A DNA stretch of 35,001 nt from Planctomycetales bacterium (GTDB taxonomy: Bacteria; Planctomycetota; Planctomycetia; Pirellulales; Pirellulaceae). Each line of letters opens with the position of its first letter. Within the stretch, counting starts at the first letter, position 1. The stretch spans positions 1 to 35,001 of the forward strand of contig JAGQPC010000281.1 of NCBI GenBank assembly GCA_020426925.1, written 5' to 3'. The notes under the pieces are model-generated. The model was given only the letters and a program-made list of their open reading frames with translations. It did no database searches and was not told where the DNA came from. The translations under genes and the position numbers were made by a program. Of the stretch, positions 1 through 35,001 are shown one piece after another.

Positions 1-1414
1 GTTCTGCAACTTTATCCAGATGGCCAGATGCTATATCCGTCGTTTCAGCAGGATCGTTCCTCAAGTTGAATAACTGCCAATCAGATAGCGTGGGCTCTGT
101 CTTCTGGTACGTCACGATTTTCCAGTCGCCGCGACGCAGAGACCACTTGTCGGTTGCCGGCCTGTGGATCGTGTAAATGTCGCGTTCGTGCCCGTCAGGT
201 TCGGCTTCAGTTAGCAGCAGAGACGAAAAATCTTCACCGTCCAGCTTCGGCTGACCGTCTGGCACGTCGGCGTTTGCACCTAGCAATCCGGCGATCGTCG
301 GTAACCAATCGACAACGTGTTGCACCGAATCGATCTTTTTCGGAGCGATCTTGCCGGGCCAATTTACAAAACCGGGAACGTGAATCCCGCCTTCCCAAAC
401 ATCTGTCTTTGAACCGCGAAATGGAATCGACTGATTGAAATCTGTCAGCCGCAAATCGGACGGATAAGACCCACCGCCCCAATCGACCTGAGGCCCGTTG
501 TCAGAGGAAAAGAAGATAATCGTGTTCTCGCGCTGCCCAGTCTCTTCCAGTGCTTTGACCACTCGCCCAATAGCATCGTCCAGATGATGCACGACTGCCA
601 GAAACAGACGTTTCTCGGGATCCGGTTCTTGCTGAATGATTCCTTTCGGGTCATTGAACCACTTGATCTTGTCTTCACGATACCAGCGACCTGGCTTGTC
701 TGCGTCTAGCTGAGTCGGCACTTTGACATTGTCGCCACGCTCATCCAATGGAGTGTGTGGAGCAAAATACGGCAAATACAAAAAGAAAGGCGATTCTCGT
801 TCTTTCTTGATCACTCGAACCGCATCTTCGGTCACAAGATCCGTAACGTGGCGACCATTTTCGTGACCAGGAATGATCTCGTGATTACGATGCCAAGTAA
901 TCGAATTCACATGCACTTCCTGTGGCGCCCGGTATTGATGAACATAAGCACCGACCGCTCCCGCAAGTGCACCGTACGAATAGTCGAAACCATGATGATT
1001 CGGTCCGTGCTCGGCCCACGATCCCATGTGCCACTTGCCGGTGAGACACGTTTCATAGCCGTGCACTTTTAAGAACGAAGCCATCGTCAACGTGCCGTGT
1101 GGAATGATCGGCCGGTTCGCAGCCTGCAATCCCGAGATGCCAAATCGTCCTGGATATCGGCCGGTGAACAGAGCCAGACGAGTCGGCGTACATTGAGGCA
1201 TCACATAGTGTCGAGTCAGCGTAGCGCCTTCGGCCGCAAGTTTGTCGATATTCGGAGAATAAACTTTTGGATTGTTGTATCCAACGTCAGCCCATCCTTG
1301 GTCATCGGTGAGGATCACAATCACGTTCGGTCTCGCCGCATCCTCGCCAGAAACGAGATTCGAAACTGCAGACGTCCAACAAATGAGGCAAATTAGTTTT
1401 TGGAGGTTATTCAT
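1..1414 (-). CDS. Secreted sulfatase, 3' end cut off by the window edge
   Basis: This gene hydrolyses sulfate esters, probably on polysaccharides outside the cytoplasm. It reads right to left, with an ATG at 1412-1414 and an open frame down to the first bases of the window, so about 471 residues are visible and the C-terminus is missing. The N-terminus has a hydrophobic signal-like stretch (residues 5-22), then P-N-V-I-V-I-L-T-D-D-Q-G, whose two Asp residues are calcium ligands in this family. The signature C-T-P-T-R follows, with Cys75 as the residue converted to formylglycine, then L-A-L-F-T-G-R and a G-K-W-H-M motif around residue 115. Family membership is clear; the substrate cannot be read from sequence. 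No maturase gene for formylglycine formation is present in this window. Confidence 0.95.
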   Translation of the reverse strand, partial: MNNLQKLICLICWTSAVSNLVSGEDAARPNVIVILTDDQGWADVGYNNPKVYSPNIDKLAAEGATLTRHYVMPQCTPTRLALFTGRYPGRFGISGLQAANRPIIPHGTLTMASFLKVHGYETCLTGKWHMGSWAEHGPNHHGFDYSYGALAGAVGAYVHQYRAPQEVHVNSITWHRNHEIIPGHENGRHVTDLVTEDAVRVIKKERESPFFLYLPYFAPHTPLDERGDNVKVPTQLDADKPGRWYREDKIKWFNDPKGIIQQEPDPEKRLFLAVVHHLDDAIGRVVKALEETGQRENTIIFFSSDNGPQVDWGGGSYPSDLRLTDFNQSIPFRGSKTDVWEGGIHVPGFVNWPGKIAPKKIDSVQHVVDWLPTIAGLLGANADVPDGQPKLDGEDFSSLLLTEAEPDGHERDIYTIHRPATDKWSLRRGDWKIVTYQKTEPTLSDWQLFNLRNDPAETTDIASGHLDKVAE

Positions 1415-1472
1415 GCCAAGAGTGTATCACAGACTCTGAACCCGTTCACTTATTTCGGCGGTCGGCAAATCA

Positions 1473-1865
1473 CTAAGCAGCCGGCAACAGCGAAAAGCTA
1501 CCGCACTCGAGAGACAGCCGGCCTCGTGGTCTCAAGTCCACTGCAATTCGCCAACCTCCAGATGGCAGCTCGGCAAATTCAACATCCCACGCCGGCACGC
1601 TACCACTGAGGTCCCGATAGTCCAAGTCGGAAACGAAGTCCCGGACCCATTCGCACTTCACAATCGATTCCGGAAATAGCGAGGGACGCAGATAAAGAAG
1701 CAACGCAGGCGGAGAATCAGGAGCTTGCTCGTCCAACCATCGGAAACCAGAAAACCACGCATCACCCCACGCCAATTCTGCGACTTTGTGCGGAGAGAGT
1801 TCATTCATCATAGCTTTAACTAGCACGAAGTTCGGCTCATTGCTCTCGAGACGCGTTAAGTTCAT
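1473..1865 (-). CDS. Hypothetical protein, overlapping the upstream gene
   Basis: I do not recognise this protein. From the ATG at 1863-1865 it has 130 residues, no signal peptide and no membrane segment, so it is probably cytoplasmic. It is acidic and rich in Trp (for example A-E-L-A-W-G-D-A-W-F-S-G-F-R-W-L-D), with a P-P-A-L-L-L-Y-L-R-P segment that looks like real coding sequence. The start overlaps the last 29 bases of the preceding gene (1837-2352) in another frame, which suggests translational coupling. The frame stays open up to a TTG at 1983-1985, with a further ATG at 1899-1901, so the start is uncertain. No good ribosome binding site separates the options. Confidence 0.5.
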   Translation of the reverse strand: MNLTRLESNEPNFVLVKAMMNELSPHKVAELAWGDAWFSGFRWLDEQAPDSPPALLLYLRPSLFPESIVKCEWVRDFVSDLDYRDLSGSVPAWDVEFAELPSGGWRIAVDLRPRGRLSLECGSFSLLPAA

Positions 1866-2352
1866 CTTCAAGTTCGCTTTGCGCACGATGGTGTGAGCCA
1901 TGGTTTTCGTCGGCATCAAGCGAATCATCCAGCCCGAAGTAATCGTTCCGTGGAAATGAAGTGTTCGTCGAAAAGTCGTGGACAATGAGATACTGCGATG
2001 GATCGTCGGCGTACGTTATGCCAACAAGGTTTCCGTCAGAAGCCGTGAATTTTGCGAAACGAATTGCGGACGCTTCGCTGTCTGAGGTGATGCTGTCAAT
2101 GTGCGTCGTCGGCACGACAGCTTCGCCATCAGCACAGACACGGTAGTAGATTGGTTGCGAAACCTCCCATGAACGACCAGCGGTGATCACGATTTCACGC
2201 TTATGCCCACAATGAATCGTCGCGATTTCAAATTCGCCGTCCACCCATCTGACGAACCCGATGCACGACGCCAAACATGTAGAAATCAGAGTAACGCCTA
2301 AAACAAAGCAACCGATCGAGTATCGAAAAGGCTTGCGTTCATGTTCAGACAT
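1837..2352 (-). CDS. Hypothetical single-pass membrane protein
   Basis: This is a 171-residue protein of unknown function. An N-terminal hydrophobic helix at about residues 11-33 follows a short basic stretch (E-R-K-P-F-R-Y), predicting either an inner-membrane anchor with the C-terminal domain outside or an uncleaved signal. The rest is a mostly beta-like soluble domain with no motif I know. The last 30 residues are hydrophilic and rich in Asp, Glu, His and Ser, as expected for a disordered tail. The gene ends inside the start region of the next unknown gene, and a macrodomain gene lies 58 bases upstream, so the three may be co-transcribed. Confidence 0.6.
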   Translation of the reverse strand: MSEHERKPFRYSIGCFVLGVTLISTCLASCIGFVRWVDGEFEIATIHCGHKREIVITAGRSWEVSQPIYYRVCADGEAVVPTTHIDSITSDSEASAIRFAKFTASDGNLVGITYADDPSQYLIVHDFSTNTSFPRNDYFGLDDSLDADENHGSHHRAQSELEDELNASREQ

Positions 2353-2410
2353 AATCAGTGACCAAACTTCAAGAGAGCCGACTTGACTCGGCTACTGCTG
2401 CCTCGCCGAT

Positions 2411-2890
2411 TCACCGTTTCGCCGGCGTTTTGGCGTACCGAACGATCTGGACCTCACCATCGAATTGGCATTTTGCAAGTTCGTCTTCGATGATCAATTG
2501 TACTTTCGCTGGATTGCCACCACCTGACCCAGCACCGATCAAGGGCATTGCCAGTGACTTGTAGCCTCGATCTTGGGCGACTGAAATTGCGTTTCGGACT
2601 GAATCTCGAATCGAACGTTCCGAGGACCGCCACAGCATGTTGATGCCCGCGACGTGGATGATCGATCTGAATGCTAAATCGCCCGAGGATGTTTCAACGG
2701 CATGACCTAACGGGATTGCTCCCATTCGTCCGAGCTCCCGAAACGGTTGCACCCCTCCACGTTTCTTGATTGCGCCAGACACACCTTGAGGGATGAGCAA
2801 CCACCACGGAATGATGTTGCGATTCCATGCGTTGACGATGACGTCTACGTCTTGGTCGAGCAGGTCTCCCTCGACAATGGTCACATTCAT
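2411..2890 (-). CDS. Macrodomain (ADP-ribose-binding) protein
   Basis: This is a single macrodomain of about 159 residues. The family binds ADP-ribose and related metabolites and often removes ADP-ribose from proteins or nucleic acids. The start of the fold is visible as V-E-G-D-L-L followed by D-V-I-V-N-A-W-N, where most relatives have I-V-N-A-A-N. The second ligand loop appears as M-P-L-I-G-A-G-S-G-G-G-N. A Trp replaces Ala in the N-A-x-N motif and is followed by a hydrophobic segment (I-I-P-W-W-L-L-I-P), an unusual variation next to the binding pocket. I chose the ATG at 2888-2890 because it directly precedes the first strand; the frame is open 17 codons further upstream. There is no signal peptide, so the protein is cytoplasmic. 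Confidence 0.85.
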   Translation of the reverse strand: MNVTIVEGDLLDQDVDVIVNAWNRNIIPWWLLIPQGVSGAIKKRGGVQPFRELGRMGAIPLGHAVETSSGDLAFRSIIHVAGINMLWRSSERSIRDSVRNAISVAQDRGYKSLAMPLIGAGSGGGNPAKVQLIIEDELAKCQFDGEVQIVRYAKTPAKR

Positions 2891-3207
2891 GTTCGTGCAG
2901 CACCTTTGTGCAGCATTAACGAGAGTATACCGTAGCCACAAATCTGCAGCATTGACTGAGCGGCAACCTATCAGCTAACCGTTTTCACTCTACCAGATGG
3001 CCCAGAGGGAAAGTGAAGCACGTAGCCGCAGATGTTCTTCTCAAAAGGGTTGCACAACTGCTTTGCGGTGGACGAACAACGTTCAACGCCCAAACCAAAC
3101 AGAAGCCCGCACACGAACAGCTTGGGAAGCCCTTGCCAAAGATCAGCCGCGATAGATGACAGCGATCCTTACGCAGTCGGACTTCTGTCTCTGCTTGAAA
3201 TACTTGT
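2891..3207. other. 317-bp spacer without a recognisable gene
   Basis: This stretch lies between the start of the macrodomain gene and the end of the response-regulator gene, both on the minus strand. It should contain the macrodomain gene's promoter. Short open frames cross it on both strands (for example 2985-3230 minus and 3032-3310 plus), but their translations are unlike any protein I know and they overlap the regulator. I see no convincing hairpin or repeat in it. Confidence 0.6.
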
Positions 3208-3891
3208 TCAGCGAGGCAATCGAACGGCATGTTCGTGTGTGTGCTGCTCGCGAGTCGGTGGTTGCTCAGGTTTTTCCCACCCGGCGAGGTTGACGAGCTC
3301 CGCTAGTTGAACTTCAGTCGTGACGTTGGTTTTTGCGAAAATCTCGTGACGGCGTCGTTCAACGGTTCGCAGGCTGATTCCCAAGCGATATGCGACCACC
3401 TTGTTCGCATAACCCTCGATCATCATCCAGAGAACCTCTTTTTCCTTATCGGTGAGCGAATCGAGCAATCGACGTGCGTCATCGGCTTCGGCTTGTTCGG
3501 CCTGCTGAGCTTCCATGATGGAACGGGCTTCTTCAATCGACTTCAATAAATCGGTTGGAGAAAACGGTTTTTCCAACAGAGTGATAGCACCTTGGCGCAT
3601 CGCCTCGACTGCGACGCCAACGCCGGCATGACCGCTGACAAAAACAATTGGAATGTTGATGCCTCGTTCGTTCAAACTCTTTTGAACATCCAACCCGGTA
3701 AGTCCACCCATTTGATAGTCCGTAATCAGACAAGCTGGGCGTTCTTTGGCGCTTGTTACTGCGGCAAGAAAATCGCAACCCGAAGTGTATGTTTCCACTT
3801 GGTAGCCAGCCGCCGTTACGAGGTTCGACGAAGACCTAAGTACATCGTGATCGTCCTCAACGATGTAGACCAGAAAATCGGATGAAATCAT
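3208..3891 (-). CDS. Response regulator, FixJ/NarL type (receiver plus LuxR HTH)
   Basis: This is a two-component transcription regulator of 227 residues. The receiver domain (about 5-120) has the acidic pair in V-E-D-D, the phosphoacceptor Asp58 in L-I-T-D-Y-Q-M, the Ser/Thr position in F-V-S-G-H-A and the conserved Lys in L-L-E-K-P-F. That arrangement is close to FixJ. An acidic, Ala/Glu-rich linker (about 125-145) leads to a LuxR/GerE helix-turn-helix (about 146-205: L-T-D-K-E-K-E-V-L, then I-S-L-R-T-V-E-R-R-R). The C-terminal tail is Pro/Glu/His-rich. No histidine kinase is in the window, so its partner is unknown. It lies 132 bp downstream of the DUF58 gene on the same strand and could have its own promoter. 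An 8-bp inverted repeat sits in that gap. Confidence 0.93.
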   Translation of the reverse strand: MISSDFLVYIVEDDHDVLRSSSNLVTAAGYQVETYTSGCDFLAAVTSAKERPACLITDYQMGGLTGLDVQKSLNERGINIPIVFVSGHAGVGVAVEAMRQGAITLLEKPFSPTDLLKSIEEARSIMEAQQAEQAEADDARRLLDSLTDKEKEVLWMMIEGYANKVVAYRLGISLRTVERRRHEIFAKTNVTTEVQLAELVNLAGWEKPEQPPTREQHTHEHAVRLPR

Positions 3892-3948
3892 TGGTTGTCC
3901 CTCTGTCTAAGGGCAGTGCTACTTTCTGACCACCACGAATGGTGTCCG

Positions 3949-3978
3949 CCCAGTTCATCATCATACGATAGAACTGGG
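3949..3978. promoter_or_regulatory. Inverted repeat upstream of the response regulator
   Basis: CCCAGTTC at 3949-3956 pairs perfectly with GAACTGGG at 3971-3978 across a 14-nt loop. It lies about 58 bases upstream of the regulator start. No T-run follows on either strand, so an operator is more likely than an intrinsic terminator for the upstream operon. The function is inferred only from symmetry and position. Confidence 0.35.
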
Positions 3979-4023
3979 AGGGTTAGTCAAGATTGGCTAA
4001 CGCCGGTGACGGCCAACCGCCTG

Positions 4024-5436
4024 TTATAGCATATTTCGTGCTTTTATTTCTAAGTACTTATTAATCAATGGAGCAGTTAAGGCTTCGGAAAAAACATCCA
4101 ACGACAGCACGCCTCGATGTTCCAAATCGGAAATCACTTGTCTCCTCCACGACAGTATTTCTGCGGCAGCACCACTTCGGTACAAATCAGTGCTGGCTTC
4201 GCTTGGTAAATTCACTGCGTCAAATAATTGTCGATCTCGCAAAAACACGCCAATTGGCAAGTGCCGTTTCGTTATGGCGGATAAGTGCCGTTGAATCTGT
4301 TGAGAGTTTACTTCATCAATAATGTTCGTGATTAGGATTACTAACGAACGTTTGCGACAGTGCGAGTTTAGATGCAAAAACGCTTCATCATATCGCGACT
4401 CAACAAGTTCAGGAAACCGATCAAACGATGCGTGAAGCAACTGATTCATGTGGCTTCTCCCACTTCTTGCGGGCACGAAGCTATGGATTTGATGGGAAAA
4501 AGTTATCAAACCCACTGAATCCCCTCGTTCCAGTGCGATGTAACTGAGCATCAACATCGAATTGAGCGCATGATCCAGCAACGTTACTCCAGACGAGATA
4601 TTCGTCATCATCCGTCCGCTGTCGACCAAAAAAATGATTCTCTGACTTTGGCTCGTCTGGAAATCTTTTACCGTCAATTTGTTGCGCCGCGCCGTCGAGC
4701 GCCAATCAATGTTCTTGTAATTGTCGTCGAGAGTGTAATCTCGCAATCGCTCGAAATCGTTGTCTTGCCCGACTCGCCTAGTTCTCCGCACACCCAACAG
4801 GCTCAGTCGATTGGTTCTCGCTAGCAACGCGTACTCCGACAACTGCTTCATATCAGGGTAAACGTGGACGTCTGTCAAAATCGGAATCTTAACCAGCCGA
4901 TACCAACATCCGAACCTGCTGCGAGTACGAATGTGGACGCCATCAATGTCGAACGCGCCGCGCCGGCTTGACCGCAGGTCGTAATGGAAAACCATGCGAC
5001 TTCGGGGACGCAGCGAGACATCGAATTGTGGCGGAGTAATCTCGAATTCTTCCGGAACGCCGTCTCGGATGACGACTGCGATTTCCTTCGTGGAAAGATT
5101 ACTTACAAAAAGCTCGACTGTGTGTTTCTTTCCTAATGAAGCGACGCGCTGGCAGGTTCTTTCGACTTGAAAGTCATTTGGATTTGGAATCGTTGTCCAG
5201 TCCGCCAGTGCGAACAGCACTATGACCGCGTCAATAACCAGCACGACCACGTACATCGCCGGCCAAAATACTACGGTCACCGCGAGTAGGCTAGGAACAA
5301 TTAGCAGACTCACCAGCAGTAACGATGGCGTAATGCGAAACAACACCGATGACACCAGCGCTGGCGATGCCAACAACAGCAGCAACAGCACTGGGTTCGC
5401 GACAATCGAATCAGCAGCATCAAGCAGGAAACTCAA
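4024..5436 (-). CDS. DUF58 / von Willebrand factor A-like membrane protein
   Basis: This is the VWA-type partner of the MoxR ATPase encoded just upstream. Two or three hydrophobic segments (about residues 15-33, 37-58 and 60-78) anchor it, followed by a beta-rich domain (about 90-200). The DUF58 signature is F-E-R-L-R-D-Y-T-L-D-D and N-I-D-W-R-S-T-A-R-R-N-K-L (about 228-254). A VWA-like fold follows, with the degenerate metal site D-S-G-R-M at 272-276. At 470 residues it is slightly long for the family. Its ATG overlaps the MoxR stop by four bases, predicting coupled translation. MoxR/DUF58 pairs are thought to act in assembly or activation of envelope or metal-dependent complexes; the client here is unknown. 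It is the last gene of the operon. Confidence 0.92.
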   Translation of the reverse strand: MSFLLDAADSIVANPVLLLLLLASPALVSSVLFRITPSLLLVSLLIVPSLLAVTVVFWPAMYVVVLVIDAVIVLFALADWTTIPNPNDFQVERTCQRVASLGKKHTVELFVSNLSTKEIAVVIRDGVPEEFEITPPQFDVSLRPRSRMVFHYDLRSSRRGAFDIDGVHIRTRSRFGCWYRLVKIPILTDVHVYPDMKQLSEYALLARTNRLSLLGVRRTRRVGQDNDFERLRDYTLDDNYKNIDWRSTARRNKLTVKDFQTSQSQRIIFLVDSGRMMTNISSGVTLLDHALNSMLMLSYIALERGDSVGLITFSHQIHSFVPARSGRSHMNQLLHASFDRFPELVESRYDEAFLHLNSHCRKRSLVILITNIIDEVNSQQIQRHLSAITKRHLPIGVFLRDRQLFDAVNLPSEASTDLYRSGAAAEILSWRRQVISDLEHRGVLSLDVFSEALTAPLINKYLEIKARNML

Positions 5437-6737
5437 ATCCGCGGGACCTCCACCGACCGAATTAGGTCCTGCAAAATGTCGTCAGCACGCAGTCCTTCGA
5501 CATCCGATTCGGCCGTGAGGATGGTGCGGTGCCGAAGGGCGGGCAGTGCAATCTGCACAACGTCATCGGGAATCGCATAGTCGCGACCATAAAACGCAGC
5601 TAAAGTCCTGGCGCCCTGCATTAACGCGATGCCGGCTCGTGGCGACGCACCCATGTGAAATTGCGGCCACTCGCGTGTCGCTCGAACGATCTTGTTGATG
5701 TAGTCGATCAGTTTGGCTTCAATGCGGACAGCATTGTTTGCGTTTGTGACGGCGAGAATCTCTTCCGGCTGAGTAACTTGCTCGACTTCTTCTTCAAGCC
5801 GCTTGTTAAGATCCACTTGTTCGCTGTGCCGTCGGAGAATATCCGCTTCTTCGTCTGCGCTAGGATAATCTGCGATCAGCTTAAACATGAATCGATCGAG
5901 TTGCGCTTCTGGTAGATTGTACGTGCCTTCCGATTCAATCGGGTTTTGCGTCGCCAGCACAAGAAATGGACGCTGCAACACGTGGCTCGTTCCGTCCACG
6001 GTCACGCGATACTCTTGCATTGTTTCCAGCAACGCCGCGTGCGTCTTTGCTGGCGAGCGATTGATTTCATCTGCCAGCAACAACTGCGTAAACACTGGCC
6101 CCGGCCGAAACCGAAACTCTTGATTCTTCATGTCAAAGATCGGTGCGCCGGTGATATCAGACGGCATCAGATCTGCCGTAAATTGAATTCGGCCAAACTT
6201 GCATCCCAGCACTCTCCCCAACGTACGAACGAACAACGTTTTACCGAGGCCGGGAACACTTTCGATCAAGACGTGCCCACTTGAAAACAGCGCGACGAGC
6301 GACCCCAGCACCAATTCGTCCTGGCCAACGTAAATCTTTGAGATCTGTTCTACAATTCGGTCAAACAACTGTCTCGTTGGCGTCGAGGCTCCTTCGACCG
6401 CTTGTTCACTCTTTAAGCTTAACTTCGGCACAACGTTGCTTGCAGGCGAGGCAGGAGCGGATGGAACAGCTTGCACGGGTACCGCTTCTTGTGGCGGCGT
6501 TGAGGCGTGGGAAGGTGCTGTAGGCGGCGTGGGTGGAATGGGTGCCGATCCATCGGATTGTTGTGATTCGTTCTTGGGAGCTTCAGGAACTTGTTCGACA
6601 CTTCCACACGCCGGACAACGCGCCGCAGTTCCAGCAGATTCGATTCGGACTCGAAGTTGACGTTGGCACTTGCTGCATTCGAATTGAATCGTTTGCTCAA
6701 ATGGGGAATCGCCGCCGACAGATGGAACTTGCGTCAT
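5433..6737 (-). CDS. MoxR-family AAA+ ATPase with N-terminal zinc ribbon
   Basis: This is a chaperone-like AAA+ ATPase of the MoxR group. The first 50 residues carry C-S-K-C (Cys21, Cys24) and C-P-A-C (Cys41, Cys44), a probable zinc ribbon. A Pro/Ala-rich linker (about 55-105) follows, and the ATPase core starts near residue 120. Walker A is V-P-G-L-G-K-T (161-167), Walker B is L-L-L-A-D-E-I-N-R (Asp223, Glu224), and sensor 1 lies in L-A-T-Q-N-P. The C-terminal lid contains G-A-S-P-R-A-G. Typical MoxR proteins have about 320 residues, so the ribbon and linker (about 115 residues) are an addition that could serve in recognition or oligomer control. The gene overlaps the DUF58 gene by four bases and follows the DUF4350-like gene after 53 bp. 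Confidence 0.95.
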   Translation of the reverse strand: MTQVPSVGGDSPFEQTIQFECSKCQRQLRVRIESAGTAARCPACGSVEQVPEAPKNESQQSDGSAPIPPTPPTAPSHASTPPQEAVPVQAVPSAPASPASNVVPKLSLKSEQAVEGASTPTRQLFDRIVEQISKIYVGQDELVLGSLVALFSSGHVLIESVPGLGKTLFVRTLGRVLGCKFGRIQFTADLMPSDITGAPIFDMKNQEFRFRPGPVFTQLLLADEINRSPAKTHAALLETMQEYRVTVDGTSHVLQRPFLVLATQNPIESEGTYNLPEAQLDRFMFKLIADYPSADEEADILRRHSEQVDLNKRLEEEVEQVTQPEEILAVTNANNAVRIEAKLIDYINKIVRATREWPQFHMGASPRAGIALMQGARTLAAFYGRDYAIPDDVVQIALPALRHRTILTAESDVEGLRADDILQDLIRSVEVPRI

Positions 6738-6790
6738 GACCGTTTCGTAATCCTAATTCGTAGTTCGCGTTTGTGTATGAACTGTTGTTG

Positions 6791-7924
6791 CTATCCACCA
6801 CCGTGTGTTGAATCACGATAGTGCTTTAGTTTCGCGCGGGCAAACGACGCGCCTCCGACTTTTTGCAGCAGCTCACCATACGCGGCGATGTGCTTGCCAA
6901 AATCGGAGACACTTTCGGCTGCCAGTTCCTTGGGCCGCCCAAATATCGGAAACACGCAGATGCAAAACAAAATGCCTAGCATCGTTGCGTGGAACATAAG
7001 AAAGTTGATCGGCCAAACGGTGAACGCTTGCAGCATCATCGGAGCAGATGCGTCAGTGTCACGGATTTCGATGCCATCGGCCGCTCCTTCTAGGAACATG
7101 ACTCGGTCGATCGAACCACATTCGTCGATCAAGGTCGCGGCGATTTTACGGTTTTCATGATTTACTAGTGGCTGGTTGAGAAGCGTAGAACCGTTTGCCG
7201 CTACGAAAACTTGGCAACCGTTGTGCCAGTAGTCGTTCGTGATTTTCGTCACCAGCGGTTGCTGTCCCTCCATCAATACATGCTCTGCATGAATGTCGGA
7301 ATCGTCTCCGTCGGCGAACGTCAGCGTAGTGCCGGAGAATATTTCGACGTTTGAGGCGTCGAGATCGTTCGCCCAATCACCGTCGAGCGTTTGAGCCCAA
7401 TCTGCATTTCGCCAATGGAATTCGGCCGAGTACCAATCGCACTTGCGTTCGGTGTCATCCGTTGTTGGCTGCTGAGCTTTCGCTTGTGCGACGGCTAAGC
7501 GACGGCGGATTTCGATCTTCTGCTGACCCTGCGAGTCTTCCAAAAGTTCGTGCCAATAGCCAAGGGCCGCGTCGTAGTCGTAGTTGATCAGTATTAATGT
7601 TCGGTTGTAGTCGCCACTGAGCCAATCGTCGAAGTAGTCCAGTTGGTCCGACGTTGGCAGCGACGGCGAACTAGGAGCCCAAACGATGACATCTTGCTTT
7701 TCGACTTTCGGCGACAAGCGTTTCCACGATGTCACTCTCGCGCCGGAACGCCTAAACATGTCGCTAAGCACACACAGTCCGTTAAGGCCTGTGCCGCGTC
7801 GCTTTCCGTAGTCGTCTGGCAACTGATCAATGGACGGACTGCAGCCCGATGCAAGGAACGCCACGACCAAAAGCAACACAGCAGGCTTGCCGAAAAGTGT
7901 TGTAAAGGGTGTTTTCGCGATCAT
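6791..7924 (-). CDS. DUF4350-like lipoprotein
   Basis: This protein of 377 residues is probably a membrane-anchored component of the MoxR/DUF58 system. The N-terminus is a lipoprotein signal ending L-A-S-G-C (Cys28). The following G-L-N-G-L-C-V-L-S-D-M-F-R-R-S-G-A matches the start of DUF4350 domains, where a GATase-like fold begins, and D-V-I-V-W-A-P-S follows. A transmembrane helix lies near residues 300-325 (P-I-N-F-L-M-F-H then L-G-I-L-F-C-I-C-V-F-P), after which a cytoplasmic tail is predicted. It starts within the stop of the DUF4129-like gene (ATGA overlap, 7921-7924). The assignment rests on the beginning of the domain and on the conserved neighbourhood; its biochemical role is not known. 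Confidence 0.8.
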   Translation of the reverse strand: MIAKTPFTTLFGKPAVLLLVVAFLASGCSPSIDQLPDDYGKRRGTGLNGLCVLSDMFRRSGARVTSWKRLSPKVEKQDVIVWAPSSPSLPTSDQLDYFDDWLSGDYNRTLILINYDYDAALGYWHELLEDSQGQQKIEIRRRLAVAQAKAQQPTTDDTERKCDWYSAEFHWRNADWAQTLDGDWANDLDASNVEIFSGTTLTFADGDDSDIHAEHVLMEGQQPLVTKITNDYWHNGCQVFVAANGSTLLNQPLVNHENRKIAATLIDECGSIDRVMFLEGAADGIEIRDTDASAPMMLQAFTVWPINFLMFHATMLGILFCICVFPIFGRPKELAAESVSDFGKHIAAYGELLQKVGGASFARAKLKHYRDSTHGGG

Positions 7925-8715
7925 GGAACGGCTCCGACTGATGAGGTTGCAGACGGAACTGTTTCCAGTGCTCGTTGGAAGTTGTCCAGCTGATTCCAGC
8001 AGGATTCAAACCGTGCCTTGTCGATCGTGTAATGGCCGAAGAAGACATCTTCGAACGTCAGCATTGTTTGGTTCAAAATCGATCGCAGCTCGCCGCGATG
8101 TCGCAATTCACGCAAGTATTGACGATTCGTCTTGCCTTTGGTGAGCCGAATGGCGTGTGCTTTATCTAACTCGACAAGCTTGTAGCTATACAAATAGACG
8201 ATTGCGTCGTTGTAGTTGCCAGCTTCATAAAGCCGTCTGGCATCGCCCAGCAGCCCCCCCTTTCCTCGCTCCATCTGAAACGGAAGACTTTCGATCCGAT
8301 CTGCTTCCGTTCGATGATCTTCCGTGTATTCGAGTTCCTCGCGATCCGTCTGATTTGTGGCAAGAGATTTAATTGCAAAGAACAGCAACACGGCAAACAA
8401 CACTGTGAGCAAGAACCAGACCGTGTACTGTAGCAGCCTCCACAGCCAGTCGAGGTTGACGTTGGAGGGCTGGTGTTCATACACCCAGTTGCGAGATACG
8501 TTCGGCTGCTGCTTGACCGGCAAATTGCCCTGCTTCAGCGAATCAGTTTTGGCGTCGTACCAGGGAAACCGTCGACTCTGCAACGCCTCCTTTCCTAAAT
8601 CGGTTGCAGCATCCGCCAACAGTATCTGTGGCGTTAACGCCAACGCGATTCCGCACAGGCATGCAAAACGGAACATCGTTCGCATTAATCTGAAGCGTAA
8701 TGCTACGCCGATCAT
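7921..8715 (-). CDS. DUF4129-like membrane protein
   Basis: This is a 264-residue protein. A signal-like hydrophobic N-terminus (about residues 12-34) is followed by a periplasmic stretch, one transmembrane helix (about 92-115, W-F-L-L-T-V-L-F-A-V-L-L-F-F) and a cytoplasmic helical domain. The domain reads A-R-R-L-Y-E-A-G-N-Y-N-D-A-I-V-Y-L-Y and ends E-D-V-F-F-G-H-Y-T, as in DUF4129 domains. I chose the ATG at 8713-8715 because it overlaps the previous stop by four bases, as elsewhere in this operon. The same frame stays open much further upstream, but that part only mirrors the preceding gene. DUF4129 proteins commonly sit with MoxR, DUF58 and DUF4350 genes; no enzymatic activity is implied. 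Confidence 0.85.
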   Translation of the reverse strand: MIGVALRFRLMRTMFRFACLCGIALALTPQILLADAATDLGKEALQSRRFPWYDAKTDSLKQGNLPVKQQPNVSRNWVYEHQPSNVNLDWLWRLLQYTVWFLLTVLFAVLLFFAIKSLATNQTDREELEYTEDHRTEADRIESLPFQMERGKGGLLGDARRLYEAGNYNDAIVYLYSYKLVELDKAHAIRLTKGKTNRQYLRELRHRGELRSILNQTMLTFEDVFFGHYTIDKARFESCWNQLDNFQRALETVPSATSSVGAVP

Positions 8716-9584
8716 GCGTGAACTCCTTGGAGTTCTGCGGCTGCAGCACGCACTTGAAGTTCCACTTCCCAACCCTCGCGTCGAATACGCAGATCTAAAT
8801 AGCACAAAAAACGATAGACCGTTGAATATACTGCAACAACCCACATCGAAAGAGGCACGAAACCTCGAATCATCCAATGGCCCCACACCCACAGATTCGT
8901 CATCAATCCTTGGATAAACCACAGCGACAATCCGACACTGCACACGGCGGTGAATAACACCAGGCTCATCAAAATCGATCGCCCAAATAGATCTCCGCTG
9001 CTGGGGCCGTGCAATCGACTGCTGCGTCGGCTTACCGTAATCGCAGATTTGTCTTTGGATCGCAGCGGGTTCTTCTCGAGCAGGACAATCTCGTTGATGA
9101 ACGGGCGTCCCATTCGTACGATGCCAACTAAAATCGTCACAATCCACAGCAGATGGATATAATCGGGATCGCTCCACGAAAGTACGCCGATCGCAATGGC
9201 GACAAACACTCCTCGCTTGATCAGTTGCGTGACGGTTAATCGGCCGATCAGTGCCGCAGATTCATGAACCATCGACCGAAGGTCCGTTTCCTGCAAAAAC
9301 ATCATTCTGCCGAGGAATACCGTCGTTACCGTAGTCGCGAATGGCGCTTCGATGAAGACTAATTGTGCCATCACCGAAACGTACTGCGGAATCGTCAGGG
9401 CAGATAGTTCGTCTGCTATCAGATGTGCGATTAGCAGTTCGTTCAAGATCGCAAATGGAACGATCAGTATTGCCGACGTTAACGCAATCGGCTTGCCATA
9501 TCGACCTAAAACACGCAACGACAAATCGAGCAGTTCGGTGGAGCTGCGTTCGCGAATCACAATTCGAGTGCGATCAAGCTGCAT
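8712..9584 (-). CDS. Polytopic membrane protein of the MoxR/DUF58 operon
   Basis: This 290-residue integral membrane protein of unknown function has about six hydrophobic helices, for example around 33-55, 70-92, 125-142, 145-160, 205-228 and 238-258. The N-terminus R-S-S-T-E-L-L-D-L-S-L-R-V and the C-terminal Y-L-D-L-R-I-R-R-E-G-W-E-V-E are patterns I associate with membrane proteins that accompany DUF4129 genes in planctomycetes; the C-terminal part suggests a cytoplasmic end. It begins 11 bases inside the end of the SpoIIM-like gene and ends with a 4-base overlap into the DUF4129-like gene. The position suggests a membrane scaffold for the neighbouring proteins, but this is inference. Confidence 0.8.
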   Translation of the reverse strand: MQLDRTRIVIRERSSTELLDLSLRVLGRYGKPIALTSAILIVPFAILNELLIAHLIADELSALTIPQYVSVMAQLVFIEAPFATTVTTVFLGRMMFLQETDLRSMVHESAALIGRLTVTQLIKRGVFVAIAIGVLSWSDPDYIHLLWIVTILVGIVRMGRPFINEIVLLEKNPLRSKDKSAITVSRRSSRLHGPSSGDLFGRSILMSLVLFTAVCSVGLSLWFIQGLMTNLWVWGHWMIRGFVPLSMWVVAVYSTVYRFLCYLDLRIRREGWEVELQVRAAAAELQGVHA

Positions 9585-10560
9585 CGTAGTCCTCGTCTCG
9601 GGGATAGCCTAGGACCACGAAGTAGAACATCAACATGCAACTCGTTACGATGGCCACGCCTGCTTTGATCGCGTATGGAGCGGCCGACGGAGAAAGAAAA
9701 CCTTCGATCAACGCGGCCATGAAAAACAGAATCATGGCTGCGCCCATAATCGGCATCGTCTCTTCCGCGTTTTTTCTGAGCGACGCGGATCGCGTTAAGC
9801 CGTCGGTTTTCATCCATGCCAATCCGAGCCTTAATCCGGAGCCCGCCGACAACACGATCGCCGTTAGTTCACATGGCCCGTGCGCCGTCACGAAGTGGAA
9901 AAAGTTCTCGCCTTCAGCAACGTCCGGCCTTGCCATGTATCCAAACGCAGCGCCCAAAAACACTCCGTTAAACGTTGTCACGAGGACACCGGGAATGACT
10001 AGCAGCCCTCCCGCGAAACACTGCAATCCAATGCCCGTGTTATGTCGAATGTAAAACGCCGCCATCATCATGTTGGCGCCGGCGTTCCGGCCTTTGATTG
10101 GTTGGCTAAAGTTCTCCTCCATCATTTCCAGGGACGATTCGGGAATGACGCTCGTCGCGTAGTTTGGCCACAGCGAATCTGAATAGGCCAACACTGCAGA
10201 CAGAATAAAGACTCCCCAAAACAGAATGAACGCGACTTGAACGCAGCCATCGTTGAATACGGCGCGGGGTACATCTTCCAAAAGAATCTTGGCCCAAGCT
10301 TGTGTGTCGAAGCCTCGTGCACGATAGAGCTGGTTGTGCGCTCGACCGACCAGCCGGTGCAAGTACTGAACGGTGTTCGGCGGCAATTGGCGCGCGTCCG
10401 CAAGTGCTAAGTCCGCACATGCACTGCGGTACAACGACGCGAATCGAGACACATCGTCAGCGCTGAGCTTCGAGCGGCTGCGGCTTTCAAGCACCGCGCA
10501 CATACGGTCAAGCTCTTGCCATTGCAGCTGTTGCGTCGCCAGTACTTTGGAAGCTTTCAT
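9574..10560 (-). CDS. Stage II sporulation protein M (SpoIIM)-like membrane protein
   Basis: This 328-residue polytopic protein belongs to the SpoIIM/DUF95 family. It has a helical N-terminal cytoplasmic region (about 1-100, including F-A-S-L-Y-R-S-A-C-A-D-L-A-L-A) and then five or six transmembrane helices. Typical features are H-N-T-G-I-G-L-Q-C-F-A-G-G, F-N-G-V-F-L-G-A-A-F-G and the conserved H-F-V-T-A-H-G-P-C-E-L-T-A-I. The organism need not sporulate: the family is common in MoxR/DUF58/RDD clusters of non-spore-formers. I chose the ATG at 10558-10560, which begins M-K-A-S-K-V and lies 19 bases after the RDD stop; an in-frame extension of 32 codons upstream would overlap the RDD gene and looks non-coding. 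Confidence 0.88.
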   Translation of the reverse strand: MKASKVLATQQLQWQELDRMCAVLESRSRSKLSADDVSRFASLYRSACADLALADARQLPPNTVQYLHRLVGRAHNQLYRARGFDTQAWAKILLEDVPRAVFNDGCVQVAFILFWGVFILSAVLAYSDSLWPNYATSVIPESSLEMMEENFSQPIKGRNAGANMMMAAFYIRHNTGIGLQCFAGGLLVIPGVLVTTFNGVFLGAAFGYMARPDVAEGENFFHFVTAHGPCELTAIVLSAGSGLRLGLAWMKTDGLTRSASLRKNAEETMPIMGAAMILFFMAALIEGFLSPSAAPYAIKAGVAIVTSCMLMFYFVVLGYPRDEDYDAA

Positions 10561-10579
10561 GATCGCAAATTCGAGTGTT

Positions 10580-11446
10580 CTATGTTGGCTGAGCTGAAAA
10601 CTGTTCGGCGTCCAGCAAGTCGGATGGAGGAACGTCCGCTTGTTCGAAATTCGCACTCAGGAATATTCGATGATATAGCGCGCACATGAACAGGTCATAC
10701 GAAGTATTCGGTGGCAGCCCACATCGCTCAAGTAGCGGCGCAGCGATGTGCTTTGCGATTTCGTGCCGCCGTCCCGGAGACAAGTATTTTCGCTTTTCCA
10801 CAAATGCGCTGACGGCCCGGTTCGTCTTGCCGCTGATTCTCAGGCTCATCGGAATCAAGGCGGCGAGCTGTGGAATTCTAGGATCGTCGAGTTGATCGCT
10901 TGATGGTCTCCACGTTCGCTCTTCCACGACAACGATTGTTCCTGAAACCAAATCGCCAAGTCGCTGATATCGCCTGTTGAATATTGGCACGACAATCGCA
11001 ATTAGCCCTGTGGGGATCAAGAACATTGTGGTCTCGAGTTCCACGAATGACGGCGGTGGAACGATTGGCATCAAATCTGCCGCCCGCAGGACGTTGCGCA
11101 TGACTCCCTGCAAACCGTTGATAGGTTGTCCGTCGTACCGCAAGACGCGAATGCCCATCATCCGCTTGCCGATAGTTTGGCCGTTCCAATACGTTTCCAG
11201 AAGTGCGCCGTAAAACCATTCAACCAAAAACCACGATATCAAGATAATCGCGACCAGCAACTCTTCAAAAACCGCCAGCATCGCGATTCCGATGGCAAGA
11301 CCAAAAATGACTGCCGCTCGCAATGATAAGTCGATCAAGAACGCCGGCAGCCGCCGAAACGGCCCCGCAACTTCGTACTGGAACGAGATGTTCTCAGGAG
11401 TCACGATTTGAATCGTAGTGTCGATCTGCTGAATGCGTGGCGCCAT
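10580..11446 (-). CDS. RDD-family membrane protein
   Basis: This is the first gene of the MoxR/DUF58 operon, 288 residues from the ATG at 11444-11446. The RDD domain is visible as F-R-R-L-P-A-F-L-I-D (first Arg and Asp pattern) and G-Q-T-I-G-K-R-M-M-G-I-R-V, with hydrophobic helices at about 35-55, 58-78 and 125-150. A cytoplasmic C-terminal part of about 120 residues is helical (K-R-K-Y-L-S-P-G-R-R-H-E-I-A), a pattern seen where RDD proteins sit with SpoIIM homologues. RDD proteins have been linked to ion transport in other bacteria; here no function can be read. The promoter must lie in the 129-bp divergent gap shared with the SDR gene. Confidence 0.9.
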   Translation of the reverse strand: MAPRIQQIDTTIQIVTPENISFQYEVAGPFRRLPAFLIDLSLRAAVIFGLAIGIAMLAVFEELLVAIILISWFLVEWFYGALLETYWNGQTIGKRMMGIRVLRYDGQPINGLQGVMRNVLRAADLMPIVPPPSFVELETTMFLIPTGLIAIVVPIFNRRYQRLGDLVSGTIVVVEERTWRPSSDQLDDPRIPQLAALIPMSLRISGKTNRAVSAFVEKRKYLSPGRRHEIAKHIAAPLLERCGLPPNTSYDLFMCALYHRIFLSANFEQADVPPSDLLDAEQFSAQPT

Positions 11447-11503
11447 GAATGAAGTCGAGTAGCTACGTTTACAATCGTCTAGTAAGTCGTCATCCTTACC
11501 TGT

Positions 11504-11513
11504 GCCACGTGGC
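11504..11513. promoter_or_regulatory. 10-nt perfect palindrome in the divergent RDD/SDR promoter region
   Basis: GCCACGTGGC lies in the 129-bp gap between the divergently transcribed RDD operon and the SDR gene. It is close to the middle, so a bound regulator could act on both. Only symmetry and position support this; no clear -35/-10 pair was found beside it. Confidence 0.3.
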
Positions 11514-11575
11514 GTGACTGTGCTGTGGGCACGCACGTATTTCGACCACAACCGTGATCAATTGAAGGAAAATCG

Positions 11576-12301
11576 ATGAGTTCCAAGTGTATTTTAGTTA
11601 TCGGCGGCGGTACAGGAATCGGTAAGGGGATCGCAAGATCTTTCGCGGCCGATGGGTGGAACGTGGCGATTGCGGGCCGTCGAGAATCGATTTTGACGGA
11701 AGCTGCCGCAGATATTCAAACTGAAAAACCTGTGCTCACTCACACCGTGGACGTCGGAGATCGAGAAAATACGGCGAAATTGATTGACTGGGCGATCGAA
11801 AAACTCGGCCGCATCGATGTTTTAGTGAACTCGGCCGGCATTAACATCAAGAATCGCACGATGGCGGCAATGACTCCCGAACAGTTCGACCAGATCATGA
11901 CAATCAACGCAGTTGGTCCCTATAACTGCATGTATTCGGTTTTGCCGCATATGCGAGCCAACGGTGATGGACTGATCGTTAACATCACGTCGATTGCCGG
12001 GAAGCGAGCGACGGATCTCGCCGGCATTGCATATTGTGCTTCTAAATTCGGCGCAACAGGCTTAGGCACCGCCGTCGGCTTGGAAGAAGCAGCTCGCGGC
12101 ATTCGCGTTACAAATGTCTATCCAGGCGAAGTCGAAACGCCATTGCTTGATCAACGGCCTAATCCGGTCAGTGCCGAGCATCGAGCTCGAATTTTGCAGC
12201 CCGAAGACATTGGCGATGTGATTTTAGCCATCGCCAAAATGCCGCCTCGGGCTCATGTTCCAGAAATCGTCATCAAGCCGACTCTGCAACAGTACGCGTA
12301 A
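11576..12301 (+). CDS. Short-chain dehydrogenase/reductase (SDR)
   Basis: This is a classical SDR of 241 residues, a cytoplasmic NAD(P)H-dependent oxidoreductase. The cofactor motif is G-G-G-T-G-I-G-K-G (residues 10-18), followed by V-N-S-A-G (84-88, normally N-N-A-G). The catalytic residues are Ser139 (I-T-S-I-A-G), Tyr153 and Lys157 (Y-C-A-S-K). An Arg pair after the second strand (A-G-R-R) is typical of NADPH preference. AAGGA at 11565-11569 gives a ribosome binding site with good spacing to the ATG. It ends 12 bases before the end of the convergent PQQ-propeller gene. The substrate is not predictable; the closest sense is a 3-oxoacyl-ACP-reductase-like or sugar-alcohol dehydrogenase type. 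Confidence 0.95.
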   Translation: MSSKCILVIGGGTGIGKGIARSFAADGWNVAIAGRRESILTEAAADIQTEKPVLTHTVDVGDRENTAKLIDWAIEKLGRIDVLVNSAGINIKNRTMAAMTPEQFDQIMTINAVGPYNCMYSVLPHMRANGDGLIVNITSIAGKRATDLAGIAYCASKFGATGLGTAVGLEEAARGIRVTNVYPGEVETPLLDQRPNPVSAEHRARILQPEDIGDVILAIAKMPPRAHVPEIVIKPTLQQYA

Positions 12302-12313
12302 AAATTCGCAAAG

Positions 12314-13573
12314 CTACGGCGAAACGTCCAGGCACACAGCTTCTTCGGTGCTGCGTACGATCAGCTTTCCGTTGCTGAGCGCCGGAGTTGACCAGCACTT
12401 GCCGTTCAGGACCTTCGCTCGAGCCAATTCTGTGTACTCGTCCGGTTTGGCAGCCACGATTGCCACTTCTCCTGCATCGGAAAGCACGATCAGCTTCTCG
12501 TCTGCGAGAATGCAGTTTCCAGGGCCGAAGCCACGCTGCGACCATTTGATTTCACCGGTCTTCAAGTCGACGCAGTTCAGCGGTGCGGATCCGTATTTCT
12601 TGAATTCGAAGATGCCGTAGAGATGACCATCGTGAACGATCGGAGTGCTCCAATGGTTCATGAGTTTGTTCGCCTGGAACCAGATCTCTTCGGCTTCGCT
12701 TCCTTTGATGTCAAACAGCCCAGCACCAACTCCGTAACCTGCGGAGCAATAGACAAGATTGTTGTCGACGATCGGCGATGCGGCAGTCGAAACGCTGAAC
12801 GGAAACTTGCACCGCCAGATTTCACTGCCAGTGCCAGCGTTTACCGACACCAATCCAAATTGAGTGAAATATACAAGTTGCTGTTGGCCGTTTATCGAAG
12901 CCAACGTTGGCGTGGCGTGCGTGATCGTTTCGTCTCCGCTTTTCCAAACAAGCTCGCCAGTACTTTTATTAAACGCTAGGAACGACTGGCCGTCGCCTCC
13001 GCCACCGACGTAGACGTTGTTGGCGTCGAGCACCGGCGATGACGCGTTCTTCCACTTGATATCTTCGCCTTCATAATCCTTAAGAACGTCACGTTGCCAG
13101 ATAATTTCGCCGTTCTTTGCATTCAGGCATGTCAGCAGCATGTGCGAGTCGTAAACGTATACGTGTTCGCCATCGCATGATGGAGTCGAACGCGGTCCGT
13201 CGCCGCCTCGGTTGTCACTTGCTCCAGAGTTCCCGCCGTCGTGTCCGTATTCGGAATCTCCAAAGGACGCTCGCCACAGCTCGTCACCCGACGCAACGTC
13301 GACGGCGATACACGTCTCCTTTTTTGCTCCATCGTCTCCAACTGCAACGAGCGTCACGGCGATTCCGTTGGCAATTGAAAACGAACTAAACCCTAATGGA
13401 GTTTCGATTTTCCAAAGTGGCGACGGCGGAGTCGATTCCCAATTCACGTCGGCAATCGTTTCGGTCGATTTTCCGTCGCCATGGATTCCACGGTATTGGG
13501 GCCAGTCGGCTGCGAATGTCGTGGCACTGATGGATGCGAGAAGAATTGCAAGAAATTGTTGAGTCGAACGCAT
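12314..13573 (-). CDS. Secreted PQQ-like beta-propeller protein
   Basis: This is a 419-residue exported protein. A signal peptide (about 1-21, ending T-T-F-A) precedes D-W-P-Q-Y-R-G, a start very common among planctomycete propeller proteins. The body consists of repeated blades of the PQQ type, recognisable by phrases such as V-D-V-A-S-G-D-E-L-W, L-N-A-K-N-G-E-I-I-W, F-N-K-S-T-G-E-L-V-W, V-N-A-G-T-G-S-E-I-W and V-D-L-K-T-G-E-I-K-W. Similar proteins include BamB and PQQ dehydrogenases. There is no dehydrogenase catalytic signature that I can see, so a scaffold or binding role is more likely than an enzyme. It faces the SDR gene tail to tail with a 12-bp gap. Confidence 0.92.
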   Translation of the reverse strand: MRSTQQFLAILLASISATTFAADWPQYRGIHGDGKSTETIADVNWESTPPSPLWKIETPLGFSSFSIANGIAVTLVAVGDDGAKKETCIAVDVASGDELWRASFGDSEYGHDGGNSGASDNRGGDGPRSTPSCDGEHVYVYDSHMLLTCLNAKNGEIIWQRDVLKDYEGEDIKWKNASSPVLDANNVYVGGGGDGQSFLAFNKSTGELVWKSGDETITHATPTLASINGQQQLVYFTQFGLVSVNAGTGSEIWRCKFPFSVSTAASPIVDNNLVYCSAGYGVGAGLFDIKGSEAEEIWFQANKLMNHWSTPIVHDGHLYGIFEFKKYGSAPLNCVDLKTGEIKWSQRGFGPGNCILADEKLIVLSDAGEVAIVAAKPDEYTELARAKVLNGKCWSTPALSNGKLIVRSTEEAVCLDVSP

Positions 13574-13903
13574 CAGCAGGTGGCTCCTAAGACGCTTTGG
13601 TTGGTTGACGCGGGGGGGAAGCGTGAAATCGTCGAAATTCGAAGAGCACTAATTTATCGGATTGTAGCGACAAAATAAATCGCACGGGTCGAGATTGCTG
13701 ATTTGGTTAACTTCGTTGACGGACAGCCAGCAGATCGCGCGGAACAATTGCAATATTTGAAAAAGTCTTGGGGATCGGATGAGTCATCGCCGAAGTGTGA
13801 TTCATGCGGATTAACAGCTCGCAAGAGACGGAGCGAAGGCAGCTGAACCAAAACGGACGACCGCGTCCATTGGCTCGTAATTCTATTTTGCCTTGCTCGT
13901 ACG
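13574..13903. other. 330-bp divergent intergenic region
   Basis: This stretch lies between the minus-strand propeller gene and the plus-strand GT2 gene, so it should hold the promoters of both. It contains a run of seven G residues near 13610. No strong hairpin, repeat or convincing promoter pair was found. Short frames crossing it (for example 13707-13949 minus) run into the GT2 gene and look non-coding. Confidence 0.6.
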
Positions 13904-14950
13904 ATGAAGCTGATTGTTCAAATCCCGTGCTACAACGAGTCCCAGACACTCGGCGAAACCGTCCGGGACATTCCGCGCGACATCAGCGGAATCGAGTCCG
14001 TTGAGATCCTCGTAATCGACGATGGCAGTCACGACGATACTTCGCGAATCGCAAAGGAGCTTGGCGTTGACCACGTCGTTCGGCATCGGACGAATCGTGG
14101 GTTGGCTCGCTCATTTTCCACGGGCATTGACGCGTGTTTGAAATTGGGCGCTGATATCGTCGTCAATACCGATGGCGACAATCAATACGCCGGCGCTGAT
14201 ATCGCAAAGTTGGTTCAGCCAATTTTGAGAGGCGAATGTGACGTCGTTGTCGGCGATCGGCAAACCTGGACCTGTGAACATTTTCCGCTGCCTAAACGGA
14301 TCTTGCAGCAAGTCGGCAGCTTCGTCGTGCGTCGACTCAGCAATACGAGAATCCCCGACGCAGTGAGTGGCTTTCGAGCGTTTTCTCGTGACGCTGCCAT
14401 GCGGATCAATGTCGTCACGACCTTCAGCTATACGATCGAAACGATCATTCAGGCCGGGCGAAACCACATGGCGATCGGCTCGGTTCCTGTTCGCACAAAT
14501 CCAAAGACACGGCCATCGAGGCTCTTTTCCAGTATCCCGCAGTTCATCAGGAAGTCGGCAGGGACGATGCTGCGAGCATACGCGATGTATCGTCCGTTCA
14601 GCGTGTTTTTTACGCTGGGGGTCGTGCTGGCTACACTGGGCGCGGCCCCAATTGTGCGTTTCCTGTATTTCTTTGCGATTGGCGACGGCAACGGCCATAT
14701 CCAATCAATGGTGCTGGGGATCGCGCTGACAATTTTGGGCGCACTGTCGTGGTGTCTTGGGATTTTGGCCGACTTGATTTCGGCGAATCGCCAGTTGCTG
14801 GAAACCACGCTTGAAAAAGTTCGCCGTTTGGAATTGCAACAACAAAGCGTTCCATCGCCAATCACAAAAGTAACAGGCTCGTCCACACCGTTACCGAGGG
14901 TGGACCTTACGTCGGACTTCACGATTGGCCCGTCAGCGGAAGTCGAATAG
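13904..14950 (+). CDS. Family 2 glycosyltransferase with C-terminal membrane helices
   Basis: This is a 348-residue enzyme of the dolichyl/polyprenyl-phosphate sugar synthase type. The GT-A domain (about 1-220) begins V-Q-I-P-C-Y-N-E, followed by V-I-D-D-G-S (Asp39, Asp40) and the metal-binding N-T-D-G-D-N-Q-Y (Asp90, Asp92). A-V-S-G-F-R-A-F-S-R is the usual acceptor loop. Two transmembrane helices (about 235-260 and 268-290) follow, then a Leu/Gln-rich coil and a disordered tail. The likely product is a polyprenyl-linked monosaccharide on the cytoplasmic face, which the GT-C-like protein encoded two genes later could use as donor. It is first in a three-gene plus-strand unit, with the methyltransferase starting 10 bases after its stop. 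Confidence 0.93.
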   Translation: MKLIVQIPCYNESQTLGETVRDIPRDISGIESVEILVIDDGSHDDTSRIAKELGVDHVVRHRTNRGLARSFSTGIDACLKLGADIVVNTDGDNQYAGADIAKLVQPILRGECDVVVGDRQTWTCEHFPLPKRILQQVGSFVVRRLSNTRIPDAVSGFRAFSRDAAMRINVVTTFSYTIETIIQAGRNHMAIGSVPVRTNPKTRPSRLFSSIPQFIRKSAGTMLRAYAMYRPFSVFFTLGVVLATLGAAPIVRFLYFFAIGDGNGHIQSMVLGIALTILGALSWCLGILADLISANRQLLETTLEKVRRLELQQQSVPSPITKVTGSSTPLPRVDLTSDFTIGPSAEVE

Positions 14951-14959
14951 GAACTTGTA

Positions 14960-15592
14960 ATGGAAAACACAGTCGCCGTTGATTCCGATTTCGTTGCGGG
15001 CAACTACTTTGACAAATATCGATCGGGCAATCCCATTCATCAGAAACTGATGCGAGGGTTTCTGAACAATGCGTTCGCTTTGGTTCAATGTGTTCGGCCG
15101 AATGAAGTTTTAGAAGTTGGGTGCGGCCCCGGCGATTTGGCATCGAATCTGTTTCGGCAATCTGACATCGAATCAAAAACGCTCGCCTACATCGGGACGG
15201 ATGTGAGTCCTCAAGAAATCGAAAAGGCGAAAAAGAACTATCCCTATTTCGAATTTCAAGAAGCGTCGATTTACGAATTGCCGTTTGATGACAATCGGTT
15301 CGATTTGGTGCTTGCGTGCGAAGTTCTGGAGCATTTGGAAACGCCACAAATCGCCGTTAGCGAAATCGCTCGCGTGACGAACCGGTACGCGATTGTCAGC
15401 GTCCCGTGGGAACCGACTTGGCGAGCACTCAACATGCTCCGCGGCAAGTACCTGACGCGATTCGGGAACACGCCAGGCCATTTGCAGAATTTCAGTCGTT
15501 CGGCGATTCGCAGGCTGTTGCGGACAAGGTTCAAGATCATCGCGGAGCGTCGCCCATTACCTTGGTCGATGTTTCTCGTAGAGATCGCATAG
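14960..15592 (+). CDS. SAM-dependent methyltransferase (class I)
   Basis: This is a 210-residue Rossmann-fold methyltransferase. Motif I is L-E-V-G-C-G-P-G (about 51-58). The acidic end of strand 2 lies in Y-I-G-T-D-V-S, and motif III/IV is R-F-D-L-V-L-A-C-E-V-L-E-H-L (about 111-124). There is no signal or membrane segment. The C-terminus shows basic residues (R-R-L-L-R-T-R-F). It sits between a glycosyltransferase and a glycosyltransferase-like membrane protein, so a sugar, lipid-sugar or quinone-like small molecule is a more likely substrate than nucleic acid; this is inference from context only. Confidence 0.9.
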   Translation: MENTVAVDSDFVAGNYFDKYRSGNPIHQKLMRGFLNNAFALVQCVRPNEVLEVGCGPGDLASNLFRQSDIESKTLAYIGTDVSPQEIEKAKKNYPYFEFQEASIYELPFDDNRFDLVLACEVLEHLETPQIAVSEIARVTNRYAIVSVPWEPTWRALNMLRGKYLTRFGNTPGHLQNFSRSAIRRLLRTRFKIIAERRPLPWSMFLVEIA

Positions 15593-15616
15593 TCGGGCAC
15601 AACGAAGGCACGCATT

Positions 15617-17356
15617 ATGTACGTACTCAGCGTAACAGCACGTTGCCTAGGCGCTGCAAGCCTGCCAATCGTTGTGTTGCTGATGTTCCTTCGGCCGGCT
15701 TGGGTTCAACGCATCGGTGAGAAGTTACTCGCGGTGCTCCAGCGAATCGGAAAACACCCGATCGGATTTGGCTGTGCGGCAGTAGCTGCGACGTTCATTC
15801 TCAATGCCGCGATCAGCTGTTTTTCGTTTTGGCCGATTCCGTCCGTACACGACGAATTTGCGTATGTCTTGACCGGAGACACATTTGCCAACGGTCGGCT
15901 CACAAATCCGACTCATCCTTTTTCAAACCACTTCACCAGTTGGCACATTTTCCAAACTCCAAGCTACCAAGCAAAATATCCACCGGCGCAAGGAGTCGTA
16001 CTTGCAATCGGCCAAAAACTGTTTGGGTTTCAATTAGCCGGAGTATGGTTGTCGATCGCGCTGGCGATGGCCGCTGTAATTTGGGCGATGTTTCAGTGGC
16101 TGCGTCCGCGTTGGGCTGTCTATGGAAGCCTGTTGATTTTGCTGAATCCGCACATTCACTTGCGGTGGGGCCAATCGTATTGGGGCGGAGCCGTCGCGTT
16201 AGCAGGTGGAGCATTATTGATCGGAGCGTTCGGGCGACTGCGACGCCGACCCGATCTTATCACGGGAATTGCAGCAGGTTCCGGGCTTGCAATTCTTGCG
16301 GCGTCTCGACCTTTCGAGGGATTGCTGATGGCGATTCCTGTTTGCTGTTTCACAGCGTTCGTCATCATTCGGTCGTTGGACCGCGCGAAGCTTGCCGTCG
16401 TTCTTGGGAGTGTCGCGACGCTAACTGTCGGCGGACTGAGCTTGACGACGTACAATCAATCGGTGACGGGCAACTGGAAAAAAATGCCATACCGAGTGTG
16501 GCTCGAACAGCAGGGCGACGCGCTGGATCGCATCATCACCCCGTCAGTCATTCCTTTGCAGCACGTGTCAAAACCTTCGCCTGAAACGTCAGCCGCAATT
16601 GCATCTGATTCAGCCGAATGGCGAGTCAGCGAGATGGCTCGCATGATGGCGGAACGGAAAGCAGATTCGTTCAACTTCAAACGTCACAAACTGACCGACC
16701 TGCACGAATTCTATCTGCAAACACTATTGCGGCTGCCGTTGTTGGCGGTTCCTTGGCTTTTTCGAGATCGCTATCGAGCGGTGTTGATCGCTGCCGTAGT
16801 TGTCGTTTTTCTTGGATCATGCACGCATCTTTCGGCGGGCCATCCGCACTACATTGCCGGAGCCGCCGTCGCATTGATCGTGATTGTGACTTTCAGCGTT
16901 CGAGAAATTACAGCTGCGCGTATTCTCGGCAAGCGAGTCGGTTCTACTTTCCCGGCCGCGGTTCTCTTTCTTTGGACTGCGATGTCCGTCTTGACATTTG
17001 CCGCCGATTTCATTGAGCAGCCACGAGCACCTCGACTCGATTGGGCGTTTCGCCGAACCGAAATTGCCAGGCAGCTCGCCAAGCCAGACTCGCAGCAAGT
17101 GCTATTCGTCGAATACACCGACGACCACAACATCCACCAAGAGTGGGTTTACAACGGCTCGGACATCGACCGGCAATCGGTGATCTGGGCGAACTCGCTG
17201 AGCGACGACGAAAACCGCCAGTTGCTACGTTACCTTCGCGAAAACGCCACCAAGAACGGATTCAGTTCCGTTCAAGCATGGGAGATTTTCGTTGGCGACG
17301 AAGTTTCCGATCTGCGTCCGTACTTGCGTGATGACAAATCGCGTGACGGCGTCTAA
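15617..17356 (+). CDS. GT-C-like polytopic glycosyltransferase (ArnT/PMT-type)
   Basis: This is a 579-residue integral membrane protein with at least nine hydrophobic helices. After the first helices a loop contains V-H-D-E-F-A-Y (Asp79-Glu80), at the position of the Asp-Glu catalytic pair used by lipid-linked-sugar transferases of the GT-C fold (ArnT, PMT, GT39). It continues with H-P-F-S-N-H-F and Y-P-P-A-Q-G. The last 100 residues form a soluble periplasmic domain (Q-V-L-F-V-E-Y and so on). It starts 24 bases after the methyltransferase stop. In context it would transfer a polyprenyl-phosphate sugar made by the GT2 enzyme to a lipid, glycan or protein. Family assignment is by layout, not by a diagnostic full motif. 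Confidence 0.8.
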   Translation: MYVLSVTARCLGAASLPIVVLLMFLRPAWVQRIGEKLLAVLQRIGKHPIGFGCAAVAATFILNAAISCFSFWPIPSVHDEFAYVLTGDTFANGRLTNPTHPFSNHFTSWHIFQTPSYQAKYPPAQGVVLAIGQKLFGFQLAGVWLSIALAMAAVIWAMFQWLRPRWAVYGSLLILLNPHIHLRWGQSYWGGAVALAGGALLIGAFGRLRRRPDLITGIAAGSGLAILAASRPFEGLLMAIPVCCFTAFVIIRSLDRAKLAVVLGSVATLTVGGLSLTTYNQSVTGNWKKMPYRVWLEQQGDALDRIITPSVIPLQHVSKPSPETSAAIASDSAEWRVSEMARMMAERKADSFNFKRHKLTDLHEFYLQTLLRLPLLAVPWLFRDRYRAVLIAAVVVVFLGSCTHLSAGHPHYIAGAAVALIVIVTFSVREITAARILGKRVGSTFPAAVLFLWTAMSVLTFAADFIEQPRAPRLDWAFRRTEIARQLAKPDSQQVLFVEYTDDHNIHQEWVYNGSDIDRQSVIWANSLSDDENRQLLRYLRENATKNGFSSVQAWEIFVGDEVSDLRPYLRDDKSRDGV

Positions 17357-17457
17357 CGGGCACGCGTTCCGAGGTCTTCGCAACCCAAGCATTCAGCTCT
17401 AGCCAATTTAGAGGCCGCCGTTACCACCGCGAATGAAGCGGAGATAACGAGGTGTCA

Positions 17458-17481
17458 CTGTGGGCGGTATCCGCCTACAAT
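17458..17481 (+). promoter_or_regulatory. Possible promoter/operator before the POT transporter
   Basis: TACAAT at 17476-17481 resembles a -10 box and follows GTGTCA at 17452-17457 (4 of 6 matches to a -35) at 18 bp spacing. The short hairpin GGCGG-TAT-CCGCC at 17463-17475 fills the spacer, where a bound repressor would block RNA polymerase. AATGAAGC (17432-17439) and GCTTCATT (17487-17494) form an outer 8-bp inverted repeat around it. The match is weak and the role is inferred. Confidence 0.3.
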
Positions 17482-17521
17482 ACGCGGCTTCATTAGCCCA
17501 GTTCATGAGCGGAATTGACCT

Positions 17522-19498
17522 ATGTCCAAATATCGTGAGACTCCGGAAGAAATTACGACGTTACCGCGTGGCATCAAATACATCATCGGCAATGAAGCGG
17601 CGGAGCGTTTTAGCTTCTATGGCATGAAGACGATTCTCGTCGTGTTCATGACCAGATATCTACATTTGATGACTGACGGAGAGGTCGGTGCCGTGATGAG
17701 CGGCGCAGAGGCAAACGAGCGGTACCACGATTTCGTCAGTTGGACTTATTTCTTTCCCGTTCTGGGATCGTTGCTCTCCGACGTGTTTGTTGGAAAGTAT
17801 CGAACAATACTGTGGTTGTCGATTGTATATTGCCTAGGCCACCTCTCGTTGGCGCTGATGGGGACAGCGGGCTTAACAGGATCGCAGTGGCTGCTGCTGG
17901 GATTGTTTTTAATTGCGTTCGGCAGTGGTGGAATTAAGCCTTGTGTATCCGCGCACGTCGGAGACCAGTTTGGCAAGAAAAACAGCCGCCTGATGACCAA
18001 AGTTTACCAATGGTTTTATTTTTCAATTAACTTTGGGTCGACGGCATCCACGATCATGACGCCTTGGCTGCTGTTGTGGTATGGACCGCACTGGGCGTTT
18101 GGTATCCCGGGAGTCTTGATGGCAATTGCAACGTTGTTGTTCTGGAAAGGACGCAACGTGTTCATTCATGTTCCGCCGGGAGGGACGAAGTTCTTCAAAG
18201 AAACGTTCAGCCGAGAAGGAGTCTTCGCGCTACTTAAGCTCACGATTGTCTATGCATTCGTTGCGGTATTCTGGTCCTTGTTCGATCAAACGGGATCGTC
18301 GTGGGTACTTCAAGCAGAGAATATGGATCGACGGTTTCTTGGCGTGGAATGGCTAGAATCTCAAATTCAAGTCGTGAACCCAATCCTCGTCATGGTGTTA
18401 ATTCCAATCTTCCAGTTCGTTGTCTATCCGGTTGTTGATCGGTTCTTCACTTTGACGGCGATACGAAAGATTGGCATCGGATTGTTCATCTCCGCGGCTG
18501 CTTTTGGCTTGCTCACGATAGCTCAACAAAAGATAGACCAGGGGCAAACGCCGTCGATTGCTTGGCAGCTGTGGGCGTACTTGTTGCTGACCGCGGCCGA
18601 AGTCATGATCTCGATTACGGGTCTTGAGTTTTCGTACACGCAAGCTCCAAAGGCCATGAAATCAGTCGTCATGGCTGTGTGGCTGTTCGCGGTTTCTGCC
18701 GGCAACTTTTTTACGAGCTCCGTAAATCACAGCATTCAGACACCAAGCGTCACGCAGATAAATTCAACTGTTGCGAAACACGAAGACATCGATCAAGTTG
18801 AAACTGGGCACTGGAAGTTTTCGGTGATTCAAACGCAATCTGCGGAAGATAGTCAGATGCGTAAGACCGTACGAGTATTTGGTCACGACGCACAGCCAAA
18901 TACTGCTGATGACGTCGTTTTGGAATACGACGACTTCAACAATGTAATGAGCATTGTTACTCCTGAAGACACCGCGCTGAATTCAGCTGCTCAGAAGATC
19001 GAGGAAGCCTTCTTTGCGTCTGCTGGTGACGATGACTCGCGGCGCCTGCCTGTTACAGAGCAAGGACAAGAGCTCCTAGCAGGTTTGAACGATAGCAATG
19101 GAGAACCATTGGTTTATCGTCAACTGTCGAAGGACACCTATCGGATTTCGTCCAAAGGAGCAGATCGCACAGAACTCACTCAGTGGGACGTTATTCTGAT
19201 AGGTAAGGTTAACCGAGCCATGGGAGCCAACGACCCGACGGATCAACCGCTGACTTGGCGACAAAAGCGAATCATCGAAGTGAAGGGTGAAGAGGGTCGC
19301 ACGGAAGTCGAGCGAGAGCGAGGGGAAATCGCTAAGACCGAGATTTCTACCGCGATTTCCGTCGGCGGCCAAGACAAAATGGAAGGTGCGAGTTACTTCC
19401 GATTCTGGACATATGTCGTGCTGGTTACCGCAGTGCTCTATGTGCCGGTCGCAGTCTTCTACAAAGAGAAGTCCTATATCCAAACGGAATCGGAATGA
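17522..19498 (+). CDS. POT/PTR peptide transporter with a large periplasmic insert
   Basis: This is a proton-coupled oligopeptide transporter of the POT (PTR2) family within the MFS, 658 residues. The ExxER proton-coupling motif is E-A-A-E-R-F-S-F-Y-G (Glu25, Glu28, Arg29). The second family signature is F-Y-F-S-I-N-F-G-S (166-173), and G-G-I-K-P-C-V is present. Bacterial POT proteins usually have about 450-500 residues. Here about 215 residues (roughly 405-620) are inserted between the penultimate helix (S-V-V-M-A-V-W-L-F-A) and the last helix (W-T-Y-V-V-L-V-T-A-V-L-Y). That loop should be periplasmic. It is hydrophilic and acidic, with F-G-H-D-A-Q-P-N-T-A-D-D-V-V-L reminiscent of an Asp-rich calcium loop. 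It is monocistronic. Confidence 0.93.
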   Translation: MSKYRETPEEITTLPRGIKYIIGNEAAERFSFYGMKTILVVFMTRYLHLMTDGEVGAVMSGAEANERYHDFVSWTYFFPVLGSLLSDVFVGKYRTILWLSIVYCLGHLSLALMGTAGLTGSQWLLLGLFLIAFGSGGIKPCVSAHVGDQFGKKNSRLMTKVYQWFYFSINFGSTASTIMTPWLLLWYGPHWAFGIPGVLMAIATLLFWKGRNVFIHVPPGGTKFFKETFSREGVFALLKLTIVYAFVAVFWSLFDQTGSSWVLQAENMDRRFLGVEWLESQIQVVNPILVMVLIPIFQFVVYPVVDRFFTLTAIRKIGIGLFISAAAFGLLTIAQQKIDQGQTPSIAWQLWAYLLLTAAEVMISITGLEFSYTQAPKAMKSVVMAVWLFAVSAGNFFTSSVNHSIQTPSVTQINSTVAKHEDIDQVETGHWKFSVIQTQSAEDSQMRKTVRVFGHDAQPNTADDVVLEYDDFNNVMSIVTPEDTALNSAAQKIEEAFFASAGDDDSRRLPVTEQGQELLAGLNDSNGEPLVYRQLSKDTYRISSKGADRTELTQWDVILIGKVNRAMGANDPTDQPLTWRQKRIIEVKGEEGRTEVERERGEIAKTEISTAISVGGQDKMEGASYFRFWTYVVLVTAVLYVPVAVFYKEKSYIQTESE

Positions 19499-19533
19499 CG
19501 AGGAGGAACGCAGGGTTGCACGTAGGCGATCAT

Positions 19534-20964
19534 TCAGCCTTGCTTCAGCTTTCGCAATTCCTCTGCTGCGGGAAGTTCTTTGTAAAACGGATCGAGCGGA
19601 AAACAGCCGGATACAATTCCGTTTCGTGGCGCGGTTGTGCAATCACTGAACGTTCGACAGACGAACTTGCGACGCATCGTTCCGTCTTCCAGTGTGTCTG
19701 CTGGCAATCGAGGATACGACATAACCATTCGCCCCAGTCCGACCAAGTCGGCCCATCCGTTTCGAACGACAGCCTGAGCAACGTGTGGCAGGTAGTCTTG
19801 CAGGTAGGAATAACCGGTTCCGACAATCATCGCGTTCGGCAATGCGGCTTTGCATTCCTGAGTTGCATGAATCTGTCGAGCGACACCGACGAGCGGATCT
19901 TCGGGCGGACGGTAGCCATCGCTGGGTGGAAAAATTGCTGGTCGCTGGATGTGCGGATTGTAGTAAGGGCTTCCGCACGAAACGTTGAACATCATCACGC
20001 CCATGGAATGCAGGCGTTGCATTAACTCGATGGGCTCGGCCAAATCATATTGCGTCGGGTCGTTCTGATTGACGCCAAAACCAAATTCGTATGGCAACGA
20101 CGCGTTCATCGGCTGCCCGACTTCGGTACTGGTCTTGTAGGGCAACGCGTCGAATACGCTTAAACGCACGCCGACCGCGAGCCCTGGAATCTCGTTGTGA
20201 ATTCGGTCGATCACTGTCGTTAAAATCCGAGATCGGCCGGCTAGGTCTCCGCCGAACTTCCCTGGCCTGGATCGAGCGCTCAGAAATTCGTGCAGCAAAT
20301 ACCCGTGGCAGCACTTCACATCCACAAATCGATAGCCCACATTCGCGGCGAGTTTGGCAGCACGAACGTAGTTGTCGATCAGCCGTTCAATATCATCATC
20401 GGTCCAGACAACCGATTGGTCATTCGGATCGATTCCGAATTTTTCATCGAGTTGAGGATGATGGTACGCAATCCGCGGTTCCAAGTTTTTCGAATTCGGC
20501 CGACAGAACCTGCCCGAATGCGTCAGCTGCAATCCGACAAGCAGATCGTCCGTACCACCAAACGATTCGGCGTGAGCATCGGTCGCTGCTTGCAAGAGTG
20601 CAGCCAAGCCATTTTCGTTTTCGGGGATGGCCATCGTCTGGTTTGGGTTGGCTCGTCCATCAGGTTGAACTGCCGCTGCCTCGCCGCCCCAGATGAGCTT
20701 CGCGCCGCTCAAGCCAAAGTTTCGCCAACGACGCAGCGTCAGTTCTGAAGGAGAGCCGTCTAGATTCGCATCCCAACCTTCCATCGGATGAATGCACCAC
20801 CGGTTGCCGACGGACATCGTGCCGACTTTGTACGGCGCTGCCATCGGAGAATCGGGACGCGTAAGAATCTGGTCATCGCACGGAAGTTCGAGACCTAGCT
20901 CGCCCAGTCGCGATTTGAATTGCTCAACCGTTTTGAGTTGCGCGATCTTCGGATACTTTTCCAT
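19534..20964 (-). CDS. Old yellow enzyme-type NADH:flavin oxidoreductase
   Basis: This is a 476-residue FMN-dependent oxidoreductase with a TIM-barrel fold. Typical segments are H-P-M-E-G-W-D near residue 60, L-Q-L-T-H-S-G-R-F, and D-V-K-C-C-H-G-Y-L-L-H-E-F-L-S with a downstream R-S-R-P-G-K-F-G-G, the active-site region around the His-Gly-Tyr of the family. G-L-A-V-G-V-R-L-S is the next strand. The C-terminal C-x6-C-x10-C stretch (V-C-R-T-F-S-D-C to S-G-C-F) resembles a degraded iron-sulfur site of 2,4-dienoyl-CoA reductase relatives. There is an N-terminal addition of about 45 residues and no signal peptide. It converges with the POT gene with a 35-bp gap. The physiological substrate is unknown. 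Confidence 0.9.
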   Translation of the reverse strand: MEKYPKIAQLKTVEQFKSRLGELGLELPCDDQILTRPDSPMAAPYKVGTMSVGNRWCIHPMEGWDANLDGSPSELTLRRWRNFGLSGAKLIWGGEAAAVQPDGRANPNQTMAIPENENGLAALLQAATDAHAESFGGTDDLLVGLQLTHSGRFCRPNSKNLEPRIAYHHPQLDEKFGIDPNDQSVVWTDDDIERLIDNYVRAAKLAANVGYRFVDVKCCHGYLLHEFLSARSRPGKFGGDLAGRSRILTTVIDRIHNEIPGLAVGVRLSVFDALPYKTSTEVGQPMNASLPYEFGFGVNQNDPTQYDLAEPIELMQRLHSMGVMMFNVSCGSPYYNPHIQRPAIFPPSDGYRPPEDPLVGVARQIHATQECKAALPNAMIVGTGYSYLQDYLPHVAQAVVRNGWADLVGLGRMVMSYPRLPADTLEDGTMRRKFVCRTFSDCTTAPRNGIVSGCFPLDPFYKELPAAEELRKLKQG

Positions 20965-21048
20965 TTAAAACTCCGCTTGTACCAGCAAGCAAGTGTCCTA
21001 CGCACGATTTGAAGTGCGTCTTTTCGCTGGTGTCGGTTTAATCTACGG

Positions 21049-21103
21049 GTAGTGGAAGTTGCTAAACTTCCTGGTGGACGGGATCTTCAGCAAGACCCAC
21101 TAC
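21049..21103. repeat. 55-bp compound palindromic element, repeat-like
   Basis: GTAGTGG (21049-21055) and CCACTAC (21097-21103) form a closing stem. Inside it are a hairpin GGAAGT/ACTTCC (21054-21071) and a second hairpin GGGATCTT/AAGACCC with one bulge (21080-21098). The layout is a closed cruciform with two arms. It lies in the gap between the minus-strand ceramidase-like gene's end and the start of the old yellow enzyme gene. I think elements of this form recur in planctomycete genomes, but only one copy is in this window, so the repeat status is inferred. It could also act at the end of the ceramidase-like transcript. Confidence 0.5.
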
Positions 21104-21130
21104 GAGCGAAAACCAAGATACGCAGGACTA

Positions 21131-22453
21131 CTAGTTTGTTTTTGGGCGAGGCAACTCGTCGACAAGATCCAGCGATTCTTGGATCAGAATCTCGCCTGTG
21201 TTTTCGCCAAGCGATACTCGTGAGATGTATTCGTATCGCTCGAAGCTGTTGAAGTCGACTTTTGTCATGATGTAACCGAACGCGTCGTTGGTCAGCCCGA
21301 ACAGCATGTTGTTCTGACCTTGCATTTTCCGTTTTAGGTAAAAACCGACGTTCGGCAACGCTTCGCCAGGTATCGTGAGGATTTGCGAATTGCCGATGTT
21401 GATGGCGTTGATTCGTGTAGAAATGGTTCGGTCAGCGTTGTGCGGATACTTTAACGGTGAATATCGAACCACAGCCCACACCTCGTCGGACTCGACCGGA
21501 AATCGAACCATCTTTGACCGGCAAACGAGAGACGGATCGGCCTGCGTATTCGCGTTGCTCAAAATGCGAAGCGATTCATCAGCGAGCAGATGCCCGATTC
21601 GGACACATTCGGACCACACACGATCGTCATTCCAAACCGCACGTGCCGGATCACGAAGATCATCGAGATTTCGGTTATCGGCCGTGACCATGCCGCCCTG
21701 GGCTCCATTCATGAACATTGCGCCTCCGCCTGCTTTCGATTCAATGCGATCGCAGAGCGGACCGATCAGGTCGGGGCTCAAGATGCCCACTCCTGCACCG
21801 AGCACTTCTGGATGCACAGCGTAATTGACGAGTGTCGCGATTGGCTGGTCATCGTCGGATATCGCTTGGATGACGGACACGCGAGGGTCGTACAAAGCCG
21901 GCGCATAATAGTTGTATGCGATCTTGCCGTTCGCTTTGCCGGTCGCGATCCTTAGTTTTGCCGGCTGCAGTTTTCGAATTGCGTCGTTGATGGTGGCCGC
22001 TGCTTTCGTGCAAACAGAATCGATGTAGGCCAGATTGCCGGTGTGCCCGCCTTTCCCATCCGGAAACGCGTAAAAGTCCGGAGCGCTGTGCGTGTGCGTC
22101 GCGCCGATCAGAATGTTTTCTGCCGGGATGTCCGTTACTTGTTTTCGCACTCGATCGCTGAGCACTGACGGAAAGCCCAACGCGTCGACTTGCATTATCG
22201 CGACTCGAGTCACGTTGCCGCTACGTTTCGATTCCAGCACCATTGCTCGAACTGTCAGCTCGCCACGTTTTTCATTGGCCGGCGCAGTTGGGCCCATGCC
22301 TCCGGAAACTGGCAGCAACGGATCTGGCGTGATGATCGTTTTGGCAAATCCAGCTTTGAAGTCGCAATTTCCTGACTTCGTAAAGCATGCCGCAAGAAGA
22401 ACCGCGGCGACTGGTGACGCGAGATTCAAAAATCGAAAAGTTGGGCGGAACAT
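21131..22453 (-). CDS. Neutral/alkaline ceramidase-like lipoprotein
   Basis: This 440-residue protein has the N-terminal catalytic domain of neutral/alkaline non-lysosomal ceramidases. These are zinc enzymes that cleave the amide of ceramide; distant relatives act on other substrates. The start carries a signal with L-L-A-A-C (Cys23), so it is probably a lipoprotein. The domain begins F-K-A-G-F-A-K-T-I-I-T-P. Zinc ligands lie in G-A-T-H-T-H-S-A-P-D (His120, His122), and Y-A-V-H-P-E-V-L-G is the second conserved site. True ceramidases have about 650-700 residues and an Ig-like C-terminal domain, which is missing here, so ceramide itself may not be the substrate. Repeat-like elements lie on both sides of the gene. 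Confidence 0.88.
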   Translation of the reverse strand: MFRPTFRFLNLASPVAAVLLAACFTKSGNCDFKAGFAKTIITPDPLLPVSGGMGPTAPANEKRGELTVRAMVLESKRSGNVTRVAIMQVDALGFPSVLSDRVRKQVTDIPAENILIGATHTHSAPDFYAFPDGKGGHTGNLAYIDSVCTKAAATINDAIRKLQPAKLRIATGKANGKIAYNYYAPALYDPRVSVIQAISDDDQPIATLVNYAVHPEVLGAGVGILSPDLIGPLCDRIESKAGGGAMFMNGAQGGMVTADNRNLDDLRDPARAVWNDDRVWSECVRIGHLLADESLRILSNANTQADPSLVCRSKMVRFPVESDEVWAVVRYSPLKYPHNADRTISTRINAINIGNSQILTIPGEALPNVGFYLKRKMQGQNNMLFGLTNDAFGYIMTKVDFNSFERYEYISRVSLGENTGEILIQESLDLVDELPRPKTN

Positions 22454-22509
22454 GATCGCTGACTCACTTTGCGTTGGGTATTGGCGCTACGCAAACTGCA
22501 GCAACGGAA

Positions 22510-22659
22510 TTCACCCTCCCTCGGGAGGGTCGAAGCCGAAGGATGAGGCTTCGGGGAGGGGCTATTGGCCTGTTTGCAGCGGCTTTGAAGCTTGATCGCC
22601 TTTCGGCCCCTCCCCGGAAACTCGCAAGCTCGTTTCCGACCCTCCCGAGGGAGGGTGAA
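22510..22659. repeat. 150-bp nested inverted repeat (MITE/REP-like element)
   Basis: A perfect 23-nt inverted repeat forms the ends (22510-22532 and 22637-22659). Each arm is itself a hairpin, ACCCTCCC with GGGAGGGT around two central bases. Further inside are CGAAGCC/GGCTTCG (22531-22552), CGGGGAGGGGC (22552-22562) pairing with GCCCCTCCCCG (22606-22616), and CGGAAAC/GTTTCCG (22615-22638). The element fills half of the 309-bp gap between the end of the CHAT gene and the start of the ceramidase-like gene and encodes nothing convincing. The nested design is typical of dispersed palindromic elements moved by a transposase acting in trans; only one copy is visible here. It may also end transcription of the CHAT gene. 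Confidence 0.75.
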
Positions 22660-22762
22660 GTGATTTACGTAGACACCAACCGTTGGGACAGTGTTCAGGC
22701 AACATTGTGGCAAGTTCAGCCTCATTGCCCAGAGGCCTTTTTTCTTCGCGAAGAATGTTCGG

Positions 22763-25750
22763 TTACGGAGCGACCGCCGCTGGCTGCCCCAAATCGATCA
22801 GCTGGTAGCTCGCCCAGAAGAAAGGATGTTCGCCGGTTGGCAGATTGTCTTCCGATGCGGATTTCACGCGTGGTTCCAATTCTGGATCGATCGGCGACGA
22901 ACGCACGATGTCGATGGCTCGCTGCAGTGAGCCAGCTGGAGAATCGTCGCCGAGCTGGCTTAAAAACTCGCGCACGATGTCCTGAGCCATTTGTCCTCCC
23001 GAACGCCATCGGCTGATGAGCACCGTGCGGCAGCCAGTAGAAAGCAGCCCCAGCGAAGTCTGCAGCATTTCGTCTCCGGTTGCGTTCTTCCCTGGTGGAC
23101 CCGATGCCGCAGTGTCAAAACCCGGAAGAATGATTTGCTGTGGAGCCGCCCACGGCAACAGCATCCAGTCGGTCAACTTGGACTGCGGAACCTTACCATC
23201 GGCCTGCGCTGGCAACCAGCCAAACGGGTCTTTGGTAGTCCCCTCGATTTCATCCAAAACAATCAAGCGATCCCATCGGCTACCTGCCTCTGACGAGCTA
23301 ACCGGGATTAGCTTCGCAGCGACCGCGGCGTTTCCATCGTTGGCGGTAATTTCGTTCGCGAGTTCGGAGGTTCGCTGTCCGTAAATCCGCCCCGCGACTA
23401 CGAATGTCGACGGCGTAGCAACGTGCGGTCGAGGATCACTGACGGCCATGGAAGCCATGGGCACGTAGCGAATCCTGCAAGCCGAAATCAACGGCTGCGT
23501 ATCGCCGGCATCGTCGAAAGCGAGTGCCTCAAATGGCACGTACCAATATTGCCCGTCGGGTACGACAATCAGTTCGTTGATCGTAGCCCATGCCACTGAA
23601 GCTCGATTTCCAAACACGGTCGTGTACATCTGCTTCGCGGCTGATTGCCAAGTGCTACTGGATAGCTGTGATGCCAAGACCGGGTTCTTTGAGTCGTTGT
23701 TTCCGAACGCCTTGAGCGTCGTCATGACCGCGCGTTGTTCTCGTCCGGCCGGGCTGGAGCCAAGCGTTTCGTATTGTCCGTCCTTCGTGAGCAACACGAA
23801 TGTCGTTTGGCGTTTCGTCGAGATTACATCAATGACCGCTTGTCCCGGTTGCAGGCCAGTTTGAATTTCATCCAGCGACCGAATTGGCGGAAACAAGGAG
23901 TGCGAAGGCATCGGGTACAGCGAGATCTGGTCGAGCATCTCTTCCTGCTGGGTGCTTACTTTGCGAATGCTGCTCGTTATTTCCTGCCATGTCTTCAGTT
24001 GATCGGGATCGGTTGGCAGTACAGGCAGGCGACGCATTTCCGACTGCAAACGAGCAACTTCTTTAGATGCTTCTTGCCATTGTGGGAACGCTGCCATGAT
24101 GGCTTGCTTTTGCAGCTTTGCTTCGTCGGAAACCAGAGGATCTGCAGCCTCCAACAACCACCGCAGCGAGACTCGTCGTCCGGTCAGCGGCGCTGTTGAA
24201 GTAAATTTTTTCGCGCGGATCCTGTCCGCGATTGCAATAACCTGATCGATGTGGTCCTGCTTGATTTCCAGCTCCAACCAGTATTCAAGTTCGTTTAGCA
24301 GCGGCGCTTCGTCCAACGTCAACGCTGCCATTGGCTCAATTTGCCACATCTGGTCAGACGGTGCCTGCATGACTCGGCGCAGCATCGCCGTAATCGTCGA
24401 TTCGCGTAGGCCCTGCTTCGCTTGGTTCAGCACCCAAGCGATCCGATAGAGATCGGGCGACGACTTCGCTTGTTGTTTCATACACGTGCGAAACGCAGCT
24501 TCCGCCTGACGAGTGCGACCGTCAAGGAATCCGGCTGCGGCACTGACGAACTGAAATCTCGCACCGAGGTCACCGCTCATCAGGTTCGTCCGCGCCATGG
24601 CTCGTTGAGCGTCCGCCAAATACTGGGCCGCGTTCTTTGAGTCATGATTGCAGGTCGCCCAATAGGCCGCTTCGACACTCGCCGACGCATTAATGCGCGA
24701 AAAACGATTGGCTCGAGCCCACGCGTTGATTTGGTCCAAAACGGGTAGAGGCTGATCGGGGCTTTTGACTCGGTGGACGATAGTGAGGAACTTGATCGCT
24801 TCCTCCAGTACGTCGAGATGTCCGAAATCCGCTGCCGGAAATGTTGCTTCGTAGAAGTGTTTTTCGGCTGGCTCCAGTTCTCCTTTGGCGAGATGGATTT
24901 TCCCCATTTCGAGCAGCGCTCGTCCAGTCAATGTGTGATCGAACTGACCGAACGTGAGTGATCGTTGCAGCTGCGCGTAGGCTTCGTCGGCCTGGCCCGT
25001 GCCGAGTTTTCCTAATGCTGAGCAAACACCGAATAGAGGTTGTGACCAATGGCCGTTAGGCACTCGATGGCCTGCAATCTGTCGTTCGATCTTGGACGAA
25101 AGTTCATCTCGCGAGCAGACCGGCCCCAAGATTTCTGCGCGACGGGCGAGCGCCAAAGCCGTGCAGCGAAGTACTTCGTCGACTCGCAACGGATACAGAG
25201 TCTGTTGCTGAGAGATGGCCTGCTGTTGTTGGTCGCCCTGTCCTACAGTCCCGATGTTTAAGCTGGTTTGAACACTGTTGATCGTACCGGGAAATCTGCC
25301 TGGAGCTGTGTTGCGTCCTTTCGGTCCCCACGTAATCCGTTCCAGCAATCCGGGTTGAATGCCATCGTTTCGAAATTGAAGACGAGTCACCCATTGGGGA
25401 TTGCTCAAGTAGATCTGTAACGCTTCGTTGTAGCCCAACAGAGCGTTGTCCAAGTCACCGATGTGATAGTAGCACTCAGCTTGCATCGTCCGGTAGCAAA
25501 CTGAATCGACCCACAGAACGTTGACGCTGCGGATCGCGCCACGACTTGCGTCTTTGAATGCTCGTTCTGCGACGGAGTATTCGCCGCTGTAGAACGGGCG
25601 CAACGCAAGATCGAAATCGCTATTCGGATAGACCTTGCCGCCTGCTAGTTGTGCTAGCGCAGACGTGGGGCAATGCAGTGCAACCGCCAATACACCGATT
25701 GCCGCGAGACAACGCCAACAGCTAGCGCGATCGATCAAAGTCGCCATCAT
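22763..25750 (-). CDS. Secreted TPR protein with CHAT-like C-terminal domain
   Basis: This is a 995-residue protein. A signal peptide (about 1-33, ending S-A-L-A) is followed by tetratricopeptide-like helical repeats (about 50-460), for example H-I-G-D-L-D-N-A-L-L-G-Y-N-E-A and G-E-L-E-P-A-E-K-H-F-Y-E-A. A CHAT domain (caspase-like fold) occupies about 640-990, shown by W-Y-V-P-F-E-A-L, V-L-I-S-R-W-R-S, and H-P-F-F-W-A-S-Y-Q-L. Active CHAT proteases carry a His in a H-x-x-x-H-G type strand and a Cys in L-S-A-C. Here the corresponding strand reads I-L-P-G-F-D-T-A (about 874-881) and I find no His-Gly motif before it, so it is probably a non-catalytic pseudoprotease. Its location is predicted to be the periplasm. 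Confidence 0.88.
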   Translation of the reverse strand: MMATLIDRASCWRCLAAIGVLAVALHCPTSALAQLAGGKVYPNSDFDLALRPFYSGEYSVAERAFKDASRGAIRSVNVLWVDSVCYRTMQAECYYHIGDLDNALLGYNEALQIYLSNPQWVTRLQFRNDGIQPGLLERITWGPKGRNTAPGRFPGTINSVQTSLNIGTVGQGDQQQQAISQQQTLYPLRVDEVLRCTALALARRAEILGPVCSRDELSSKIERQIAGHRVPNGHWSQPLFGVCSALGKLGTGQADEAYAQLQRSLTFGQFDHTLTGRALLEMGKIHLAKGELEPAEKHFYEATFPAADFGHLDVLEEAIKFLTIVHRVKSPDQPLPVLDQINAWARANRFSRINASASVEAAYWATCNHDSKNAAQYLADAQRAMARTNLMSGDLGARFQFVSAAAGFLDGRTRQAEAAFRTCMKQQAKSSPDLYRIAWVLNQAKQGLRESTITAMLRRVMQAPSDQMWQIEPMAALTLDEAPLLNELEYWLELEIKQDHIDQVIAIADRIRAKKFTSTAPLTGRRVSLRWLLEAADPLVSDEAKLQKQAIMAAFPQWQEASKEVARLQSEMRRLPVLPTDPDQLKTWQEITSSIRKVSTQQEEMLDQISLYPMPSHSLFPPIRSLDEIQTGLQPGQAVIDVISTKRQTTFVLLTKDGQYETLGSSPAGREQRAVMTTLKAFGNNDSKNPVLASQLSSSTWQSAAKQMYTTVFGNRASVAWATINELIVVPDGQYWYVPFEALAFDDAGDTQPLISACRIRYVPMASMAVSDPRPHVATPSTFVVAGRIYGQRTSELANEITANDGNAAVAAKLIPVSSSEAGSRWDRLIVLDEIEGTTKDPFGWLPAQADGKVPQSKLTDWMLLPWAAPQQIILPGFDTAASGPPGKNATGDEMLQTSLGLLSTGCRTVLISRWRSGGQMAQDIVREFLSQLGDDSPAGSLQRAIDIVRSSPIDPELEPRVKSASEDNLPTGEHPFFWASYQLIDLGQPAAVAP

Positions 25751-26070
25751 ACCTCTCCTCGGTGAGACCGGTGCCGAAACGGCGAAGACCGTGCCTCATC
25801 CTACGCGATGTTGTTGATGAAGTTGCCAAAATGCTCCTGCCTGTTCCGGGAACAGAAGCACAGAAGTGACTGCATCGCTATCCTTGAATCTTAGCGAATC
25901 AGCGACGATTTGACGAACTTATCCGTCGTCAACGAGCGATTACCGCAGAATGGAGTTGTCAGAGACCGCGAGAATAGATTTCGCTTTACTCCGAAATCAG
26001 TAAAGCGGTCCGGATATGGCGCCGATAACGATTGCAGCGATTAATATGCGTATGCAAGGAGTGCAATCGG
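25751..26070. promoter_or_regulatory. 320-bp divergent region with two palindromes
   Basis: This gap separates the CHAT gene (minus) from the small lipoprotein gene (plus) and should contain both promoters. CTGTTCC-G-GGAACAG at 25841-25855 is a perfect 15-nt palindrome. CGCTTTACT (25981-25989) and AGTAAAGCG (25998-26006) form a 9-bp stem with an 8-nt loop, 65 bases before the lipoprotein start, probably in its leader or operator. No T-run follows. The regulators are unknown. Confidence 0.4.
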
Positions 26071-26298
26071 ATGAAATCAAATGGATCGCGAGCTCTGGGT
26101 CTCTGTGGAGCCGTAGTAATGGCGGCGTCGACGATGCTGTCGACAGGCTGTCAGATCGACATCGCGGGGCAAACGCTGCCAAGCCCTTATTACATTTACG
26201 ACGACATTCAATATGCGCCAGCCGGACCAGAATTCAAGCTGTCGAATGAAGCCGCAGCGATGAAGGCATACCAAGCAGAGCAAGGCGATGACGGTTAA
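26071..26298 (+). CDS. Small planctomycete lipoprotein
   Basis: This gene encodes 75 residues. AAGGAG at 26056-26061, nine bases before the ATG at 26071, decides the start over an upstream in-frame option. The N-terminus is basic, then hydrophobic (G-L-C-G-A-V-V-M-A-A-S), and ends L-S-T-G-C (Cys27), a slightly non-standard lipobox. The mature part (about 48 residues) contains Q-T-L-P-S-P-Y-Y-I-Y-D-D-I-Q-Y and G-P-E-F-K-L-S-N-E-A-A-A-M. I believe this pattern recurs in small planctomycete proteins, but no function is known to me. The stop codon lies within a CGGTTAACCG palindrome (26290-26299). A role tied to the divergent CHAT gene is possible but unsupported. Confidence 0.8.
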   Translation: MKSNGSRALGLCGAVVMAASTMLSTGCQIDIAGQTLPSPYYIYDDIQYAPAGPEFKLSNEAAAMKAYQAEQGDDG

Positions 26299-26527
26299 CC
26301 GAATTCGCGTCGTCGTTTCTCACGCGGTGGCAGGAACGTCGTTGAACGGAAACCTGCCCGCGATAGCAGGCACAGGGGAGTGTCGTAGCATGGGTCCTTG
26401 GGCCGTTTGAGCGAACGTATTTCGTCTCAACACCGCGCACGGGCCGTGGCGCATGCTCACATCAAGACGGTAGTCGTCTGACAGCGCGTCGGCTTTCAGC
26501 AGAAGGCGGTCAGCAATCTCGCGCCCG
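26299..26527. other. 229-bp convergent spacer, GC-rich, with hairpins
   Basis: No gene is supported between the convergent ends of the lipoprotein and methyltransferase genes. The palindrome CGGTTAACCG opens it (26290-26299). Around 26344-26361 CCTGC and GCAGG can pair. At 26435-26452 GCGCACGG pairs with CCGTGCGC apart from one bulged G, a strong hairpin without a T-run. A minus-strand open frame at 26320-26535 overlaps the methyltransferase stop and looks spurious. The stretch could be a terminator region or part of a dispersed non-coding repeat. Confidence 0.4.
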
Positions 26528-28204
26528 CTATGCAACCGACTCTGGAAACTCTGACGAGTGAATCAGCAACCTGCAGTTTAGTACTGGGTTTTCCCGACGA
26601 ACCAGTGCGGATTTCAATGCAAACTTCGTAGCCAGACTCTTGTCGTTCTTCACGTAGACAACGTTATCCAGGTGCAGGTCACGCCAGGAATCGTTGGACG
26701 CAATCTCTTCAATTTTCGCGCGAATATTGTCGCTCTCGCCAGCGTAGATTCCGAAATCACCAGACCGCAACACGAAGACGCCTGGGATTTCGAACTCAGA
26801 GCCTCGGCAATCGTCGATTGCGATCTGATCAAGCTTGCTACGTTTGCCCGTGTACAAAGATGAAAAATCCTTGGCACCAGTGCGTGCATCTTCGGATCGC
26901 TTGCGGATCGAAACTGCGGCTCGCCTGAAATCGAGTGATGAGATTTCTCGGTCCTGTGGACCAAACTCCTTGGCTAGTCTGTCAAATTCCGACGCACATT
27001 CAGGTGAACACAAAATGTTGTCCAAGGTCAGGTGATAGTCTATTGCCATCAATCTCCAGGCAACTTCACTGGCGAATCCAAACGAATTCATGTCTTCAGG
27101 AGTCAATTGCTTAAGGCGTTTGGTTGCTCGCGGCAGCTTGCCTGTTTTCCTTAGGCTTAGCAGGCCGCGATTCCAGTAAATCGCGTGTCCGCCTCCTCCA
27201 TTTTTGCGACACGTTTCTACAAACTGCGCATTAAGCTCTGGGTCGCACAGAATGTGGTCGGACGGGTAACCCATGCCTGCCTGCTGATATGCATCAACTA
27301 TGACTTGTGTTGCTTCGTCATCGTAAGCTTTTCCTTTTTTCTTACGGCCCTTTGCTGTAGCAGGTGCACTTTCGATTGGGTCAGCGGGTCCGTCGATTGG
27401 ATCTTCCAGCGAAGTAGCCGCAAGCCTTGATTTAATGTGGCTTACGTAATCTTCGGATAGCTCGAATCCCATCCACTGGCGGCCGAGTTTTTTGGCGACA
27501 CAAACGGTGGTTCCACTGCCACTAAAAGGGTCTAATACCAAGTCCTGCGGCATGCTGGACGCGCGGATGATTCGGGCTAATAGCTGTTCAGGCATTTGGC
27601 AGCCATGAAAGCCCTCTCGTTCCTTGAACGTGCCAGCGACTCTTGCGAAAAACCACGTGTCGTGATTTGGGCTGAAGCTCTCTGGAGCATCTTGCGGCCG
27701 CAGAATCCAAGTATTGTCAGGCAATCGCCCAAGCGGATTTGCACGATTGTCTCCATAAACAAGCTGTCGCGCTGACTTCACTCTTATTTGAGGATTGAAG
27801 CGGTTGAAAGTGAAGTTCTTTGGGTCTTTCACAAAGTGAAACAGATGAGTGTGCGAGCGGCTGAATCCGTTCACGCAATTCACACCGAAGGTGTAGTACC
27901 AGATCACCCAGCTGCGACAGTGGAATCCTGCCTTTTGAGCTTCGATCTTCAGTTCCGCGGCGTACTCGTCGCCAATTGCCAGCCAAAATGTGCCATCAGG
28001 CTTGAGAGCTCGATAGACGCCGCTTATCCATTCTTGGCTCCACGCGAGATAGTCGGAAGCGTGTCGCGAGTCGTCGTAGACGTCGTACTCGTATCCAATG
28101 TTAAATGGCGGATCTGCAAAAACGAGGTCGGCAGAACCCTCTTTCAATTTGCCAAGCAGTTTGACGCAATCACCCTGATGAATTTCATTTTTTCGCAGCG
28201 ACAC
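26528..28204 (-). CDS. Beta-class DNA methyltransferase fused to a GIY-YIG-like domain
   Basis: This is a 558-residue fusion. Residues 1-265 are an amino-methyltransferase (adenine N6 or cytosine N4). The catalytic D-P-P-F (31-34) comes before the SAM motif F-S-G-S-G (227-231), the order of the beta class. A linker with a Lys-rich patch (R-K-K-K-G-K) and two related central segments starting D-H-I-L-C-D-P-E-L and D-N-I-L-C-S-P-E-C follows. The last 84 residues resemble a GIY-YIG domain: G-V-F at 475-477, I-Y-A-G at 486-489, Arg495, and Glu538 in R-R-E-N-P-V-L-N, with the first Tyr replaced by Phe. The start is GTG (28202-28204), supported by GGAGG seven bases upstream (28212-28216). No restriction or specificity gene is nearby. 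Confidence 0.9.
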   Translation of the reverse strand: MSLRKNEIHQGDCVKLLGKLKEGSADLVFADPPFNIGYEYDVYDDSRHASDYLAWSQEWISGVYRALKPDGTFWLAIGDEYAAELKIEAQKAGFHCRSWVIWYYTFGVNCVNGFSRSHTHLFHFVKDPKNFTFNRFNPQIRVKSARQLVYGDNRANPLGRLPDNTWILRPQDAPESFSPNHDTWFFARVAGTFKEREGFHGCQMPEQLLARIIRASSMPQDLVLDPFSGSGTTVCVAKKLGRQWMGFELSEDYVSHIKSRLAATSLEDPIDGPADPIESAPATAKGRKKKGKAYDDEATQVIVDAYQQAGMGYPSDHILCDPELNAQFVETCRKNGGGGHAIYWNRGLLSLRKTGKLPRATKRLKQLTPEDMNSFGFASEVAWRLMAIDYHLTLDNILCSPECASEFDRLAKEFGPQDREISSLDFRRAAVSIRKRSEDARTGAKDFSSLYTGKRSKLDQIAIDDCRGSEFEIPGVFVLRSGDFGIYAGESDNIRAKIEEIASNDSWRDLHLDNVVYVKNDKSLATKFALKSALVRRENPVLNCRLLIHSSEFPESVA

Positions 28205-28379
28205 GCGGTGGCCTCCGAGCGCAAGATAGGCGGATCAATCCACGCTATTATCGTAAATCAGTTTGAATCCGCAACTCTCGGACGCTGTACAGCAGAATGT
28301 TCAAACTTGCGCAATTCCCGGTGCGAAATCCGCGTCAATAACGTGCAGATTACGTGAGCTTGTCGTCAAGTCGCGCGGG

Positions 28380-28772
28380 CTAGTTCATAACCAGCTTCAT
28401 GACGAACGCCGCGAAAAGAAGGTAAACCCAGATTTGCCTGATCCAATCGGGTGCTGAGCCGCGTCGTACGACAAACCAAAGCGTCACGAAAAGCGTCGCG
28501 AGAATCGGGATCGTTGCTGGATTGTGACGAAGTGAGAGAGAAATGTTTCCGTCCAGCAGGGCAAGAAAGCTCCGAGTCCCTCCCGTCGTCGGCGACGGCA
28601 AGCCAGTGCTCGCCCAGAAAATCGACGGCGGGATCTGCAACATGGAAAGCCACCACGCGTTCCACGCCAAATAAAAGGCGAAAAGTGAAACGCCGACGGT
28701 GGTGGCTATTCGCTTGATAGAACCGTCCTGCATCGATCTTGCCCGTACGAGGTTATTTTGCTTTGCAACCAT
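28380..28772 (-). CDS. DUF2752-like small membrane protein
   Basis: This is about 130 residues with three hydrophobic helices (about 24-45, 75-95 and 105-125). The family core is T-G-L-P-S-P-T-T-G-G-T-R-S, where most DUF2752 proteins have a Cys pair (C-P-x-C-G-x-T-R); neither Cys is present here. R-H-N-P-A-T is the second conserved element. I chose the ATG at 28770-28772, which lies inside the end of the 42-residue gene upstream in another frame. An ATG at 28731-28733 is equally possible and would leave a 19-base gap. No ribosome binding site decides. The function of DUF2752 proteins is unknown to me. The pair with the small upstream gene probably forms one unit. Confidence 0.75.
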   Translation of the reverse strand: MVAKQNNLVRARSMQDGSIKRIATTVGVSLFAFYLAWNAWWLSMLQIPPSIFWASTGLPSPTTGGTRSFLALLDGNISLSLRHNPATIPILATLFVTLWFVVRRGSAPDWIRQIWVYLLFAAFVMKLVMN

Positions 28773-28881
28773 CAAGTACCCATGGCAACCAGCAGAGCGG
28801 TAGGCACAAGAACAACAAGGCGATAAAAAGGATGAAACCTCCTTGGTTGAGTCCCAGTGCAAATTCTTCTTTGCTTGACAT
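28753..28881 (-). CDS. 42-residue single-pass membrane protein
   Basis: This short gene starts at the ATG 28879-28881 and is preceded by AAGGAG (28889-28894) at a 7-base spacing, one of the clearest ribosome binding sites in the window. The protein begins M-S-S-K-E-E-F-A-L, then one helix (G-G-F-I-L-F-I-A-L-L-F-L-C-L-P-L), the motif C-W-L-P-W-V-L-D, and a basic C-terminus C-K-A-K. Its composition, the Trp/Pro/Cys pattern and the strong start support a real gene. I think similar small proteins occur beside DUF2752 genes in other planctomycetes. It overlaps the DUF2752-like gene by 20 bases in another frame if the longer start of that gene is used. Confidence 0.8.
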   Translation of the reverse strand: MSSKEEFALGLNQGGFILFIALLFLCLPLCWLPWVLDGCKAK

Positions 28882-29001
28882 AATATTGCTCCTTTCGAAA
28901 TCACATGAATCCCGCTGATGCTTCCCCTGGTTCAGCGATTTCGCGGGTGTTTGTTGCTCAGTTCGAGCAATTGACTAGACGCTGATTCGGTGCCCAGTGC
29001 G

Positions 29002-29030
29002 CGAAGGTTGAAAGCAAAATGCAACCTTCG
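29002..29030. promoter_or_regulatory. 9-bp stem inverted repeat in a divergent promoter region
   Basis: CGAAGGTTG (29002-29010) and CAACCTTCG (29022-29030) are perfectly complementary with an 11-nt loop. They lie between the 42-residue gene (minus) and the redoxin gene (plus), 29 bases before the predicted -35 box of the latter. An operator is the likelier reading; no T-run follows. Confidence 0.4.
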
Positions 29031-29058
29031 AGATGATGCGCCGCAGAGTTTGTGTATT

Positions 29059-29088
29059 TTGACAGAGCGTTAATTGGGCGTTAGTAAT
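29059..29088 (+). promoter_or_regulatory. Predicted sigma-70-like promoter of the redoxin gene
   Basis: TTGACA at 29059-29064 matches the -35 consensus perfectly. AGTAAT at 29083-29088 is a -10 candidate with 4 of 6 matches at 18 bp spacing. Transcription would start near 29095, which favours the ATG at 29133 over a GTG at 29094 as the translation start. Confidence 0.5.
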
Positions 29089-29132
29089 ACAGCGTGTCTA
29101 AACATTTCATTAGGATCGCAAGGGAAACTTTA

Positions 29133-30305
29133 ATGCGAATCTTGTTAGTTGGGCTGCTGGTAGTTGCAGCCGGTTGCACGCCAGCGAATGATGCTGCACC
29201 AGATCAGGAAGCGAGCACACCGTCGGCAAGCAATTCTGAAAACTCTCAGACTAGCAGTGAGCGACCAGAACCTACGGAGCTATCGGCACCGCAAGTCGCG
29301 ACCGAAGCGACCACCGGTACAGCAACGCCACCGCTTCAGAAGCAATTTCGAAAAATACAATTGGATTACCAATCGGCCGTTCGTGACTACCGAAGTCAAC
29401 TGCGACAGGCAACGACCGCTGAACAGAAAGCGGCGTTGCTAGAACGAACGCCCGATCTGTCCTCTGCGATCGAATCGGCGCTGCGGTTGTTTGATGGCCA
29501 TGAACAAGATCCCGAATATTTAACCATGGCGTCATGGATGATTCGCACCGCGCAGGATCCCTCGCCGATTGCTACGGTCCTTGAAGTTGTGAAGAAACAT
29601 CATTTGGGCAGCGAGCAAATTGCGGGCTTTTTGCTTCAAGGAATCGATCAAAATGTGCCGGTCGTCAACTCATTCGTAAGCGATTTGTCTGCCGAAGGCG
29701 GCATGCCAGCTTCAATGGTTGCTCGATTCCTTATGGCCTCGACGCTGAATCCCGTCACTGACGAACAACGCATCGTGCAAATGCTGCAAAGCGTTGTCGA
29801 ATTCCAGGGCAACGTCACTTATAACACGGTCGATTTTAAGAAGCTCGCAGACGGAAAACTGTTCAGCATTTTGCGGTTGAAGATTGGCGAAGAAGTACCC
29901 GACATTGTCGGCCCAGATCAAAACGGCACGGAGTTCAAGCTCTCCGGCTATCGCGGAAACGTGATCATGCTCGATTTTTGGGGTGACTGGTGACCTCCTT
30001 GCCGCGCGATGTACGCGCACGAGCGGTCGCTCGTCGAACGATACCAAGGAAAGCCGTTTGCACTCTTGGGTGTGAACACCGATCCACTTGAAGCCGTCCA
30101 ACAGATCTACGAGAAAAACAAAATCTCATGGCGGTCGTGGGTCCAGGGAAGCACCGAAGGTCCGGTCCCAATCAAATGGGATATTCAAACCTGGCCGACG
30201 ATTTTCCTGATCGATCATCGCGGAATCATCCGGCATAGGTTAGGTGTCGTGTCTCCACACGAACTGGATGCATTGATTGAGCGGTTGATGTCGGAGGTTG
30301 AATAA
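29133..30305 (+). CDS. TlpA/thioredoxin-like lipoprotein, probable selenoprotein (in-frame TGA)
   Basis: This redoxin has 390 residues if the TGA at 29991-29993 is decoded. The ATG at 29133 is preceded by AAGGGA and starts a lipoprotein signal ending V-V-A-A-G-C (Cys15). A long helical domain (about 60-245) precedes the thioredoxin fold (about 250-390): I-G-E-E-V-P-D-I-V-G, then V-I-M-L-D-F-W-G-D-W, TGA as residue 287, and P-P-C-R-A-M-Y. The stop therefore stands exactly where the first Cys of W-C-x-x-C belongs. The frame continues without a gap through G-V-N-T-D, the cis-Pro strand W-P-T-I-F-L-I-D and a normal end. A hairpin with a GGTC loop follows the TGA. Alternatives are a nonsense mutation or a base error. 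It ends one base before the convergent sulfatase gene. Confidence 0.75.
29996..30050 (+). promoter_or_regulatory. Candidate bacterial SECIS element after the in-frame TGA
   Basis: ACGAGC (30019-30024) and GCTCGT (30029-30034) form a perfect 6-bp stem capped by GGTC (30025-30028). That is the loop sequence recognised by SelB in the E. coli fdhF element. The loop starts 31 nt after the TGA, inside the range I know for bacterial SECIS elements (about 16-37 nt). TCCTTG (29996-30001) and CAAGGA (30045-30050) can close a lower helix, and a second small hairpin GCGCG/CGCGC (30004-30018) fits between. The sequence also encodes the redoxin residues after the active site, so codon constraint must be separated from RNA constraint. 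Confidence 0.6.
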
Positions 30306-30306
30306 C

Positions 30307-31722
30307 TCAGTCGCGGTTCAACGCTTTCAGTGATGCCTCGTAGGCTTTGTGACCTGTTGAATCGCCGGGCAAGATTTCATGTTCATCGCTCGGGATGTGC
30401 TTCGCGTGCTCGGCAATGACCTCGTGTAGGCTCGCTGCTTTCGCCAAGTTGTTCCACTCGTGCGGATCCGTCTCGTGATCGTATAGCTCCGTGGATCCGT
30501 CGAGGTATTGGACGTAACGATAACGAGTGGACCGAACGGAGTAGTTTCCTTTTCCAAAGCTCGTTATCGCTGGATGATTCCATTCCGCGTTCGGGTTTTC
30601 GAGCAACGGCGTTAAGCTTTGCCCCTCTTGCGAATCGTCTGACGGAAGCCCCGCGAGGTCCAGCAGCGTAGGGAAGACGTCTATCAGTTCAGCCGGACGT
30701 CGCGTTCGCTGACCTGCCGCCAGCTTCGGTCCCGCGATGATGAGCGGCACACGTGTTCCGTCTTCCCACAGGGATCGCTTTGCCCATCGTTGCTTTTCAC
30801 CCAGATGAAAACCGTGATCCGAAAACAAGACCACAACCGTATTGTCGGCGTGTGCGCTTTCGCTGAGAGCGTCCAGCACCATGCCCACGCAATAGTCAGC
30901 GAATGTCGTAGAAGCCAAGTAGGCCTGGACGGCATGGTCCCATTCTCCGGCCGATTTTACCCACTCGTGTAATGGTGACACGTGCTCAAGATTCGTTAAG
31001 TTGATCGCGTATTGGCTCAGGTCGTCGCGGTCTCGTTCTTGCACCAAAGGAAGTTGAATCGATTGACGCGGGTGCATGTCAAACCACTTTTTCGGCGCGA
31101 ACATTGGTACATGCGGTCGATAGAATCCAACCGCTATGAAAAACGGACGATCGAATTCTTGCTGTAGTTTCGATGTCGCCCACTGCGCCGCTTTCATGTC
31201 CGGCATATCGTCGTCCGTGTCCGGAAACGCTCCCCAATCCCAAAGCGGATGGCCGTGAGGCTGCGAGATCTTCTGTTTTGGCCTCGGCCCAAATCCTCCG
31301 TTGTTCCCGCCGTATTCTTGAAAGAACCGCTGGTCTCCACCGTGAAAAATCTTGCCAACGGCCATCGTGCGGTAACCGTTTTTCGCGAACACTTCAGGCA
31401 GCGTATCCAGATTTTGCAGCACCGGAGCTTTCTTGAGGTCCGGGCCAAGAAAGTAAACGCCCGAGCTGTGCGGGTATCGTCCCGTCATCATGCTCGCTCG
31501 CGAAGGATTGCAGACGGGTGACTGACAATGCGCGTTCTCAAACAGCGTTCCTCGGTCTGCCAGTCGATCGATGTTCGGCGTCTTCGCTTGAGGATGACCT
31601 CCGAGACACCCCGTCCAGTCGTTGAGGTCATCGATCGAAATCAAAAGCACGTTAGGCCGCTCAGCCGCAATGCAATTTGCACTTGTGAGCAACAGCAGTA
31701 GCGTGATGGCGATTCGAAGCAC
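30307..31722 (-). CDS. Secreted sulfatase, iduronate-2-sulfatase-like
   Basis: This is a 471-residue exported sulfatase. The signal peptide ends near C-I-A-A (residue 20) and the mature protein starts with R-P-N-V-L-L-I-S-I-D-D-L-N-D. The active-site signature is C-N-P-S-R-A-S-M-M-T-G-R with Cys71 as formylglycine precursor. Further matches are V-G-K-I-F-H-G, F-Y-R-P-H-V-P and F-S-D-H-G-F-H-L-G-E-K, an arrangement like iduronate-2-sulfatases and choline-sulfatase-like planctomycete enzymes. The C-terminus has Y-D-H-E-T-D-P-H-E-W-N-N-L, the usual strand near the end of the family. It lies 61 bases after the next sulfatase gene and probably shares its transcript. It converges with the redoxin gene, separated by one base. 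Confidence 0.96.
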   Translation of the reverse strand: MLRIAITLLLLLTSANCIAAERPNVLLISIDDLNDWTGCLGGHPQAKTPNIDRLADRGTLFENAHCQSPVCNPSRASMMTGRYPHSSGVYFLGPDLKKAPVLQNLDTLPEVFAKNGYRTMAVGKIFHGGDQRFFQEYGGNNGGFGPRPKQKISQPHGHPLWDWGAFPDTDDDMPDMKAAQWATSKLQQEFDRPFFIAVGFYRPHVPMFAPKKWFDMHPRQSIQLPLVQERDRDDLSQYAINLTNLEHVSPLHEWVKSAGEWDHAVQAYLASTTFADYCVGMVLDALSESAHADNTVVVLFSDHGFHLGEKQRWAKRSLWEDGTRVPLIIAGPKLAAGQRTRRPAELIDVFPTLLDLAGLPSDDSQEGQSLTPLLENPNAEWNHPAITSFGKGNYSVRSTRYRYVQYLDGSTELYDHETDPHEWNNLAKAASLHEVIAEHAKHIPSDEHEILPGDSTGHKAYEASLKALNRD

Positions 31723-31783
31723 GTCAGTTTCCTCAAGTCGGACAAAGTAAGTTAAAAGTTATTCGCGAACAGATGCTGTCAGA

Positions 31784-33565
31784 CTATTCTATGCGAGTTA
31801 ACTGGACGCTCTTGAGCTCAATAAACGTTGCACCTTGTATTTCTTCGGTAGCGTGAACTGTCAGATCCATTTGACCTGACGGCAACTCGAATTCCCCGAT
31901 CGGGAAAACTGGCCATTCGCGTTCGTAAACTTCACCGCGATCAATGCGATCAGGACTGTGCAGCGTGCGGGCAACCAGTTCTTCGCTGATTGTCCTTGCG
32001 ACTGCTTTGCCGCCAACGCGAACTTCAATGTTGCTTCCAAGCACAGATCCATTCGCACTGCATTCTAACGCAATTTTGTATCTACCCGGACGGACGACCT
32101 CGATGAGCCATTTGGCGTGAGAGTCTTTGCTCGTCCAGTTTGTGACCCAATCGTTGGCCCATCCGGCTCGGCCAACGTAGCTGATGCCGGGTTGCTTTGC
32201 GTCATTGAATTCCAGAAACGCTTCGTGCCCTGGCAACGTGATTTGGTCCCGCTCAGAATGTCCGATTTCGGTTCTGATCGGGGAAAACCCGTTCGCCGTC
32301 ACATCTGAAAACCACTGCTCATACCGATTCGATAGGTCCAACAGCTCGTCAGGATATCGCTTCGATACATCGTTTAGCTGACTCGGATCGGCCAGCATGT
32401 CGTACAGTTCCCATGCTCCGTTGTATTTGACGGCACGCCAACGATCGCTTCGGACCGCCCCGCGATTCTTGGAAGGCAGATCGTCACGATCATCGCCCCA
32501 GTGCGTGAATAAATGTCGCGCGGGCCAACTAGCAGTTCGCCCTTCAAGTAACGGTACGAGACTCCGGCCATCCAATTGCAAGTCTTGCGGCAAGTCGATG
32601 CCAACAAGTTCGGCGATCGTTGGCAGAAGATCGATGTGTGCGGCGATCTGCGGAATCGTTCGTTCGGCAGGAATCTCCGTTGGCCAACGGATAAAACACG
32701 GAACGCGGCTGCCGCCTTCGTGGAGCGATCCTTTGCGGCCTTTCATGCCTGCGTTGAATCGCTCCGAGTTCGCACCATTGTCCGTAAGAAAAATGACAAT
32801 TGTGTTTTCGTCGACGCCAGACGCTTCAAGCGTTTTGAGTAATCGCCCCATGTTGTGATCGATGTTTTCAACCATCGCGTAAGCACACTTTTCTTTGTCG
32901 CTCAGACTCGTATTCGCGTACTTCGCCCAGTACTCGTCAGGCACTTGCCAAGGCGAGTGAGGAGTATTGTACGGAACATAACAGAACCACGGTCGGTTCG
33001 AGTTGGACTGAATAAACCGAATCGCCTCGTCGGTCAGTCGGTCGATGATGAAGCCGTCAAAGCGTTCGCGTGTTCCATTTCTTTCAAACCTGCCATCGAA
33101 ATAGTTGTTCCAATGTCCGGCACAAAAACCAACGAATTGCTCGAATCCTTGTCCGTTTGGGTGATGAGGAAAATGAGCTCCGTTGTGCCACTTTCCAAAG
33201 GCTCCGGTTACGTAGCCCGAATTCTGAAGAAGTTCCGCGACTGTAGTCTCGTCGGCGCGCATCGTTTCTTTCGCGCGAGTTACGCCATGCACGCCGGTAC
33301 GCAAGTGCCAACGTCCTGTCAGCAAACTGGCGCGAGTCGGCGCGCACACGGGACTGACGTAGAACCGATCGAACCGGACACCTTCGGCAGCAATGCGATC
33401 GTGTACGGGCGTGTCGATATGAGGATTCCCGTGCGAACGAACATCGCCGAATCCTTGATCGTCGGTCATGATAAGCAATACGTTTGGAGCACCTGCCGCG
33501 ATCCTTGGGTCGAACGTTCCAAACAATCCAATCAGTATTGCTAGTGCAATCTTGCGTACCTGCAC
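31784..33565 (-). CDS. Arylsulfatase with C-terminal beta domain
   Basis: This is an exported arylsulfatase of about 593 residues. A signal peptide (about 4-25) precedes P-N-V-L-L-I-M-T-D-D-Q-G. The active site is C-A-P-T-R-A-S-L-L-T-G-R with Cys74 as formylglycine precursor, and G-K-W-H, P-Y-N-T-P-H and F-L-T-D-N-G-A are also present. Beyond about residue 450 it carries an extra domain of about 140 residues (Y-V-G-R-A-G-W-A-N-D-W, then V-R-P-G-R-Y-K-I-A-L-E-C) that resembles a carbohydrate-binding beta-sandwich. I chose GTG at 33563-33565 because GGAG lies nine bases before it; the frame stays open to a TTG at 33595. The binding domain suggests a polymeric sulfated glycan as substrate. Confidence 0.95.
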   Translation of the reverse strand: MQVRKIALAILIGLFGTFDPRIAAGAPNVLLIMTDDQGFGDVRSHGNPHIDTPVHDRIAAEGVRFDRFYVSPVCAPTRASLLTGRWHLRTGVHGVTRAKETMRADETTVAELLQNSGYVTGAFGKWHNGAHFPHHPNGQGFEQFVGFCAGHWNNYFDGRFERNGTRERFDGFIIDRLTDEAIRFIQSNSNRPWFCYVPYNTPHSPWQVPDEYWAKYANTSLSDKEKCAYAMVENIDHNMGRLLKTLEASGVDENTIVIFLTDNGANSERFNAGMKGRKGSLHEGGSRVPCFIRWPTEIPAERTIPQIAAHIDLLPTIAELVGIDLPQDLQLDGRSLVPLLEGRTASWPARHLFTHWGDDRDDLPSKNRGAVRSDRWRAVKYNGAWELYDMLADPSQLNDVSKRYPDELLDLSNRYEQWFSDVTANGFSPIRTEIGHSERDQITLPGHEAFLEFNDAKQPGISYVGRAGWANDWVTNWTSKDSHAKWLIEVVRPGRYKIALECSANGSVLGSNIEVRVGGKAVARTISEELVARTLHSPDRIDRGEVYEREWPVFPIGEFELPSGQMDLTVHATEEIQGATFIELKSVQLTRIE

Positions 33566-33741
33566 AACCAGGATCTCCGTCGAGCGGTCAATCAAATCGA
33601 AATTGCGTCTGAACGCACATATTGGAATGGTGCGTGTTGGCGAGTCCTATACTTTATCGTTCATTCTGTCGAGATTCGAGTCCGCACGGTCGGTCGTCAG
33701 GCAATTCGTGCATCATCACCGATACTGAAAACTCGCCGTTT

Positions 33742-35001
33742 ATGTCTAGTGACAACCAACTACAGAATCTGGTTTCACAGTTCCAAAAAGCACTGCGTGA
33801 CCATGCCAAGTTGTGGTTAGTGCCGATGGTCGTCTGTGGTGGCCTGGGTACCGTTTTTGCCTTTTTTAAAACGTCGACATGGAGTGCCTGGCAAACAATT
33901 CATGTGCGTGACGACACCAGCGTTCCCGGCCAACTCGCCAATGTCGACTCACGAACGGCTGCGCAAGAAACAGTCTTTGAGCTCGCACGAAACCGTTCCG
34001 TGATTGCGGCTGCATTGAAAAACATCGGACCACCTAAAAGTTACAGACGCCCAGATCAGTGGCCCACCAAAGACGACATCACCGCAGTTCGCGAACACCT
34101 TTCCGTCTCGGCTCCATCCGGATCCGAACTCGGCAAGGCTGACGTCATACAGTTGTCTGTCGAGGCGGATTCGCCCGAAGCAGCATTGCGGTTAAACAGT
34201 GAAATCTGCAAGCAGCTTGACATTCATCTGCAAACGCTGCGGATGGCGAAAGCCGAGAACCTTGTCGCCGAACTGGAAAGCAAAAGAGACTTGGCTGAAA
34301 AGGAACTCGAACTAGCGACCGCTGAACTCAAGCAAGTTGAACGGCAAATTGGTCAGGATCTCGGTGAGTTGCGAACGCTCGATCAAACCGGTTCGGGCGA
34401 AAGCAATCTTCGGTCATCAGTTACGCAGATCTCGAATGACTTGCGTGCCGCCAAGAAACGTCGCATGGCGCAACAGCAGCTCAAGAATATTCTGAATGAC
34501 GCGCAAGTTGACGCGACGAAACTCATTTCAATTCCAGATCGCTTACTCGATTCGCAACCGGAACTGCGGAAGCTTAAGGACGGTTTGGCTAGCGCTCAGC
34601 TGAATATCGCTGAGCTGCAAGGAAAAATGAGTGACTCGCATCCTCAAGTACGCGCAGCAGTCCGTGAGTGTGACGAAATTCGATCGCAAATCACGCAACG
34701 CCTTCCAGAGTCGATGGCGGGAGTCCAGGCAGATATTCACGTGACGGACGGACTTGTAGCATCGTTGAATAGTGAGTTGTCAGCAGTGCAAGGCCGACTT
34801 TCGGACCTCGCTTCGTTACGAGCACCCTACAGTAATCTCGTCAATCGTGTCCAGAATCGACGCGACCAACTCAAGGAAGCCAATCAAGCGCTGTCTCGTG
34901 AACGCGCGCAGCAATCGTCGTCCAAAGTCGCCTCGGTATTCACGCGGGTCGGCGAGCCTGAAGTGAGTGACTCGCCAATCGGCCCGGGGCGCGTCACAAT
35001 A
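33742..35001 (+). CDS. Wzz/GumC-type chain-length determinant protein, 3' end outside the window
   Basis: The first 420 codons are visible and the frame is still open at the end. The start ATG at 33742-33744 is followed by a short cytoplasmic part and a transmembrane helix (about 28-48, W-L-V-P-M-V-V-C-G-G-L-G-T-V-F-A). A Wzz-like periplasmic domain comes next, then long coiled coils (about 160-260 and 275-400, for example A-E-K-E-L-E-L-A-T-A-E-L-K-Q). The visible end S-P-I-G-P-G-R is the Pro/Gly segment that normally precedes the second helix. Such proteins control the length or export of polysaccharide chains and may carry a C-terminal tyrosine kinase, which cannot be checked here. It is divergent to the arylsulfatase, 176 bp away. 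Confidence 0.88.
   Translation, partial: MSSDNQLQNLVSQFQKALRDHAKLWLVPMVVCGGLGTVFAFFKTSTWSAWQTIHVRDDTSVPGQLANVDSRTAAQETVFELARNRSVIAAALKNIGPPKSYRRPDQWPTKDDITAVREHLSVSAPSGSELGKADVIQLSVEADSPEAALRLNSEICKQLDIHLQTLRMAKAENLVAELESKRDLAEKELELATAELKQVERQIGQDLGELRTLDQTGSGESNLRSSVTQISNDLRAAKKRRMAQQQLKNILNDAQVDATKLISIPDRLLDSQPELRKLKDGLASAQLNIAELQGKMSDSHPQVRAAVRECDEIRSQITQRLPESMAGVQADIHVTDGLVASLNSELSAVQGRLSDLASLRAPYSNLVNRVQNRRDQLKEANQALSRERAQQSSSKVASVFTRVGEPEVSDSPIGPGRVTI

Follow-up and report, generated by a model that had tools for sequence, protein, structure and literature searches.

A predicted exported TlpA/ResA-like redoxin selenoprotein with a near-invariant SECIS hairpin in Planctomycetota

Several kinds of predicted selenoprotein resemble the gene described here. 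A "Prx-like thiol:disulfide oxidoreductase" (PF00578, in UxxC and UxxU forms) and a "Redoxin family protein" (PF08534, UxxC) have both been listed as predicted selenoproteins (PMC9312934, PMC13188914), the latter with HEU0032618.1 as its representative (PMC13188914), WP_010940744.1 being a further listed representative, and a TlpA-type selenoprotein with a WAxxUGC motif is modeled as NF041054. For planctomycetes, selenocysteine (Sec) machinery and selenoproteins are on record (PMC4807772). Here, we analyzed a 35,001-nucleotide stretch (hereafter, the window) from a metagenome-assembled genome (MAG) of a Planctomycetales bacterium, and we conclude with high confidence that the gene at 29133–30305 encodes a selenoprotein in which UGA 29991 is decoded as Sec.

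Since the protein agrees with the PF00578 and PF08534 domain and motif definitions, we class it with these already listed kinds. Compared by those definitions, it shares with the Prx-like selenoproteins the domain, the UxxC motif, the occurrence of UxxU in some relatives, and a predicted thiol-disulfide exchange, but it differs from them in its probable export, its helical N-terminal domain, its near-invariant planctomycete SECIS, and the existence of two-domain double-Sec forms. Compared by description, the Redoxin family selenoprotein has a PF08534 match and UxxC in common with the window protein, and HEU0032618.1 could belong to the same family. ResA, TlpA, and CcmG are likewise exported or membrane-anchored redoxins and share the C-terminal fold, but the window protein has Sec for the first Cys and an additional helical domain; the ResA equivalog of NCBIfam scored 58 bits against a cut-off of 170, and the TlpA cut-off was not reached either. 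NF041054 also describes a TlpA/ResA-like selenoprotein, but its Sec motif is UGC whereas that of the window protein is UPPC (UxxC), and it scored 22 bits where its cut-off is 300; no NCBIfam model scored above its cut-off. The first-pass annotation had proposed a new selenoprotein and thought a membrane-anchored one with such a helical domain unusual in a planctomycete. Sec at the first Cys is supported, whereas UxxC redoxins were already listed (PMC9312934, PMC13188914), and the claim of unusualness was overstated, as planctomycete selenoproteins had been recorded (PMC4807772).

The gene is a single 390-residue frame interrupted solely by TGA 29991–29993 and terminating in TAA (Table 1). The TGA occupies the first position of the thioredoxin motif, in the context MLDFWGDW-TGA-PPCRAMY, and is followed by 103 codons before the stop. 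Across the TGA, the translation matched AhpC-TSA (PF00578; 66.6 bits, cut-off 26), the top Pfam family, and Redoxin (PF08534; 51.9 bits, cut-off 26.6), bearing out the earlier reading of one in-frame TGA at the first active-site Cys of a redoxin, followed by a thioredoxin C-terminus and a normal stop. A GTG at 29094 offers an alternative in-frame opening; ATG 29133, which is accompanied by a signal peptide, is the likely start codon. Elsewhere in the window, positions 26528–28204 on the reverse strand encode a DNA methyltransferase with a putative GIY-YIG-like C-terminal part (IYAGESDNIRAKIEEI).

Table 1. Features of the predicted selenoprotein gene, in window coordinates.
Feature	Coordinates	Strand	Basis
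Predicted selenoprotein gene (390 residues, reading TGA as Sec; stop codon TAA)	29133–30305	+	Frame and homologues
Signal peptide; probable lipobox LLVVAAG-C with Cys15	29133–29177	+	Sequence; homologues
N-terminal all-helical repeat-like domain, residues 65–248	29325–29876	+	AlphaFold pLDDT 94 alone
TlpA/ResA-like redoxin domain, residues 249–390	29877–30302	+	Pfam; ResA fold
Sec codon TGA (U287), in the nucleophile place of U-P-P-C	29991–29993	+	TGA in 49/49 loci; Cys paralogues TGC/TGT
Resolving Cys codon, C290	30000–30002	+	Invariant in A1
First small hairpin GCGCG-AUGUA-CGCGC just 3' of UGA	30004–30018	+	Register differs among relatives
Bacterial SECIS hairpin ACGAGC-GGUC-GCUCGU	30019–30034	+	31 nt from UGA to loop; pairing and codon conservation
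Pro355 of conserved W-P-T	30195–30197	+	Invariant in A1

The AlphaFold model, built with 24 homologues as input, had a mean pLDDT of 85. In this predicted structure, residues 245–390 adopt the fold of ResA/TlpA (Z 21.6, with an rmsd of 1.5 across 135 residues), as the first-pass annotation had anticipated, with U287 and C290 in the places of the active-site cysteines; we take Pro355 to be the expected cis-Pro of thioredoxin folds. The same annotation had described a lipoprotein whose N-terminal domain is long and helical; both elements were recovered, the former as a probable lipobox. Homologues bear lipoboxes or plain signal peptides, and the protein is probably exported as a lipoprotein. For residues 65–248, no confident Pfam or PDB match was found; they weakly resemble helical-repeat solenoids (Z up to 9.0, for a designed repeat; lowest Foldseek E 0.09), and since there were such matches alone, a family assignment for this domain was dropped.

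From fold and motif, we infer an exported thiol-disulfide reductase, the reductase direction included. The top rank of AhpC-TSA among the Pfam families would also suit a selenoprotein with another function, such as a peroxidase or an oxidase. We consider this unlikely, though it is the alternative to which we give most weight, as the motif is of the thioredoxin type (UxxC) and not of the peroxiredoxin type (TxxU), and the structures nearest to the redoxin domain are of the ResA, DsbE, and TlpA types.

Peptide patterns that excluded the TGA position, run against 84,980 species genomes, yielded 49 loci, a sample biased toward forms with the MLDFWGDW motif, which was among the patterns; TGA stood at the position of codon 287 in every one. 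The loci lie mostly on planctomycete MAGs from unrelated studies. A few are labeled otherwise, for example two family members on MAGs labeled Verrucomicrobia or Proteobacteria (L063, L028), pointing to gene transfer or misbinning. Cys forms, with TGC or TGT at the Sec position, were present among 60 relatives, as would be expected of a selenoprotein family. The hairpin described below is missing from these paralogues, in which the Ser of HERSL is often substituted (e.g., HEREL) and the Arg codon at the hairpin site is CGT, CGC, CGA, or CGG. In a tree of the redoxin domain, built on few columns, the Sec and Cys forms were not neatly separated (7 changes). The first-pass annotation had asked whether homologues carry Cys or TGA here and had raised the prospect of a stop in one strain alone; the 49 loci exclude the latter.

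The same data bear on whether the TGA is a nonsense mutation, the mark of a pseudogene, or a sequencing error at a Cys codon. Such a fault is conceivable in a MAG, and a CysN/C-like gene of this one (on contig C889) does carry an error-like TGA at an Arg codon. However, the TGA recurs at the same codon across different assemblies, the frame past it is strongly conserved, the domain following it being the best-conserved region of the protein, and the hairpin is conserved alongside. We therefore regard a mutation or error as extremely improbable.

The published criteria for a bacterial SECIS element are a loop of 3–9 nt, a stem of 4–16 bp, a G in the first two loop positions, a spacing of 16–37 nt, and a minimum free energy of at most -7.5 (PMC13188914). 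The hairpin at 30019–30034, with its 4-nt GGUC loop, 6-bp stem, 31-nt spacing, and -7.9 kcal/mol, lies within all of these limits, whereas of the window's 590 TGA trinucleotides just 2.5% do so. ACGAGC-GGUC-GCUCGU or a near variant was found 25 nt past the TGA in nearly all Sec forms. Counted over related and hence non-independent sequences, standard pairing held in 99.5% of hairpin pair cells (65 distinct sites), and the G33–C40 pair was replaced by A–U, with both sides changed, in 6 of the 65. In the same non-independent set, the codons that form the hairpin were fixed, with Arg as CGG in 62/62, Ser as TCG in 60/60, and Leu as CTC in 57/58, against 17%, 21%, and 27% for these codons elsewhere in the same genes. 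The suggestion that a hairpin after the TGA was meaningful is thus well founded. The first small hairpin was also paired and covarying in most sequences, but its register shifts among relatives and it was set aside as part of the Sec signal. The folding energy of a wider 57-nt stretch was unremarkable (z -0.9), and an Rfam search returned no SECIS family, its sole match being a chance mir-557.

A lineage-wide code in which UGA always specifies an amino acid (Cys or Trp) would equally leave the frame open. Yet UGA ends genes of the window and 16 frames of the family, and the UGAs that are read through have the hairpin; we give such a code change hardly any credence.

The hairpin also identified the family without reference to protein sequence. 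Searching the 60 relatives for the hairpin alone produced 22 matches, compared with 5 in a reversed control. In 20 of the 22, an in-frame TGA within a redoxin domain preceded the start of the hairpin by exactly 28 nt, and 4 of these 20 were UxxU forms with two TGAs; the remaining two matches were unrelated. The TGA-N25-hairpin pattern occurred in 67 of 392 Planctomycetota genomes, spanning 46 genera, with none in the control, the genome sets comprising one genome per species and many MAGs. The pattern was not found in viral contigs.

UxxU redoxins at L108, L109, L110, and L128 (genomes G024, G046, and G044) carry two UGAs in TGA-CTG-ACG-TGA and a single invariant hairpin. Two-Sec proteins of another build appear at L055 (4428–5942), L057 (4479–5897), and L061 (4521–5891), where one frame encodes two redoxin domains and each of these carries a WGDWU motif and a SECIS hairpin.

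A tRNA-Sec was counted when its match exceeded 58 bits and was about 96 nt long, weaker matches being taken as ordinary long-arm tRNAs. By this definition, we found it in 13/13 Sec-form genomes of the 60-genome set (source MAG included), as against 32/60 overall (Fisher p = 7e-5). All 12 Sec-form relatives besides the source MAG had selA at over 450 bits. Of the 6 hairpin-bearing genomes in a subset of 40 for which tRNA-Sec data were at hand, 5 had tRNA-Sec; in G089 (92% complete), the TGA-hairpin pattern was present and tRNA-Sec was not found.

The source MAG (9.15 Mb, 1273 contigs, 82.7% complete, 6.2% contamination) contains the window as contig C206. A tRNA-Sec gene lies on contig C271 (69 bits, ARAGORN anticodon UCA) and selD on contig C1223 (C1223:10767–11693, locus L125; 350 bits); the selD itself carries the Sec-TGA of known Sec-SelD (CAGUAGK) and a SECIS-like hairpin. 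The three contigs agree in GC content (0.53–0.54) and tetranucleotide use (r 0.95–0.97), which by composition fits, without proving, an origin in one organism. The gene thus shows what is used to recognize a bacterial selenoprotein, namely an in-frame UGA at a Cys position of homologues, conserved across organisms, in a genome with tRNA-Sec and selD. The search for Sec genes that the first-pass annotation had recommended was successful for selC and selD, but neither selA nor a selB above cut-off was found in this 82.7% complete MAG. The same search detected selB in 10/10 relatives with tRNA-Sec that were checked, and selA adjoins selB in four genomes (G001, G007, G026, and G033); G006 and G028, which have no true tRNA-Sec, also lack selB. 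The source MAG further lacks a counterpart of a match of about 400 residues and 150 bits, present in almost all checked relatives and, by its length, EF-Tu, which suggests simple assembly gaps. Given such gaps and the presence of selA in Sec-form relatives and of selB in relatives with tRNA-Sec, we regard both genes as missed rather than absent. A SelB-like match with a TGA on contig C889 proved to be the CysN/C-like protein noted above (C889:3468–4157, L124); its in-frame TGA replaces an expected Arg (GVV-TGA-KGDEV), away from any redox motif, and is probably an error or a mutation.

A second TlpA-like frame of the source MAG (C390:2719–3087, L123, TGA at 1013) has one TGA in WAPW-U-RAC. Its hairpin, GCCGC-AGUUC-GCGGC, fits the bSECIS model (spacing 25, -8.3 kcal/mol). 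By its sequence, it is probably a second UxxC selenoprotein of this genome, which together with selD would probably bring the selenoprotein genes of the source MAG to three.

In the mechanism that we propose, SelB carrying Sec-tRNA(Sec) would bind the GGUC-loop hairpin and thereby serve the ribosome at UGA 29991, so that Sec is incorporated in place of termination and translation proceeds to the end of the C-terminal redoxin domain. The protein would then be exported, probably as a lipoprotein, and U287-P-P-C290 would perform thiol-disulfide exchange of the TlpA/ResA type, with Sec as the attacking residue and Cys as the resolving one. A role in positioning the protein or in binding partners is probable for the helical N-terminal domain.

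Sec insertion in bacteria competes with termination, with 30–40% recoding in vivo (PMC4513850). It might accordingly be supposed that the UGA acts mostly as a stop, yielding a functional short helical lipoprotein, with the Sec form made when selenium is available. The confident fold predicted for the N-terminal domain by itself (pLDDT 94) would be in keeping with this regulated truncation. On the other hand, that domain is only 11–19% identical among homologues, whereas the domain after the UGA is the best conserved, and in some Sec members (L054, L058, and L055) the N-terminal part is short or different. We judge regulated truncation to be very unlikely and retain a full-length selenoprotein as the product.

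A literature search, covering few subscription papers, found no description of this architecture, of a frozen SECIS, or of a phylum-wide spread. The near-invariant phylum-wide SECIS, the UxxU paralogues, and the two-domain double-Sec forms thus appear to be undescribed. On balance, we favor the view that a large and so far undescribed group of exported selenoproteins exists in Planctomycetota, built on one portable, almost sequence-invariant SECIS cassette that dictates the peptide HERSLV, including two-domain forms with two Sec and two SECIS, and UxxU paralogues that decode two close UGAs by one hairpin. As gene callers stop at the UGA, these conserved redoxins are annotated as truncated helical proteins or missed; the invariant SECIS provides a simple DNA pattern for locating such genes without knowledge of the protein. 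The UxxU and double-domain forms offer a handle on how a single SECIS serves two close UGAs, and the Sec and Cys paralogues within the same genomes offer one on why the phylum retains selenium in exported redox proteins.
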